Assembly: GCF_015265475.1 (NCBI RefSeq)
Contig: NZ_CP054493.1
Location: forward strand, 1-64,000
Length of the DNA stretch: 64,000 bases
Source: Candidatus Sulfurimonas marisnigri
GTDB taxonomy: Bacteria > Campylobacterota > Campylobacteria > Campylobacterales > Sulfurimonadaceae
Reading direction: 5' to 3'
The position numbers were made by a program, and so were the translations under genes. The notes under the pieces are model-generated. The model searched no databases, was not told the DNA's origin, and worked only from the letters and a program-made list of their open reading frames with translations. Shown one piece after another: positions 1 to 64,000 of the stretch (positions are counted from its first letter, which is position 1; every line of letters starts with the position of its first letter).

Positions 1-1311
1 GTGAATATAGGTCAAAAAATTTTAGAATTACTAAAAAAAGAGATAACTGAAGTTGAATATAATAGATATATAAAACATTTGACATATGATACAAGAAAAT
101 CTAGCAGTGATTTAGCTATATTTTATGTTCCTAATACTTTAGTTTTAAATTGGATAAAAAATAAATATACTTCTAAAATTGAGCATCTTTTTGAATTAAA
201 TAACAAAGCAAAAGTAACTGTTAAAATAACACTTAAAAATTTTGAAACTAAAACAACAATTAAAAATGAAATTGAAAAAAAACCTACTCAACATTCACTT
301 TTAAACCCTTCTCATACATTTGATAACTTTATGGTTGGTGGTTCTAATCAGTTTGCTTATGCTGCCGTTAAAAGTGTTAGTGAAAAAGCTGGTGAAGTTT
401 ATAATCCACTATTTATATATGGTGGTGTAGGTCTTGGCAAAACTCATCTTATGCAAGCTGCTGGAAATGTTTTTCAAAATCAAGGAAAAGTTGTTATCTA
501 TACAACAGTTGAACAGTTTTTAAACGATTTTATTAGACATTTAAGAAATAAATCAATGCCTTTATTTCAAGAAAAGTATCGTAACTGTGATGTACTTCTT
601 ATTGATGATATTCAATTTTTAAGTAATAAAGACAGTATTCAAGAGGAATTTTTTCACACATTTGAAGCACTTAAAGGTGCTGGAAAACAAATAATTCTTA
701 CAGCAGATAAACATCCTAAAAAAATTGGCGGTTTAGAAGAGAGACTTCAAAGTAGGTTTGAATGGGGCCTAGTTGCTGATATACAACCACCTGAATTAGA
801 AACTAAAATAGCCATAATTAAAAGTAAATGTGAAATAAATAAAGTTGTTCTTACTAATGATATTATAAATTATATTGCTACTGTAATAGAGAGTAATGTT
901 CGTGAAATAGAGGGTATTCTCTCAAAGTTACATGCTTATTCACAACTTATACATGTAGATATAAATTTAGAATTTACAAAAAATGTATTAAAAGACCAAC
1001 TTCAAGAAAATCTTGCAAATTTAACACTAGATACTATTACAAAAAGTGTATCAAAAGATTTAAATATAAAACCAAGTGAAATTCGTTCAAAAGGCAGAAG
1101 TAAAAATTTAGTTTATGCTAGAAGAATAGCTATATATCTTTGTCGCGAGCTAACTCAAAATACTATGCCTCAACTAGCTAAGTATTTTGGCATGAAAGAT
1201 CATACTGCTATTAGTCATACTCTTAAAAAAATAAATGAACTACTTGAAAATGATGAAGATTTTAAAGTAAAAATAGAAGAATTAACTAATAAAATTACTT
1301 CATCTTATTAA
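1..1311 (+). CDS. dnaA: chromosomal replication initiator DnaA
   Basis: Initiator ATPase that binds DnaA boxes, opens the origin and loads the helicase. 436 residues, full length for the family. Seen: N-terminal domain I (about 1-80), short linker, AAA+ domain with Walker A GGVGLGKT (141-148) and Walker B VLLIDD (198-203), and C-terminal domain IV with the DNA-binding signature DHTAISH near 400. It starts with GTG at the first base of the window, so its own promoter and ribosome site lie outside. It is followed by the likely origin region and dnaN, the usual order. Confidence 0.98.
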   Translation: MNIGQKILELLKKEITEVEYNRYIKHLTYDTRKSSSDLAIFYVPNTLVLNWIKNKYTSKIEHLFELNNKAKVTVKITLKNFETKTTIKNEIEKKPTQHSLLNPSHTFDNFMVGGSNQFAYAAVKSVSEKAGEVYNPLFIYGGVGLGKTHLMQAAGNVFQNQGKVVIYTTVEQFLNDFIRHLRNKSMPLFQEKYRNCDVLLIDDIQFLSNKDSIQEEFFHTFEALKGAGKQIILTADKHPKKIGGLEERLQSRFEWGLVADIQPPELETKIAIIKSKCEINKVVLTNDIINYIATVIESNVREIEGILSKLHAYSQLIHVDINLEFTKNVLKDQLQENLANLTLDTITKSVSKDLNIKPSEIRSKGRSKNLVYARRIAIYLCRELTQNTMPQLAKYFGMKDHTAISHTLKKINELLENDEDFKVKIEELTNKITSSY

Positions 1312-1336
1312 AAACTAAAAATTAGTAAAAAAAAGA

Positions 1337-1342
1337 TATAAT
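1337..1342 (+). promoter_or_regulatory. -10 box, probable dnaN promoter
   Basis: TATAAT preceded by an A-rich tract in the dnaA-dnaN gap. Campylobacterota sigma-70 promoters typically show this -10 without a conserved -35. It abuts two candidate DnaA boxes, so DnaA may regulate transcription here (inference). Confidence 0.5.
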
Positions 1343-1344
1343 CT

Positions 1345-1482
1345 TATATGTGAACAGTTGTGAAAAAAGTTATATAGTTTAGCAACTTCTAAACTGCTCT
1401 TAAAATAGGGGTTTAATAGTGATATTCACTTATTCACTTACCACTACTACTAATACTATAATTTTATAATATAAATAGGAAT
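1345..1482 (+). other. candidate replication origin (oriC) region
   Basis: Four 9-mers with the TTCAC core reported for Campylobacterota DnaA boxes: two on the minus strand (1349-1357 and 1359-1367, tgtgaaNNN) and two abutting on the plus strand (ATATTCACT 1422-1430, TTATTCACT 1430-1438). Five bases after the last box, CTA repeats start at 1444 (CTA CTA CTA ATA CTA to 1458). On the minus strand these read 3'-GAT GAT GAT TAT GAT, the DnaA-trio pattern of bacterial unwinding elements. An A/T-only run follows (about 1457-1478). Location beside dnaA and this architecture support an origin; function is inferred. Confidence 0.7.
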
Positions 1483-1486
1483 TCGT

Positions 1487-2554
1487 ATGAAAATAATAAT
1501 ACAAAAATCTATAATAGAAAATATCTTGGTTCATACACAACCATTTTTAGAAAAAAAAGATACTTCTCAAATAACCTCACATATTTTTATGGATGTATCT
1601 AACTCAAAGTTAACTGTTAAAGCAACAGACTATGAGATTGGATTAACAGTATCTACTGATAATATAAATATAATTGGAAATGGCTGCACTACTGCAAACG
1701 GAAAAAAATTTTTAGATATTGTCAGAATTTTAAAAGATGGTGAGATTAATCTAGAAGTTAAAAATGACATGTTATATATTTCGCAATCACACTCTAATTT
1801 TAAACTTCCAACATTTTCATATAATGAGTTTCCAGAATTTCCTAATTATGAGGGTAAACCTCGTATCTCAATAGATTCACAATCTTTAGTAGAATCTTTA
1901 AAAAAAATAACACCATCAATTGACACTAATAATCCTAAGTTTGAATTAAATGGTGCTCTAATAGATATTAAACAAGATACTATAAACTTTGCATCTACAG
2001 ACACAAGAAGATTAGCAGTTGTTAATATAACAAATAATGGCAGTAGTGAATTATCTATAATTCTTCCTAAAAAAGCAATAATAGAAATTCAAAAACTTTT
2101 CTTTGATAATATTGAAATTTATTATGATGAAACTAATTTGATAATTCACTCTAACCAATATACATTCTTTACAAAACTAATAAACGGTAAATTTCCTGAA
2201 TATTCTAGAATAATTCCTAAAGAAATAGCAAATACTATAATATTGCCAAAAGCTATTATGATAGAGTCTATAAAACAAATAACTACTATATCTTCAGATG
2301 TTAAAATAACTTTTTTAAATAATTTAATAACATTTGAATCACTAAGTGACGATAATATAGAAGCAAAAACAGATATAGTTTTTGAGACAGGCTTTACCTC
2401 TCCTTTTACAATTGCAATAAATAGTAAATACCTTTTAGATTTTTTAAATACAATTAATAGTTCTGAATTCAGTATAGGTTTAAATGAAGGTAATTTACCT
2501 TTTATTTTAAGTGATAATAACTTCAGAACTGTTGTTATGCCAATAGTGATATAA
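1487..2554 (+). CDS. dnaN: DNA polymerase III beta sliding clamp
   Basis: Ring-shaped clamp that tethers DNA polymerase III to template. 355 residues, near the usual length of about 360-375, with three repeated clamp folds (roughly 1-115, 116-235, 236-355). The C-terminus (RTVVMPIVI) resembles the family ending that lines the partner-binding pocket. The start ATG at 1487 follows AGGAATTCGT, a reasonable ribosome site. It lies downstream of the candidate origin and is followed by a strong hairpin, so it may be a single-gene transcript. Confidence 0.97.
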   Translation: MKIIIQKSIIENILVHTQPFLEKKDTSQITSHIFMDVSNSKLTVKATDYEIGLTVSTDNINIIGNGCTTANGKKFLDIVRILKDGEINLEVKNDMLYISQSHSNFKLPTFSYNEFPEFPNYEGKPRISIDSQSLVESLKKITPSIDTNNPKFELNGALIDIKQDTINFASTDTRRLAVVNITNNGSSELSIILPKKAIIEIQKLFFDNIEIYYDETNLIIHSNQYTFFTKLINGKFPEYSRIIPKEIANTIILPKAIMIESIKQITTISSDVKITFLNNLITFESLSDDNIEAKTDIVFETGFTSPFTIAINSKYLLDFLNTINSSEFSIGLNEGNLPFILSDNNFRTVVMPIVI

Positions 2555-2568
2555 TTCTTATATAAATT

Positions 2569-2600
2569 AAAAATTATTTCATATTAATGAAATAATTTTT
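2569..2600 (+). terminator. hairpin terminator after dnaN
   Basis: Perfect 14-bp inverted repeat (AAAAATTATTTCAT and its complement) with a 4-base loop ATTA, followed by T-rich sequence. It sits 14 bases after the dnaN stop and well before gyrB. Its A/T arms also give a T tract on the minus strand. Confidence 0.7.
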
Positions 2601-2643
2601 TTATCCTTTTGTAAATAATCAGCAAAAAACTTATTTTTAGTAA

Positions 2644-5010
<2,367 letters not shown>

Positions 5011-5017
5011 AAATATA

Positions 5018-6418
5018 ATGTTACTTCCACAAACAAAAGAGAGAGAATACCGTTTTAAGTTAGCACTTAGAATGGTACTTCCTATTTTTACTCTAGTTAT
5101 TGCTCTTATTTTTCATACATTTATAACAAGTAGTGAAAGTTTAAATAGCTCTTTTTATATTGAATCAATTTTAGTTTTAGTATTTAGTATTTACTTTATT
5201 TTTTATCTTATATATAAAGGTTTTGATACTAAAATAACTGATAGTGTATCAAAGGTATTTACAAGAGAATATTTATATAAATATTTAAAAAAAGAACTTA
5301 AAGATAATAAAAACTATACGCTTGTACTTATAAGTATAGACAACTTAAATGAGATAAACAGCCGTTATGGTATAAAAAATGGTGATAAAGTACTTTTTGA
5401 AGTTGCAAAATGGATAGGCGAATATTTTAAAACTAAAGAGATAATAAATTTTCCACTTGGACATATAAAAGGTGGTGATTTTATAATTGGGCTTAAGGGC
5501 AATAAAGCAAACTATAAAACAAGATTAGAGCTTATGTTTTTAAAGGCTGATGAACTTAAGGTAGATGATATTGAAGTTCAAATATCAGGAGCTATAAATG
5601 ATAATAGTCTATCTAGTGATATTTATTATCTTATAGAAAATCTTTTTGAATTACAAAATCATAATCAAAATTATAAACTTGTAGCAAATTTAGATGATGA
5701 GATGAACCCGAGTGAGTTAGAATCACATGTTATAAATGCAATAAAAAAAAGAGATTTTGAACTAATGACTCAAGATGTATTTGAAAAAGATTCTGTAATA
5801 ATAAATGAGTGCTTTATAAAGTTAAAAACTCAAAACTCAAAACTTATTCATCCAAAAAAATATATGAAAGTTTTGGATAAACTTAGACTTATGGTTGATT
5901 ATGATTTGATGATTTTAGAAGAAAATATAAAAAATTGTAAAGCATCTAATAGAGATATATTTGCTATACCAATATCACCAACTTCTATTAGAAACCAATT
6001 TTTTTTAACTAGAGTAAAAGAGCTTATTAATGGTAATTCTAATGCCAAGAATAGAATAATATTTTTACTTAGTGAAAAAGAATATTATTCTAGAATTGAA
6101 AAATATAATATGATTTTACAATCATTAAGAAAAATAGGGATAAAAATAGCAATTGATAGACTTGGATCTATTCACACAAGTTTTTTATATCTTAGAGATT
6201 TAGATATTGATATGGTTAGATTTGATAGTTATTATACTAAAGATATAAATGAAAATAAAAATAAAAGTGTAATAAATGGTTTTAATATAATGGCACATCA
6301 AAAAGGTGTTAAAACTTGGATTAAAATGGTTGAAAATGAAGATGAATATAACTTGTCAAAAGAGTTAGATATTGATTATATGCAAGGTAAATACATTGCA
6401 TCTTTAAAAAAATTATAA
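5018..6418 (+). CDS. membrane GGDEF/EAL-like protein, both domains degenerate
   Basis: 466 residues. Two hydrophobic helices (about 20-38 and 50-70), then a GGDEF-like domain with its signature altered to GGDF (in GHIKGGDFIIGL), then an EAL-like region from about 230 in which I cannot find the catalytic E-A-L or the metal-binding acids. This suggests a c-di-GMP binding or structural role rather than synthesis or breakdown (inference). The ATG lies 7 bases after gyrB with a poor ribosome site, so translation may depend on gyrB. Domain family confident, activity unknown. Confidence 0.7.
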   Translation: MLLPQTKEREYRFKLALRMVLPIFTLVIALIFHTFITSSESLNSSFYIESILVLVFSIYFIFYLIYKGFDTKITDSVSKVFTREYLYKYLKKELKDNKNYTLVLISIDNLNEINSRYGIKNGDKVLFEVAKWIGEYFKTKEIINFPLGHIKGGDFIIGLKGNKANYKTRLELMFLKADELKVDDIEVQISGAINDNSLSSDIYYLIENLFELQNHNQNYKLVANLDDEMNPSELESHVINAIKKRDFELMTQDVFEKDSVIINECFIKLKTQNSKLIHPKKYMKVLDKLRLMVDYDLMILEENIKNCKASNRDIFAIPISPTSIRNQFFLTRVKELINGNSNAKNRIIFLLSEKEYYSRIEKYNMILQSLRKIGIKIAIDRLGSIHTSFLYLRDLDIDMVRFDSYYTKDINENKNKSVINGFNIMAHQKGVKTWIKMVENEDEYNLSKELDIDYMQGKYIASLKKL

Positions 6419-6431
6419 ATTAAGGACTAAA

Positions 6432-6809
6432 ATGAAATATGGCGAAAAAATAGTTAATGAGTTTGATGTAGATAAAGATTTGGAAATTTGGCCAAATGAA
6501 CACAAGAGGAATTATTTAATAAAAATGACACTTCCAGAGTTTTCTTGCCTTTGCCCAAGAAGTGGATATCCTGATTATGCTACTATTTATCTTGAATATA
6601 CACCAAATGAGTGGGTTATAGAGTTAAAAGCTATAAAATTATATATTAATTCATTTAGAGATAAACATGTATCGCATGAAAATAGTGCAAATGAAATTTA
6701 TGAACTGCTTGATAGAAAATTAAAACCAAAATATATGAAAGTTATTGCCGATTATAACCCTCGTGGTAATGTTCATACTGTTATAGAAATTGATAGTTCT
6801 AAACTTTAA
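6432..6809 (+). CDS. queF: NADPH-dependent preQ0 reductase QueF
   Basis: Reduces 7-cyano-7-deazaguanine to the 7-aminomethyl form in queuosine tRNA modification. 125 residues, the short single-domain type. Seen: nucleophile Cys41 in CLCPRSG, the acid Asp48 in YPDYATI, and the family motif ELKAIKLYINSFRDKHVSHEN region that binds NADPH. Start ATG at 6432 follows AAGGAC. The 3' end overlaps the convergent CCA-adding enzyme gene by 11 bases. Confidence 0.95.
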   Translation: MKYGEKIVNEFDVDKDLEIWPNEHKRNYLIKMTLPEFSCLCPRSGYPDYATIYLEYTPNEWVIELKAIKLYINSFRDKHVSHENSANEIYELLDRKLKPKYMKVIADYNPRGNVHTVIEIDSSKL

Positions 6810-8067
6810 TTTCTTTAGAAAGTTTTAAATACTTTTTTAACCAAACTATAGCTCCATTACGAGTAGTAAACTCACAACTCATTTGAGCTTCATATGCATC
6901 ATCTAAAATTTTTGAAAATTCTGGAGACGGTTTAATTTTAAAATTCAAAATATCCTTCCCTTTTAAAAGAGGAGGGAGTTTTTCTTTTAATATATTTAAC
7001 TCTTTAGCCCTTTTATAAATAGCATCACCAGCTTCATATATATTAGAACTATTTTTAGTAAAATATATTGCACTGCTTAAAATCAAAAGCTCTTCAATTT
7101 TCACTTCTGTAGCTAATTTATATAGTTTATAATTATCTATATTAGAATTAAATATTTCATTAATTTTATTATGATTTTTTATAAGAGGTAAAACTCTATT
7201 AAGTAATTCTTTTTCATTTGTAAGATTTTGTATAAAATATGTCGCTTGTTTATCATTATAATCAAAACACAAAGCGGCTAACATCAATACAGTGTTAGTT
7301 GCTGAATTAGTTGTTAGTTGTTTTGATATTTCATCTAATATATAAATATTACTTGTATAAATATTAGTACCGAATTTTTTTAAAAGTTCAAAGCCGATAG
7401 AAGGTCTATTAGATTTTAGAACAAGTTTTTTAATTTCCTCAAAAATTCTCTCTTTTGGTAATTCATTTAGAAGTTGATTACTAACCATATCTTTGCAAAG
7501 TTCAAATAGTTTTTTATCTATGCTAAGTTCAAATCTTCCGCAAAACTGTGCTGCTCTTAGAACCCTAAGTGGATCTTCGATAAAACTATCTTCATTTACA
7601 ACCCTTAATATTTTATTTTTTAAATCTACTAAACCATTAAATGGATCAAGCAATATTTTGTTTTTTACATCATAACCAATAGCATTTATTGTAAAATCTC
7701 TTCTGCTTGCTGCAGTTTTAAAATCTAAATTTGGGTTAATTTCTATTTGAAATCCGCGATGTCCAATATTATTTTTATTATCAACTCTTGGAAATGAAAA
7801 GTCTAAATCATACCCTTCATAATGTAGTTTACATACTCCAAAACTCTTACCAACACTATTAACGCTTCCGAACTCTTCCAATAACTCTTCTAATTTTGAA
7901 AATGATGATATGCCATATATCTCTATATCAATATCTTTGGAATTTAAACCTAATATTTTATCTCTAATAAATCCACCAACCAGTATAGGTAAAGCGTTAT
8001 AATTATAAAGTTTATCAAATATAAAATCTAATTTTTTTGGATAATTTATCATTAATATCTTTTTCAT
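6799..8067 (-). CDS. cca: CCA tRNA nucleotidyltransferase
   Basis: Adds or repairs the 3' CCA of tRNA. 422 residues. The class II nucleotidyltransferase head shows GG (31-32) FIRD and the metal acids in KDIDIEIYG (Asp45, Asp47), followed by RRDFTINAIGYD and the RNA-binding neck EDPLRVLRAAQF. The helical body is poorly conserved, as usual. From sequence alone I cannot separate CCA-adding from A-adding or polyA polymerase activity, but it is the only such gene in the window. Its 3' end overlaps queF. Confidence 0.9.
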   Translation of the reverse strand: MKKILMINYPKKLDFIFDKLYNYNALPILVGGFIRDKILGLNSKDIDIEIYGISSFSKLEELLEEFGSVNSVGKSFGVCKLHYEGYDLDFSFPRVDNKNNIGHRGFQIEINPNLDFKTAASRRDFTINAIGYDVKNKILLDPFNGLVDLKNKILRVVNEDSFIEDPLRVLRAAQFCGRFELSIDKKLFELCKDMVSNQLLNELPKERIFEEIKKLVLKSNRPSIGFELLKKFGTNIYTSNIYILDEISKQLTTNSATNTVLMLAALCFDYNDKQATYFIQNLTNEKELLNRVLPLIKNHNKINEIFNSNIDNYKLYKLATEVKIEELLILSSAIYFTKNSSNIYEAGDAIYKRAKELNILKEKLPPLLKGKDILNFKIKPSPEFSKILDDAYEAQMSCEFTTRNGAIVWLKKYLKLSKEIKV

Positions 8068-8120
8068 TAGTTTGACAAAAGTATATCATGTATTTTACTT
8101 CCTTATAACATTTATTTGGG

Positions 8121-8126
8121 TATAAT
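8121..8126 (+). promoter_or_regulatory. -10 box of typA promoter
   Basis: TATAAT directly preceded by TTTATTTGGG, in the divergent gap between cca and typA, about 80 bases before the typA start. Confidence 0.6.
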
Positions 8127-8205
8127 CGCGAAAAATTTTCCCATATTTAATAAAGTGTTTATTGCTTATCGATAAAATTTGGGAATTATACATGGAGAAA
8201 AATTA

Positions 8206-10008
8206 ATGCAAAAGATTAGAAATATTGCGGTTATCGCTCACGTTGACCACGGTAAAACAACACTAGTTGACGGATTGTTAGAACAATCAGGTACATATGG
8301 TGCTCATGAAGCACACGCTGAGAGAGCAATGGATAGTAATGATTTAGAAAAAGAGCGTGGAATCACGATTCTTTCTAAAAATACTGCTATTCGTTACAAA
8401 GATTTCAAGATTAACATTATTGACACTCCGGGTCACGCTGACTTCGGTGGAGAAGTTGAACGTGTTCTTAAGATGGTTGATGGTGTTTTAGTTCTTGTTG
8501 ATGCCTATGAGGGTGTTATGCCTCAAACTAAGTTTGTTGTAAAGAAAATGTTAGCACTTGGTAAAAAACCAATTGTTGTTATTAATAAAATCGATAAGCC
8601 TTCTGCTGATCCAGAGCGTGTTGTTGATGAGATGTTTGACCTATTTGCTGCAATGGATGCAACGGATGATCAACAAGATTTTCCAATTATTTATGCTGCT
8701 GCCCGTGATGGTATGGCTAAAATTGATATGAGTGATCCAGATGGTGATTTCCAATGTATTTTCGATGCAATTTTAGAGCATGTTCCTGAGCCTATTGGAG
8801 ACAGAGAGAATCATACTCAAGCACAGGTATTTACACTTGATTATGATAATTATGTTGGTAAGATAGGTATTTCTCGTATCTTCAACGGTGTTGTAAGAAA
8901 AGGTGATAACATTATGCTTGCAAAAGCTGATGGTGAGTTAGTTAAAGGTAAGATTTCTAAGCTTATTGGTTTCCTTGGTCTTAATCGTATGGAAATTCAA
9001 GAAGCTGAAGCTGGTGATATTGTTGCTTTTGCAGGAATGGAAACTGTTGATGTTGGAGATACTATTTGTGATCCAGCTAACCCAATGCCACTTGACCCAA
9101 TGCACATCGAAGAGCCGACACTAACGGTTGTTTTTGCAGTAAATGATTCTCCACTTGCTGGTCAAGAGGGAAAACACGTTACTTCAAACAAACTTCGTGA
9201 GAGACTTGAATTTGAAATGAATACAAATGTTGCAATGAAGCTTGAAGTTGTAGGAGAAGGTAAATTTAAAGTTTCAGGTCGTGGTGAGCTTCAGATTACT
9301 GTACTTGCTGAAAATATGCGTCGTGAAAATTTTGAGTTTAGTATCTCTCGTCCAGAAGTTATCGTTAAAGAGATAGAGGGTGTTAAATGTGAACCATTTG
9401 AGCACCTAGTTATCGATGTTCCTGAAGAATTATCTGGTGGGGTTATTGAGCGTCTTGGTAAAAGAAAAGCTGAGATGAAATCAATGCTTCCAATGGGTCA
9501 GGGCTTCCAAAGAATTGAGTTTGAAATTCCTGCTCGTGCACTTATCGGTTTCCGTGGTCAATTCTTAACAGATACTAAGGGTGAGGGTATTATGAATCAC
9601 TCTTTCTTAGAGTTTCGCCCTTATTCTGGAACTGTTGAATCAAGAACTTATGGTGCATTAATCTCTATGACTCCAGGTTCTACTTTAGCATTCTCTCTAT
9701 TTGGTATTCAAGACCGTGGTGTTCTTTTCATCGGTGTCCAAACTGAAGTTTATGAAGGTATGATTATTGGTGAACACTCACGTTCAAATGATTTAGTTGT
9801 TAACCCTATCAAAGGTAAGGCACAATCAAATGTACGTTCATCAGGTGCTGATGAAGCTATTAAGCTTATTCCACCTCGTGACATGTCTCTAGAGCGTGCA
9901 CTAGAGTGGATTGAAGATGATGAACTTCTTGAAATAACTCCTAAATCTGTTCGTATTCGTAAAAAATTCTTAACTGAAGCAGAGAGAAAAAGACACTCTC
10001 GCAAATAA
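8206..10008 (+). CDS. typA: ribosome-associated GTPase TypA/BipA
   Basis: Translational GTPase acting on the ribosome in assembly and stress or cold adaptation. 600 residues from the ATG at 8206, which has GGAGAAAA just upstream; an in-frame TTG at 8179 would add nine residues and is less likely. Seen: P-loop [18 protein letters not shown] (G3), NKIDKP (G4), EF-Tu domain II, EF-G-like domains III and V, and the TypA-specific C-terminus ending in a basic tail. Transcribed alone from the TATAAT upstream. Confidence 0.96.
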
Positions 10009-10044
10009 TAGTAGTTTTTACGCTCCCTACTCAATAAATTAATA

Positions 10045-10078
10045 TTTTCACATATGCAATATTTAGCATATGTGAAAA
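10045..10078 (+). terminator. 13-bp perfect hairpin after typA
   Basis: Inverted repeat TTTTCACATATGC / GCATATGTGAAAA with an 8-base loop. No long T run follows on the plus strand, so it may terminate weakly or protect the mRNA end. Confidence 0.5.
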
Positions 10079-10158
10079 CTTATCATTTAATAAACTTTCA
10101 TAAATTTTAATTATTATAAATATGATATACTTTTATAAAATAGTTAAAAGGATGAATA

Positions 10159-10431
10159 GTGGATGATTTAATATACCCAGCTTCTTTATTTGCAATTGCT
10201 ATAACTGCCTTTAGTTTCTATCAGAGTGGCAATACTAAATTTGCTTTCTTTATATTAGCCATTGGTGTTTATATTATATACTCTCATGAAACAGGGAATA
10301 CAGCAACAGATTTCAAAAATGATATGGTTATTTCCATAGATAACAAAGCCGCAGATTTTAGTAAATCTAGCGGCACTGGCAAATACGATGCTAGTGAGGC
10401 GGTAAAGTTTTTAGATAAAGAGAAGAAATAA
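10159..10431 (+). CDS. small membrane protein, unknown
   Basis: 90 residues starting at GTG with AAAAGGA seven bases upstream and a candidate TATACT -10 at 10126-10131. Two hydrophobic helices (about 5-20 and 28-44) are followed by a polar tail rich in Lys, Asp and Ser. I do not recognise the family. It lies between typA and the convergent msrAB, with no operon partner. Coding potential is supported by promoter, ribosome site and clean membrane-protein composition. Confidence 0.6.
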   Translation: MDDLIYPASLFAIAITAFSFYQSGNTKFAFFILAIGVYIIYSHETGNTATDFKNDMVISIDNKAADFSKSSGTGKYDASEAVKFLDKEKK

Positions 10432-10450
10432 TTAATTATTATTTCTTCTT

Positions 10451-11377
10451 CTAAAACCTTTTTCTATAACCATGGCAATATGGTTTAGTCCCTTTTTTGT
10501 TGTAATAATTTTGATGATCTTCTTCAGCCTTATAAAACTCTTGCTTGTCTAATATCTTTGTAGCAATATTAAAACCATTCTTCTCAAGTTGAGAAATAAG
10601 CTCTCTTATTGTATTTTTTTCATTTTCATTATTCACAAAAACTGCCGAGAGGTACTGCTCTCCTATATCTGGTCCCTGGCCATTAGCTTGAGTCGGATCG
10701 TGAATTTCAAAAAAAGTTTTTGCAATCATTTTATAAGATATTTTAGAACTGTCATATATTACTTCAACAGCCTCAAGATGACCTGTATTAGAGCGAACTA
10801 CCTCATAATAGCTTGGGTTTTTTACATGTCCACCCATAAAACCAGAATGAACCTCTTTTACACCATCTAGTTTTTCCAAGTAGTATTCAACTCCCCAGAA
10901 GCAACCACCAGCAAAATAAGCTTTTGATAGATTGTCTACTTTAGCATCCTGCTTTTTATTAAACTCCAATGAGATTGAATTTACACAGTGCCTAGTGTTT
11001 TTATCAGTATAGCCCTCACCTTCAAAAACATGTCCTAAGTGTCCTCCACATTTTGCACAAACTATTTCAACGCGTCTTCCATCAGCATCGGGAACTCTTT
11101 TCACAGAGCCGGGAATTGCGTCATCGAAACTTGGCCATCCACAATTGGATTTAAATTTATCATCAGATTTGTAAAGTGGTGTCTCGCATATCTTACATGA
11201 ATAAACACCACTTTCTGTTATATCAGTATATTTTCCAACAAAAGGTCTTTGCGTCCCTTTATTTAAAAGTACATATTTTTCTTCATCACTAAGCTGTTCT
11301 ATCTTGCCCTTCCAGGGTTTTAAATCCATTGCATTCATTGTTGTAATTAAAAGTATGAAAGATATAAAAAGTTTCAT
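10451..11377 (-). CDS. msrAB: periplasmic methionine sulfoxide reductase MsrB-MsrA fusion
   Basis: Reduces both stereoisomers of methionine sulfoxide in oxidised proteins. 308 residues: signal peptide (1 to about 16), MsrB domain (about 20-145) with zinc pairs CKIC and CAKC and the catalytic RHCVNS, then MsrA domain (about 150-308) with GCFWG. The fusion order is B then A, opposite to the A-B order of some fusions. Signal peptide implies export, so this protects envelope proteins. It stands alone between the small membrane gene and nrdB. Electron donor not seen nearby. Confidence 0.95.
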   Translation of the reverse strand: MKLFISFILLITTMNAMDLKPWKGKIEQLSDEEKYVLLNKGTQRPFVGKYTDITESGVYSCKICETPLYKSDDKFKSNCGWPSFDDAIPGSVKRVPDADGRRVEIVCAKCGGHLGHVFEGEGYTDKNTRHCVNSISLEFNKKQDAKVDNLSKAYFAGGCFWGVEYYLEKLDGVKEVHSGFMGGHVKNPSYYEVVRSNTGHLEAVEVIYDSSKISYKMIAKTFFEIHDPTQANGQGPDIGEQYLSAVFVNNENEKNTIRELISQLEKNGFNIATKILDKQEFYKAEEDHQNYYNKKGTKPYCHGYRKRF

Positions 11378-11489
11378 ACGTTATCCTTTATAATAATTTA
11401 TGGGACAATTATAAGAGAATATTGTTTTATTAAAGTATGGTTTTCAAATTTGTCACAAATATGTAAAGTTAAATTTATATAGAGATGGC

Positions 11490-11495
11490 TATAAT
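11490..11495 (+). promoter_or_regulatory. -10 box of nrdB promoter
   Basis: TATAAT 26 bases before the nrdB start, preceded by T-rich sequence, in the divergent gap with msrAB. Confidence 0.6.
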
Positions 11496-11521
11496 CGTAC
11501 ACTAAAATTTAAGGGTGTGAG

Positions 11522-12544
11522 ATGAATAGAAAAAAAATATATAATCCCGAATCAAAAGAAAATGTAAATGATAGAAAAATATTTGGCGGAGATCCTACAG
11601 GGATATTTGAGCTAAATAATATAAAATATCAGTGGGCATATAATCTTTGGGAAGTGATGTTAAACAACACTTGGTTTCCAAAGGAAGTTGATATGACTCG
11701 TGATGTAATTGACTATAAAAATATCACACAAGCAGAAAAAGATGCTTATGATAAAGCTCTTTCGCAGCTGATTTTTATGGATTCTCTTCAAACAAATAAT
11801 ATAATGGATAATATAAACCCTTACGTAACATCTCCAGAAGTTAACCTTATACTTGTTAGACAATCATTTGAAGAGGCACTTCATTCACAAAGCTATGCCG
11901 TTATGGTTGATAGCATCTCTACAAACTCTGAAGAAATTTATGACCTTTGGCGTCGAGATATGATGCTTAAGACAAAAAATGATGCTATTGCTAGTATTTA
12001 TGAGGACCTCTCTTCTAACCCGACTGAACATAACTTAGTGAAAGCTTGTTTTGCAAATCAAATTTTAGAGGGAATTTATTTTTATAGTGGTTTTGCTTAT
12101 ATTTACACATTGGCAAGAAGCGGTAAAATGTTGGGTTCTGCACAGATGATTAGATTTATTCAAAGAGATGAAGTTACCCACTTGGTTCTTTTTCAAAACC
12201 TTATAAATACACTTAGAAAAGAGAGACCAGACCTTTTTACGGATCAGTTAAAAGAAGAAGTTATAGCAATGTTTAAACAGGCTGTACAACTTGAAACAGA
12301 TTGGGGCAGATATATAACACAAGGACAAATCTTGGGGTTGACAGATGAAATTATTGAGCAGTATATTCAATACCTAGCTGATGACAGATTAACATCTGTT
12401 GGTTTTGAGAAGCTTTATAATGTAACAAATCCTATAAAGTGGGTTGATGACTTTTCAAAATTTAACGACCAAAAAACAAACTTCTTTGAGGGAACAGTTG
12501 CAAACTACTCAAAAGGAAGTCTTAGTTTTGATGATGATTTTTAG
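11522..12544 (+). CDS. nrdB: ribonucleotide reductase class I, beta subunit
   Basis: Carries the di-iron/tyrosyl radical cofactor used by NrdA to make deoxynucleotides. 340 residues. Ligand segments are visible: EEALHSQSY (Glu, His and the following Tyr), [13 protein letters not shown] (Glu) and [12 protein letters not shown] (Glu, His). The C-terminus (SFDDDF) is the acidic tail that docks on NrdA. The large subunit is not in this window. Start ATG follows AAGGGTGTGAG. The 3' end overlaps the convergent MerR gene by 23 bases. Confidence 0.95.
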
Positions 12545-13214
12545 AAATCTCATCCTTAAGTGCTTTAAATAGTACCTTATAAGTATAACGACTAAAGAGA
12601 TACTCTTTAGCATTAAAAAGAGTCTCAAACATAATTTTCCATAGTGTTGAAAAGTTTTCATCACTACGAATACTACAAAGCTGAGTTTGCATCTCATATT
12701 CTATTTGTGCTAGTGATTTAGCATGATGAACATAGTTTTTTATTAAAGTATAATCTACACCTGTCTCTTTAATATCCTCAATCAACCTAACAATAGAAGC
12801 CTCTTTTTCAGTAAAATCATCATCTGTTAGAGGTACTAGTACGCCATCATCTAGTAGTTGTTCTAAAAGTTTAATATCAAAGTCATAATGCTCTATAAAC
12901 TGCTCTTTGTTGTAATGTTTAGCACCTGCTGGAATAGCACTAAGAGTTTGCATAAGTGGGGCTAACATAGAAAATGAACTTGAAAGAGATTGGTTTTTAT
13001 GTTGCAGGGCAGTTTTTATCTGCTCATTTGAGCTTCCTAGCTCTTGTTTCATGTATTTTATATACTTTATCAGTTCTACATGTTCTTCGCTATATCTGTG
13101 AACATTGGATTTAAATTTTTTTGCTTCAGGTAGTAAACCTTCTCTTATATAGTAAAGAATCGTTGATTTTGGTACATCTGTTTGTGCGACTATCTCTGAT
13201 ATTTTATATTCCAT
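12522..13214 (-). CDS. MerR-family transcriptional regulator
   Basis: 230 residues. N-terminal winged helix-turn-helix (about 1-70: [26 protein letters not shown] then [14 protein letters not shown]) typical of MerR. The C-terminal part is long, helical and Cys-poor (none in the usual MerR metal-site position; one Cys near 183), so a metal-sensing role is not supported; the effector is unknown. It is divergent from the YeeE/YedE pair, with a perfect palindrome in the shared gap, so it probably controls that sulfur-type locus and perhaps itself. Its 3' end overlaps nrdB. Confidence 0.85.
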
Positions 13215-13251
13215 CTATTAGCCTATTAATATTGATATAAGAATTATACCC

Positions 13252-13257
13252 TATAAT
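13252..13257 (+). promoter_or_regulatory. -10 box of YeeE/YedE locus
   Basis: TATAAT in the gap between the MerR gene and the first YeeE gene; the palindrome begins four bases downstream. Confidence 0.55.
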
Positions 13258-13260
13258 TTT

Positions 13261-13283
13261 AACGTTAAGTACTACTTAACGTT
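13261..13283. promoter_or_regulatory. palindromic operator, probably MerR-type regulator site
   Basis: Perfect inverted repeat of 11-bp arms (AACGTTAAGTA and its complement) around a single C. It lies just downstream of a TATAAT, a position suited to repression. The right arm ACTTAACGTTT recurs before the AhpD-like gene (14459-14470). Confidence 0.65.
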
Positions 13284-13304
13284 TTTCAAACAAAGGATTA
13301 AATA

Positions 13305-13820
13305 ATGCCTCGTTCAATACCTTGGTGGGTTGGTGGTATAGCCATGAGCTTGCTGTTTTTTATTAGTTTTTCAGTTTGGGGTGCAGATAGACCAATCGGC
13401 GCTTCTACTGGAATGAGTTATCTTGCAAACTTAATTTTTGGTCTTGATGCCGAGAATCATAAATATGCTGCAATGATACAAGAGAGTGGTGCCTGGGAAG
13501 GTGTAATGCTTATCGGTGTATTTTTTGGTGGACTGTTTATGTCTGTCTTTGTTACAAAAACGTTTCACATTAGCTATATACCTACACTTTGGAAGGAGCG
13601 TAAAAATAGCTCTGTTAAATCTCGAATGGTTTGGAGTTTTATAGCAGGTTTTATGCTGGTTTTTGGAGCACGCTTGGCTGGTGGATGTAATGCTGGACAT
13701 ATACTCTCAGGTGGTTCACAAATAGCAGTTAGCGGGATTATATTTGCTGTTGTTGCATTAGGTACAGGAATGATAACAGGTAGATTTTTTTATAAGAAAA
13801 AGAGGTGTAAAGAATGTTAG
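13305..13820 (+). CDS. YeeE/YedE family membrane protein, first half-transporter
   Basis: 171 residues with about five membrane helices. The GARLAGGCNAGHILSGG block carries the Gly-Cys signature of the family, whose studied members import thiosulfate or related sulfur compounds. Proteins of this size occur in pairs that together equal one full-length YeeE/YedE protein. The next gene is such a partner, overlapping by 7 bases, so they are translationally coupled. The upstream palindrome and divergent MerR gene suggest regulated expression. Substrate not determinable here. Confidence 0.88.
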   Translation: MPRSIPWWVGGIAMSLLFFISFSVWGADRPIGASTGMSYLANLIFGLDAENHKYAAMIQESGAWEGVMLIGVFFGGLFMSVFVTKTFHISYIPTLWKERKNSSVKSRMVWSFIAGFMLVFGARLAGGCNAGHILSGGSQIAVSGIIFAVVALGTGMITGRFFYKKKRCKEC

Positions 13821-14413
13821 ATCGTATTTCAAATATGTTTAGCCTTGTAGCAAATCAAGCACATGGTTCTGTATGGCTTGTACTTTTTATAGGTTTTTGT
13901 TTTGGTGCTATCATCCTTTACTCTCGTCTTGATAAGTTTGAAAAAATGGCCGGTTTTATGATTTTTGAGGATACTTTAGTTCCAAGAATGGCAATGACTA
14001 CAGTTGCTTTATCAAGTATAGGTTTTTATTTTTTAGTTGATGCTGGGTATGCTAGTTATAGTATAAAGCCAACTATCTTAACTGGTTTAATTATTGGAGC
14101 TATCATTTTTGGAACTGGTTTGGTGATTTTGGGAAAATGTCCATCAGCATTTTTTGTTTCAGTTTCAGAAGGACGAGTAGATGCTCTTGTTGGTGTTGCT
14201 GGGGGTATGGTTGGTGGAGCAGTTTTCACGTTACTTTACCCTTGGATAGAACAAATTACGGGGCCTGATTTAGGTAAGATTAGATTAGCCGATGTGTTTG
14301 GAGGCTATGAACTTGCGATAGTTTTAGTTTTAAGTATAACGCTTTTGGTTGTTGCTTATTTATTACCGACTATTGAATATTATGATCCTGCAGATGATAG
14401 AGATAAGCATTAA
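13814..14413 (+). CDS. YeeE/YedE family membrane protein, second half-transporter
   Basis: 199 residues, about five membrane helices. The segment GLVILGKCPSAFFVSVSEGR contains the conserved Cys of the family. It overlaps the first YeeE gene by 7 bases and presumably forms a two-part sulfur-compound channel with it. It is followed by a second promoter-like site and the AhpD-like gene. Confidence 0.87.
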   Translation: MLDRISNMFSLVANQAHGSVWLVLFIGFCFGAIILYSRLDKFEKMAGFMIFEDTLVPRMAMTTVALSSIGFYFLVDAGYASYSIKPTILTGLIIGAIIFGTGLVILGKCPSAFFVSVSEGRVDALVGVAGGMVGGAVFTLLYPWIEQITGPDLGKIRLADVFGGYELAIVLVLSITLLVVAYLLPTIEYYDPADDRDKH

Positions 14414-14435
14414 CTTTTGTATAAGTATTATGCTT

Positions 14436-14470
14436 TATAATAACAAAACAGTAACTATAACTTAACGTTT
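14436..14470 (+). promoter_or_regulatory. second promoter with MerR-operator half-site
   Basis: TATAAT at 14436-14441, then AACTTAACGTTT at 14459-14470, nearly identical to the right arm of the 13261 palindrome. The spacing from -10 to half-site (19 bases) closely matches that in the first promoter (17 bases). Suggests common control of the AhpD-like and DsrE-like genes. Confidence 0.5.
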
Positions 14471-14482
14471 TAAAGGAAAAAA

Positions 14483-15013
14483 ATGGCACACATAAAACTA
14501 CCAGAATTTGAAAATATGAGTCCTGCTATTCAGGATAGAGCTCGTCCAATTTTAGAAAAAACAGGCAAATTAGGTGAAATATTTAAACTAATGGCACTTG
14601 ACGATAAAATATATTTTGCAACTGACGGGATGATTCAAAAGTATCTGCTTGATGAGACTACACTCTCTTATGATATTAAAGAGTCGATAGCTCTTCTTAT
14701 ATCAGTAGAGAATGGGTGTAAAATGTGTGTAGATGTACACAAAGGTATAGCAAAGATGCTTGGTCTTTCAGATGAGAGAATTGAAGAGGTTCTAAAAGGT
14801 GTTGATGCTATCAATACAGATGATAAAGAAAAAGCTCTTTTAAACTTTTGTATCAGAGCCTCTCAAAAAGACAACTATAAAGTACTTAAAAGCGAAATTG
14901 ATGCGCTTAAAGATATGGGTTATAGTGATGTTCAAATAGTTGAAGCGGTAGCAATAACAGGCTACTTCAATTATATAAACACTTTATCAAATGTTTTTGC
15001 TTTAGGTCAGTAA
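14483..15013 (+). CDS. AhpD-like/carboxymuconolactone decarboxylase-family protein
   Basis: 176 residues. The alkylhydroperoxidase D signature is visible as ENGCKMCVDVHKGIAKMLG: a CxxC pair with His four residues later, which in AhpD acts as a peroxide- or disulfide-reducing centre. The rest is helical as in the family. It lies downstream of the YeeE pair and 6 bases before a DsrE-like gene, so a thiol or persulfide redox role is plausible (inference). RBS AAAGGAAAAAA. Confidence 0.85.
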   Translation: MAHIKLPEFENMSPAIQDRARPILEKTGKLGEIFKLMALDDKIYFATDGMIQKYLLDETTLSYDIKESIALLISVENGCKMCVDVHKGIAKMLGLSDERIEEVLKGVDAINTDDKEKALLNFCIRASQKDNYKVLKSEIDALKDMGYSDVQIVEAVAITGYFNYINTLSNVFALGQ

Positions 15014-15019
15014 AAGATT

Positions 15020-15469
15020 ATGAAGTATATATTTTTAGCACTTATAATATTCTCGGGTATAGCACAGGCAAAAGAGTACAAAGCAATTTTTGATTGCAGT
15101 TCAAAGAATAGTGGATACATAGTTAGTCGTATGTTTTTAGTTGAGAGAACTATGGATATGATAGAAAAAAATGGTGACACTGTGAAGTTTGCTCTTACAA
15201 TTCACGGTAGCTGTGCACCAATAGTTTCAAAAAATATAGATGAAGTTATAATGGATGAAAACAATCTAGCAAATATGCAAAAAGCAAGAAAACAACTTGA
15301 GAGATTAGCGACTAAAAAGGGTATTGATGTAACTGTTTGCGCAATGAGCCTAAATGCCAATACAATAGATAAGGATGATGTCCTTCCTTTTGTTAAAATT
15401 TCAGAAAATAGTTTTATAGATACTATTGGCTATCAAAATGATGGCTATGCTCTAATGACGTTTAAATAA
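15020..15469 (+). CDS. periplasmic DsrE-like sulfur-relay protein
   Basis: 149 residues with a signal peptide (1 to about 17). The mature part shows the DsrE/DsrF-like fold pattern: FDCSSKNSGY near the N-terminus, TIHGSCAPIV, and KKGIDVTVCAMSLNA, the last Cys being where family members carry persulfide. Immediately follows the AhpD-like gene. Secreted DsrE-like proteins are common in sulfur-oxidising bacteria; function here is inferred only from fold and context. Confidence 0.75.
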   Translation: MKYIFLALIIFSGIAQAKEYKAIFDCSSKNSGYIVSRMFLVERTMDMIEKNGDTVKFALTIHGSCAPIVSKNIDEVIMDENNLANMQKARKQLERLATKKGIDVTVCAMSLNANTIDKDDVLPFVKISENSFIDTIGYQNDGYALMTFK

Positions 15470-15480
15470 GGATTGGCTAT

Positions 15481-16308
15481 ATGGTAAGAGAGATTGTAAC
15501 ATACCCAACTACACCGAGTTTAGAGTTTGGTGCAAATGTTAGGTTTTTTAATGAAGAGCTTTTTTCAATTATTGAAGACTTAAAAGATACGCTTGAAGAA
15601 AATAAATTAAATGCATTATCAGCATTTCAAGTTGGTTCATCATTATCTGTAGTAGTTATAAAAAAAGATGCTTTTGGCTTAGATGATGACCAGGGTGAAT
15701 ATTTAGAGCTTGTTAATCCAAGGGTTTTAAAAAGAGAAGGAACTGTAACCCCTATCGAGACAACAGCTTACTTTCCTGGAATGAGTGCAAAGACTACAAG
15801 ATATGAAAAAATCAAACTAATGTATGAGGACAGAGATGGTAATCAGCAGTTTTTAGAAGCTGATGGAGATTTGTCTACAACAATTCAAAGAAAGATTGAT
15901 TATATGTTTGGCTCAAACTTTAGAGTAAGACTTGAAGAAGATGAGAGAAAACTTTTTGATTCAAAACTAGAGTTTGGTACAGATGCGATTACTCAAAATG
16001 ACTGTCCGACAGTATTTAAAAGAGATAGAATATTACAAGCATTCAAACTTCTTTTTATTGTAGGAATTTTTGGAGTAATATCAAGTTTTTTTATTGCTGA
16101 TGAAGCTATAACAACTTTGCAAATGGTAGAAAACTATATTTTATTATCTATGGCTGTGATAACTGTTGTGTATTTCTTTTATGCTCAGTATGAAGGAAAA
16201 CAGTACAAACATTGTACCTCTTGTCAAATAGGAAATATAATAGGAACCTCGATATTTTTGATGATTAAATTAGTAGCTCTATCTATAGCTAGTTATTTTA
16301 TAATTTAG
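15481..16308 (+). CDS. degenerate peptide deformylase with C-terminal membrane domain
   Basis: 275 residues. The first 165 follow the deformylase fold, but all three catalytic motifs are changed: GLAAxQ becomes NALSAFQVG, EGCLS becomes AYFPGMS, and QHEIDHL becomes QRKIDYM, so the metal ligands are lost and deformylase activity is unlikely. Residues about 190-275 hold two or three membrane helices and a CTSCQ pair. It starts 11 bases after the DsrE-like gene behind AAGGATTGG. Role unknown; I infer a repurposed binding domain tethered to the membrane. Confidence 0.75.
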   Translation: MVREIVTYPTTPSLEFGANVRFFNEELFSIIEDLKDTLEENKLNALSAFQVGSSLSVVVIKKDAFGLDDDQGEYLELVNPRVLKREGTVTPIETTAYFPGMSAKTTRYEKIKLMYEDRDGNQQFLEADGDLSTTIQRKIDYMFGSNFRVRLEEDERKLFDSKLEFGTDAITQNDCPTVFKRDRILQAFKLLFIVGIFGVISSFFIADEAITTLQMVENYILLSMAVITVVYFFYAQYEGKQYKHCTSCQIGNIIGTSIFLMIKLVALSIASYFII

Positions 16309-16316
16309 AGGATATA

Positions 16317-17095
16317 ATGCTAGTAAAAATTTACTAGAGAGTAATATTATCAAAGAAAATATATCTAACAAAAGTGAGTATAGTTTATGCTCACTTCTTT
16401 TTGACACTACAAACAACTATAACACTAACCTGCAAACACTTCTAAAATTAATTGAACAAACCCCTGAAAAATCACTAATAGTAGCACCTGAAGTTTGCCT
16501 CACAGGTTTTGACTATCATAACTTTGATGAAGCTATAGAGTTCTCACATGTAGCTAATGAAGCATTGAAAAAGGCTTCAAAAAATAGGATTATTATACTA
16601 ACAATAATTGAAAAAAAAGATGGTGAAGTTTTTAATTTTGCTAAAGTTTTTCACAATAGCGAGATAGTTCACTCTCAAGCAAAGGCAAGGTTATTTCGTT
16701 TTGGTGGCGAACATAATCACTTTGCTCAGGGGGACGATGAAGATGTTAAAATCATTGAAATAGATGGTATAAAAATAGGAATACTAATCTGCTTTGAACT
16801 TCGGTTTAAAGCTTTATGGAAGAAGTTAGAAGGTTGTGATGTTATAGCAGTTCCATCTTGGTGGGGAGCCTTAAGAACTGAACATTTTAAAGTATTAACT
16901 CAAAGCTTAGCGATTATAAATCAGTGCTATGTTGTGGCCAGTGATTCTCTACATGTAGATTGTTCTAAGATGAGCGGAATTATAAAACCACAGGGACAAG
17001 TACAGAGAAATGGGAATAAGCCTTGCTTAGAAGTGTTATATGATAAAAAAGAAATTGCCACAATAAGGCGATATATGGATGTAGGTATTGGATAG
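16317..17095 (+). CDS. carbon-nitrogen hydrolase (nitrilase family), 5' frame broken
   Basis: Nitrilase-superfamily amidase. The catalytic triad is readable: Glu in VAPEVCLTGFDY, Lys in SQAKARLFRFG, Cys in GILICFELRF. The ATG at 16317, behind AGAGGA, runs only M-L-V-K-I-Y-stop; one extra A in the A5 run at 16325-16329 would join it to the long frame (M-L-V-K-N-L-L-E-S-N...), which is open from 16304 but has no ATG, GTG or TTG before 16565. Starting at TTG 16565 (176 residues) would drop the catalytic Glu. So this is a frameshift, sequencing error or slippage site. Ends overlapping pcm. Confidence 0.75.
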
Positions 17096-17726
17096 AATTA
17101 CAGCAACAAAGACAGCACGATTGGCAAATGAGTGCCACCAAATATTTTCACTTGACGATGATGTAAGAGAGGCTATTTCTAGTACTAACAGAGAAGAGTT
17201 TGTACCGGTCGGTTTTAAACATAATGCTTATAAATTAGATGCTCTCCCTTTGGGCTCAGCACAATGGATAAGTTCACCTCTAACTGTTGCTAAAATGACT
17301 CAGTATTTAGATACCAAGGGTGCTGATAGGGTTTTGGAAGTTGGCTGCGGAAGCGGTTATCAGGCTGCTGTTTTGTCACATCTGTTTCGCGGGGTATTTA
17401 CTATTGAGAGAATAGAGCCTTTGATGATAGAGGCAAAACTGCGCTTTAGAAAACTTGGAATTAACAATATCCATACAAGAACAGACGATGGACAAAACGG
17501 TTGGATTCAGTATGCTCCGTATGATAGAATTCTTTTCTCTGCAACAGCAAAAGAGGTTCCGCAAAAACTTTTTGAACAATTGCGTGATGGCGGGATACTA
17601 GTAGCTCCAATGCAGGTCGGATTAAAGCAAATTATTACCCGTTTTAGAAAAACAGGAGACTCCGTGGAGAAAGAGGAGTTGGAAGAGTGTGACTTTGTAC
17701 CTATTTTGGACGGGGTGCAGAAGTAA
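17088..17726 (+). CDS. pcm: protein-L-isoaspartate O-methyltransferase
   Basis: Repairs damaged aspartyl residues using S-adenosylmethionine. 212 residues. Seen: REEFVP and the family sequence GSAQWISSPLTVAKM, then the SAM-binding motif VLEVGCGSGYQAA. Start is TTG at 17088; an in-frame stop at 17082 leaves no upstream alternative. It overlaps the end of the nitrilase-family gene by 8 bases, which suggests coupled translation. Confidence 0.92.
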   Translation: MDRITATKTARLANECHQIFSLDDDVREAISSTNREEFVPVGFKHNAYKLDALPLGSAQWISSPLTVAKMTQYLDTKGADRVLEVGCGSGYQAAVLSHLFRGVFTIERIEPLMIEAKLRFRKLGINNIHTRTDDGQNGWIQYAPYDRILFSATAKEVPQKLFEQLRDGGILVAPMQVGLKQIITRFRKTGDSVEKEELEECDFVPILDGVQK

Positions 17727-17731
17727 GATAA

Positions 17732-18808
17732 ATGAAACTACTTTTTGCCGCAATTCTTTTATCTCTCTGCCTTGACGCTTCAACAAGCTTTGAGGATGCC
17801 CATGCAGTATATAAAGAGGGTGAGTACAAAAAATCATTTGAAATGTTTAAAAAGCTGGCTAAAGATGATTCAGATGCCGCATATATTCTGGCCTACATGT
17901 ACGAACATGGTGAAGGGTGTGAAGCGGACAAAGAAGAGGCTTCAAAATGGTATAAAATTTCATCAGAGGGTTACTACAAACAAACTAAATACAACTACAG
18001 CAGAGAGATAGAAAAAGAGCAAAAAAAATTATACACCTCCTTAGACAGACTAGATCAAAATGAAACAGAAGATACAATGAGACAATACTCCCAATCTCTT
18101 TATAACTTCAAAGCTCATAATGCCAACTATTTTTTACCGATAAGTTACCGATATGAAGGCGACTATGCAAATACGAATGGACATGAAGCAAAAGAGATTG
18201 AGACAGAGTTTCAAATTAGCGTTAAGTTTGATATCGCAGCAAATATCCTTGGTCTAAACGAGATATATTCAATTGCTTATACCCAAAAATCATTTTGGCA
18301 GTTTTATTCAGACTCGGCTTTTTTTAGAGAAACAAACTATAACCCGGAGGCTTTTGTTATGTTTCCAACCTCTGAGTTAAGCGATGGAAGGCTTATCAAG
18401 TCTATACGTCTTGCAATTGCACATGAATCAAACGGAAGAGGCGGAGACGAAGAGCGCTCATGGAACTTTCTCAGCAGCAGTTTCTTGCTTCAGTATAAGA
18501 CTTTGTTTGCAGAGCTGAAACTTTGGACAAGATTGCCTGACTCTTATGATTACAACCCTGATTTGATAGACTATATGGGGCACGGTCATATAAAGTTTAT
18601 GGTGCCATACAAAAAGCATCTTATAGATATGAAGTTAAAATACAGCTATAACAACAAGGGTGCGGCAGAGATAAACTACAGTTATCCCGCTTTTGGAAGA
18701 GATGATCTTTTTTTGTATGTAAAACTATTCAATGGATACGGTGAGAGTCTTATTGATTATAACAATCGTATAAAAAAGTTTGCAATAGGGTTTAGTATAT
18801 CTAGATAG
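17732..18808 (+). CDS. pldA: outer membrane phospholipase A with N-terminal Sel1-like repeat
   Basis: 358 residues: signal peptide (1-16), Sel1/TPR-like repeat (about 18-85: YKEGEYKKSFEMF, AYILAYMYEHGEG), short coiled segment, then the OMPLA beta-barrel from about 130. The barrel has the catalytic pair in HESNGRG (His and Ser) and the following SWN Asn. The N-terminal repeat domain is an addition compared with the enterobacterial enzyme. Ends with an aromatic/Arg strand (GFSISR). Begins 5 bases after pcm. Confidence 0.9.
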   Translation: MKLLFAAILLSLCLDASTSFEDAHAVYKEGEYKKSFEMFKKLAKDDSDAAYILAYMYEHGEGCEADKEEASKWYKISSEGYYKQTKYNYSREIEKEQKKLYTSLDRLDQNETEDTMRQYSQSLYNFKAHNANYFLPISYRYEGDYANTNGHEAKEIETEFQISVKFDIAANILGLNEIYSIAYTQKSFWQFYSDSAFFRETNYNPEAFVMFPTSELSDGRLIKSIRLAIAHESNGRGGDEERSWNFLSSSFLLQYKTLFAELKLWTRLPDSYDYNPDLIDYMGHGHIKFMVPYKKHLIDMKLKYSYNNKGAAEINYSYPAFGRDDLFLYVKLFNGYGESLIDYNNRIKKFAIGFSISR

Positions 18809-18863
18809 TGGCTATTAATAAGCTTTTTATTGTAAAATGGCACTAATTAAAAGAGGATAATCT

Positions 18864-19697
18864 ATGGAAGAGATGTATGGCATAAAATATTCAAAACCTG
18901 AAGTGGTCTTAATGCAAGAGACAGGTATTGGTGTGGCAGAAGCGGCAGCTAGAACTTGTTATGACTCATTTGAAAACAGCGAAAATGAAGCTATAAAGTA
19001 TATTGAAAATCATATGCCTGATGATTCTACATGTAGAGAAATAAATGATATAGAGGATTCAAGTCTTTTAGATGATTTGGCTTGGACTTATTTTCACCAC
19101 TCAATCTTAGAACACGCTAATCTTAGTTTTTTGATACGTGGAACTTCAAGGGGTGTTCTTCAAGAGCATGCTCGCCACCGCATTCAAGCTATAAGTGTAA
19201 GAAGTACTCGTTATACGATGAGTTCTATTATAAACGCATTCACTGCTTCTCAAACTTCTAATGGTAAAGATTTTTTTATAGATAAAGTTTTAAGCTTTGA
19301 TATGTTTGTAACTAAAGATGAAGAGTACAATAAAATCGAAATAGGTTCTATTTACGATAAGCTAAAGTACCAATCAGCAAAAGTAGAAAATTTTGATGAT
19401 ATAGCAGTAGCAAAAAGCTCATTGCCATTTTTGCAAGAGTTTAAAGGCAATTCAGAGGCACTTTTTTCTGCTTTAGAGGCAGGGAAAAAGAAGCGTAATG
19501 TGGGGGATGCTTTTAAACATATTATTGGTGATAATGTAAAAGTTGATATGGTTGTCACATTTAACCTTAGAAGCCTAAAAAACTACCTTACACTTAGAGA
19601 CAGCGGCGCAGCATTTTTTCAAATAAGATGGCTGGCACAAGAGATGATGCGAAAAACACCATCAAAATATTTAGATTTAATTATTAAAAGGAAGTAG
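18864..19697 (+). CDS. thyX: flavin-dependent thymidylate synthase
   Basis: Makes dTMP from dUMP using FAD, NADPH and methylene-tetrahydrofolate. 277 residues, on the long side for ThyX. Signature RHRIQAISVRSTRYT matches RHRxxSxNxxSxRY-type motifs (with changes at the second and third positions), and the C-terminal LRDSGAAFFQIRWLAQEM block is present. A TAAAAT -10 lies at 18833-18838. Followed at 5 bases by a small lipoprotein gene. Confidence 0.95.
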   Translation: MEEMYGIKYSKPEVVLMQETGIGVAEAAARTCYDSFENSENEAIKYIENHMPDDSTCREINDIEDSSLLDDLAWTYFHHSILEHANLSFLIRGTSRGVLQEHARHRIQAISVRSTRYTMSSIINAFTASQTSNGKDFFIDKVLSFDMFVTKDEEYNKIEIGSIYDKLKYQSAKVENFDDIAVAKSSLPFLQEFKGNSEALFSALEAGKKKRNVGDAFKHIIGDNVKVDMVVTFNLRSLKNYLTLRDSGAAFFQIRWLAQEMMRKTPSKYLDLIIKRK

Positions 19698-19702
19698 TTT
19701 AG

Positions 19703-19939
19703 ATGAAAAAATATATTTTTATATCTGGTTTTTTAATCACTGTTTTATTTGGCGGATGTTCATACTTTAAGTTCAATGCTGCAATGTGTGATCAGATTGC
19801 AAAAGAGCCTAACGCTGTTATACCACAAGAGTGCAGAAATTATAGTGAAGCAGATGCTCAAAAAGCATTTGATAAGAAAAAAGTAAAATCTTCTACTAAT
19901 TTAAAAGATGAGCTAGAGTTTCATAAAGAGGAAAAGTAG
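19703..19939 (+). CDS. small lipoprotein, unknown
   Basis: 78 residues. Lipoprotein signal with lipobox LFGGC (Cys19); mature part short, charged, with two further Cys (positions about 29 and 44). No family recognised. It is tightly placed between thyX and the PhnA-like gene (stop TAG immediately before the next ATG). Confidence 0.7.
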   Translation: MKKYIFISGFLITVLFGGCSYFKFNAAMCDQIAKEPNAVIPQECRNYSEADAQKAFDKKKVKSSTNLKDELEFHKEEK

Positions 19940-20494
19940 ATGGGCGTAGAAAAAGAGTTACAAAGTAGAAGTGGTGGCATATGTGAGCTGTGCGGAAGCA
20001 GCGAAGGGCTTGTCGCTTTAGAAGTCGCACCGTCTGATGGAAGCAGTGAAACATCTGTTTATATATGTTCTACATGTAACACTCAAATAGAGAACCCAGA
20101 TAGTATGGATGAGAACCATTTTAACTGCTTAAATGATAGTATGTGGAGTGAAGTACCAGCGGTAAAAGTTTTAACTTTTAGACTTTTAAGCAAACTTACT
20201 CGTCAAGATTTAGTAGATATGATGTACCTTGAAGATAGTGAAAGAGCTTGGGCTGAATCAGGTATTAGCAGTTCGCCAGCAGTTGTTCACAAAGACTCTA
20301 ATGGTGTTATTCTTCAAGCTGGAGACACAGTCGTAATTATAAAAGACTTAGAGGTTAAAGGTGCCGGTTTTACTGCAAAACGTGGTACTGCAGTTAGAAA
20401 TATTTCATTGGTACATGATGACGCAGAACATATTGAAGGTCGTGTAAATGGTACAAAGATTTTTATTCTCACAAAGTTTCTTAAAAAATCATAA
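19940..20494 (+). CDS. PhnA/YjdM-like zinc-ribbon protein
   Basis: 184 residues. N-terminal zinc ribbon with CELC and CSTC pairs; C-terminal PhnA domain (GDTVVIIKDLEVKGAGFTAKRGT... to the end, KIFILTKFLKKS). Despite the name, members are not shown to act in phosphonate breakdown generally; function is uncertain. ATG directly follows the stop of the lipoprotein gene, so it is co-translated with it. Confidence 0.85.
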   Translation: MGVEKELQSRSGGICELCGSSEGLVALEVAPSDGSSETSVYICSTCNTQIENPDSMDENHFNCLNDSMWSEVPAVKVLTFRLLSKLTRQDLVDMMYLEDSERAWAESGISSSPAVVHKDSNGVILQAGDTVVIIKDLEVKGAGFTAKRGTAVRNISLVHDDAEHIEGRVNGTKIFILTKFLKKS

Positions 20495-20524
20495 TCTGAT
20501 TTATTGACATTCACCAAGGTATAA

Positions 20525-21688
20525 ATGAACCCTCTAAAATCTATAGCACTAAACATTTCAATTCCAATACTTATATCTTTGGTCTTTGCGTTGATTGTTT
20601 TTAATGAAACCAAAATACCAAATGCAATATTTAATCTAGTTCCATATTTATTTTACGCGATGAGCGCACTTATAATATGGGTCTCATGGCATTTTAACCG
20701 TAACAGATTTATATTTGTAATCGCACCTCTTATTTTTATACATGTTGGATTTGAGTATTTTAGTGCTGCAAAAGCAACAGATTTGTTTTTGTATGCTTCG
20801 CTTCTTTATCCTTTGCATATTCTTGTATTTTTATTACTAAGAGAGAGAGGACTATTCTCAATCTGGGGCATTTTCAAGATTGCTTTTTTTATTGTTGAGA
20901 TAGCAATTGTTTTATACTTTATTTATTATCCACATGTAGAGTTATTGGAAATGTTGAAGATGAAAATATTTGCAATTTCTTTTTATCCACTGAAAGATTT
21001 ATCTGTAGCTATTGGCATTTTTGTAGTGTTTATCATGAGTGCATTGGTAATATTTAATAGGCTGTTGATGTATAACAGCTCATTTTTAATTTTGACAATT
21101 ACATTTTACGGCGGCCTATACTTTATAAAAACACCATATGTACATGAGCTTTCCCTATTGGCTATAAGTGTGATTATCTTTGCTCTGCTTATTAGAGAAT
21201 CTTACCGTTTAGCTTTTTATGACGAACTTACATCTTTACCTGGTAGAAGAGCCTTGGTAGAAGATATGGCAAAACTTGGGATAAGATATTCACTTGCTAT
21301 GATAGATATAGACCATTTTAAAAAGTTTAACGATACATACGGACATGATACTGGCGATGAGGTTTTGAAGATGGTTGCTTCAAAGCTGGGAAATGTGACT
21401 GGCGGTGGAAAAGCTTACAGATATGGCGGAGAAGAGTTTGTAGTGCTGTTTCCATCAAAAGATTCAGGTGAATCGTACACGCATACAGATATATTGAGAG
21501 ATATAATTGCCAAGAGCCCGTTTAGAGTTAGAAATAAAGAGAGCTTTAAAGAGATATACATAAACATATCAGCTGGAGTTGTGCAAAAAGCTTCAAAAGA
21601 TAGCAATCCATTTGCGGTTATGAAGAGAGCTGACAATGCTCTTTATAAGGCCAAAAAAGCTGGAAGAAACAAGGTAATAAAAGCATAA
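20525..21688 (+). CDS. membrane diguanylate cyclase
   Basis: 387 residues: seven or so hydrophobic helices (about 8-215), then a GGDEF domain (about 225-387) with ELTSLPGRRAL, the metal site DIDHFKKFNDTYGHDTGDEVL and the active signature GGEEF. No EAL domain. The sensory part is membrane-embedded with no recognised ligand domain. Expected to make c-di-GMP. Next gene dgt starts 16 bases downstream. Confidence 0.92.
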   Translation: MNPLKSIALNISIPILISLVFALIVFNETKIPNAIFNLVPYLFYAMSALIIWVSWHFNRNRFIFVIAPLIFIHVGFEYFSAAKATDLFLYASLLYPLHILVFLLLRERGLFSIWGIFKIAFFIVEIAIVLYFIYYPHVELLEMLKMKIFAISFYPLKDLSVAIGIFVVFIMSALVIFNRLLMYNSSFLILTITFYGGLYFIKTPYVHELSLLAISVIIFALLIRESYRLAFYDELTSLPGRRALVEDMAKLGIRYSLAMIDIDHFKKFNDTYGHDTGDEVLKMVASKLGNVTGGGKAYRYGGEEFVVLFPSKDSGESYTHTDILRDIIAKSPFRVRNKESFKEIYINISAGVVQKASKDSNPFAVMKRADNALYKAKKAGRNKVIKA

Positions 21689-21704
21689 AATAGGCGGTAT
21701 TGAT

Positions 21705-22805
21705 ATGGAAGCATTTAGTAGATTTTACAAAATAAACAAAGATTTTAGAAACCCTTATGCCAGAGATAGGGACAGGATTATTCACTGTGGAAGTTTTAGA
21801 AAACTTGAGTATAAGACACAAGTTTTTTTAAATCAAGATGGGGATTTTTTTCGTACACGTCTAACTCACTCTATTGAAGTTTCTCAAATTGCACGCTCAA
21901 TTGCCTCCCATCTTGGACTTAATGAATCATTGGCAGAAGCAATTGCACTAGCTCACGATTTAGGGCATACCCCTTTTGGTCACATAGGTGGAGATACCCT
22001 TGATAAGTGCTTAATAGATGATGGCTTTGAAAATGGTTTTGAGCACAACTTTCAAAGTTTCAGAGTTGTATCATCTATTGAGAAGAGGTATAAAGAGTTT
22101 AATGGACTAAACCTCACATTTGCAACACTCGAAGGAATTTTAAAGCACTCATACCCATATAAAAAAAGCTTCCTACCTTCTATTATTGATGATCAGTTTA
22201 ACTTAGAAACTCACCCATCGATAGAAGCAATGGTTGTTGACCGCGCTGATGAGATAGCGTATATCAGCCACGATATTGATGATGGAATAAACTCAGGGCT
22301 AATATGCTTTAATGATTTAAAAGAGAGTGAGCTAATAAGAGAAATTTTAGAAAAAGTAGAAGAAGAAGGGATATCTGAAGATGAAGACGAGATGTTCCGT
22401 TATCGTTTTAGCTCACATCTGATTAATCACTTAGTCTTCTCTCTTTTAGAAAATTCTAAAGATAGAGTTGACAATAGTAAGGTGTTTAGTGCTGTTTTGG
22501 ATACAAAAATAGAGATTCCTATAGGTTTCACATCAGAGTTGGAGACTAAAATAAAAAAGCTTAAAAAGATACTTTTCAACAAACTGTATCAACATAAAAA
22601 GATAGTTATAAAAATGTATGCTGGCAAACAAGCTATTAAAGGGCTTTATAGTGGACTTGTGGAAGAGGAAAAAATGCTTCCAACATTTTATCGAGAACAG
22701 CTAAAGAGTAGAAAAAAACATAGAGTTATTGCAGACTACATTGCTTCAATGAGCGATAGACATGCGCTAAGTTTTTATAATGAGATGTATGGAAAATATA
22801 ATTAG
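21705..22805 (+). CDS. dgt: dGTP triphosphohydrolase-like protein
   Basis: HD-domain enzyme that removes triphosphate from dNTPs. 366 residues. Seen: RDRDRIIHCGSFRKLEYKTQVF, THSIEVSQIA (first His), ALAHDLGHTPFGHIGG (HD) and the later ISHDIDDG. Fits the bacterial dGTPase type; actual nucleotide preference is not visible. Start at 21705 has GGCGGTATTGAT upstream. Together with thyX and nrdB it makes the window rich in dNTP-pool genes. Confidence 0.92.
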   Translation: MEAFSRFYKINKDFRNPYARDRDRIIHCGSFRKLEYKTQVFLNQDGDFFRTRLTHSIEVSQIARSIASHLGLNESLAEAIALAHDLGHTPFGHIGGDTLDKCLIDDGFENGFEHNFQSFRVVSSIEKRYKEFNGLNLTFATLEGILKHSYPYKKSFLPSIIDDQFNLETHPSIEAMVVDRADEIAYISHDIDDGINSGLICFNDLKESELIREILEKVEEEGISEDEDEMFRYRFSSHLINHLVFSLLENSKDRVDNSKVFSAVLDTKIEIPIGFTSELETKIKKLKKILFNKLYQHKKIVIKMYAGKQAIKGLYSGLVEEEKMLPTFYREQLKSRKKHRVIADYIASMSDRHALSFYNEMYGKYN

Positions 22806-22845
22806 ATAAGCTTTTGGGTTTTATGTGCCTTGATGGCTGTTGAAG

Positions 22846-22880
22846 TTGTTTTAAAAGTAAACACAGCCCGAAGGCTTATG
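22846..22880 (-). terminator. terminator of rpsU
   Basis: On the minus strand, directly after the rpsU stop: AGCC-TTCG-GGCT (22865-22876), a short stem with the stable UUCG loop, followed by a T-rich stretch. Confidence 0.55.
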
Positions 22881-22881
22881 T

Positions 22882-23094
22882 CTATAGGCGTGATTCGTAA
22901 CGTCTCATCATATAAAGACGCTTAAGCATTTTCTTACGAGATGCTATTAAGAACTTCTTACGTTTTTCAGTTTTCGTTTCATGGAAACGACGAGCACGAG
23001 CTTCAGTAACGATTAAGTTACGGTCAGTCTGCTTTTTGAAACGACGATAAGATGCATCAAAATTGTCATCACTACGTAGTACTATACCAGGCAT
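22882..23094 (-). CDS. rpsU: 30S ribosomal protein S21
   Basis: 70 residues, strongly basic, beginning [22 protein letters not shown] and ending in Arg/Lys-rich helices, as in S21 of this phylum. AAGGAAAGTGGGTGATGTG lies upstream. Monocistronic with its own hairpin. Confidence 0.95.
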
Positions 23095-23170
23095 ATCACA
23101 TCACCCACTTTCCTTAAAAATTTTTGGAATGGAATTATATCATAATATTTTAGGTTTTAAATTTATCTTA

Positions 23171-24526
23171 TCAGATATTAAGGCGCTTCCACAAGTTACT
23201 TTTTAGCCAAAGCCAAGATAACAGTAGGCAAACTCCCCATCCTATGACTTCTGCAAACCATATATAATTTAAAGATAGATTAGCGATTATAGCTACATAA
23301 TACGTATAGCTAAGAATAATGAGAGAAACTATAATCTCTATGAATAAATTTATCATAGTATCCCCTGTTCCAGTAACTGCAGAGGCAATTATATTGGCAG
23401 GTACAGCGAGCATAGTGGCAAATGAAACTATCATAAGGGTTGTTATGATAGTTTGTGTGATATTTTCACTCTCTGAAAAGATAGCTAGTATATACTCTGG
23501 GAAAAAAATTGTAACTATTAAGGCTGGAAGAACTGTTAAGTAGCCTAAAGCAACTGTTTTAAGAACCAGCTGTGTCACCTTCTTTTCATCTTTTTGCCCA
23601 AGAAGATTGCTTACCATTGAGCAGATGGTCTCAGAAAATGCATCTATTGGAATCAGCAATATGGCATAACAGCTAAATATAATGGTAGTAGCTGCCAAAG
23701 CATCTTCGCCTAGTTGCTCAATGATTAGAAAAAATGTAAACCACCTGAGTGACTCTATTAGTGCTTCCATAGATACTGGAGCAGATAGCATCGTCAAAGT
23801 TTTGATAATGGTGAAATTTACTTTTTCAAATATAAACAGTCCATAAGTTTTAATATAGCGATGCCTAATGATGTCTGTTATGAGAAAAAGAGATACGGCT
23901 ATCTCTGCAACCAAGGATGCTACGGCAGCACCCTCAATTCCCATTTCGCTAAAACCGTAATTTCCAAAGATTAGGAGATAGTCAAGAGAAATATTTGTAA
24001 CCGCAAGTATTATAGTGGCTTTTATAAATACTCTGGTACGCGATATTCCAACATAAAAAGCACTCATCGCCAAATTAAAAGCATGAAAAAAAAGTCCATA
24101 AATTGCTATGGACAGATAGAGTTCAACAGACTCATAAATTTCATTTGACTGAAACAACTCTATAGTTATTAGCGGAATTACATGTAGCACAAGAAGAATC
24201 ATTAGCGAGCTGATAACTGCAAGCAGATACAAACCCTGATTTAATACCTTACCAATATTTTTGTGCTGCTCTTCACCGGCTCTTCTGCCAATAGTAATCT
24301 GTATGCCATCTATAAATCCGAAAATCAAGAATAAAGAGATGACATAAATAGTATCTGCCAATCCCAGAGCTGCTAGTTCAGTCGTCCCATAATAAGATAA
24401 AAATATTGTATCTGTAATGCCTATTATAGTTTCACTAATACCGGCAACTATTAGAGGAAAGGACAATAGCCAGATATTTTTATATGTAGGTAAAAATTTT
24501 GTTAATCCGCTCATTGGGGTATCCAT
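23171..24526 (-). CDS. MATE-family efflux transporter
   Basis: 451 residues, twelve predicted membrane helices in two similar halves, with the MATE opening LPTYKNIWLLSFPLIVAGISETIIGITDTIFLSYYG. Exchanges Na+ or H+ for an organic substrate. It is the third gene of a tight minus-strand set: decarboxylase-like, amidinotransferase-like, then MATE with 7 bases between the last two. The context suggests export of the product of the two enzymes (inference); a general multidrug role is the alternative. Confidence 0.9.
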   Translation of the reverse strand: MDTPMSGLTKFLPTYKNIWLLSFPLIVAGISETIIGITDTIFLSYYGTTELAALGLADTIYVISLFLIFGFIDGIQITIGRRAGEEQHKNIGKVLNQGLYLLAVISSLMILLVLHVIPLITIELFQSNEIYESVELYLSIAIYGLFFHAFNLAMSAFYVGISRTRVFIKATIILAVTNISLDYLLIFGNYGFSEMGIEGAAVASLVAEIAVSLFLITDIIRHRYIKTYGLFIFEKVNFTIIKTLTMLSAPVSMEALIESLRWFTFFLIIEQLGEDALAATTIIFSCYAILLIPIDAFSETICSMVSNLLGQKDEKKVTQLVLKTVALGYLTVLPALIVTIFFPEYILAIFSESENITQTIITTLMIVSFATMLAVPANIIASAVTGTGDTMINLFIEIIVSLIILSYTYYVAIIANLSLNYIWFAEVIGWGVCLLLSWLWLKSNLWKRLNI

Positions 24527-24533
24527 AATATTT

Positions 24534-25508
24534 TCAGGTAAGTTTTATATCGTAAGATTTTCGATTTAAATGCATTACCATACAAGAAAGCAAGGCTCCA
24601 CTTTTTAAAAATTCACTCATATTGAAAAATGCAACTTCAAAGCCAAATCGAACCGCTATATCTTCGAGGGTTCGATTTTTTTGCAGCTCACTATTGTAAT
24701 ACTCATCGCTCCTTTTCATTTCATGTATGTTTGAAGCGTTCATTATTATATTTCCCATTCTAACAGAATTACATATACCAGAAAAAGCATCATCCTGGGA
24801 TATATCTATAATATTGGTAACCGACTCTATCTGTTTAATCTCCTCTTTTGAATACATCGATGTACACATAAATGTGTTTTCTTTGGTTAGTGGAAAGAGT
24901 GTGCAATCTAGGTGGTAAAGGTATGGGTCACTCTCTTTAAGAGTGACTATTTTCATATCAAACTGCTCCTCCATCCACCTGTAGGCACGTTCATCTGATC
25001 TTATTCCATATCCGCCTACATATACATTGTCAAAAAGGTGCTTAAGCTCCGCTTCTCCTTCAAAATGAAATGGTGATGTCACTACGTTGTACCCCATATC
25101 TTGAAAAAACCTTTCTCCGACATTGCTTTCTGGGATACGGACCTTGGAGCTGAAGTTGGAGAGTATAACGCTGTTATGGTCTGGAATGTGATCTATTACT
25201 ATTCCTAAGTTTGCTGTATAAACAAGATCTTGCAGTCCTTGAAGTCTTGGTGTTGGCAGAAGGTAAACTACAGATTCAGCAGCCATAAAATTGTAAAGTT
25301 GTAAGAACTGCTTGAGAGCTTTGCTTATATCTACATTTCGTTCATCTGGCTTTAGTTCCTGCATCCATATATTATTTGGAGTTTGAGCCTGCAGTGAAAA
25401 TGGAACATTTAAAAGGTAAGCCGGACGATCCAGAGTTGTGGGGTTTAAATTTGGCAGTGCTACAGACTCCCCTGAAAGAATACTCTTTCTTGTATCATAT
25501 GCTAACAT
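24534..25508 (-). CDS. amidinotransferase/dimethylarginine-hydrolase-fold enzyme
   Basis: 324 residues of the guanidino-group-modifying superfamily (arginine deiminase, DDAH, amidinotransferases). Seen: LVYTANLGIVI (substrate loop), FEGEAEL in place of the usual EGGD, GYGIRSDERAY, catalytic His in YHLDCTLFPL and catalytic Cys near the C-terminus in GALLSCMVMHLN. His and Cys are kept, so it should be active on a guanidine or related compound; the EGEA variant speaks against plain arginine deiminase. It starts 11 bases after the decarboxylase-like gene. Substrate unknown. Confidence 0.82.
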   Translation of the reverse strand: MLAYDTRKSILSGESVALPNLNPTTLDRPAYLLNVPFSLQAQTPNNIWMQELKPDERNVDISKALKQFLQLYNFMAAESVVYLLPTPRLQGLQDLVYTANLGIVIDHIPDHNSVILSNFSSKVRIPESNVGERFFQDMGYNVVTSPFHFEGEAELKHLFDNVYVGGYGIRSDERAYRWMEEQFDMKIVTLKESDPYLYHLDCTLFPLTKENTFMCTSMYSKEEIKQIESVTNIIDISQDDAFSGICNSVRMGNIIMNASNIHEMKRSDEYYNSELQKNRTLEDIAVRFGFEVAFFNMSEFLKSGALLSCMVMHLNRKSYDIKLT

Positions 25509-25519
25509 ATTTACTCCCT

Positions 25520-26239
25520 TTACTTATTTATTATTTTTACTATTGGATCAATACCGGCTTCTACATGTACGCCAGGTTCAAGAAGGATTGTATATTCAAA
25601 ATTTTCAGAAATAGGGATAATCAAGTCAACTTGCGAACCGTAGCGAATTTGGGAAAATCTCTGATTTTGCGCAAAACTTTGATTCTGCTTTAATCTAAAA
25701 GGGGTAATGCAATCCACATCGTAATCTGCTATTTGCAGGATATAGTACTCATGTTTTAGATCCGCACTAAACACCATATTTAAAACACGTTGGTTGCTAA
25801 AAAGATACTCCGAATTTGTACTATCTATCTTAAGTGTATCAATAATATTTTTCTCAATATCAAGCATAGGAAGGTTATAACTGCTGATAGTTTCAAGCTC
25901 TTTATAGCAAAGGCGTCCACTGTATGGAATCCGATTTATATGGACATCATAAAAAGTCATAAAAATCCCTACAACAAGACTCTCTTTTTTATACTCTTTT
26001 TTGCGCATTGCGTCTTGAAGTGAATAAGGCTTCCCTTTTATATCAATAATAGACTCATCAGCTTTTACTACACTAGAGTATAAGATAATACCATCAGCCG
26101 GTGCAAAAAAATAGGAACTGTCGGAGTAAATAGCTCTACTTGGATCACGAAAAAAATACTCTTCACTCAGCCATCTCATTGGCTTATCATATACTTTAGC
26201 TACATCAGTATCAATCCATTCACGAAGTGTTTTAGCCAT
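25520..26239 (-). CDS. phosphatidylserine decarboxylase-like pyruvoyl enzyme
   Basis: 239 residues. PSD-family motifs: FAPADGIILY, then FMTFYDVHINRIPYSG (the His-rich block), and near the C-terminus RYGSQVDLIIP where Gly-Ser is the expected self-cleavage site forming the pyruvoyl group (LGST in the classical enzyme). No membrane helix seen. First gene of the decarboxylase/amidinotransferase/MATE set, so it may act on a small amino-acid-like substrate rather than phospholipid (inference); true Psd cannot be excluded. Confidence 0.8.
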   Translation of the reverse strand: MAKTLREWIDTDVAKVYDKPMRWLSEEYFFRDPSRAIYSDSSYFFAPADGIILYSSVVKADESIIDIKGKPYSLQDAMRKKEYKKESLVVGIFMTFYDVHINRIPYSGRLCYKELETISSYNLPMLDIEKNIIDTLKIDSTNSEYLFSNQRVLNMVFSADLKHEYYILQIADYDVDCITPFRLKQNQSFAQNQRFSQIRYGSQVDLIIPISENFEYTILLEPGVHVEAGIDPIVKIINK

Positions 26240-26328
26240 ATATAACTCCCTGTTCTAAAATGTTTGTAAAAAATATATTAACACATTTTTTATTAATAGC
26301 TTCCATTCTATTTTAAAGCACTTAAGTG

Positions 26329-26334
26329 TATAAT
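26329..26334 (+). promoter_or_regulatory. -10 box of dnaG promoter
   Basis: TATAAT eight bases before the dnaG ATG region, in the divergent gap with the PSD-like gene; the very short leader implies little or no 5' untranslated RNA. Confidence 0.5.
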
Positions 26335-26341
26335 TATAACT

Positions 26342-27994
26342 ATGATTACCCAAGACTCTATAGAAGCCTTAAAGGCACGCCTTGATGTTGTTGATGTTGT
26401 AGGCTCTTATGTAGAGCTGAAAAAGTCAGGTGCAAACTATAAAGCACCATGCCCTTTTCATGATGAAAAATCTGCCTCTTTTGTTGTAAGCCCGACAAAG
26501 CAGATATATCACTGTTTCGGCTGTGGGGCAGGCGGTGACAGTATTAAGTTTACTATGGAGTATGAAAAACTAAACTACCCTGAAGCCTTGGAAAAACTAG
26601 CATCAAATTATAACTTTTCACTTGGCTATACAGACAACAAGCAAAATAAGCCTCGCTCACAGCTGATGGACAAGTTAAGTGAGTGGTATCAAAGTTTGTT
26701 GACATCTAAACCGACAGCAACTGAATATATAAAAGAGCGTGGAATTTATGAGAGCAGTGTCGAAAAATTTGGTATCGGTTATGCGCCAGATAGTGATGGA
26801 ACGATAAACTACATAAAATCTCATCATTTTCTTATGAGCGAAGCTGTAGAGATGGGAGTTGTCGGCTTTGATGGTGGAAGAAATTTTGCAAGATTTATAG
26901 AGAGAATCACTTTTCCTATCCACTCTGCTAATGGCTCTATAGTCGGTTTTGGTGGAAGAACTATAACTGGACATCAGGCTAAATATGTAAACTCTCCAGA
27001 GACTCCATTTTTTAATAAGTCTCGCCTTTTATATGCTTACCATCATGCAAAACAAGAGGTTCACAAAACAAAAGAGATAGTGATAACAGAAGGGTATCTT
27101 GATGTTGTTATGCTGCACCAAGCAGGGTTTACAAATGCAGTTGCTACTCTAGGAACAGCTCTAACTGCCGAGCATTTGCCACTATTGAGAAAGGGCGAGC
27201 CAAAGGTTATAATGGCTTATGATGGGGATAAACCAGGACGAGCAGCAGCACTTAAAGCATCAAGAATTCTAAGTGCTGGCGGTTTCAGCGGAGGTGTTGT
27301 TATTTTTTCAGATGGTCTTGATCCTGCAGATATGGTGAAAAATGGAGCTGTTGAAGAGTTAGCAACAATGTTTAGAACACCAAAACCATTTATAGAGTTT
27401 GTTTTACAAGAAATAATCTCAGGCTATAATCTACGTGATCCAAAAGCGAAAGAGGCTTGTATGCAAGATGGAATAGGGTATCTTAAAACTCTCTCTCCAA
27501 TGCTTCAAGAGGAGTATAAATCTTATTTGGCATCTCGCCTAGGAGTAAGTCCATCTTTTGTTAGGCTAACAAATCAAACAAACACTAACAAAAATACAAA
27601 TGTTATACAAACAAATAGCCATAGAGATATGTGGGAACTCAGTCTTATAAAAACTGTTTTGGAAAAGCCAGAGTTAATAAACCAAATTTTAGATGTTTTG
27701 GACCCCTCACTTTTACAGTTTCACTCTTTTGAATTAGCATTGGCTCTTAGCGGAAAGTTTGATGAGCCAAATCTTATGGCAATATTGGTAGATGACAAAA
27801 TAAAATCACTCAAAGATGAAGAGGCATTAAAGGCTGAACTGATAGCTTTTTTAACAAAACATTATGAGAGAGAGTTAAAAAAAGTAAATATGCAGAGCGC
27901 TGTCTCTTTTGAAGAGAAAGCTTTTTATATTCGTAAATTTCGCGGAAAGATTGCAACACTAAAAAAAGGTGAACTTGTAGCTTTTAAAAGCTAA
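26342..27994 (+). CDS. dnaG: DNA primase
   Basis: Makes RNA primers at the replication fork. 550 residues. CHC2 zinc ribbon (Cys37, His40, Cys58, Cys61); core with GFGGRTI; TOPRIM with ITEGYLDVVMLHQAG and AYDGDKPGRAA; C-terminal helicase-binding region from about 430. The leader before the ATG at 26342 is too short for a clear Shine-Dalgarno site if transcription begins at the TATAAT above; this remains open. Its 3' end lies 9 bases from the convergent gene. Confidence 0.96.
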   Translation: MITQDSIEALKARLDVVDVVGSYVELKKSGANYKAPCPFHDEKSASFVVSPTKQIYHCFGCGAGGDSIKFTMEYEKLNYPEALEKLASNYNFSLGYTDNKQNKPRSQLMDKLSEWYQSLLTSKPTATEYIKERGIYESSVEKFGIGYAPDSDGTINYIKSHHFLMSEAVEMGVVGFDGGRNFARFIERITFPIHSANGSIVGFGGRTITGHQAKYVNSPETPFFNKSRLLYAYHHAKQEVHKTKEIVITEGYLDVVMLHQAGFTNAVATLGTALTAEHLPLLRKGEPKVIMAYDGDKPGRAAALKASRILSAGGFSGGVVIFSDGLDPADMVKNGAVEELATMFRTPKPFIEFVLQEIISGYNLRDPKAKEACMQDGIGYLKTLSPMLQEEYKSYLASRLGVSPSFVRLTNQTNTNKNTNVIQTNSHRDMWELSLIKTVLEKPELINQILDVLDPSLLQFHSFELALALSGKFDEPNLMAILVDDKIKSLKDEEALKAELIAFLTKHYERELKKVNMQSAVSFEEKAFYIRKFRGKIATLKKGELVAFKS

Positions 27995-28003
27995 ATATAC
28001 TCT

Positions 28004-28798
28004 CTAATCTTCTGGCGTTTCTTTAGGTTTGAGAGCTTTTATATTTATTTTTCTTCCAACTTTTTTAGGTGCATCATACTTGTCTCTTTGAGTACCATCA
28101 TGACGGTGGTTTCTGTCGCCACTTTTTCCTGAAAATATTGCTTTTCCATTTTCATCTTTACCTAAAAATTTATTTGGTTCTCTATCTTTCTTTTCCCATT
28201 TTTTAGCCTTATCATTTGAGCCATCTTCTCTTTTTGGTTTATCCCATTTTGGTTTGTCAAATGGCTTTTTGTCTGATTTAAAACCATCTCTTTTTGACTT
28301 ATCGTATGTTGGTTTTTCTTCAGTTTCTGTTTTAAACGCATACTCTCTTTTTGGTTTATCAGGTGTCTTGTATGCTACTACCATCTTTTGGTCTTCTAGA
28401 TATTCAAAACCTTCAATCATTTCTTGTTTAATTACTCTTTTTAAAACAGTTTCAATCGGGTATAGCTTTTTTTGCTCTTTAGCATCAAGTAAAATTAGTG
28501 CCATTTCTGTTGCACAAAATAGCCTATTAATATATAGAGTGGGAGTTGCTGGAAGATCATAACTAATTAAAAGTTCATAAGTCTTTGTTGAATTTTTTAA
28601 CTCAGTATCATTTAAAATAGTTACGTTGTCTGCTGTAACAGCTTCTTTTATAACATCAAGAGAATTTGCTCTAACAACTAGAATTTCCATATTACTATTT
28701 TGATTTATAAGCAAATTAAGTAGTTCTATTTTTTTATCATCAGGACACGGATGAACGCGGTGTTTGTTGTGTTTTACAGTGATTGTGTTAGCTGACAT
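28004..28798 (-). CDS. degenerate DEAD-box helicase C-domain protein with basic tail
   Basis: 264 residues from ATG at 28798, which has AGGA six bases upstream (an upstream ATG at 28834 would add 12). Residues 1-130 look like a lone RecA2 domain: KIELLNLLINQ...MEILVVRA, then ISYDLPATPTLYINRLFCATEMALILLDAKEQKKLYPIE, matching the helicase stretch YDLPxxxxxYxHRxGRTGR...A with the motif VI arginines gone. The rest is a Lys/Asp/Pro-rich tail. No RecA1 domain, so no ATPase expected; RNA binding or helicase regulation is inferred. Divergent from the true helicase gene. Confidence 0.6.
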   Translation of the reverse strand: MSANTITVKHNKHRVHPCPDDKKIELLNLLINQNSNMEILVVRANSLDVIKEAVTADNVTILNDTELKNSTKTYELLISYDLPATPTLYINRLFCATEMALILLDAKEQKKLYPIETVLKRVIKQEMIEGFEYLEDQKMVVAYKTPDKPKREYAFKTETEEKPTYDKSKRDGFKSDKKPFDKPKWDKPKREDGSNDKAKKWEKKDREPNKFLGKDENGKAIFSGKSGDRNHRHDGTQRDKYDAPKKVGRKINIKALKPKETPED

Positions 28799-28896
28799 AG
28801 TGAGTCCTAGTGAGGTTTTTATGAGTATTGCCATGATTATATCTCATATTACCATAAATTATGCTATTATGGATCAATATTAAGACTAGGAATTTT

Positions 28897-30165
28897 ATGT
28901 CATTTACTACACTTGGTTTATCAGCTCCATTATTAAAAGCTATTAAAGAGCAAGGCTACACAGAGCCTACTCCTATTCAAAAGCAGGCTATTCCTGTTAT
29001 ATTAGAGAGAAAAGATATATTAGCGGGTGCTCAAACCGGAACTGGTAAAACAGCAGGTTTTACACTGCCGTTATTAGAGTTACTAATCAGAGCAAAACCT
29101 ACAAAAGCAAAACACACTGTTAGAGCACTTATACTAACACCAACTAGAGAGTTAGCAGCGCAAGTTGGCGAGAGCGTTGAGCTTTATGGAAAACATCTTC
29201 CATTTAAATCAACTGTAATTTTTGGCGGGGTTAAAATCAATCCTCAAATTACAAAACTTCGTAAAGGTGTAGATATAATCATCGCAACACCAGGACGACT
29301 GCTAGATCACATGTCGCAAAGAACTGTAGATTTAAGACATATTGAGTTCCTTATACTTGATGAAGCTGACAGAATGTTAGATATGGGCTTCATAAACGAT
29401 ATTAGAAAAATATTGGAAGTGCTCCCTAAGCAAAAGCAGACACTTCTGTTTTCTGCTACTTACTCAGATGAGATTAAAAAACTGTCAGACCGTTTGTTAA
29501 ACTCTCCGGCTCTTATAGAGGTTGCTCGTCGCAATACTGCTTCAGAGACTGTAAAACAAGCAGTTTATCATGTTGACCAAGTTCGCAAGAGAGAGTTGTT
29601 GACACACTTGATTAACGAGGGAAAATGGAAGCAGGTTCTTGTATTTACTAGAACAAAACACGGAGCAAACCGTCTTACAGGACAACTTGAAAAAGATGGC
29701 ATCACGGCTGTAGCTATCCATGGAAACAAGAGCCAAAATGCAAGAACAAAAGCACTGGCAGATTTTAAAAAAGGTGAGGTTCGAGTTTTGGTTGCAACAG
29801 ATATTGCCGCTCGCGGGATAGATATTGACCAGCTTCCACATGTAGTGAACTATGAACTTCCAAATGTCAGCGAAGATTATGTACACCGTATTGGAAGAAC
29901 AGGACGTGCTGGAAATGAAGGTGAAGCAATCTCACTAGTGTGTGTTGATGAGCATGAATATCTAGAAAATATAGAAAAGTTGATTAAAAAAGATATCCCA
30001 AAAGTATGGCTAAAAGGTTTTAAGCCTGATCCATCAATTAAAGCAGAGCCTATAAAGCAAGGTGGCGGTAGAGGTGCTAGAGGCTCAAACTCTAGAACTA
30101 GACCTCAAAATAAGCCAAGTCAGCGTTCTCCAAGAAACTCTTCTGGCGCTAGAGGCAATAAATAG
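28897..30165 (+). CDS. rhlE: DEAD-box RNA helicase, RhlE-like
   Basis: 422 residues from the ATG at 28897 (AGGA upstream; a longer frame from 28861 is less likely). All motifs present: Q motif region [33 protein letters not shown], and [12 protein letters not shown]-terminal Gly/Arg/Ser/Asn tail ([12 protein letters not shown]...) likely binds RNA. Acts in RNA remodelling or decay, often at low temperature. Divergent from the degenerate helicase gene with a 98-base shared gap. Confidence 0.93.
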
Positions 30166-30209
30166 TATATAATTCTATAATTTAAATTATCAATTTAGTA
30201 AGGAAAAAG

Positions 30210-31187
30210 ATGAAAGCAATCGCACTGTTTAGTGGTGGGTTAGACTCAACTTTAGCTATAAAGCTTATTATAGACCAAGGCATAGAGGTTTTGGCTGTAA
30301 ATATTAATACAGGTTTTGGAAGCACAAAAGACAGACTTGAGCATATGCAAAATATGTGTGAGCAGGTTGGTGCAGAGTTGAAAATTATAGATATTCAGAG
30401 TGAGTATCTCCAAGATGTCCTATTTGATCCAAAACATGGTTACGGTAAAAACTTTAACCCTTGCATTGATTGTCATGCGAAGATGTTTACAGTTGCAAAA
30501 CGGATTATGGAGGTGGAGGGTGCTTCATTTCTTATAAGTGGTGAGGTTATGGGTCAGCGTCCTATGAGCCAAAATAAAGATGCACTTCAGATAGTTCTAA
30601 ATGAGAGTAATTGTGACGGATTACTTCTTCGTCCTATGTCTGCAAAAATGTTAGCCCCTACTATTGCTGAGACAAATGGCTGGGTAGATAGAGAAAAACT
30701 AGAGGGAATAACTGGCAGAAGTCGTGATAGACAAATGGAGATGGTAAGAGAGATAGGACTTGACAACTTTGAGAGCCCAGGCGGAGGGTGTCTTTTAACT
30801 GATGAGAATTTTGCTAAAAAAATGTTTGACTTTATTAAGTATGACAAGTTTGAAGTACGTGATATTCCACTTATGAAATATGGTCGCCATTTTCGTCTAA
30901 GTGATGGCGCCAAACTAGTAGTTGGAAGAAACAAAGATGAGAATGCTTACCTGCAGGATATAGACAATGCTAAGTACTACCATGTGAAAACAATCGGAAT
31001 TCCTGGTCCACATGCTATGGTTAGTAAAAACGCAAGTGAGGCTGACAAAGAGTTAGCAACAAAAATAATTTTAACTTACTGCAAAACAAAAGAGAACAAC
31101 AGCTATACGGTCTCATATGATGATATAGAAGCGTATGGCTCACCGTTCGCTTCTAGGGACGAAATAAAACCTTTTACAATAATGTAA
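30210..31187 (+). CDS. PP-loop ATPase, ThiI/MnmA-like thiouridylase candidate
   Basis: 325 residues. N-terminal PP-loop SGGLDSTLA marks an adenylating enzyme of the N-type ATP pyrophosphatase group. NPCIDCHAKMF and GGGCLLTD hold Cys residues placed as in tRNA sulfur-transfer enzymes, and SGEVMGQRPMSQ is shared with ThiI-type proteins. Predicted to thiolate a tRNA base; lack of the usual MnmA C-terminal domain leaves exact substrate open. RBS AAGGAAAAAG. Stands alone. Confidence 0.75.
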   Translation: MKAIALFSGGLDSTLAIKLIIDQGIEVLAVNINTGFGSTKDRLEHMQNMCEQVGAELKIIDIQSEYLQDVLFDPKHGYGKNFNPCIDCHAKMFTVAKRIMEVEGASFLISGEVMGQRPMSQNKDALQIVLNESNCDGLLLRPMSAKMLAPTIAETNGWVDREKLEGITGRSRDRQMEMVREIGLDNFESPGGGCLLTDENFAKKMFDFIKYDKFEVRDIPLMKYGRHFRLSDGAKLVVGRNKDENAYLQDIDNAKYYHVKTIGIPGPHAMVSKNASEADKELATKIILTYCKTKENNSYTVSYDDIEAYGSPFASRDEIKPFTIM

Positions 31188-31248
31188 AACTTTACACTTA
31201 AGTATTTTTTTCGATATACTTTGTGCAACTTAAAACAAGAGGTGTGAT

Positions 31249-31668
31249 ATGGCCGGTGTTCATTTCGGATTTGACAATTTTAAACAACTTTTAGAGTTAA
31301 ACATAGGTATATCTGAGAGACTTGATGAGAGTCGTTCTGAGAGTTTTACTCTTTTATATTGTGACTTCTCTACTGTCTCACAAGAAGTAATAAAAAGTTC
31401 TCTAGAGAGTGTTCTTAGAACTTCTGATTCTATTGTAAACAGCGAGTCAGACTATTTTTTTGTTCTTCCCTATACAGATAAATATGGAGCAGAAATTGTT
31501 AAAAATATGTTTAGGGACTTTTTTGCCAGAGAGTTAGACTCATACATGGTTAGTTATCCAAAAGATGGAGAAAAACCGCGACAACTTCTTGAGGAGTTAA
31601 GAGATACAGTAAGCACAACTTATCAAAATGATTTAAGATGTTTGGATAAGTTTATTCAATACCGATAA
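31249..31668 (+). CDS. small protein resembling a degenerate GGDEF domain
   Basis: 139 residues, soluble. The block LRTSDSIVNSESDYFFVLPYTDKYGAEIVKNMF lines up with the GGDEF-region pattern (RxxDxxxRxGGDEFxxLLPxT) but the signature is SESDY, so catalysis is unlikely. A TATACT -10 lies at 31215-31220 and GAGGTGTG precedes the ATG. Role unknown. The 3' end overlaps a convergent small gene by 17 bases. Confidence 0.6.
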   Translation: MAGVHFGFDNFKQLLELNIGISERLDESRSESFTLLYCDFSTVSQEVIKSSLESVLRTSDSIVNSESDYFFVLPYTDKYGAEIVKNMFRDFFARELDSYMVSYPKDGEKPRQLLEELRDTVSTTYQNDLRCLDKFIQYR

Positions 31669-31906
31669 AAGTGTAGTCTCTATTTTTTTTATAAAACAAA
31701 ACAGCATCTGATATTTTCTGCTCTTTATATATTCTTTTGTCACACACATATCTACACCTGATTTGTGTGTTTTTAGATGTCCCCGCACCACCCATACTTC
31801 TTTTTGTATTATATACGGACGTATCAAAACTGTTTGGCTTTGGCGACTCAAATGGACTTAAGCCAAACAGCAATAAAGGCGCTAGTAAAATCAATATCTT
31901 AATCAT
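31652..31906 (-). CDS. small secreted protein with CxxxC pair
   Basis: 84 residues: signal peptide (about 1-16, MIKILILLAPLLLFGLS) then a short basic mature part with CRYVC. No family recognised. Convergent with the GGDEF-like gene, divergent from the flagellar operon. Signal peptide quality is the main support; an alternative overlapping frame exists but has no signal. Confidence 0.55.
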   Translation of the reverse strand: MIKILILLAPLLLFGLSPFESPKPNSFDTSVYNTKRSMGGAGTSKNTQIRCRYVCDKRIYKEQKISDAVLFYKKNRDYTFIGIE

Positions 31907-31951
31907 GTGAGCTATATCGGTAGTTTTTCAATATTTTTTACTTTTTTGATA

Positions 31952-31969
31952 TTGGAACTATTTATGCTT
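31952..31969 (+). promoter_or_regulatory. sigma-54 promoter of fliK-flgD-flgE
   Basis: TTGGAACTATTTATGCTT: GG (31954-31955), ten bases, GC (31966-31967), the -24/-12 pattern of RpoN promoters, which drive hook genes in this phylum. Confidence 0.85.
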
Positions 31970-32060
31970 TATTATTAAAAACTATACTAAAGTTTAGGAA
32001 TTAAAAAATTTCTAGCCAGCAGGCGAAGCTTTAGTGACCGAGTAATAATAGGAGCAAAAA

Positions 32061-33779
32061 ATGATTTCACTAGATATGAAAAATGAAGCTAAAACTGCAT
32101 CTTCACCTCTAAGTTTGTCAACTCCAAAGGATGAGCCAAAACAATCATTCTCAGAACTTTTAAAAGGTCAGAGCGAGAAAAAAGATGGTAAGCTTATTCA
32201 AAATGGCGCTTTGATACTATCCTTAGGTGAACAGGTAAAAGAGACAAATGGCTCAAAAGATGTATCAAAAGTAGATACGCTTATATCTCTCTTGAAAAAT
32301 GAAGAGGGTTTAGATGAGAAGCTAGAAGAGTTAATGGAGCTAAATCCAAAACTAGTATCTTCTTTGAGTGAAAAAGATATTAAAACTTTAGTTTTAGGGG
32401 CAAAAGATTATCTTAAAACAATAATAGAGGGCAGTGATGACTATAAGAAGTCTCTGATAAAAGAGCTTCCACATACCCTCAAAGGGTTAACTGAAGTTGC
32501 TAAAAAATTTGGTATAGATATTAGTAAAATAACACTCGAAGATGTTAAAGTAAAAACTGACTCTAAAGTTAAAACTCCAGAAATAAAAGTTGATACTTCC
32601 CACATTAAAGATACAGAACAAAACAAAGAAGTAAAATCTAAGCCGTCACATATTAAAGAACTACTGCAAGAAAAAGAGGTAAAAGTTCAACCCTTACATG
32701 TAAAAGGTATATCGCAAGAGAAAGAGGCAAAAGTTCAACCCTTACATGTAAAAGAGATATCACAAGAAAAAGAGGTAAAAGTTCAACCATTACATGTAAA
32801 AGAGATATCGCAAGAAAAAGAGGCAAAAGTTCAACCCTTACATGTAAAAGATATATCAGAAGATAAAGATATAAAAGTAATCACTCCACATGTTAAAAAA
32901 ACTGCAAAAACTGTAGATACCGCTGCGAATGAACTTCCAAAAGAGCAGCAATACAAAGAACAATTAACTGATGAAAAGCTTTCACAAATTTCAAAAGAGG
33001 TAAAAACAACTCCACTTTTTAAAGCACAAATGGTTGTTGAGCATACGACTACTGAGCAGATTGCTCAGGTTAAAGCGAACAGTTCATTAAGCGTAGAGCA
33101 AAAAACACCAAAAGAGAGAGCAGACGAGACACTTAAGCTTCTTTTACGTGGAGAGAAACCAGCTATGAATAATTCAGTATTGACAGCAGACTTTTCAGTT
33201 GCAACTGCAAAAGTCATAGCCCCTAGCGCAGCTTCAGATGCAACAAAATCGCTAGAGAAACTTTTACATGGTGAATCTTCACCATCTGAACAAACAACTG
33301 TAAAGACAGATGGATTAACGGCACACAAGGCTGATAGTTTTGAAGTTAAACTTAACGAAGCAAAGCAGATGATTAAATATCTTTCAACGGATATGAAAAC
33401 TGCTATCGAAGATTATAAATCTCCATTTACAAGAGTAAAGGTTCAGCTAAATCCACAAAGATTGGGTGAGGTTGATTTGACAATAGTGCAAAGAGGCAAA
33501 AACCTACATGTAAATATAAGCTCAAATAACACTGCCGTAAACACATTGGCGATGAATGCTAATGAGTTAAGAGTACAGTTGAGCAATAGTGGAATAAATA
33601 ATGCTACATTAAACTTTAGTAACAACTCACAAAATAGTGACTCAAATGCCGGTGGACAGCATCAGCAAAGACAAAATGAGCAACAAGCTCATGAAGAGTA
33701 TAACTATTTTGATAGTGATGAGTCGGTAAATGAAGAGGTTTTAAGCTCTTTAGAGATTATCGTTCCTCACTATGGCTAA
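32061..33779 (+). CDS. fliK: flagellar hook-length control protein FliK
   Basis: Molecular ruler that sets hook length and switches export specificity. 572 residues: disordered, Lys/Glu/Ser-rich N-terminal half and the conserved C-terminal FliK domain (about 430-540: SPFTRVKVQLNPQRLGEVDLTIVQRGKNLHVNI), then a Gln/His-rich stretch. Residues about 203-282 contain four near-identical 16-residue repeats plus a decayed fifth. Start ATG follows AATAGGAGCAAAAA. Expressed from the sigma-54 promoter about 90 bases upstream, with flgD and flgE. Confidence 0.9.
   Translation: MISLDMKNEAKTASSPLSLSTPKDEPKQSFSELLKGQSEKKDGKLIQNGALILSLGEQVKETNGSKDVSKVDTLISLLKNEEGLDEKLEELMELNPKLVSSLSEKDIKTLVLGAKDYLKTIIEGSDDYKKSLIKELPHTLKGLTEVAKKFGIDISKITLEDVKVKTDSKVKTPEIKVDTSHIKDTEQNKEVKSKPSHIKELLQEKEVKVQPLHVKGISQEKEAKVQPLHVKEISQEKEVKVQPLHVKEISQEKEAKVQPLHVKDISEDKDIKVITPHVKKTAKTVDTAANELPKEQQYKEQLTDEKLSQISKEVKTTPLFKAQMVVEHTTTEQIAQVKANSSLSVEQKTPKERADETLKLLLRGEKPAMNNSVLTADFSVATAKVIAPSAASDATKSLEKLLHGESSPSEQTTVKTDGLTAHKADSFEVKLNEAKQMIKYLSTDMKTAIEDYKSPFTRVKVQLNPQRLGEVDLTIVQRGKNLHVNISSNNTAVNTLAMNANELRVQLSNSGINNATLNFSNNSQNSDSNAGGQHQQRQNEQQAHEEYNYFDSDESVNEEVLSSLEIIVPHYG
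32667..32906 (+). repeat. 48-bp in-frame tandem repeat within fliK
   Basis: Four 48-base units (starting 32667, 32715, 32763, 32811) differing at only a few positions, then a diverged fifth (32859-32906). Each encodes 16 residues of the form QEKEVKVQPLHVKEIS. Multiple of three keeps the frame, so copy number can change without breaking the gene. Confidence 0.95.
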
Positions 33780-33795
33780 GTAGTTAAGTTATTCT

Positions 33796-33830
33796 AAGAA
33801 TCTGCCTTTTATAAAAGGGACTTGTTCTTT
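33796..33830 (+). promoter_or_regulatory. intercistronic hairpin between fliK and flgD
   Basis: Imperfect stem: CCTTTTATAAAAGG self-complementary core extended by AAGAA...TTCTT, then TTTT. Could attenuate or stabilise the flagellar mRNA. Confidence 0.45.
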
Positions 33831-33857
33831 TTATGAACTAACAATAAAGGATATATT

Positions 33858-34523
33858 ATGGCTATCAATTCATTAGGGCAAAATGCAGCACTATATGCTG
33901 AACCAAAGGTCTCTACAGAGGTTAAAGACAAAACTGCTTTAGGAAAAGATGATTTTATGACTCTTCTTTTAGTTGAACTTCAACATCAAGATCCAACTGA
34001 ACCTATGGACAGTGAGAAAATTTTAACTCAGACTTCGCAACTGGCAGGTTTAGAATCATCAGAAAACACTAATAAAGCTTTAGAAGAATTAGCTGCAACT
34101 CTTGGTGGTACGCAGCAGTTTTCAACCATAGCAGCAATAGGTAAAACAGCAGATTTGGGAAGCAATGCTATTACATATGATGAAGGTTCTTCCAGCTCAT
34201 TCGAAGTCTACTTTCCATCAGATATTCAGCAGGGGTCTATTCAAGTGGTTGATAGCTCTGGTAGTTTAATTAAAACCTTAGATGTTGGAACGAATAAGTC
34301 TGGTGTATATCAGTTTGATTGGGACGGAAAAGATAACAATGGAAATGAAGCAGATAGCGGAATTTATTATGTTAATGCAAGCTACACAGACCCTGATGGA
34401 AATAATTTAGAGACAAGACTTGGAGCTTACCCGATAGAATCAGTTAGATTTGACGGTGGACAAACACTTGTAAAAGTTGGTTCAAATTATGTTCCATTAG
34501 AGAATATAAAAGAAGTATATTAA
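33858..34523 (+). CDS. flgD: flagellar hook assembly scaffold FlgD
   Basis: Caps the growing hook during assembly. 221 residues. N-terminal signature LGKDDFMTLLLVELQHQDPTEPMDSEKILTQTSQLAGLES is conserved; then the FlgD Tudor/FnIII-like region (about 100-190: YQFDWDGKDNNGNEADSGIYYV). Start follows AAAGGATATATT. Lies between fliK and flgE as in most flagellar clusters. Confidence 0.94.
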   Translation: MAINSLGQNAALYAEPKVSTEVKDKTALGKDDFMTLLLVELQHQDPTEPMDSEKILTQTSQLAGLESSENTNKALEELAATLGGTQQFSTIAAIGKTADLGSNAITYDEGSSSSFEVYFPSDIQQGSIQVVDSSGSLIKTLDVGTNKSGVYQFDWDGKDNNGNEADSGIYYVNASYTDPDGNNLETRLGAYPIESVRFDGGQTLVKVGSNYVPLENIKEVY

Positions 34524-34525
34524 AA

Positions 34526-34541
34526 AGACACTTGTGTCTTA
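34526..34541 (+). promoter_or_regulatory. short hairpin between flgD and flgE
   Basis: AAGACAC-TT-GTGTCTT, perfect 7-bp arms, directly before the flgE ribosome site AAGGAG. May modulate relative expression of flgE. Confidence 0.4.
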
Positions 34542-34560
34542 AAAAATTAAGGAGCATGTC

Positions 34561-35817
34561 ATGATGACTCAAGCTTTTTATACAGGACTTAGCGGACTGA
34601 GATCACAACAGCAGGCTATAGATGTTGTTTCAAATAATTTGGCGAATACTAGTACTATTGGATTTCGTGGGTACTCTACAGAATTTTCATCTATGTTTGA
34701 AGATATGATTAATACTTCTGCATCTGCATCAAGTGTAAACAGCAGTGTCGGCGTAGGGACAAATGTAAATGCTACTGTAATGGACGAGGCACTAGGAGTA
34801 TTTCAGTTGACTGGCAATAGCACTGATTTAGCTATCTTAGGCGATGGATGGTTTGGTGTTCAAGGTGAAGACAAACCACTTTATACTCGTGATGGAAGTT
34901 TTACTTTTGATGCAAACCGAGACTTGGTAACACATGATGGTTACTACGTCTTAGGAACTCTTGGCAATAATATTAATGGTGAGGTATTAACACAACAGTT
35001 AGCACAAATTCCACTAAGCGATGTATCTTCTCAAGAAAAGCTTCGCTTGCCGAAAGATTTATCTTTTCCGGCGCAAGCAACAACTAACGCAACATTTGAT
35101 GGAAATTTAAGCTTAGATGACACGGTAGCTACCATAAGTGCTGGGGTTATTAACTCACAAGGGGTAAGAAATGATCTAAGATTAGAGTTTACAAAAGCTA
35201 TTCCGCAAGTACTGCCTGGTAGTCAGTGGGATGTCGTTGCCACAACTGGAAGTTTAGATGGCCAAACTATCTATTCAACACAGAATGGTACTGTAAGTTT
35301 TGATGAAAGAGGTGCCTTGGTATCAAACACCCTCTCATCAATAGACAATGAAGGGACATCTGTTAATATAGATTTAGGCACAAATTATGATGGGGTTATT
35401 GTTACAGCTAACGCTTCTCTGTTCTCAAGCTCTTCAGATGGAATAGTAGCTGGAGACCTTCTAGGTTATGATATAAATAAAAATGCAGAGGTAATAGCTA
35501 CTTTTTCTAACGGTCAGCAAAGTAATATTGCAACAATAGCTGTTTTTCATTTTGCCAATGATAGAGGACTAGAGGGAGTTAATGGAGCTAGATTCAGTGA
35601 GAGTTCAAATAGTGGGGCACCAATATTTTTTCAAGATGCTGCTGGCAACAATATTGCAGGTACTGATATAACAAATTTTAAACTAGAAGGCTCAAACGTA
35701 AGGTTAGAAGCTGGATTAACTGACCTTATAATTATGCAAAGGTCATATGATGCAAATTCAAAGTCTATAACAACAGCTGACGAGATGCTTAAAAAAGCGC
35801 TTGATATGGGTGCTTAA
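34561..35817 (+). CDS. flgE: flagellar hook protein FlgE, short form
   Basis: 418 residues. N-terminal rod/hook motif AFYTGLSGLRSQQQAIDVVSNNLANTSTIGFRG and C-terminal IIMQRSYDANSKSITTADEMLKKAL are typical of the axial protein family. Shorter than the second FlgE at 35993, so it may build the hook base or replace a distal rod protein; that assignment is inference. ATG at 34561 with AAGGAG six bases upstream; a second in-frame ATG follows immediately. Confidence 0.88.
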   Translation: MMTQAFYTGLSGLRSQQQAIDVVSNNLANTSTIGFRGYSTEFSSMFEDMINTSASASSVNSSVGVGTNVNATVMDEALGVFQLTGNSTDLAILGDGWFGVQGEDKPLYTRDGSFTFDANRDLVTHDGYYVLGTLGNNINGEVLTQQLAQIPLSDVSSQEKLRLPKDLSFPAQATTNATFDGNLSLDDTVATISAGVINSQGVRNDLRLEFTKAIPQVLPGSQWDVVATTGSLDGQTIYSTQNGTVSFDERGALVSNTLSSIDNEGTSVNIDLGTNYDGVIVTANASLFSSSSDGIVAGDLLGYDINKNAEVIATFSNGQQSNIATIAVFHFANDRGLEGVNGARFSESSNSGAPIFFQDAAGNNIAGTDITNFKLEGSNVRLEAGLTDLIIMQRSYDANSKSITTADEMLKKALDMGA

Positions 35818-35894
35818 TAAGGCATCCTCCCCACCCATTTTATAAACTACTAACAAACCAATAACTCTTACTCTCAACACTCTTTTTTAGTAAT

Positions 35895-35912
35895 CTGGAA
35901 CACTAAATGCTA
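35895..35912 (+). promoter_or_regulatory. sigma-54 promoter of the second flgE
   Basis: CTGGAACACTAAATGCTA: GG (35897-35898), ten bases, GC (35909-35910). About 80 bases upstream of the gene, separating it from the fliK operon. Confidence 0.82.
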
Positions 35913-35992
35913 CATATCTAATACAGAAAAATATTTAGCTTTAAAAAGGAACTAATTCCTTTAGAGAATAAATATTATAAAAAGGATTTAAG

Positions 35993-38128
35993 ATGTTGAA
36001 ATCACTATATGCCGGTGTATCCGGACTGCAATCGCATCAAATTGCGATGGATGTTGAATCAAATAATATTGCGAATGTTAACACGACTGGTTTTAAATAC
36101 TCTCGTGCTAACTTCTCTGACCTTTTAGCTCAAACAAGATCAATAGCAACCGCTCCACAAGGTGATCTTGGTGGTAAAAATGCTGTTCAAGTTGGTCTTG
36201 GATCAACAGTAAGCTCTATGACAACAATCTTTTCTCAGGGCTCAATTCAAAACTCTGACAAAAATACAGATGTTGCTATACAAGGAGATGGGTTTTTTAT
36301 TGTCTCTCCTGATAACGGCAGTAATTATAAATATACTCGTGCGGGAGACTTTAAGTTTGACGCAGAAGGAAACTTTGTTGATAATAATGGTTTTATTGTT
36401 CAGGGTTGGGTAAGAGACGCTGTGACCGGCAAAGTTGATTCAACTGCACCAATTGAGAGTATACAAATTCCACCAGGGCTTACAACACCAGCTAGTCCTA
36501 CATCGGATGTTGTACTAAAAGCAAATCTTAATGCTGGAATATTAGTGGAGAGTTTTTCCCCAGCTTATACAGTTCCTAGTGGACTTCCACCAGCTGCTCC
36601 TACAGAGCCTGCTCTAGACTCAGCAGGAAATCCTATAGCTTCTGGGGATTTAGGTGTACTTTTTAATGACACTGGAGAAGGGTTCGCTCTTCAATCAGGT
36701 CAGGGTATATGGGCATCATTCTTAACTTCAGCACAGTCAGGTGCAGGTGCAGTTCTTGCTGGAGCTGGTGAATTGGATATAACATTTACGCTAGATGATG
36801 GTGTTACTACACAGCAGGTAATTACAACTGGCGGATTGCCAGGAAACACAGCTGCTGAAAATGGAGCAAGATACGTTTCTGCGATAAATGCACAAACGCC
36901 TACAACGGGAATATCTGCAACATACAACACAGTTTCAGGGGCAATAGACTTAGTTAATACTAATTCGAGTAGTTCTGCATCACATAACATCCGTTTAACA
37001 GCTATTGGTAATGTAAATAGTGGATTAGGAGTGGCAACTACGACTACAGCATATAGATACCAGTATAATCCAACAGGTGCCAATGGTGGTGCTGGTGGTA
37101 ATGGTAACGATAAAACATTTAGGAGCATATCTGACCTTCGTAATCAATTGGAAATTCAGGGAAATGATCATGATGGAGATGCAGCTTTAAGTGGACTTAC
37201 TGTTATTATTAATAGTCAGGGAAAAATAGAGATATCAAATCCAGGTGGTGGAGCAGATGAGTATGATGTAAATCTTGCGATTACTGGTTTTAGTGCTGTT
37301 GGAATAACAGAAAATACTCGTTTTACAAGAAACCTTGAAGCTCTTAATGCTGTTTTACCATCTGGAAGCACAGGTAAAGCCTTTTCTCAAAGTTTTAATG
37401 CGGCTACCCACTCAAGCTCTATAGATATCTTTGATTCACTTGGTTCTAAGCATACAGTTAGAATGGAGTTTAGAAAAACGTCAGTTAACGCATCAACTGG
37501 TAGTACTTGGAGTATGAAAATCAGTGTTCCTCTGCCTGCGACAATTGATAATACTTCACCATTTGAAGAAAAAACAGGTTCTATCCGTTTTAATAGTGAT
37601 GGTTCACTGGCAACATTTAATCCACCAAATGTTTCATTTACTGCAAATAATGGTTCATCACCAGATCAGCAAGTAAGTTTTAGTTTTGGTACTTCAAATC
37701 TTTTTGATGGTATGACAAGTTTTGATAGTAGAAGTTCTACATCAGGTATATCTCAAGATGGGTTTACCGGTGGAGATTTAGTTGGTATTAGAATTGATCA
37801 AAGTGGTACTATAGTTGGATCGTTCTCAAATGGTCGTTCTTTTGGATTGGCTCAGGTTGGTATGGCTAAGTTTACAAATAACGAAGGTCTTTCAACTGAA
37901 GGTGGAAGTGTTTATATACAAACTGCCAACTCTGGAGATCCTATTATTGGTTCAGCAGCAACTTCAGGACGTGGGTTTATTCAAAGTTCAGCACTTGAAG
38001 CTTCTAATGTTGATTTATCTCGTTCATTGACTCAGCTTATTATTATTCAAAGAGGTTATCAGGCAAATGGTAAAACAATTACCACTTCAGATACACTACT
38101 AGAAACACTTATCGGGCTTAAACGATAA
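35993..38128 (+). CDS. flgE: flagellar hook protein FlgE, long form
   Basis: 711 residues, close to the roughly 720-residue major hook protein of Helicobacter. N-terminus SLYAGVSGLQSHQIAMDVESNNIANVNTTGFK and C-terminus IIQRGYQANGKTITTSDTLLETLIGLKR are the conserved coiled segments; the middle (about 170-500) is a long Gly/Ala/Thr/Ser-rich surface domain. RBS AAAAAGGATTTAAG. Own sigma-54 promoter and downstream hairpin, so a separate transcript. Confidence 0.93.
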   Translation: MLKSLYAGVSGLQSHQIAMDVESNNIANVNTTGFKYSRANFSDLLAQTRSIATAPQGDLGGKNAVQVGLGSTVSSMTTIFSQGSIQNSDKNTDVAIQGDGFFIVSPDNGSNYKYTRAGDFKFDAEGNFVDNNGFIVQGWVRDAVTGKVDSTAPIESIQIPPGLTTPASPTSDVVLKANLNAGILVESFSPAYTVPSGLPPAAPTEPALDSAGNPIASGDLGVLFNDTGEGFALQSGQGIWASFLTSAQSGAGAVLAGAGELDITFTLDDGVTTQQVITTGGLPGNTAAENGARYVSAINAQTPTTGISATYNTVSGAIDLVNTNSSSSASHNIRLTAIGNVNSGLGVATTTTAYRYQYNPTGANGGAGGNGNDKTFRSISDLRNQLEIQGNDHDGDAALSGLTVIINSQGKIEISNPGGGADEYDVNLAITGFSAVGITENTRFTRNLEALNAVLPSGSTGKAFSQSFNAATHSSSIDIFDSLGSKHTVRMEFRKTSVNASTGSTWSMKISVPLPATIDNTSPFEEKTGSIRFNSDGSLATFNPPNVSFTANNGSSPDQQVSFSFGTSNLFDGMTSFDSRSSTSGISQDGFTGGDLVGIRIDQSGTIVGSFSNGRSFGLAQVGMAKFTNNEGLSTEGGSVYIQTANSGDPIIGSAATSGRGFIQSSALEASNVDLSRSLTQLIIIQRGYQANGKTITTSDTLLETLIGLKR

Positions 38129-38134
38129 GTAAGT

Positions 38135-38152
38135 ACCACGCATTAGCGTGGT
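38135..38152 (+). terminator. hairpin after flgE
   Basis: ACCACGC-ATTA-GCGTGGT seven bases after the stop; GC-rich against its background. No T run follows, so it may be a partial terminator. Confidence 0.5.
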
Positions 38153-38202
38153 GGCTCAAAATAACTTCTCCTTTTGTAAACCTCATTTTATTCACATTTC
38201 GA

Positions 38203-38208
38203 TATAAT
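38203..38208 (+). promoter_or_regulatory. -10 box of purT promoter
   Basis: TATAAT 27 bases before the purT ATG. Confidence 0.55.
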
Positions 38209-38234
38209 CCTTTCAATATTAAAGAAGGATTTCT

Positions 38235-39398
38235 ATGCAATTTTCTGCTCCATTAAAATCAAATTCTAAAAAAGTTATGTTGCTTGGTTCAGGTGAACTT
38301 GGTAAAGAAGTAGCTATCGAGGCTCAAAGACTAGGTCTTGAAGTTATCGCAGTTGACAGATACCAAAATGCTCCAGCTCATCATGTGGCTCACCGCTCAT
38401 ACGTTGTAAATATGCAAGATAAAGATGCTCTTTTAGAGATTATTTACCGTGAAAAACCTGACTATATTTTGCCAGAGATAGAAGCTATCTCTATAGATGC
38501 TCTTTTTGCGGCAGAAGATAAAGGGTATAACGTTATACCAAACGCTAATGCAGTTAGTAAAACAATGAATAGAAAAAATATTCGCTCTTTTGCAGCTGAG
38601 GTTCTGGGACTTAAAACAGGTCCATACGAGTTTGTTACAACAGAAGATGGACTTAAATCAGCAGCTGAACGCATGGGCTTTCCATGTGTTATTAAACCTG
38701 TTATGAGTTCATCTGGTCATGGTCAAAGTATCGCAAAAACAGCAGATGATATTCAAAAGTCTTGGGAAATTGCAAAAGAGGCTCGTGGAGATGCTAGTGA
38801 GTTAATCGTCGAAGCCTTTGTGGATTTTGATTATGAGATAACAATGCTAACTGCTAGAAACGGTAAAGAGACTGTTTTTTGTGAGCCGATAGGTCATGAG
38901 CAAAGAGATGGTGACTATGTATTCTCATGGCAGCCAATGCAGATGAGTGAAGTAGCAAAGAAAAAGGCACAAGAGATGGCTAAAACTATCACAGATGGTC
39001 TTGGTGGTCGTGGTCTTTTTGGTGTTGAGCTTTTTATAAAAGGTGATGAGGTTTATTTTTCTGAAGTTTCTCCTCGTCCTCATGACACTGGAATGGTAAC
39101 TTTGATTACTCAAAGTCAAAGCGAATTCGCGCTTCATTTAAGAGCTGTTCTTGGTCTTCCTTTAGGGTTTACATTTTACGGTCCGGGTGCATCTGCAGCC
39201 TTTAAATCAGAAGTTCACAATAATGCCCCTATAATCAAAGTGGATGAGAGCCTATTTAGTGATAACAGCTTTGTTAGAGTTTTCTCCAAACCAGAGACTC
39301 ACAAAGGTAGACGTCTGGCAGTTGCTCTTGTATTTGATGAGGTTGAATCAGCGCTGGAGCAATCAAGAGAACTAATTACAAAAATAAAAGACTACTAA
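38235..39398 (+). CDS. purT: formate-dependent GAR transformylase PurT
   Basis: Makes formyl-glycinamide ribonucleotide from formate and ATP in purine synthesis. 387 residues. N-terminal [29 protein letters not shown], then ATP-grasp core ([50 protein letters not shown]). Start follows AAGAAGGATTTCT. The next gene begins one base after its stop. Confidence 0.96.
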
Positions 39399-39399
39399 G

Positions 39400-40323
39400 A
39401 TGAAAATAGTTTTACTAGACGCTTTGACTTTTGGAGAGACAGATTTAAGTGGTTTTTTTAAACTTGGAGATGTTGAAGTTTTTCAAACTACTTCTGTAGA
39501 TGAGGTTCAAAATAGAATAACCAACGCACATGTTATAGTCACTAACAAAGTTGTCATAACTGATACTCACATGTCAAACACTCCAACTTTAAAGCTTATA
39601 TGCGTTGCCGCGACAGGTATGAACAATGTTGACTTAGAATCAGCAAAGGGTAGAAATATTGAAGTAAAAAATGTGGCTGGTTACTCAACAGACTCTGTTA
39701 TTCAGCATACATTTTCAATGCTTTTTTACCTTATGGGACACTCAAGATATTATGATGAATATGTAAAAGACGGTTCATACTCAAGAAGCAAAATCTTTAC
39801 GGATGTTTCACGTCCATTTTTTGAGATTAAAGGTAAAAAGTGGGGGATTATTGGGCTAGGCTCTATTGGTCGCGGAGTTGCAAACATCGCTACTGCATTT
39901 GGAGCAGAGGTAAGTTATCACTCAACAAGCGGTAAAAACTCTACTAAAGATTTTCTACATGTAGAGCTATCTGAGCTTCTGAAAAGTTGCGATATTATCT
40001 CAATTCATGCACCTCTAAATGAGAAAACAAACAACCTTTTAGACTATGAACAGTTGTTAACATGTAAAGATGGAGCTACTATTTTAAACCTTGGGCGTGG
40101 TGGTATCATCAATGAAGATGCAGTTTCAAGGATAGTAGATGAAAAAAATATCTATTTTGGTTTAGATGTTTTAACTGCAGAACCAATGAGAGAAAACCAT
40201 CCACTTTTGGGTGTGAAAAACAAATTAAATATCTATATAACTCCACATATTGCTTGGGCATCAGTTGAGGCTAGAGAGACACTTATATCTAGTGTAATTG
40301 AGAATATCTCATCGCTGAACTAG
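39400..40323 (+). CDS. D-2-hydroxyacid dehydrogenase
   Basis: NAD-dependent reductase of 2-keto acids, resembling hydroxypyruvate or glycerate dehydrogenases. 307 residues. NAD site GIIGLGSIGRGVA; catalytic Arg in LNLGRGGI, Glu in LTAEPM and His in TPHIAWAS. Substrate cannot be fixed from sequence. It is coupled to purT at the 5' end, and its last codons overlap the frame of the next gene. Confidence 0.9.
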   Translation: MKIVLLDALTFGETDLSGFFKLGDVEVFQTTSVDEVQNRITNAHVIVTNKVVITDTHMSNTPTLKLICVAATGMNNVDLESAKGRNIEVKNVAGYSTDSVIQHTFSMLFYLMGHSRYYDEYVKDGSYSRSKIFTDVSRPFFEIKGKKWGIIGLGSIGRGVANIATAFGAEVSYHSTSGKNSTKDFLHVELSELLKSCDIISIHAPLNEKTNNLLDYEQLLTCKDGATILNLGRGGIINEDAVSRIVDEKNIYFGLDVLTAEPMRENHPLLGVKNKLNIYITPHIAWASVEARETLISSVIENISSLN

Positions 40324-40715
40324 GACTTTTCTTTGCTGCTTTTTTTGCAGCAACCATTCTCCCATTTAGTTCTGAAGTTGCATTTGTCGCAGCTTTGGCT
40401 AATGATATGCCACTTTTAACTGCTCTTATTTTTGCTTCTACAGGAAATATACTCGCCATAATTGTAAACTATTTTTTAGGATATTTTCTTTACGAAAAAA
40501 CGCATACAAAACTATATAGTTCCAAAATCGGAGCTAAAGCTTTGCTTTATGGGCATAAGTATGGTTACTATGCACTACTGTTATCATGGCTTCCAATTAT
40601 AGGTGATCCACTAACATTGGTTGCTGGTTTGGTTAGACTTAAGTTTGTTTGGTTTGTTTTAATATCAGGTTCTTTAAGAGTTCTGAGATATTACTTTTTA
40701 ACTCTTATGGTATAA
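40302..40715 (+). CDS. YqaA/DedA-like membrane protein, start codon unclear
   Basis: The frame is open from 40302 and encodes about 137 residues: LIAELGLFFAAFFAATILPFSSE (the conserved N-terminus of YqaA proteins), then about three more membrane helices ending PIIGDPLTLVAGLVRLKF. No ATG, GTG or TTG occurs in frame before TTG 40395, which would remove the conserved helix. ATC at 40311 with GAG eight bases upstream is a possible non-standard start; a frameshift or sequence error near 40297 is the alternative. Overlaps the dehydrogenase stop. Function in the envelope unknown. Confidence 0.7.
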   Translation, partial: EYLIAELGLFFAAFFAATILPFSSEVAFVAALANDMPLLTALIFASTGNILAIIVNYFLGYFLYEKTHTKLYSSKIGAKALLYGHKYGYYALLLSWLPIIGDPLTLVAGLVRLKFVWFVLISGSLRVLRYYFLTLMV

Positions 40716-40716
40716 T
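40711..40716 (+). promoter_or_regulatory. -10 box before sensor kinase gene
   Basis: TATAAT overlapping the end of the YqaA-like gene, 29 bases before the kinase ATG. Confidence 0.5.
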
Positions 40717-40744
40717 CTAAAACAATTAAACTAATGGTTATATT

Positions 40745-43351
40745 ATGAAGTATATTTTTATTCTACTATCTCTTATTTTATCTCTTGGCACATCAGTTCA
40801 TGCACTAGATAAAGTATCATTGCAGCTTCAGTGGTTCGATCAGTTTCAATTCGCCGGATACTATATAGCAAAAGAGAAAGGGTTTTACAAAGAGGTCGGA
40901 CTAGATGTTCAGATTAACAAAATGACACCTTCGACGGATACGCTTGATGAAGTTCTAAGTGGTAGATCAACCTTCGGTATTGGCAGTTCTAGTCTTATAT
41001 GGGAATACTCTAACAAAAAACAAATTAGTTTACTCTCTGCCACATTTCAGTCATCCCCTTATGTTCTTATCGCTCTAAAGTCATCAGATATAAACAGCAT
41101 AAAAGATTTTAAAGACCAAACAGTTATGCTTAGAGATCAAGATTTAGATACAGCGTCTGTTCATGCCATGTTGCACTCTGGATATACAGATGAGAACAGT
41201 ATAAAGACAAAAGACCATACATATGATATTGAAGAGCTAATCGATGGAAGAGTTGACTTATACGCTGGGTACATCTCCAACGAGCCATATTTGCTCAAAA
41301 AAAGAGGAATCCCTTATAAAATTTTTTCCCCAAAAGAGAAAGGGTTTGATTTTTACAGTGACATTCTTTATACAACTAAAAAAGAGGTATTAAATAATCC
41401 AAAAAGAGTACAAAAATTTAAAGATGCATCTCTAAAAGGATGGAAGTATGCATTTACTAATATTACTGAAACTGTAGATATTATTTACAATAAATACAAC
41501 TCACAAAATAAAACAAAAGATGCACTAATGTTTGAGGCTTTAGAACTAAAAAAATTGGCTTACGCAAACGATAAAGCTCTTGGTGATATAAATAAAGCAA
41601 AAGTAGAAAGAATTTTAGATGTCTATAAGGTGCTAGGTTTTACGAATGGTAATGCCAACATAGACAACCTGTTATTTACTGATGGAGATGTTTATTTATC
41701 AGTAGATGAACAAAAATATCTAAAAGAAAAAAAAGTTATTCGTATTTGTGTAGCACCATCATCTTTGCCATACAGCGCTATAGAAGATGGAGAGTTTATT
41801 GGGATAGGTGCAGATATTTTAAGATTATCACAAAATATTACAAATATACAGCACAAGCTTATTGAAACTAAGACTTGTAAGGAAACTTTTGAAAGTGTGA
41901 AAAATAAAGAGTGTGATTTAGTGCCTATAATGAGTAAGTCAAAATCTAGAGAGAAACACCTTCATTTTACATCCCCATACTACACTGAAAAATTGGCCAT
42001 TATTACCAAAGAATCAACAAATTATATTTTAGATTTTACCTCCATTAAAAATAAAGAATTTTCTGTTGTAAAAGGAAGATCATGTGCAGAAACATTGAGA
42101 CAAAAGTATCCACATATAAAATTTGTAATGGTTGATTCTGTTGAGCATGGATTATCTGGTGTTAATAGAGGAGATTACTACGGACATATAGATATTATGA
42201 CGCGTTCTGCCTATTATTTACAAAAAATGAACAAACCAAATTTGAAGATAAATACTCAACTTGAGGATAACGTAGAAATTGGTTTTGCCCTAAGAAATGA
42301 TGATAAAGTGCTTTTTAGCATATATGATAAAGTCTCCAAAAATTTAAGAAAATCTGACTTACAAAAATCTGTAAGTAGCTGGGTACAACTAAGCTATACA
42401 AACAAGATAGAATTTAAATATTTAACAGAGATTATAATTTTTATCATTCTATCTGTCTTGATATTTTACCACAGGCACCATACTTTAAGCAAAAGAAATA
42501 AAGAGCTTAAACTATTGCAAGATGAGTTGTTAGAGTTAAACAAAACACTAGAATCAAAAGTAAGTGACGCAGTAAGTGAGATACAAAAAAAAGATACTTA
42601 TATGCTTCATAGGTCTCGTTTAACTCAAATGGGTGAGATTATAAGTATGATAGCTCACCAGTGGAAACAGCCGCTTGGTTCAATATCTGCACTTAATATA
42701 TCAATGCTAATGGCAATTGAATTAGAAAAGTATGATTTAAAAGATGAGAAACAAAGAGAAGAATTTTTAGAGTTTTTTAGTGAAAAATTAAAAAAGATAG
42801 ACTCTCATGCTCTAAATCTAAGTAATATTATTTCAGATTTCAGAGACTTTTACAAACCCAGTGCAAAAGTAAGATTGATGCATATGGAAGCTGCAGTAAT
42901 AAAAGCACATGAATTTTTAAAAGAAAATTTAGCCTCTTGTGGCATAGCAGTTATGATGGATTTAAATTCAAAAAAAGAGGTAGAGTTACATGAAAATGAG
43001 TTTATACAAGTTGTTTTAAATATTTTAGGAAATGCGAAGGAGCAGCTTGTACAAAAAGAAATAGATAATCCTGAGATTTTTATAAAAACTTACGATGATA
43101 AAACAAAAGTTATTTTGGAGATTAGTGATAATGCAGGCGGGATTAGCGAGGATATAATTGAGAATATATTTGAACCTTATTTTTCTACAAAGCTTGATAA
43201 AAATGGGACAGGACTTGGTCTTTATATGTCTAAAAGTATTATAAAAGAACATCATAATGGAAAAATATATGCTAAAAACAGTGAAGTTGGTGCAGTTTTT
43301 ATTATTGAGATGCAAGCAAAAGAAAGAATAATGACGGAGGATGAGTTATGA
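40745..43351 (+). CDS. sensor histidine kinase with two periplasmic binding domains
   Basis: 868 residues: signal peptide (1-21); NMT1/THI5-like binding domain (about 22-245: VSLQLQWFDQFQFAGYYIAKEKGFYKEVGLDV); type-3 solute-binding domain (about 325-550: VIRICVAPSSLPYSAIEDGEFIGIGADI); membrane helix (about 560-580); coiled coil; dimerisation domain with His638 in IAHQWKQPLG; and ATPase domain with GTGLGLYMSK. No receiver domain and no response regulator nearby. Probably senses a small amine or pyrimidine-like ligand (inference from NMT1). Its stop overlaps the next start (ATGA), tying it to the flavoprotein gene. Confidence 0.88.
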   Translation: MKYIFILLSLILSLGTSVHALDKVSLQLQWFDQFQFAGYYIAKEKGFYKEVGLDVQINKMTPSTDTLDEVLSGRSTFGIGSSSLIWEYSNKKQISLLSATFQSSPYVLIALKSSDINSIKDFKDQTVMLRDQDLDTASVHAMLHSGYTDENSIKTKDHTYDIEELIDGRVDLYAGYISNEPYLLKKRGIPYKIFSPKEKGFDFYSDILYTTKKEVLNNPKRVQKFKDASLKGWKYAFTNITETVDIIYNKYNSQNKTKDALMFEALELKKLAYANDKALGDINKAKVERILDVYKVLGFTNGNANIDNLLFTDGDVYLSVDEQKYLKEKKVIRICVAPSSLPYSAIEDGEFIGIGADILRLSQNITNIQHKLIETKTCKETFESVKNKECDLVPIMSKSKSREKHLHFTSPYYTEKLAIITKESTNYILDFTSIKNKEFSVVKGRSCAETLRQKYPHIKFVMVDSVEHGLSGVNRGDYYGHIDIMTRSAYYLQKMNKPNLKINTQLEDNVEIGFALRNDDKVLFSIYDKVSKNLRKSDLQKSVSSWVQLSYTNKIEFKYLTEIIIFIILSVLIFYHRHHTLSKRNKELKLLQDELLELNKTLESKVSDAVSEIQKKDTYMLHRSRLTQMGEIISMIAHQWKQPLGSISALNISMLMAIELEKYDLKDEKQREEFLEFFSEKLKKIDSHALNLSNIISDFRDFYKPSAKVRLMHMEAAVIKAHEFLKENLASCGIAVMMDLNSKKEVELHENEFIQVVLNILGNAKEQLVQKEIDNPEIFIKTYDDKTKVILEISDNAGGISEDIIENIFEPYFSTKLDKNGTGLGLYMSKSIIKEHHNGKIYAKNSEVGAVFIIEMQAKERIMTEDEL

Positions 43352-44955
43352 GGAGTGATGTAGTTATAATAGGAGCAGGCGGTGCTGGTTTAGTCTCAGC
43401 TATAAACGCTCATGAAAGTGGAGCTAAAGTAATAGTTTTAACTAAAGAGTACCCAACAAGAAGTCAAACATGTATGGCTCAGGGTGGTATAAATGCAGCT
43501 TTGTCAAATGCAGGTGAAGACAGTGTTGAAGCGCATATAAAAAATACACTAAAAGCAGCTCATGGATTAGCACAAGAGAGCGCCGTAAAGTTTTTATGCG
43601 AAGAGGCTATAGGAGCTGTAGAGTGGCTAGATAGTATTGGTGTACCGTTTAGCAGAACAAAAGATAGCAAAATAGCTCAAAGAACTCTAGGGGGTGCATC
43701 TGCAGCGCGCGCATGCTACGCACAAGACTATACAGGATTGAAAATCCTTCATACACTCTACGATAGATGTCTATCTCTTGGTATCGAGATTTTAGATGAG
43801 AGGTATCTTTTAGAGTTTATAACAAACAAAAGTGAAAACAAAGTTTCTGTTTGCGGTGTTAGTGTTTTAAATAAACGAAGTGGTGAAGTTGAGATTTATG
43901 AAGCTCCTAGTGTTATAGTTGCAACCGGTGGTTATAGTAAGATTTTTCATAAGCATACAACAAACTCATCAAGCTCAACTGGAGATGGAATAGCCTCAGC
44001 ACTACGAGCAGGAGCAAGACTTAGTGATATGGAGTTTATTCAGTTCCATCCAACAGCACTTAAAAACTCATCTATACTTATTTCTGAGAGTGCTAGAGGT
44101 GCAGGTGGTTATCTTTTAAACTCTATTGGTGAGAGATTTACAAATGAGTTACTGCCTCGCGATGAAGTAGCCCGTGCAATATATGATGAGATGCAAAAAG
44201 GTGAGGATGTATTTTTAGATATTCGCCATCTTGGTGAAGCGTTTATAGACGAGGAACTTCCACAAGAGAGAAAGCTTGCAATACTTTATGAAAATATTGA
44301 TCCGGTTAGTGATTTAATTCCCATTAAGCCTGTTGCTCATTACACAATGGGCGGAATAGAAGTAGACTCAGAATCAATGACAAATGTGATGGGTCTTTTT
44401 GCAGTGGGCGAGTGTGCAAACCATAAGGTTCATGGAGCAAATAGGCTTGGCGGAAACTCACTTTTAGAGTTGATAGTATTTGGAAGGCAAGCTGGGAATA
44501 ATGCATCAAAGTATGCGAAAAATGTCAAAAAAGATGAGAACATATCTTTACATGTAGAGGTTGAGAGTGAAGTTTTGGATAAGATAAGAAACTGTACATG
44601 TAGAGTTAGTTTTTATGAAAAACATAAACTTATCGGAGATATTTTTTATAAAAATGTAGGGATAAAAAGAGATAAAAAAGAGTTGATTTTCGCTTTGGAT
44701 GAAATATATAAAATCAAAGATGACTTGCCGTTAATGGGAGTTGATGACAAATCAAAAATATACAACAATAATTTAGTAGAGTTTTTAGAATTCAAAAATA
44801 TGCTTGAGCTTTGTGAAACGGTACTGCTCAGTGCAATTGCAAGAGGTGAGAGCCGTGGTGCTCACTTTAGAGTAGATGCACCAAGTGAGAATGATGCAAT
44901 ATTTAAGGCACATAGTATAGTAGATGAAAGCGGAAGGGTTAGTTATGAAAATTAA
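43348..44955 (+). CDS. sdhA: SdhA/FrdA-like flavoprotein, atypical active site
   Basis: 535 residues, shorter than typical SdhA (about 580). FAD motif IIGAGGAGL; HPTALK; RDEVARA; HYTMGGIEV; HGANRLGGNSLLELIVFGR are canonical. Two key positions differ from E. coli SdhA: the FAD-linking His (PTRSHTVSAQGG) is Gln40 (PTRSQTCMAQGG), and the substrate-site Glu in RGEGGYLLN is Ala252 (RGAGGYLLN). FAD is then probably non-covalent and substrate handling may differ. No signal peptide. Overlaps the iron-sulfur gene by 11 bases. Aspartate oxidase was considered but the partner subunit argues against it. Confidence 0.82.
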   Translation: MRSDVVIIGAGGAGLVSAINAHESGAKVIVLTKEYPTRSQTCMAQGGINAALSNAGEDSVEAHIKNTLKAAHGLAQESAVKFLCEEAIGAVEWLDSIGVPFSRTKDSKIAQRTLGGASAARACYAQDYTGLKILHTLYDRCLSLGIEILDERYLLEFITNKSENKVSVCGVSVLNKRSGEVEIYEAPSVIVATGGYSKIFHKHTTNSSSSTGDGIASALRAGARLSDMEFIQFHPTALKNSSILISESARGAGGYLLNSIGERFTNELLPRDEVARAIYDEMQKGEDVFLDIRHLGEAFIDEELPQERKLAILYENIDPVSDLIPIKPVAHYTMGGIEVDSESMTNVMGLFAVGECANHKVHGANRLGGNSLLELIVFGRQAGNNASKYAKNVKKDENISLHVEVESEVLDKIRNCTCRVSFYEKHKLIGDIFYKNVGIKRDKKELIFALDEIYKIKDDLPLMGVDDKSKIYNNNLVEFLEFKNMLELCETVLLSAIARGESRGAHFRVDAPSENDAIFKAHSIVDESGRVSYEN

Positions 44956-45649
44956 TATTCAAAGAGAGAAGCTTACTCAGTATGAGTTTGATTTAGAAGA
45001 TGCAACTTTGCTCGAGGCTTTGAATGAGATTAAAATAAATCAAGACGCATCGTTAGTATATGCAAGCGGCTGTAGAAGCAGTGTATGTGGAAGTTGTGCT
45101 ATGAGAGTTAATGGCAAAGAGGTCTTAGCTTGTGCCTATAAAGTTCAAGATGGTGATTTGGTAGAACCACTAAAGAATGTTCCTATTATTCGTGACCTTG
45201 TAGTGGATATGAGCAAGGCTTATAAGTTTAATGCAAAAGCGAAGGCTTGGCAGAGTTCGCCTGCTAAAAATATTTCAGTTACTCAAGAAGACGAGAAGAT
45301 AAATGAAGTCCAGAGTGATTGTATTTTATGTGGTGCATGTTACAGCGCTTGTCCTGTTTATACCGTTAATAGTGAATTTTTAGGACCATTTTCCCTAACA
45401 AGAGTCTGGAGATATGTTAGTGACAAGAGAGAAGATAACACTAAAGATAAAATAGATACTATTCAAACTAACGGCGTTTGGGACTGCACTTTGTGCAATG
45501 AGTGCACAATTGTGTGCCCACAGGATATTTCAAGCAAGGCAGATATAGAGAAGCTTCGAGCTAAAAGTGCAATATCAGGGCATATGGACCCAAATTTTGG
45601 AAGTTTTGGTGGATTTGGTGGCTCGTTTGATGGAAGTCCAACTTTTTAG
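44945..45649 (+). CDS. sdhB: SdhB/FrdB-like iron-sulfur subunit
   Basis: 234 residues from ATG 44945, with GGAAGG eight bases upstream (a frame from 44924 is less likely). Clusters: [2Fe-2S] in CRSSVCGSC...C; [4Fe-4S] in CILCGACYSACP; and CTLCNECTIVCP, where an extra Cys occupies the position that makes this a 3Fe-4S site in the classical subunits, so a second [4Fe-4S] is likely, as reported for some archaeal enzymes. C-terminal Gly/Phe tail. No membrane anchor (SdhC/D or SdhE) follows. Confidence 0.85.
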   Translation: MKINIQREKLTQYEFDLEDATLLEALNEIKINQDASLVYASGCRSSVCGSCAMRVNGKEVLACAYKVQDGDLVEPLKNVPIIRDLVVDMSKAYKFNAKAKAWQSSPAKNISVTQEDEKINEVQSDCILCGACYSACPVYTVNSEFLGPFSLTRVWRYVSDKREDNTKDKIDTIQTNGVWDCTLCNECTIVCPQDISSKADIEKLRAKSAISGHMDPNFGSFGGFGGSFDGSPTF

Positions 45650-45674
45650 AACAACTAACAAACTTCAAATATGT

Positions 45675-45680
45675 TATAAT
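45675..45680 (+). promoter_or_regulatory. -10 box of yajQ promoter
   Basis: TATAAT 25 bases after the sdhB stop and about 60 before the yajQ start. Confidence 0.5.
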
Positions 45681-45741
45681 TTACTAAATTGTTATAAAAC
45701 AGGTGTCCCTTGAGGGTGTGAAATAAAATTAAGGAATAAAA

Positions 45742-46239
45742 ATGGCAAAAGAATATTCGTTTGATATAAGTGCAAAGATAGATATGCAAAATTTTAAGAA
45801 TGCTATAAATATGGTTGATAAAGAGGTTGCGAATCGTTATGATTTTAAGGGAACTGCTTATGAAGTAAACTATAACGAACAAGCTAAGACATTAGTTTTA
45901 ATAGCATCTAGTGACAATAAGCTAGATGCTCTAAAAGATATTGTAATAGCAAAGTTTTTAAAGCAGGGGCTAAGCTCTAAGGTCTTAGAAGAACTTAAAG
46001 TGGAAGATTCTAGCGGTAATAATAGAAAAGTTACATTTAAAGTTGTTGATTACATAGAGTCTAAAGAAGCTAAAAAAATAACTGCTGAGATAAAAAAAAT
46101 GAAACTCAAAGTAAACGCTCAGATAGAGGGTGATTCAATACGTGTAAAAGGTGCAAAACTAGATGATTTACAAAAAGTTATAGCAGAGATTCGGTCACAA
46201 GAGTGGGAAGCTCCACTAGTTTTTGAAAATATGAGATAA
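45742..46239 (+). CDS. yajQ: YajQ-family nucleotide-binding protein
   Basis: 165 residues, full length. Family sequence EYSFDISAKIDMQNFKNAINMVDKEVANRYDFKG and the C-terminal IRSQEWEAPLVFENMR. YajQ proteins have two ferredoxin-like folds; some bind c-di-GMP and act with LysR regulators, which is notable beside several c-di-GMP genes here. RBS TAAGGAATAAAA. Followed 12 bases later by an HTH protein gene. Confidence 0.94.
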   Translation: MAKEYSFDISAKIDMQNFKNAINMVDKEVANRYDFKGTAYEVNYNEQAKTLVLIASSDNKLDALKDIVIAKFLKQGLSSKVLEELKVEDSSGNNRKVTFKVVDYIESKEAKKITAEIKKMKLKVNAQIEGDSIRVKGAKLDDLQKVIAEIRSQEWEAPLVFENMR

Positions 46240-46251
46240 GAAAGGTATTAT

Positions 46252-46902
46252 ATGTCAAAGTTAACTATCGCGGATGCTGCTGAAAAACTTGGTGTGTCAA
46301 AAGAGGCTATTCATAACCGAATAAGAAGAGGTTCTCTTCAAAGTGAAGTTGAAAACGGGGTGAAGCTTGTTTTAATGGACGGTGATGACAGCGTTAAGAC
46401 ACCAACAAGAAGAATGAACAATCAAAAGGTAGCACCTAAAGTAGATGACAGGTATTATAAACTTTTAGAAGATCAAAATGCCAAGCTACAACAAAAAATA
46501 GAGACTCTTGAGGGTGAAACAAAAAACTTAAGAGATCAAAAAGAGCAAATGCTCATCGCTGAGAGAGAAAAAATTGAGCAGATTTACAAAGATAAAGATG
46601 AACAGCTTAAAAACATACTAAATGCAATTTCATCAAAGTTTATGCTTGGTGCACCTGATGAAGCTCTAGAAGAGCTAGTTGAGGCTGAAATAGAAGAGTT
46701 TGATGAGCCTGCAACTGAAAGTGTAAATAGACTTGTATCTCTTGGTAAATATTTAAAAAGTAAAGATTTTTCAAAGAAGAAAGTTTCAAAGATAAAAGAG
46801 AAGTTTAAAAAACAAGCAGAAGTTGACACAAGGATTATTACTATAGGGAAAAAATACTATGTTGACTTAGAAAAGTATGACTATAGCGATTTATCGCTAT
46901 AA
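46252..46902 (+). CDS. HTH and coiled-coil DNA-binding protein
   Basis: 216 residues. N-terminal helix-turn-helix of excisionase/MerR type (TIADAAEKLGVSKEAIHNRIRRGSL), long coiled coil (about 65-125, rich in Glu/Lys/Gln), then an acidic segment and a basic helix (KKKVSKIKEKFKKQ). No effector domain. Could organise DNA or regulate; function unknown. Possibly co-transcribed with yajQ. Its last codons form a hairpin shared with the convergent gene. Confidence 0.7.
   Translation: MSKLTIADAAEKLGVSKEAIHNRIRRGSLQSEVENGVKLVLMDGDDSVKTPTRRMNNQKVAPKVDDRYYKLLEDQNAKLQQKIETLEGETKNLRDQKEQMLIAEREKIEQIYKDKDEQLKNILNAISSKFMLGAPDEALEELVEAEIEEFDEPATESVNRLVSLGKYLKSKDFSKKKVSKIKEKFKKQAEVDTRIITIGKKYYVDLEKYDYSDLSL
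46882..46901. terminator. bidirectional hairpin at convergent gene ends
   Basis: TATAGCGAT-TT-ATCGCTATA, perfect 9-bp arms, lying in the last codons of the HTH gene and over the stop of the DUF1538 gene. Could terminate transcripts from both sides. Confidence 0.5.
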
Positions 46903-48828
46903 ATCACTCATCTTCAGAGTTAAACCTTTTAGATGAGTTATTGGATATGAGTAGGCTATCCCTTCTCCTCCCCCTGTAATATCTAAATCCTTTATAACTT
47001 TTTTAATGATTTGAGCAACATTTTTGGTTGGTGTTATGAACATTAGATTTGAATCAGAGACTTCACTATTGAGTCTGTTATAGAAGTTATCCATTTCCTC
47101 AAGACCCATTCCATGAGCTTTCATTATTGTTACACCTCTAGCACCTGCATCTCTAGCAGATATTAAAGCTTTATCTTCTAATTCTCTGGGAACAACTATA
47201 TGTACTGCAGAAAATTGAATTTTATATGAGTGTCTTTTACCTGTTCCATGCACACTGACAGTTGATAGCCCCATATCTTCTGCATGTTCTAGAGCATGTT
47301 GAAGTTCATCAAGGTGCATCTCTTCGAGCTCGTGTTGACCTTTAACACCCATTTTCTCGGTAATAATACCATATGCCATTACGGTAATCATAGGAAATAG
47401 CGATGCAAAAGCTATAAGACCAAAACCATCAATAAGAGGGTCGCGACCTGGAATATTTGTAGCAAGACCAAGCCCCAGTGCTGCAACCAAAGGAACAGTT
47501 ACTGTTGATGTTGTAACTCCACCGCTGTCATAAGCAATAGGAACAATATATTTAGGTGCCATAAAAGTAAGAGCGATAACAAAGATATATCCAGACATAA
47601 TATAGTAAACAATTTCTCCGCCAACTACTATACGATAAGACCCTAAAGAGATACCGATTCCAACACCAAGAGCAACAAAAAGGCGAAGAACAAAGTCATT
47701 TATTTTACCATCACTTATCTCTTTAGCTTTTCTTGCAATTGCTGTTAGAGATGGCTCAGCCATGGTTGTAGAAAAACCAATAGCAAAGGCAAAAACATAA
47801 ATGATAGCAGTGCTGTCATTTTGAGTAAGTTGCATAGCCATAGTCTCACCAAGGCTAAATAATCCCATTTCTAAACCAATAATAAAAGCATCAAGGCCAA
47901 TAATAACAAGCCCAAATCCAATCATAACTTCTTTAAAATTATCAATAGGTTTTTTAATAATAAGATATTGAAAAAATAAAATTACTGCCAATATAGGTAT
48001 AACATCAAAAGCAACACTAAGAATACCTTTTAACAGTGTTATTAGATTAAAATCAAAAGCAGCAGCAGTTTCTGCAGTATGCACTACTATTGGTGATATT
48101 GTTGTTGTAACATCTACAAACTCATATACATAAATCCCATAAAATTGAACAAATATCATAGGGGTAAGTGAGGCAAAAGCGATAAGACCAAAACCATCAA
48201 GAACAGGATTTCTCCCTTTAATAGTAGATGCAAGTCCAATACCTAGAGCTGCGACAAGAGGAACCGTTACAGTTGAAGTTGTAACTCCACCAAGGTCAAA
48301 TGCAAGACCAACTATCTCTTTTGGAGAAAAGCCTGTTGCTGCTATAACCATAATGTAACCAGCAATTATATAGTAGTGTATTGGATGACCCTTTATAATC
48401 CTCCAAACGCCAATCACTATAGCAAAACCAACAGAAAAAGCAACAACAAGCCTAAGTACAGTAGCATCAATTCTGCCACTACTTATAGATGCTGCTTTAT
48501 CAGCAATAACAAGAAGAGCAGGCTCTGCGATAGTTGTACCAAAACCAACCATAAATGCAAATAGTACTATCCAAAATGTGGAACCCTTATGAGCAAATTC
48601 TGTTGCTAAACCTTCTCCAACGGGAAATATCCCAATCTCAAGACCAAGAAGAAACACAGCAAGACCAACACCAACAATCGCTAAACCGATTGTTGTACTA
48701 AGCCAGTTTTCTGGAACAGTTTGTATAATTGCTAGTTGAAAAAATATAATTACCATTATTATTGGTAATAAATCTCTAAATGATTCTTTTAAAAGCTTTA
48801 AAAATGAACCTATGTTAAGCATGTACAC
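46897..48828 (-). CDS. DUF1538 tandem membrane protein with PII-like C-terminus
   Basis: 643 residues. Two homologous membrane halves, each with the block DLGGVTTSTVTVPLVAALGIGLAS (here DLGG... and DSGG...) and GFGTTIAEPALL / GFSTTMAEPSLT, so about twelve helices from an internal duplication. The C-terminal 130 residues (YKIQFSAVHIVVPRELEDKALISARDAGARGVTIMKAHG) match the PII-like signal protein fold. The fusion suggests a transporter gated by a nucleotide-binding PII-like domain (inference); substrate unknown. Monocistronic. Confidence 0.85.
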   Translation of the reverse strand: MYMLNIGSFLKLLKESFRDLLPIIMVIIFFQLAIIQTVPENWLSTTIGLAIVGVGLAVFLLGLEIGIFPVGEGLATEFAHKGSTFWIVLFAFMVGFGTTIAEPALLVIADKAASISSGRIDATVLRLVVAFSVGFAIVIGVWRIIKGHPIHYYIIAGYIMVIAATGFSPKEIVGLAFDLGGVTTSTVTVPLVAALGIGLASTIKGRNPVLDGFGLIAFASLTPMIFVQFYGIYVYEFVDVTTTISPIVVHTAETAAAFDFNLITLLKGILSVAFDVIPILAVILFFQYLIIKKPIDNFKEVMIGFGLVIIGLDAFIIGLEMGLFSLGETMAMQLTQNDSTAIIYVFAFAIGFSTTMAEPSLTAIARKAKEISDGKINDFVLRLFVALGVGIGISLGSYRIVVGGEIVYYIMSGYIFVIALTFMAPKYIVPIAYDSGGVTTSTVTVPLVAALGLGLATNIPGRDPLIDGFGLIAFASLFPMITVMAYGIITEKMGVKGQHELEEMHLDELQHALEHAEDMGLSTVSVHGTGKRHSYKIQFSAVHIVVPRELEDKALISARDAGARGVTIMKAHGMGLEEMDNFYNRLNSEVSDSNLMFITPTKNVAQIIKKVIKDLDITGGGEGIAYSYPITHLKGLTLKMSDL

Positions 48829-48904
48829 CCTTTTTTATTTATGTGATTTTATCATTTAAAACCATAAATTAAGATTTTTAAAGGTAAAATTCCATACACA
48901 AAAT

Positions 48905-48992
48905 GGATAGCTGGCCGAGTGGTCGAAGGCGCTCGCCTGGAACGCGGGTATAGGGCAACCTATCTAGGGTTCGAATCCCTAGCTGTCCACCA
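48905..48992 (+). tRNA. tRNA-Ser (anticodon GGA)
   Basis: Full cloverleaf: acceptor GGATAGC/GCTGTCC (one G-T pair), D arm GCC/GGC, anticodon stem CTCGC/GCGGG with loop CTGGAAC, long variable arm (TAGG/CCTA) typical of Ser, T arm TAGGG/CCCTA with TTCGAAT, and an encoded CCA. The discriminator base is A rather than the usual G for serine tRNAs. Confidence 0.97.
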
Positions 48993-49088
48993 TTCTTATT
49001 AAAATCTTTTAGCAAAACTTCAGAGTAATAATTTTTTTATAGATAGTCAGATATAATAGATGAAAAGTAATAATAAAAAGTAGCATTA

Positions 49089-49544
49089 ATGGAAACAGAA
49101 TTAATTATAGAGTCTATAATGGGATTAGTAGCGATTCTGGCATTTTTAGTATTCTTACTGTTTTTTATCCCAAATGAAGAGAAAAAGAAAAAAGAAGAAG
49201 AGAGAGTTGAGTCTTCTTCAGAGCCTTTAAAGCAAGAATTAATGCCTACAGACTTAAAGTCTTTAATGGCAATCATAAAAGACAAAAAATCTTCTACTCA
49301 AACTCTAGGGCAGGCACTTGATATTGTTATAAAATATCATGGAACAGTACATACTAAGTTAGGTATAAGAGCACATCCTGATTTTGACGCCTATTTTGAT
49401 ATTTTATTTACGCTTTGTAGACATAGAAATGCAGATAAAGATATTATCCTTAAATTTGAAAAAGCACTTGTAAGTCTAAATCCTGACTATAAAGAGGATA
49501 TAAATGAAGCTATGACAAAAGGTTTAAACTCCAGAAGAGTTTAA
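49089..49544 (+). CDS. membrane-anchored protein, unknown
   Basis: 151 residues: one N-terminal helix (about 8-30), a charged Lys/Glu stretch (KKKKEEERVE), then a soluble helical domain (about 55-150) with SSTQTLGQALDIVIKYHG and FDILFTLCRHRNADKDIILKFEKAL. TATAAT -10 at 49052-49057. Family not recognised by me. Its stop overlaps the convergent LapD-like gene by 4 bases. Confidence 0.65.
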   Translation: METELIIESIMGLVAILAFLVFLLFFIPNEEKKKKEEERVESSSEPLKQELMPTDLKSLMAIIKDKKSSTQTLGQALDIVIKYHGTVHTKLGIRAHPDFDAYFDILFTLCRHRNADKDIILKFEKALVSLNPDYKEDINEAMTKGLNSRRV

Positions 49545-51457
49545 ACCTCAATCAGCTCCGTTGCTAACCCTTGTATTATATGTATACCTTTCTTCTCTAG
49601 CGCATCTACAGTTTCTATATCTACAACACCAACAGCTATGAGGGATATGCTTATGCTGTCGGTAATAAGTCTAAGAGCTGAGAGTGATTGAGCACTTTGG
49701 GACATAAAATAACTACTTTCAGCTTTTATATACGCAGGTCTTAACTCTTGCAAATATTGATAATCATCACTCTCGCCAATAAATTCAAATATACCAATCT
49801 CAATATCATATTTTTGAAACAAATCTTTATACAACTTTATATGTTGAGAGTCTTTACGAACCAGCTTATCTGGCATTTCAATTATTAATTTAAATGGTAG
49901 TGCTTTATTCTTAAGAAGTTCTCGTATCTCTTCATATGTTTCTTTCATGTCTAGATATTCGTACGGCAGTCTAAGTGAATAAGTAGAAGAACTTGAAATC
50001 ATAGTTGGAGTTTTAAAGAGCATACTTACAACATTAGTATATATATTACTACTCAGTCCAGCTTGTATTGCTGGTGCCATAAATTGAGCATAGCTATAAG
50101 ATGTGCTTTTATCTAATGTAAGGTTTATGCTAAGAACGTGATGTTCAAGTTTTTTAGCTTTAGTGTTTATTACAGACCAAGATACAAAGCTGAACCTATT
50201 TTTAAATAGTGCTTGATTAATAATCTTCTTCCATGCTTCTTTACCCATGACTTCATTTGTGTTTTCTGTTTTCACTAAATGAATATTGTTTTTGTTAAAT
50301 TTTGCCTGGGCAAGTGCATTATCAGAGTTTGAAAATAGTTGAGCAATAGTATCTGTATGGATATATGCATATAGCCCAAGAGAGATAAATGTCTCATCTT
50401 TGTTTAATCCGCAATCTTTAATTATTTTTGTAACATAGTCATATATATTCTTTGCTAGCTCTAAACCTTCCTCATTCGTGCAATCAGGTAAGAGTAGAGA
50501 AAATTCTGTTCCATTAATTCTAGCAACAATAGAATTTTTAAATATTTTTGAGCTACTTCTTAATATATTTGCAATCTCTATAAAAAGTTTATCTACGTCT
50601 TGATGACCAAGTTTCTCATTTGCCTCTATCATCCCGCTTAAAGCTACTATAATATTTATGCCACCTTTTGAACTTGCGTCGATTTTCAGATATTCTGGGA
50701 GTCTATCTATAAGATATTGACGATTTTTAAGAGCAGTGTTTTGATCTATATATTCTAGCTCTTTATGCATTTTCAGCTCTTCATTACCTTTGTCAAACAT
50801 AGCTTTTACTTTTGATACCATGTTATTCATACCAAGAACAACATCTTTAAACTCTTTTGTGTATGGGATTTCGCCTTGTATGATAAATTCATTGCGCATA
50901 ATGGCAGAGGCTTGCTTTTGCACCTCTTTTAAAGGCTTTAAAATTGCATGTATCAGTAAATTTATGATAATTAGACCAAGCAAGGCAATTACACCAAAAG
51001 ATATAAGAAGGTCTATTAAAATTGCATAAAGTTGCTTGTAGGCGTATGTCGCATCGCTCTGAACTTTTAGTATTCCAACCTGACTCCAGCCAGCTGAAAC
51101 ATTGGCAGATGCAATAGGTGCTTCAATTTTTGTGGCTTTGAAAAACCATTTGGGAATTGCTGTTATATCACCTTCGATTGTTCTATCATAGAGGGTAATA
51201 TTGTCAACGTCAATAAGGGTTATATTACGATAGTTTCCGCTATCAAAGTTTGCATTAATCATAGTTGACATCATAGACAAATCGCCATTTGCGCTTCCAA
51301 GTGAAAGACTAAGCGAGGTAGCTGTATTTTTAGCATCCTCGTAAAGCCTATCTTGAACACCTTTATTGGCACTTTGAAAGTTTAATATTAAAACTGTTGT
51401 TAAAATAATGAGTAAAAAGAGCGATAGTATTAAGGCTATCTGTTTAAAGAGTGTCAT
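49541..51457 (-). CDS. LapD-like c-di-GMP effector (degenerate GGDEF-EAL)
   Basis: 638 residues from ATG 51457 (AAGGAAAAAAAT upstream; an in-frame ATG at 51496 lies inside the preceding gene). Layout: membrane helix, periplasmic LapD/MoxY-type domain (about 25-140), second helix, HAMP (about 170-225), GGDEF-like domain with signature changed to NGTEF, and EAL-like domain lacking the E-A-L and metal acids. Loss of catalysis with a preceding LapG-type protease indicates an inside-out receptor: cytoplasmic c-di-GMP controls the periplasmic protease. ATGA overlap with the protease gene. Confidence 0.85.
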   Translation of the reverse strand: MTLFKQIALILSLFLLIILTTVLILNFQSANKGVQDRLYEDAKNTATSLSLSLGSANGDLSMMSTMINANFDSGNYRNITLIDVDNITLYDRTIEGDITAIPKWFFKATKIEAPIASANVSAGWSQVGILKVQSDATYAYKQLYAILIDLLISFGVIALLGLIIINLLIHAILKPLKEVQKQASAIMRNEFIIQGEIPYTKEFKDVVLGMNNMVSKVKAMFDKGNEELKMHKELEYIDQNTALKNRQYLIDRLPEYLKIDASSKGGINIIVALSGMIEANEKLGHQDVDKLFIEIANILRSSSKIFKNSIVARINGTEFSLLLPDCTNEEGLELAKNIYDYVTKIIKDCGLNKDETFISLGLYAYIHTDTIAQLFSNSDNALAQAKFNKNNIHLVKTENTNEVMGKEAWKKIINQALFKNRFSFVSWSVINTKAKKLEHHVLSINLTLDKSTSYSYAQFMAPAIQAGLSSNIYTNVVSMLFKTPTMISSSSTYSLRLPYEYLDMKETYEEIRELLKNKALPFKLIIEMPDKLVRKDSQHIKLYKDLFQKYDIEIGIFEFIGESDDYQYLQELRPAYIKAESSYFMSQSAQSLSALRLITDSISISLIAVGVVDIETVDALEKKGIHIIQGLATELIEV

Positions 51458-52077
51458 ATTTTTTTCCTTTGCATATTGAGCTTTAGTTGATCCCATTTTT
51501 TATGAGATTTTTTACTATCTTTACCTATTTGATTAAGTACATCACCATTGAAGTTGTAGATTGGAGTTAAATCCTTTCTCTTTGATGCCGAAAATATTTT
51601 ATGGTTGTTATTATCTAAAATAAGTGGTTCACTTCTGGGTGTTTCAAAGTAGGTTAAAACCATATGAGGTTCTTTAAATTTTGTAGAACGAACATACGTA
51701 AAAAAAAGTTTTTTATAGTCAATGCCTAAATATTTAAGAGCGAAGTATTTACTGATTACGTAGTCTTCACAATCTCCCATGTCTTTACCTAAAAATTCCC
51801 AAGGGGTAGCCCAATAATCTCTCATTTTGTAGATTTTAATATCAGATGAATATCTGACATCATTGAAAAATGTGTTAACCGCTTCTAACTTTTCCAAATC
51901 ACTTTTATCTTTTACAGAATTAAGAGTTTCCTGAAGAAAGTGAAATCTTTTTTTTGCAAATATTTTATACTTTTGTGTTATCTCATCTAGAAGAGGTTTG
52001 TTCACATAATCTTCATCTGAAAAGCTGGTATTTACAAGTAATAGTGACAATAATATAAGCACTCTTAGTTTAAACAT
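51454..52077 (-). CDS. LapG-type periplasmic cysteine protease
   Basis: 207 residues with a signal peptide (1-20). Transglutaminase-like triad: Cys103 in MGDCEDYV, His138 in EPHMVLTYF and Asp155 in LILDNN, with the WATPWEFL block of the family. In other bacteria LapG cuts a large adhesin off the cell when LapD releases it. Stop and the LapD-like start share ATGA, so the two are co-translated. No adhesin gene is in the window. Confidence 0.9.
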   Translation of the reverse strand: MFKLRVLILLSLLLVNTSFSDEDYVNKPLLDEITQKYKIFAKKRFHFLQETLNSVKDKSDLEKLEAVNTFFNDVRYSSDIKIYKMRDYWATPWEFLGKDMGDCEDYVISKYFALKYLGIDYKKLFFTYVRSTKFKEPHMVLTYFETPRSEPLILDNNNHKIFSASKRKDLTPIYNFNGDVLNQIGKDSKKSHKKWDQLKLNMQRKKI

Positions 52078-52105
52078 AAGTGATTATATCTAAAAATTTC
52101 TAAGA

Positions 52106-53608
52106 CTATTGCTGTCTTTTATTGAAACCTGATGTTCCATCTTTTGATTGTGTTGCAAAGTTATTAGAGTATGCTTTTAGATAACTTGGAATTGCTCTAC
52201 CTTTTAGTTTCATCATATCACTAAGCATTATATGGGCAATATGCTCTTGCTCTAGTTTTTTCACCTCACATAGATATATAAAGAGGAGTTCTCCCAGCCT
52301 AGTTAGTGAGATTTTGTATGTGGAATCAGTCTGCTTGTATATCCACATATTAAAGTTGTAAAAATTCTCATAAACACTTTTATCTTGCCAGATTAGTTTA
52401 ACACTCTCTTTAAAATTCCCACTATTATATGTCAAATCCCAAAATCTTGAAAATCTTTTCATAACCTGGATATCATTAAAACTTAGTTCACTGTTTTTCA
52501 AAATGTCATATGGTGGGATATCGCTGTATACCATTCCATGCTCAATGTCGTGTCTGTTTATGTAGGTTCCGGAAAGTTTTTTAAGTATCCCTATTTGTAT
52601 TTCGCAACTACTTAAACTTACTAACTCATCTAGATTCTTACCAAAGCTCTCTAGTGATTCTCCAGGAAGCCCAACTATGAGGTCTAGATGGATATGCGCA
52701 TCTGTTTCATCCTCTAAAAATTTTATATTGGTTTTAATTTTATCTAGTTTCAGGGGTCTTGAGATATTCTTTGCTATATCAAGATTAAGTGTTTGTATAC
52801 CTATCTCCAGTTGCAGTGCAGCATGTGGGAATTGTGTTATTTTTTCTTTTATAGAGTCCGGAAAATGATCAGGAATAACCTCGAAGTGAGCAAAGTAAGG
52901 AGACTCTTTTAGTAAAAAAAAGTCCAAAAATCTATTTGCGGTTTTCATATTTAAATTAAAAGTCCTGTCTATGAACTTAAAATTGCGTGCTCCTCTTTGC
53001 CAAAGCAGTTCAAACTCCTTTAAAAGTTCATCTAAATTAAAAGCTCTTACTTTTTCATCCATAGATGAGAGGCAAAATTCACACTCAAAAGGGCAACCTC
53101 TTGAAGCTTCTACATAAATATAGCGATTTTTAATATCATCGTCAGTGTAAAATTCATATGGAAGTGCTAAGTTTTTAAGAGATGGCATTACAGCTTTTAT
53201 AACTCTATTTGAAGATGGTTTGTCTTTTAAGATATCTCTGCAAAGCTCATAAAATGCTAAGTCACCTTCTCCTTGAATGATAAAGTCTGCTAAATCCATA
53301 TTTACACGAAAAGGCTCATGTGAAACTTCAGGACCACCTAAAACTATTTTTGTACCAGGAGATACTTTTTTTACTACATGTATAAGTTCATTGACTTGCG
53401 CGACATTCCAGATATAAACACCTATTCCTATAATATCTGGATTGTGGATAAGTAATTTTTCAGCGACAGTTTGTATAGCGTCATTAATGCTAAACTCAAT
53501 TATAGCAGTGCTCTCTTGTAGCTCTTGAAGGTTTGCATATAAGTATCTTAAAGCTATTGATGTATGGGTGAATCTTGAGTTTAATGTTGTAAGAATGATT
53601 TTTTTCAT
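52106..53608 (-). CDS. B12-binding-domain radical SAM protein (DUF4080 type)
   Basis: 500 residues. N-terminal cobalamin-binding-like Rossmann domain (about 1-125: IIGIGVYIWNVAQV, VLGGPEVS), radical SAM core with the cluster motif CPFECEFC, and a C-terminal extension (DUF4080-like). The product and substrate are unknown; many relatives act in RNA or metabolite modification. ATG at 53608 is preceded by AGAGGAAATC, partly locked in a small hairpin. The leader holds a larger stem-loop. Confidence 0.85.
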   Translation of the reverse strand: MKKIILTTLNSRFTHTSIALRYLYANLQELQESTAIIEFSINDAIQTVAEKLLIHNPDIIGIGVYIWNVAQVNELIHVVKKVSPGTKIVLGGPEVSHEPFRVNMDLADFIIQGEGDLAFYELCRDILKDKPSSNRVIKAVMPSLKNLALPYEFYTDDDIKNRYIYVEASRGCPFECEFCLSSMDEKVRAFNLDELLKEFELLWQRGARNFKFIDRTFNLNMKTANRFLDFFLLKESPYFAHFEVIPDHFPDSIKEKITQFPHAALQLEIGIQTLNLDIAKNISRPLKLDKIKTNIKFLEDETDAHIHLDLIVGLPGESLESFGKNLDELVSLSSCEIQIGILKKLSGTYINRHDIEHGMVYSDIPPYDILKNSELSFNDIQVMKRFSRFWDLTYNSGNFKESVKLIWQDKSVYENFYNFNMWIYKQTDSTYKISLTRLGELLFIYLCEVKKLEQEHIAHIMLSDMMKLKGRAIPSYLKAYSNNFATQSKDGTSGFNKRQQ

Positions 53609-53613
53609 GATTT

Positions 53614-53628
53614 CCTCTGCAGTGGAGG
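53614..53628 (-). promoter_or_regulatory. hairpin sequestering the ribosome site of the radical SAM gene
   Basis: On the minus strand CCTC-CACTGCA-GAGG, where GAGG is the Shine-Dalgarno core five bases before the ATG. Pairing would hide the site. Confidence 0.45.
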
Positions 53629-53643
53629 TTTTTAGGTAGTGTT

Positions 53644-53680
53644 TGTCTAAGCCAAAAAAGGGGAGGAAAAGGCTTAGACA
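53644..53680 (-). ncRNA. stem-loop with C-rich loop, candidate leader or small RNA
   Basis: Perfect 10-bp arms (TGTCTAAGCC/GGCTTAGACA) around a 17-base loop that on the minus strand is TTTTCCTCCCCTTTTTT. C/U-rich loops of this kind pair with G-rich or Shine-Dalgarno targets in known small RNAs. It lies 36 bases before the radical SAM start, so a leader element is the alternative. This 229-base gap (53609-53837) holds no gene otherwise. Confidence 0.4.
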
Positions 53681-53806
53681 GTTCTAACAAATTTATAAAT
53701 TTTTTAAATCCAATTATGAAAAGGGGAGAAACATAATTGAGATTCCTAATTGTATTGGCTATAAGTTAATAATGGGTAAATGCCTGCACATTTTCTAACA
53801 TTCTGT

Positions 53807-53812
53807 TATAAT
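53807..53812 (+). promoter_or_regulatory. -10 box of MFS gene
   Basis: TATAAT 26 bases before the ATG at 53838. Confidence 0.5.
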
Positions 53813-53837
53813 TTCATCCTAACCAAAGAGGATAACT

Positions 53838-54968
53838 ATGTCAACACTTCTAGCAACTTTTTATTTCTTCTATTTTTCCATCATTGGTGTTTATATAATC
53901 TTTATGCCAAAAGTATTAGCTATGGCTGGATACTCTGCCAGCGAGATAGGTATAATTTTCGCGGCAGGACCATTAGTTCGTTTTTTAGTTCCTTTTGCTT
54001 TTATAAAAGGTTTGAAATTAACTATAAATATTTTTAAAATGGCCCTTATTATAATGTTTTTAAGTTCACTCTCATTTTACTTTTCATTAGATAGCTTCTA
54101 TAAATTGCTATTTTCAAATATAGGATTGGGAATAGGACTTAGTTTAGTGCTTCCATATATAGAACTGATATCACTAAAGCATATAGGTAAAGAGAGATAT
54201 GGAAAAATCAGACTGTTTGGTTCAGTCGGTTTTGTTTTAGTGGCGTTAGTGTTAGTAAAGTTTTTAAGTTCCGGAGAAGTAGCACTTAACTATCTCTTAG
54301 CTTTGACTTTTATAACTGCTATCATAGCTTTTATTATTGCAAAAAATGCGCAAGGAATACTTGATAAAACAGAAGTTGTACAAAACGATATAGATATCCT
54401 CGCAGATTGGAAGCTCTGGGCGGGTTTAACTCTTATGCAGGTTAGCTTTGGCTCTTTTTACAACTTTTTTACTATATATGAGACAGACTACGGAGTCAGC
54501 TTAGATATGACCATATATCTTTGGAGTTTTGGTGTTGTAGCCGAGATATTTATGCTATTTTTTCAAGGGAAACTTCTGCGAAATAATTTGCTCCTAATAC
54601 TTCAAATCACCACTTTCGCAACTGCTATCAGATGGTTATTACTATTTTTGTTTCCTCAAAATTTAATAGTTCTTTTCTTTGCGCAGGCAATGCATGCTCT
54701 TAGTTTTGCACTGTTTCACTCAGCAGCAATCAGTTACCTCTACTATCTCTATAAACATAAGTCTTTGGCACAACAGTTTTTCTCAGGAATCACTTATGGA
54801 GCTGGGGCTTTTATGGGGGCTTTGATTGCTGGATATGTGTACGAGTTATATCCGAAGTATCTATTTTTAAGTGCGACTTTCATCGCACTAATGGCAACTT
54901 TATTTTTATATCTATGGGGAGTGAGTATAAAAAAATTATCTTCTACTAGTAGTCCGCAATTAGATTAA
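53838..54968 (+). CDS. MFS transporter
   Basis: 376 residues, about twelve membrane helices. The pattern PKVLAMAGYSASEIGIIFAAGPLVRFLVPF resembles the HcaT/3-phenylpropionate-permease group of the major facilitator superfamily. Substrate not predictable. RBS AGAGGATAACT. Its last 23 bases overlap the convergent DUF481 gene. Confidence 0.88.
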   Translation: MSTLLATFYFFYFSIIGVYIIFMPKVLAMAGYSASEIGIIFAAGPLVRFLVPFAFIKGLKLTINIFKMALIIMFLSSLSFYFSLDSFYKLLFSNIGLGIGLSLVLPYIELISLKHIGKERYGKIRLFGSVGFVLVALVLVKFLSSGEVALNYLLALTFITAIIAFIIAKNAQGILDKTEVVQNDIDILADWKLWAGLTLMQVSFGSFYNFFTIYETDYGVSLDMTIYLWSFGVVAEIFMLFFQGKLLRNNLLLILQITTFATAIRWLLLFLFPQNLIVLFFAQAMHALSFALFHSAAISYLYYLYKHKSLAQQFFSGITYGAGAFMGALIAGYVYELYPKYLFLSATFIALMATLFLYLWGVSIKKLSSTSSPQLD

Positions 54969-55818
54969 AAGTAATAGTTCTATCTGTGCTAGTTTTACCT
55001 ACTGCCGGCTTATTTACATAATCTGCCTGCAGACTTACACCAGCAGAAAATATATCTGATACTTTACTAGAAAATGAAGTTTTTGAGTAGGCAAAATAGT
55101 TTTGTGAATCAGAGAACTCTGATCTATAGCTAAGCTCTTGATTAAATTTCAGGTTTTCCAGAGCCTGCCAATTATATATAGCTTTAGCTCTATATGATGC
55201 ATAAGAGTTATTAACTCCATCATTTTGGTTAATGCTTCCAGCAGGGAATGGGTAACTAACGACATTACCCAGACCATCTTTATATGTATCTTGAATACTA
55301 TCAAGAGCATAAAGAATATTCCCCTCTAAGCTAAGCTTCTGAGTAGCTGTTTTTATAGCTTTATACTTAGCACCAGGACCAGTATATAATTGATAGTCAA
55401 AACCAGAAAATTTATCATCTTTATAACCAACTAAGTAGCCAAAAGATAATCTATCTGTAATATCATAATCGTATTCAAGCTCCACTACAACTCTATTTTT
55501 ATTTTCAATCTCGCTCTCAGTCCCGTATTGCATAAGAGCAGATAAAGTTACTACATGTGAGCCCCAGTTCTTTTTAACTTTTGCATCAAGGTTAAACGTC
55601 TCTGTATTTGTATTCCCAGAAGTGGTAATATACCCAAGTTCAGTATGTGTCATGAATTCGCTGTCTTTTTTTGGCAACTGAGCTTTTAGTTGCTTTAGAT
55701 TAGCGTTTAGCTCTTTTATTTTTGCCTTTGTATCTGTAATATCTAGTTTTATCTGTGCTTCATCCATTGCCATAGCTAATGAGCTTATAGCTAGTGTGCT
55801 TAATATGATTTTTTTCAT
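54946..55818 (-). CDS. DUF481 outer-membrane protein with coiled-coil N-terminus
   Basis: 290 residues: signal peptide (1-17), heptad coiled coil (about 20-50: AQIKLDITDTKAKIKELNANLKQLKAQL), then the DUF481 salt-inducible-type beta-barrel (about 58-290: TELGYITTSGNTNTETFNLDAKVKKNWG) ending in Tyr. Located 8 bases after the MscS gene, with a second DUF481 gene on the other side of that gene; an osmotic-stress or envelope role is inferred. Confidence 0.85.
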   Translation of the reverse strand: MKKIILSTLAISSLAMAMDEAQIKLDITDTKAKIKELNANLKQLKAQLPKKDSEFMTHTELGYITTSGNTNTETFNLDAKVKKNWGSHVVTLSALMQYGTESEIENKNRVVVELEYDYDITDRLSFGYLVGYKDDKFSGFDYQLYTGPGAKYKAIKTATQKLSLEGNILYALDSIQDTYKDGLGNVVSYPFPAGSINQNDGVNNSYASYRAKAIYNWQALENLKFNQELSYRSEFSDSQNYFAYSKTSFSSKVSDIFSAGVSLQADYVNKPAVGKTSTDRTITFNLIADY

Positions 55819-55826
55819 GTTTTTCC

Positions 55827-56645
55827 TTATGGTTGAGTTTTATCTGTGTGAATATCCATTTGAGGATAAGGGATAGAGATGCCTTTTTCATCGAATGTTA
55901 GTTTTACTTTTTCTAACATGTCAAAATAAACATTCCAATAATCATCTGTTTTAACCCATACACGAAATGTAAAATTTATACTGCTCTCACCCAACTCGCT
56001 TACAGCAACAAGTGGTGCAGGCTCTTTTAAAGATCTCTCGTCTGCATTTATAATCTCCATTAGAGTCTCTTTTGCAAGTTTTAAATCATCACCGTAGCCG
56101 ATTCCAAAAACGTGATCAACCCGACGTTGTTCTCTTTGTGAGAAGTTTGTAATATTTCCACTAATAATAGATGAGTTAGGAACTATTACAATACTTTTAT
56201 CTATTGGCTCGATGATTGTTGAAAATAGGTTTATATCCTTTACTGTACCAATTGCTCCGCCGGCTTGTATTGTATCTCCAACTTTAAATGGACGGAATAT
56301 TATAATTAATACAGCAGCTCCTATATTTGAGAGTGAGTCTTTTAGAGCTAAGCCTACAGCTAGACCGGCTGCACCAAATATAGCAAGGAAAGATGTTGTA
56401 TTAATGCCTACAGCGTTTAGGGATGAAAAAATTACAATAAGCAATAAAATGAAATATATAACAGACTCTAAAAACTCTACAAGTGTTTTATCTATTTTTG
56501 CGTTTATCATAAGGTGTTTTAGTAGAGCAGTTAACTTTTTAATTATAATCTTACCTATGAAAAAGATAAGTAGTGCTGCTACTATTTTCAGCGAGTATTC
56601 GCTTACATATTGTGTAATTATATCTGTGTATTTAGAAAAATCCAT
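55827..56645 (-). CDS. mscS: small-conductance mechanosensitive channel MscS
   Basis: 272 residues: three membrane helices (about 17-37, 63-85, 89-110) with the pore helix FLAIFGAAGLAVGLALKDSLSNIGAAVLIIIFRPF rich in Gly/Ala, then the MscS beta domain (GDTIQAGGAIGTVKDINLFSTII, VPNSSIISGNITNFSQ) and C-terminal alpha/beta cap. Opens under membrane tension. Lies between two DUF481 genes on the same strand. Confidence 0.93.
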   Translation of the reverse strand: MDFSKYTDIITQYVSEYSLKIVAALLIFFIGKIIIKKLTALLKHLMINAKIDKTLVEFLESVIYFILLLIVIFSSLNAVGINTTSFLAIFGAAGLAVGLALKDSLSNIGAAVLIIIFRPFKVGDTIQAGGAIGTVKDINLFSTIIEPIDKSIVIVPNSSIISGNITNFSQREQRRVDHVFGIGYGDDLKLAKETLMEIINADERSLKEPAPLVAVSELGESSINFTFRVWVKTDDYWNVYFDMLEKVKLTFDEKGISIPYPQMDIHTDKTQP

Positions 56646-56719
56646 CTGAGTTTTCTCCTTTTTATTTCAATAAGAATATCAAGTGATTATATAAAATTAA
56701 ATTAATTTTTTTTATATAG

Positions 56720-57475
56720 TTAAAAATTTAATACGAAAGAGGTTGTTTGAGTAAAATCAGACTTCTTTACGCTTACAGGAGGGTTAGTATCTACATCCCA
56801 TATTACATTGAATTTTAAAAATAGCTCTTTATATATATTTACTTTTAACTCAAGTTTGTTAGTTTGTATATAGTCGCTAAAGTCATTGACTTTAGGTTGA
56901 TAGTATATTGAACATGAAAAGGTTGAGTTAGTAGAAAAGTCAACACTGTAAGCAAGGTATGAATTTAATCTTGTATTGTTTTCTGATGGATCAATTAGTG
57001 GGTTGGTATATTTTATATCTTCGTTGAAGAGACCAAGCCCAAAAAAACCTTTACCGTTTTGAATGCTATTAAATACTCTGTATCTTAGTCCCGCACCACC
57101 TAGAACCCTGCTGTTTATTCGCCTGAAATCATCATTTTCAAATTGAGCAAATAGCTCATATCTTAAATTTTCATCGGTTGTTAATGAGTGTATATATCTA
57201 ATATGGGTAAAAGCTTTGTTTGTGTCTTTAACATCATTTGATTTTCCGTACTCTCCAGACACCTCTGCCCACACTACACAGCTAGTGTTGTTGTCATAAG
57301 AGAGCCTTGCAGAGGCTTTATAGTTGTCCTTTTCTGTATTACCACGTTTTGTTTCAAGACCTATCTCAACATTTGTGGAAAAACCAGATTTGTTACCTAT
57401 TTCAACAGGAGCAATTGAGACTATTGCAAATAGATATTGTGTTGTAATAATAGTAATTAATAAGAGTAGTTTCAT
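56720..57475 (-). CDS. DUF481 outer-membrane protein
   Basis: 251 residues: signal peptide (1 to about 16), then DUF481 barrel (VEIGLETKRGNTEKDNYKASARLSYDN, alternate aromatic strands) ending TTSFVLNF, a typical barrel C-terminus with final Phe. A second copy type of the 54946 protein without the coiled coil. Sits upstream of mscS by 74 bases on the same strand. Confidence 0.82.
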   Translation of the reverse strand: MKLLLLITIITTQYLFAIVSIAPVEIGNKSGFSTNVEIGLETKRGNTEKDNYKASARLSYDNNTSCVVWAEVSGEYGKSNDVKDTNKAFTHIRYIHSLTTDENLRYELFAQFENDDFRRINSRVLGGAGLRYRVFNSIQNGKGFFGLGLFNEDIKYTNPLIDPSENNTRLNSYLAYSVDFSTNSTFSCSIYYQPKVNDFSDYIQTNKLELKVNIYKELFLKFNVIWDVDTNPPVSVKKSDFTQTTSFVLNF

Positions 57476-57524
57476 TGTTTTAGCGCCTATTTAAATATTT
57501 TTTGGAATTATACAATAAGGTTAT

Positions 57525-57851
57525 TTAGATGTAACTTGCTTTTATCTTTTCTACATATAGAACAATAGTGTTATACTCTTTTGTATATTCAGAGTCGAGG
57601 GTATGCAATAGAGGTTTATACTTCAAGTAATTTTTCCAAACCTTTTCACTTGAAGCTTTTCTACCTTTTTTTATAAGCTCAAAACAAACTGCAGCATTTA
57701 TAAAACCTTTTAAAAGTTTTACTTCGTCGCTCCCTTCAAATCTTCGGGGAAACCATATTTCTTCTAAGCTTTCATGGGCATCGTAAAATTTATTTTCATC
57801 AAGTTGGTGTATAAATTTTTCTAAAAGTTCTTTATGTTTTATAGTTGTCAT
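57525..57851 (-). CDS. DUF309 protein
   Basis: 108 residues. DUF309 signatures: FYDAHESLEEIWFP and KLLKGFINAAVCFELIKKG. Helical, cytoplasmic. Function unknown. It begins 5 bases after the rhodanese-like gene. Confidence 0.85.
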   Translation of the reverse strand: MTTIKHKELLEKFIHQLDENKFYDAHESLEEIWFPRRFEGSDEVKLLKGFINAAVCFELIKKGRKASSEKVWKNYLKYKPLLHTLDSEYTKEYNTIVLYVEKIKASYI

Positions 57852-57856
57852 ATTAT

Positions 57857-58174
57857 CTACTCATTGTCTGGTAAAACCATCATATTTTTTCGCCAGTAAC
57901 CTCTACCGCCTTTTAGCGATATACAGTGGTGCAGAGGAAACTTCTCCTTATACTCTTGAAGTCTATTTAGTGTAGCTTTACCGCTATCACAGTAAAATAC
58001 AAAGACAGTTCCCTCAGCCTCTTGACTTAATAAAAATGGATTGTATACAAAGGTGTCAGCTTTTTCAATAGGAGAGAGGATAGTGTCAACAAGGATAACC
58101 TTAACCCCATCAGCTTCAAGCCTTTCTTTGTTTTGTAAAAACTCTTTTTGAGTCCATTCATTCGGATATTTCAT
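57857..58174 (-). CDS. rhodanese-like protein
   Basis: 105 residues. Rhodanese pattern: VILVDTILSPIEKADTFVYNPFLL, then the active-site loop FYCDSGKATLNRLQ with the expected Cys, and the C-terminal ISLKGGRGYWRKN. Likely carries persulfide sulfur; role unknown. In a two-gene unit with the DUF309 gene. Confidence 0.75.
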   Translation of the reverse strand: MKYPNEWTQKEFLQNKERLEADGVKVILVDTILSPIEKADTFVYNPFLLSQEAEGTVFVFYCDSGKATLNRLQEYKEKFPLHHCISLKGGRGYWRKNMMVLPDNE

Positions 58175-58285
58175 AATGTAAATTATATATGAAAATATTT
58201 AGTTTTGTATTAAAAGATATCCTTTGTTGTAATATCTCAAAAATATCATAATTTAATTCTCTTGAATTGCTCTTTTTGAAATAGA

Positions 58286-59614
58286 TTAAATCGGAAAATT
58301 TATACTAAACTTAGCACCCTTGCAGTCAACATCTTCATACTTATACTCTTCGTTTGAAACAGATATCTCCCCATTTAGATGATTATTAATTATAGACTCT
58401 GTCATATGTAAACCTATCCCTGTCCCGTGTGACTTAGCTTTAGTTGTAAAATATGAGTCAAACACTTTATCTATTATATTATCCTTAATTCCACCACCGT
58501 TATCTTTTATCTCTATGAAAGCTCTGTTGTTCTCTTTGTAAATATCTATAAAAATTAGTTTTCTAGTTCCTTGTAGCCGTGAAACTAGTACATCTTTCGC
58601 ATTTTTTAAAATATTGAGTATGGCTTGAGTTAGTTCATTCTCTAAAGCGGTTATCTCTATCTCTTCTATATTCTCTATTAGTTCTATATTGTGTGTTTTA
58701 AATAAATCCTTTAGGAGAGACATTGTCTTGTCTACACTGCTTCTTAGTGTAAAAGTAGACTTATTTTTATTTGGAATAAAAAAGTTTCTAAAATCATCTA
58801 TTGTATGAGATAGATATTGCGTTTGTTCGTTGATATTCTCAGCATATACTCTTAATTCATCACTCTTAACATTTTCCATGTCGATATCTACTATTATATT
58901 ATTTGCCCACATGGATATAATTGATATAGGTTGTCTCCACTGGTGTGTAATGTTTCCTATCATCTCACCCATTGATGCCATCTTTGATTGTTGGAAAAGC
59001 AAAATATCTTTTTGCTCATTCGCCTCTTGTAACTCTTTTGTGCGCTCTAAAACTTTTTTCTCTAAGGACATATTTAATCGTACTAACTTTCTGTTTCTAT
59101 CAGAAACCTGGTTAAACAAAGTATTTAATGAAAATAGTAGCGCTTCTCTAGCATTATTCCCCTCTGCAATATCCTCTTCAAAAGCTTCTTCTGGAGTTTC
59201 TCCGGCTTCAATTTTTTTAATTTGCCTTGCCATATTTTGATCTTTTCCAAGAATATGATAGGCGAGCCAATGAACCAAAAAATCTAATAACTCATCTGAT
59301 ATGCTAGTACTATCCGTCAATAGACTCTCATGCATTCTGGTGATTTCATCCAAAAAATATTCATGATTTTTGATATGACTGTAAATGTGACGTTCATCAA
59401 CATTCATAGTTTTCATTAACTGCTCTTCTTCTTCAAAATGGTAGAGAGTGTAGTCAAACAAATCTTTAAAGACTTTCTCAATGCTTACTGTATTTAACTT
59501 GTCCTCAGAGAGCAAACTTCCATATTCATTAATAATATCTACAAGCTTTTTGTGTTGCTCGTCAACTGTTTCTAAGTCAGTTAAATAGTACTTATCCCAG
59601 TGAAATGACTCCAT
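58286..59614 (-). CDS. hemerythrin-domain histidine kinase
   Basis: 442 residues from ATG 59614, behind AAAAGGGAG; a longer frame to 59707 would translate a dispersed-repeat-like element and is rejected. N-terminal bacteriohemerythrin (about 1-135: HWDKYYLTDLETVDEQHKKL, LYHFEEEEQLM, HIYSHIKNHEYF, HWLAYHILGKD) with the His/Glu/Asp set for a di-iron oxygen site, coiled coil, His224 in ITHQWRQPIS, and ATPase motif GTGIGLHMTE. No membrane helix, so a cytosolic oxygen or NO sensor. No response regulator adjacent. Confidence 0.9.
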   Translation of the reverse strand: MESFHWDKYYLTDLETVDEQHKKLVDIINEYGSLLSEDKLNTVSIEKVFKDLFDYTLYHFEEEEQLMKTMNVDERHIYSHIKNHEYFLDEITRMHESLLTDSTSISDELLDFLVHWLAYHILGKDQNMARQIKKIEAGETPEEAFEEDIAEGNNAREALLFSLNTLFNQVSDRNRKLVRLNMSLEKKVLERTKELQEANEQKDILLFQQSKMASMGEMIGNITHQWRQPISIISMWANNIIVDIDMENVKSDELRVYAENINEQTQYLSHTIDDFRNFFIPNKNKSTFTLRSSVDKTMSLLKDLFKTHNIELIENIEEIEITALENELTQAILNILKNAKDVLVSRLQGTRKLIFIDIYKENNRAFIEIKDNGGGIKDNIIDKVFDSYFTTKAKSHGTGIGLHMTESIINNHLNGEISVSNEEYKYEDVDCKGAKFSINFPI

Positions 59615-59651
59615 AGCAAAACTCCCTTTTGGTAAATAAAACGATAAACTG

Positions 59652-59680
59652 CCCGTCACCCTGAACTTGATTCCGGGTCT
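59652..59680. repeat. palindromic REP-like element
   Basis: ACCCTGAA-CTTGA-TTCCGGGT: 8-bp arms with one mismatch, within CCGTCACCCTGAA... From memory it resembles dispersed CCCTGAA/TTCAGGG palindromes in several bacteria. Markedly GC-richer than the flanks. Only one copy noticed here. Confidence 0.45.
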
Positions 59681-59760
59681 AATTCGATAATTGTTCGGAA
59701 GCTTCAATACTTTATAATAATTATCATCTTATTTTAATATATAATAATACAATAAAATAT

Positions 59761-60525
59761 CTAGTTTTGTTCTAAGTTTTTCTTGGAACTAAATAAAACT
59801 ATAGATGAGCTGAGAAGAGCACCCAAAAAAACTATGGTGTATCCAGTCGGTAAATCAAAATAGTACGAAACTATAATGGCAACAGTGCTAAAAAACCATC
59901 CAAAGTAAAAACTAAAAAGAAGTGGTTTTTTAAGTTCAAGAGACAGAGCAACAAACGCAGGGGCAATTAAAAGGACAAACACGACTAACACGCCGGCTAA
60001 CTGCACTGACGATGTTACTGTTAGAGCCAACAGGGAAAAAAACAGTAATTCTCTAACGAAACCGTTTGTTTTGGGTAATATTTTCCAAATTGCCAATGCG
60101 ATTAAGGCATATATGACACCACTTTTTAAAACATCTATAGGAGCAGTAAAGAGAATATCACTGGCAAGTAAAGACTTGAAGTGCTCCATCCCCTCTGCCG
60201 AGTGTGAGAGAACCATTAATATTCCACTCGCGCCCAATACATATAATAGACCAATAAAAGCCTCTAGTTTTATCTCTCTTTGAGAAGCGATAGCAATTAA
60301 AAAAGCACTCAAAAGTGCAAAGGATAAGGTAAGAATGTAAAAATATTCTTCATGAAAATAGCCCAAACTTATAGCAGAACCAAGTGCTGCAAATTGCGCT
60401 ATTGCCAAGTCTGTAAATATAATACCTCTTTTTAAAATTCCAATTCCAAACCAGGAGTGCATCATTACCAAGATGATAACAAGTGCAATAGGAGTTAGTA
60501 GTATATCTATCATTTTATAGCACAT
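59761..60525 (-). CDS. znuB: zinc/manganese ABC transporter permease
   Basis: 254 residues, about eight membrane helices; ABC-3 permease family (MMHSWFGIGILKRGIIFTDLAIAQFAALGSAI, SVQLAGVLVVFVLLIAPA). Start overlaps the ZnuA end by 16 bases. It needs an ATPase subunit, which is not encoded beside it in the window. Metal (zinc versus manganese) is inferred from the neighbour. Confidence 0.9.
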   Translation of the reverse strand: MCYKMIDILLTPIALVIILVMMHSWFGIGILKRGIIFTDLAIAQFAALGSAISLGYFHEEYFYILTLSFALLSAFLIAIASQREIKLEAFIGLLYVLGASGILMVLSHSAEGMEHFKSLLASDILFTAPIDVLKSGVIYALIALAIWKILPKTNGFVRELLFFSLLALTVTSSVQLAGVLVVFVLLIAPAFVALSLELKKPLLFSFYFGWFFSTVAIIVSYYFDLPTGYTIVFLGALLSSSIVLFSSKKNLEQN

Positions 60526-61385
60526 GTCAGATAATCAAACAGGGATGTTAAATCCTCTATAGTCTCTAGTGCCCCAATATCATGAGGCATTAATATCACT
60601 TTTGTGCCACTCTTTTCACTTATAAAATCAGCAGTTTTTGTTGTATGATAAACATCATGAAAGATAGCATAAGGTTTTTCTTTTTTTATCAGTTCTATTA
60701 TCTTTATGGTGTGTCTAGAAGATGGAGGAATTCCAGGTAATGGCTCGATAGTGCCAATATTTACAAGTCCGTACGCTTTATTGAAATATGCTAGATTATC
60801 GTGAAACTGCACAACTTTTATACCCTTTTTTTCAGCCATTTTTTGACTCCAAAGTTTTATTTTCTGGTTCCACATCTTGTAAAAGTCGTCATAATTCTTC
60901 TCGTAAGCTTCTTTATGTTGTGTGTCTATATCTACTAAAAACTTTTTTATAGTATCTGCCAAGATAAGAGTATTGTTCGGGTCAAGATGAAAGTGCGGAT
61001 TTCCATCAGGATGGATATCGCCATTTTTTCTGTCAACCTCATTTGGTTTATTTATGAGCTCTACATGGTGAGAAAGATTTAAAAAAGTTGGAGTACCCGG
61101 CTGTGTCTTTTGGTTTCCGGCACGATTCAAAAGAGGTGGCAACCAGCCAATCTCTAGCTGCCCTCCATTCATTATAAGAGCATCGGCGTTTCTCACTTTT
61201 GTTATAAGAGAAGGGCGAGGTATGATAAAGTGCGGATCCCAGTTTCCTCTTGAAAGAACAACCGTACTTACGTGCTCCCCGCCAACGATTTTTGTCAAAG
61301 CACCAATAAATGGATAAGTAACAGCTATGTTTAGGTTGGCAAAGAGTGATAGCGGTAAAACAAGTAGCAATAAAAGTTTATTCAT
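60510..61385 (-). CDS. znuA: zinc ABC transporter binding protein
   Basis: 291 residues: signal peptide (1-16), cluster A-1 metal-binding fold with His residues in WDPHFIIPRPSL, HPDGNPHFHLDP, VVQFHDNLAYF and the acidic ligand in FHDVYHTTKTA / MPHDIGA. No long His-rich loop of the E. coli type. Overlaps znuB. Named ZnuA for zinc by pattern; manganese cannot be fully excluded. Confidence 0.88.
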   Translation of the reverse strand: MNKLLLLLVLPLSLFANLNIAVTYPFIGALTKIVGGEHVSTVVLSRGNWDPHFIIPRPSLITKVRNADALIMNGGQLEIGWLPPLLNRAGNQKTQPGTPTFLNLSHHVELINKPNEVDRKNGDIHPDGNPHFHLDPNNTLILADTIKKFLVDIDTQHKEAYEKNYDDFYKMWNQKIKLWSQKMAEKKGIKVVQFHDNLAYFNKAYGLVNIGTIEPLPGIPPSSRHTIKIIELIKKEKPYAIFHDVYHTTKTADFISEKSGTKVILMPHDIGALETIEDLTSLFDYLTCAIK

Positions 61386-61416
61386 AAAATCTTCTTTTCA
61401 TTTAAAATAGTAACGA

Positions 61417-61441
61417 TTTATGACACTTTGAGTGCCATAAA
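61417..61441 (-). terminator. hairpin between porin-like gene and znuA
   Basis: 11-base arms (TTTATGGCACT and AGTGTCATAAA on the minus strand, one G-U pair) with loop CAA, directly after the porin-like stop and 31 bases before znuA. Could be a terminator or, as a near-palindrome, a regulator site for znuA. Confidence 0.45.
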
Positions 61442-61445
61442 TTTA

Positions 61446-62717
61446 TTAGAAAGAGTGAGCCGAGTGGGCACCAATAGCTATATTTGCCTGAAGCATTATT
61501 GTATTAATGCTTTGTTTGTTTCCATCTTCATTATACATTGCATCATTTTTATTGTACTGAAGTCTAAAGCGACTAAACTCACTAGGATGGTATTCTACCA
61601 TGGCAGAGTATTTATGAAAGTTGTTTACTTCATTTATATCTGCACCGTCTTCTTTGATATCGTTTTGATAGATTGTATCATATCTGATACCAAATTTCCA
61701 ATTTCTGTCGTGAGTATAAACTAGCTGGCTGTATAGTCCGCTTTGTCTTTTTTCTATGTTTAAAGTTCCGGTTATGCTTGTAGAATTTACATCGTATTGA
61801 ACACCATCCATCTCTCTGCTTAACCATTCGCTTTGCCACTTGATAGAGCTGTATGAATCAAAAGAGTGCAGAACTACCAAGTCTGCTCCATAAAGCCTAC
61901 TCTCTCCGCTAAATACATTAGGAACATCGTCATCGCTGTGGTTTAATAATGAATCACCTTGTGCATAAGATACTCCGGCAAAAACAGTTGTATAGTCAAA
62001 ATCAAAAGATGTTTTTAAATATCCGACGTATAAAGATGGTGCGGAAGCTCCTTGTATAATTGCTTCACCATCTGCATCTTTGTATGATTCGTTCCCGAAC
62101 ATTTTTTCATTTTCACCTTGAAGCACCTCTAAACCTGCCATAAGATAAAAAGGTGTTGGAGCAGTCCATTGAAGCTGAGCACCGAGCTCATTTATGCCGT
62201 GTGTACCTAAAAATGATTCAAAAACTAGCGGCATATCCCCAAAATCCCAATAGTGATGGTGTTGTGCGTTTTGGTATCCGAAATTTGATAGAAGTTTTCC
62301 GCCTCTGGCTCTGAGCCCATTACCAAGAGCTGTACTCGTAAAGTAGGCTTCTTCTATATCTACGCCGTATTGGCTAAAATGCAAAACAGCGTCTACACTA
62401 AAGAAAGGGTCGGCATTGCTAGAGAGAATCAACTCAACGTAATTTAGGTTGAATCCCTCTTTTGCATTGTAAGTAGAGTCGGTTTTATCCCCGTCTTTGT
62501 GTTCGCCTAAAAGTCCATGGGCAATTCCCGGAAGTCCTAAATGCCCGATTTCATCATTATTTACACTGTTGTCTACGTAAGAGAAATCAACCACGGCTGA
62601 AATATCTGGAATATACTTTGATTGGTTAAAAGTTCTTTTTTCTTCTGGCAGTAAAACTGCTACATCTGCGTACATAAATGTTGCACAAAGTGCACTCAAT
62701 AGTAATATTTTTTTCAT
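61446..62717 (-). CDS. porin-like outer-membrane beta-barrel in zinc locus
   Basis: 423 residues: signal peptide (1-17), then barrel with many alternating aromatic strands and His-rich patches (NAQHHHYWDFG about 149-159; GHLGLPGIAHGLLGEHKDGD), ending HSAHSF with a terminal Phe. Same strand and order as znuA-znuB, so an outer-membrane zinc entry role is plausible (inference). It is not a TonB receptor (no plug/TonB box seen). Confidence 0.75.
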   Translation of the reverse strand: MKKILLLSALCATFMYADVAVLLPEEKRTFNQSKYIPDISAVVDFSYVDNSVNNDEIGHLGLPGIAHGLLGEHKDGDKTDSTYNAKEGFNLNYVELILSSNADPFFSVDAVLHFSQYGVDIEEAYFTSTALGNGLRARGGKLLSNFGYQNAQHHHYWDFGDMPLVFESFLGTHGINELGAQLQWTAPTPFYLMAGLEVLQGENEKMFGNESYKDADGEAIIQGASAPSLYVGYLKTSFDFDYTTVFAGVSYAQGDSLLNHSDDDVPNVFSGESRLYGADLVVLHSFDSYSSIKWQSEWLSREMDGVQYDVNSTSITGTLNIEKRQSGLYSQLVYTHDRNWKFGIRYDTIYQNDIKEDGADINEVNNFHKYSAMVEYHPSEFSRFRLQYNKNDAMYNEDGNKQSINTIMLQANIAIGAHSAHSF

Positions 62718-62773
62718 AATTATCCTAACTAAGATTGTATTTTTGTAAAGTTTTTTATTTTATTTTTGGGTAG

Positions 62774-63040
62774 TTAAGAAGTGAGAGGAGGTGCGCGGCT
62801 TTGGTTATGGTTTGTTCTTACATGTAGAGTTGAAACTAGATTGTTTTGTGAAATCTTTTCAAAGTGGAAAATCTCTGTATATTGAGTTTTACTGATAATA
62901 TCTGCTGAAACTGAATGGTTATCAACTATGCACACTTCACATGTATAACCATCAGCATGCATAATGTGCTCAATCTCGTGTATTACACTAAATGTTGTTG
63001 CAATAACAAAAAGTATTGATAAAATAACTCTAATTTTCAT
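62774..63040 (-). CDS. small Cys/His metal-locus protein, DUF2946-like
   Basis: 88 residues: N-terminal hydrophobic/signal segment (1 to about 20), then HEIEHIMHADGYTCEVC (His, Glu and CxxC suited to metal binding), and a C-terminus with THLHVRTNHNQSRAPP-like His/Arg-Ala-Pro-Pro ending reminiscent of DUF2946 proteins. First gene of the zinc locus, 56 bases before the porin-like gene. Metal chaperone role is inference. Confidence 0.6.
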   Translation of the reverse strand: MKIRVILSILFVIATTFSVIHEIEHIMHADGYTCEVCIVDNHSVSADIISKTQYTEIFHFEKISQNNLVSTLHVRTNHNQSRAPPLTS

Positions 63041-63115
63041 AAGTTTATTATAGTGGGTGGATGTTTAAATGATAATTACATAATTTTTCTAGTTTTATAA
63101 TACTTTGGTTAAATT

Positions 63116-64000
63116 TTACTTTCCAGCTACCAGTAGAGCCTCTTCATAGTGGAATGATATACGTAAAATATGCCAACTTACCCGCTTAAGCCATCGAACA
63201 CCTTCTAGGTAATCTGTGCCCTCTTGTACATCTATCTCTCCTCGTGCTATTTTTGCTACAATCATTCTCCTGTATGGCTTTAGCTGTTTGTAAAGTGCTG
63301 ACTTACTCATTTGTGCCTGTTTACTCATTTTATGCCACTGCTGCGACATCATAGTTTCTATGATTGATTTAATTGCCAATGTTATGATCTCACGCTCTTT
63401 AGTAAAGTGCTTGTTATATCTAAGTGTTTTTGCTCGATTCTCTTCCTCTTCACATCTCTCATGTAGTCTTTGCATATGATCTAGAGTATGTATCATCGCC
63501 ACCAGCCTTTCCCACTGTACCCCAGACTCACTTTCTAGCGAGATTTTATCAATATAGGTATGTGTTTTATCAAGAGCTTTTTGGAGTTGTACTAAATCAG
63601 CTCTTTTACTCTGTGTATCACCCAATATTGCATTTATATGGCTTAAGAGTGCTATTATTTCTGTATAAACAGTGTTTTGGACAGCGGTTAATGCCATGCT
63701 TGGTTGTTCAAGTAGCTGAGTGTCTAAAGTATTTGTGTATAGTGATTTTTTTTCTGGAATAAGTTTAGTCATAAGAGAAGCAAAATTGTTGGTAAATGGT
63801 AAAATAATCATTAGTCCTAATATATTAAAAGTAGTATGAAAAGCAACAAGTGAGATTTCTGCATTTTCGCTGATTGCAGTTGGAAAAAAGTTCCCAATTA
63901 CCATTGTAAAAGGTGTAATTAAAAATACAGCACCAACAGCCGTTAAAATATTATAAATGACATGTGAAAACCCGGTACGGCGAGCCTCTATAGATTGTCC
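63116..64000 (-). CDS. Na+/phosphate cotransporter, NptA-like (partial)
   Basis: The frame continues past the window edge; about 295 C-terminal residues are visible. Membrane segments (FSHVIYNILTAVGAVFLITPF; FHTTFNILGLMIILPFTNNF) of the Na/Pi cotransporter II family, then a PhoU-like helical domain (about the last 190 residues). The last helices are charged (KHFTKEREIITLAIKSIIETMM). An ATG at 63904 is internal, not the start. Transports phosphate or similar anions. Confidence 0.85.
   Translation of the reverse strand, partial: GQSIEARRTGFSHVIYNILTAVGAVFLITPFTMVIGNFFPTAISENAEISLVAFHTTFNILGLMIILPFTNNFASLMTKLIPEKKSLYTNTLDTQLLEQPSMALTAVQNTVYTEIIALLSHINAILGDTQSKRADLVQLQKALDKTHTYIDKISLESESGVQWERLVAMIHTLDHMQRLHERCEEEENRAKTLRYNKHFTKEREIITLAIKSIIETMMSQQWHKMSKQAQMSKSALYKQLKPYRRMIVAKIARGEIDVQEGTDYLEGVRWLKRVSWHILRISFHYEEALLVAGK

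Follow-up and report, generated by a model that had tools for sequence, protein, structure and literature searches.

The dnaA-dnaN gap and its elements

The Sulfurimonas chromosome is represented by one contig of 2,488,728 bases, and the stretch of DNA analysed here (the window, 64 kb) comprises its bases 1-64000, with base 1 being the GTG start codon of dnaA. Between dnaA and dnaN lies a gap of 175 bases (1312-1486), whose elements are collected in Table 1. Conservation was read from 85 distinct Sulfurimonadaceae dnaA-dnaN gaps, i.e. that of the present genome and those of relatives with dnaN identities of 63-86% (Sulfuricurvum among them), and a wider comparison covered 20 further genomes, 19 of which come from other families of the order. 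The 36 closest genomes belong to the same genus, Sulfurimonas, as do the nearest annotated relatives. The recognition helix of DnaA reads KDHTAISH, with the lysine at the E. coli 432 position that is typical of DnaA in the class (PMC5043019), and the present genome also encodes HobA, which is listed as one of the initiation proteins that have homologues throughout the class (PMC6052347).

Table 1. Elements in and around the dnaA-dnaN gap (window positions, unless given as contig or L002 positions)
Feature	Position	Strand	Basis or remark
dnaA	1..1311	+	Pfam Bac_DnaA 3.6e-63, Bac_DnaA_C 1.2e-23
A-tract then GATATAAT, promoter-like, probably for dnaN	1327..1342	+	conservation in 85 gaps
DnaA box 1 (CTGTTCACA)	1349..1357	-	GTGA core in 85/85 gaps; TTCAC core at 1350-1354
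DnaA box 2 (TTTTTCACA)	1359..1367	-	GTGA core in 85/85 gaps; TTCAC core at 1360-1364
DnaA box 3 remnant	1379..1387	+	GCAAC in place of TCAC core (alignment of 85 gaps)
DnaA box 4 (ATATTCACT), DUE-distal twin-box member	1422..1430	+	TTCAC in 83/85 gaps; core 1425-1429
DnaA box 5 (TTATTCACT), DUE-proximal, R1-type	1430..1438	+	TTCAC in 53, ATCAC in 21 of 85 gaps; core 1433-1437
Spacer TACCA, position of GC-rich spacer	1439..1443	+	five bases between box 5 and first trio
DnaA-trio array CTA-CTA-CTA-ATA-CTA (CTACTACTAATACTA)	1444..1458	+	3'-GAT repeats on minus strand
A/T run of putative unwinding element	1459..1482	+	ends at dnaN ribosome-binding site AGGA; read from sequence
dnaN	1487..2554	+	Pfam DNA_pol3_beta 2.7e-31
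oriC1-like box cluster	contig 2488625-2488728 (L002 9897-10000)	+	three TTCAC boxes and one ATCAC box
Hpt-HDOD protein gene	L002 8313-9896 (same numbering as cluster)		between ruvC and oriC1 cluster

The four TTCAC cores fall within 110 bp and form the densest such cluster of the window. Boxes 1 and 2 lie on the minus strand and boxes 4 and 5 on the plus strand, such that the DUE-distal oriC2 boxes 1-2 face outward from the DUE-proximal box; the 10-bp spacing from box 1 to box 2 is kept in 83 of the 85 gaps. Two inverted TTCAC-core boxes had been described at 1349-1367 in an earlier note on this DNA, and the sequence indeed holds both as 9-mers (boxes 1 and 2). The same note reported two plus-strand boxes that abut, each with TTCACT at its end; these are present (boxes 4 and 5), but rather than abutting their 9-mers overlap by one base. 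The five-base gap that it placed behind them corresponds to TACCA, and the trio array and A/T run follow just as it had them. Box 3 has a TCAC core in 78/85 gaps and has lost it in the present genome and six others. It is degenerate here, though the nearest relatives retain it.

Across the relatives the spacer (the four or five bases immediately preceding the trios) has a GC content of 60%, compared with 28% for the whole gap, and in the present genome two of its five bases are G or C; in H. pylori, the GC content of the spacer is not essential (PMC8235120). The trio run opens with CTACTACTA in 68/85 gaps and with one-base variants of it in most others. More specifically, in 75/85 gaps the distances from the ends of the two TCAC cores of the twin box to the first trio are 14 and 6 nt, the polarity of the trios is correct, and the three trios closest to the box hardly vary. 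Exactly three trios stand in register in 49/85 gaps, beyond which most genomes shift frame by one or two bases, and the ATA-CTA tail is therefore the less constrained part of the array.

At the head of the gap a TATAAT-type hexamer is found in all 85 gaps (GATATAAT in 77, GCTATAAT in six), and in 72 of them it stands 7 nt ahead of the first GTGA, that of box 1. A scan with the sigma-70 consensus found promoters no more numerous than in shuffled sequence, and GATATAAT was recognised from its conservation instead. The A-tract followed by GATATAAT presumably corresponds to the -10 element of Campylobacterota promoters, and the dnaN transcript therefore probably starts from it. With GATATAAT only 7 nt before box 1, boxes 1 and 2 would overlap the transcription start, thus probably placing a dnaN promoter inside the origin with these two boxes on its start site.

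Uniqueness, GC skew and the proposed origin

The arrangement occurs once in the chromosome: a whole-genome search for TTCAC-N3-5-TTCAC-N2-8-CTACTA returned one match in 2,488,728 bases, and CTACTACTA has a single occurrence in the 64-kb window with both strands counted. Order and spacing of the elements are kept across the 85 gaps, even where dnaN identity drops to 63%, and the twin box, spacer and trios are recognisable in most of the 20 further genomes. GC skew was sampled from stretches covering 27% of the genome, in which the cumulative minimum, at 2.476 Mb on the 2.489-Mb circle, precedes dnaA by 13 kb and the maximum lies at 1.154 Mb, while a two-arc fit to the same 27% switches at 2.48 and 1.16-1.18 Mb; on resampling, the median origin is 9 kb from dnaA. 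The earlier note had named a skew minimum far from the gap and unconserved box or trio positions in close relatives as what would speak against its proposal, and neither check refuted it: the minimum lies roughly 13 kb from dnaA (27% sampled), and the positions hold in about 75 of the 85 Sulfurimonadaceae gaps.

The contig end joins dnaA on the circle and carries, outside the 64-kb window, an oriC1-like cluster of boxes. In the relatives, the 300 nt upstream of dnaA contain on average 3.7 plus-strand and 0.7 minus-strand boxes. With this second cluster at the contig end, the origin is probably bipartite (oriC1-dnaA-oriC2). The picture drawn in the earlier note lacked oriC1, which lies beyond the DNA that the note covered.

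Taken together, the dnaA-dnaN gap is very probably the site where the chromosome opens for the start of replication, and location, boxes, spacer, trios, A/T run, conservation and skew all support the unwinding site that the earlier note had proposed there from sequence features. By analogy with close relatives, it is very likely the oriC2 half of a chromosome origin of the bipartite Campylobacterota type, which DnaA would open in the same manner. The anatomy of the gap, its uniqueness, its conservation and the nearby skew minimum are observed directly, and for DnaA binding, unwinding and looping at this locus we infer from the close relatives in which these were measured. Specifically, experiments on S. 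denitrificans, A. butzleri and W. succinogenes located unwinding exclusively in oriC2, and DnaA loops join oriC1 with oriC2 (PMC5043019). In H. pylori the trios are required for opening in vitro (PMC8235120), and box-trio elements matter for replication from its origin (PMC8287927). The parts of the present origin are the same as those experimentally shown in close relatives, and it is therefore real but ordinary.

By this model, DnaA would occupy the twin box, whose members are arranged head to tail (1422-1438), together with the outward-facing pair at 1349-1367, would be passed from the twin box over the 5-nt spacer to the trio strand (minus, with its 3'-GAT repeats) and would form a filament there that opens the A/T run, onto which the helicase would be loaded. 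A loop probably connects DnaA bound at oriC1, immediately upstream of dnaA, with oriC2. Some points weigh against the model: box 3 is destroyed here although most relatives have it, the spacer has a lower GC content than theirs, and the skew stems from partial sampling, with 85% of resamplings falling within 100 kb of dnaA.

Coupled boxes and alternative readings

The ninth bases of the head-to-head boxes 2 and 3 (1359 and 1387 in the window) co-vary across the relatives. On the dnaN tree, seven branches carry compensatory double changes (TA to CG, GC or AT) where 1.4 are expected (p=5e-5), and on the dnaA tree six branches carry co-changes where 1.1 are expected (p=1e-4); among the box pairs tested, no other shows such coupling. 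One-sided changes of these bases gave T-G six times and C-A not once. Since the two bases change in step, base pairing on the plus strand is pointed to, and it is possible, if tentative, that in most relatives boxes 2 and 3 form, besides their function in the origin, a plus-strand hairpin, in the leader RNA of dnaN or in single-stranded origin DNA. Seven compensatory changes where 1.4 are expected, the bias towards T-G and the restriction to this one pair argue for it, as does a mean folding z of -1.9. However, the minus strand folds equally well (z -1.9) and folding energy thus favours neither strand, RNAalifold returned no consensus fold in Sulfurimonas, the pair reaches an E-value of only 0.12 in an all-pairs tree null, and the remaining stem pairs contribute little covariation. 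Furthermore, Rfam gave no match at E up to 10 (for the present genome's sequence only), box 3 is missing from the present genome, and a dimeric protein reading the palindrome could yield equal coupling. The own gap of the present genome holds no stable structure (DNA fold z -0.77).

Slightly less probable again is that, in most origins of the Sulfurimonas type, boxes 2 and 3 double as the arms of a plus-strand hairpin situated just behind the conserved dnaN promoter and lost in the present genome. If so, the same bases would act both as sites for initiator binding and within a structure of RNA or single-stranded DNA, which would link the expression of dnaN, or the stability of its mRNA, to the occupancy of the origin. 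The coupling raises the testable question whether origin boxes can serve at the same time as leader structure. Neither it nor the promoter-like GATATAAT appears in the origin papers cited here. Separately, a second helix or H-type pseudoknot (AAGAGTTGTAT with ATACAGCTCTT), hinted at by some close relatives, paired no better than chance over the full tree and was rejected as a general feature.

A different role for the whole gap would be purely regulatory, with boxes that let DnaA repress or activate the dnaN promoter and with initiation elsewhere, e.g. at oriC1. The conserved GATATAAT ahead of box 1 is what would be expected of such a gap, but the twin box-spacer-trio module is its most strictly spaced part and is located over 70 nt beyond the presumed start, and the exclusive unwinding in oriC2 of three relatives (PMC5043019) also makes this reading very improbable; regulatory and origin roles are, in any case, compatible. 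The reading that A/T-rich DNA produced the boxes and trios by chance, short and low in information as these motifs are, is practically refuted by conservation, with about 75 of 85 genomes keeping the spacing; the arrangement also occurs just once in 2.49 Mb.

Relation to known origins

An oriC2 in the dnaA-dnaN gap is of a kind already known, and the present genome is a new member of it. The same bipartite architecture has been described in Sulfurimonas denitrificans, Arcobacter and Wolinella (PMC5043019), and the layout in S. denitrificans is ruvC-oriC1-dnaA-oriC2-dnaN (Jaworski et al. 2016, PMC5043019). When likened to it by published layout, not base by base, the present locus shares the genus, the position, the TTCAC-core boxes, the outward-facing arrays, a DUE with trios in the dnaA-dnaN gap and an oriC1 before dnaA. 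As there, ruvC lies upstream of dnaA, but here one gene, the HDOD/Hpt gene, intervenes between ruvC and oriC1.

With this, the origin of the Sulfurimonas chromosome is placed. Box patterns vary from genus to genus (PMC5043019), and within the Sulfurimonadaceae the order of the five boxes and the spacing from box to trio are nearly fixed. While a single DUE-proximal box was footprinted in the published work (PMC5043019), the genomes compared here conserve the two members of the twin box alike. Both are under constraint, though footprinting could not confirm the twin box.

The oriC2 of Helicobacter pylori resembles the present gap in its two tandem boxes (ts1 and ts2), spacer, about five CTA-type trios and A/T run (PMC8235120, PMC8287927), but the dnaA neighbourhood of H. 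pylori is rearranged and its spacer is GC-rich, whereas in the present genome dnaN is the next gene after dnaA and the spacer has a lower GC content. Campylobacter jejuni likewise has a box cluster, twin boxes with a 1-bp overlap and a DUE in the dnaA-dnaN gap; in contrast, its origin is monopartite, has degenerate trios and depends on boxes located within dnaA, at the 3' end of the gene (PMC6052347). Finally, the basal unwinding system of Bacillus subtilis (DnaA boxes 6/7 and trios) shows the same succession of box, short spacer, trio and A/T run, built there with TTATCCACA-type boxes and a GGCC spacer.
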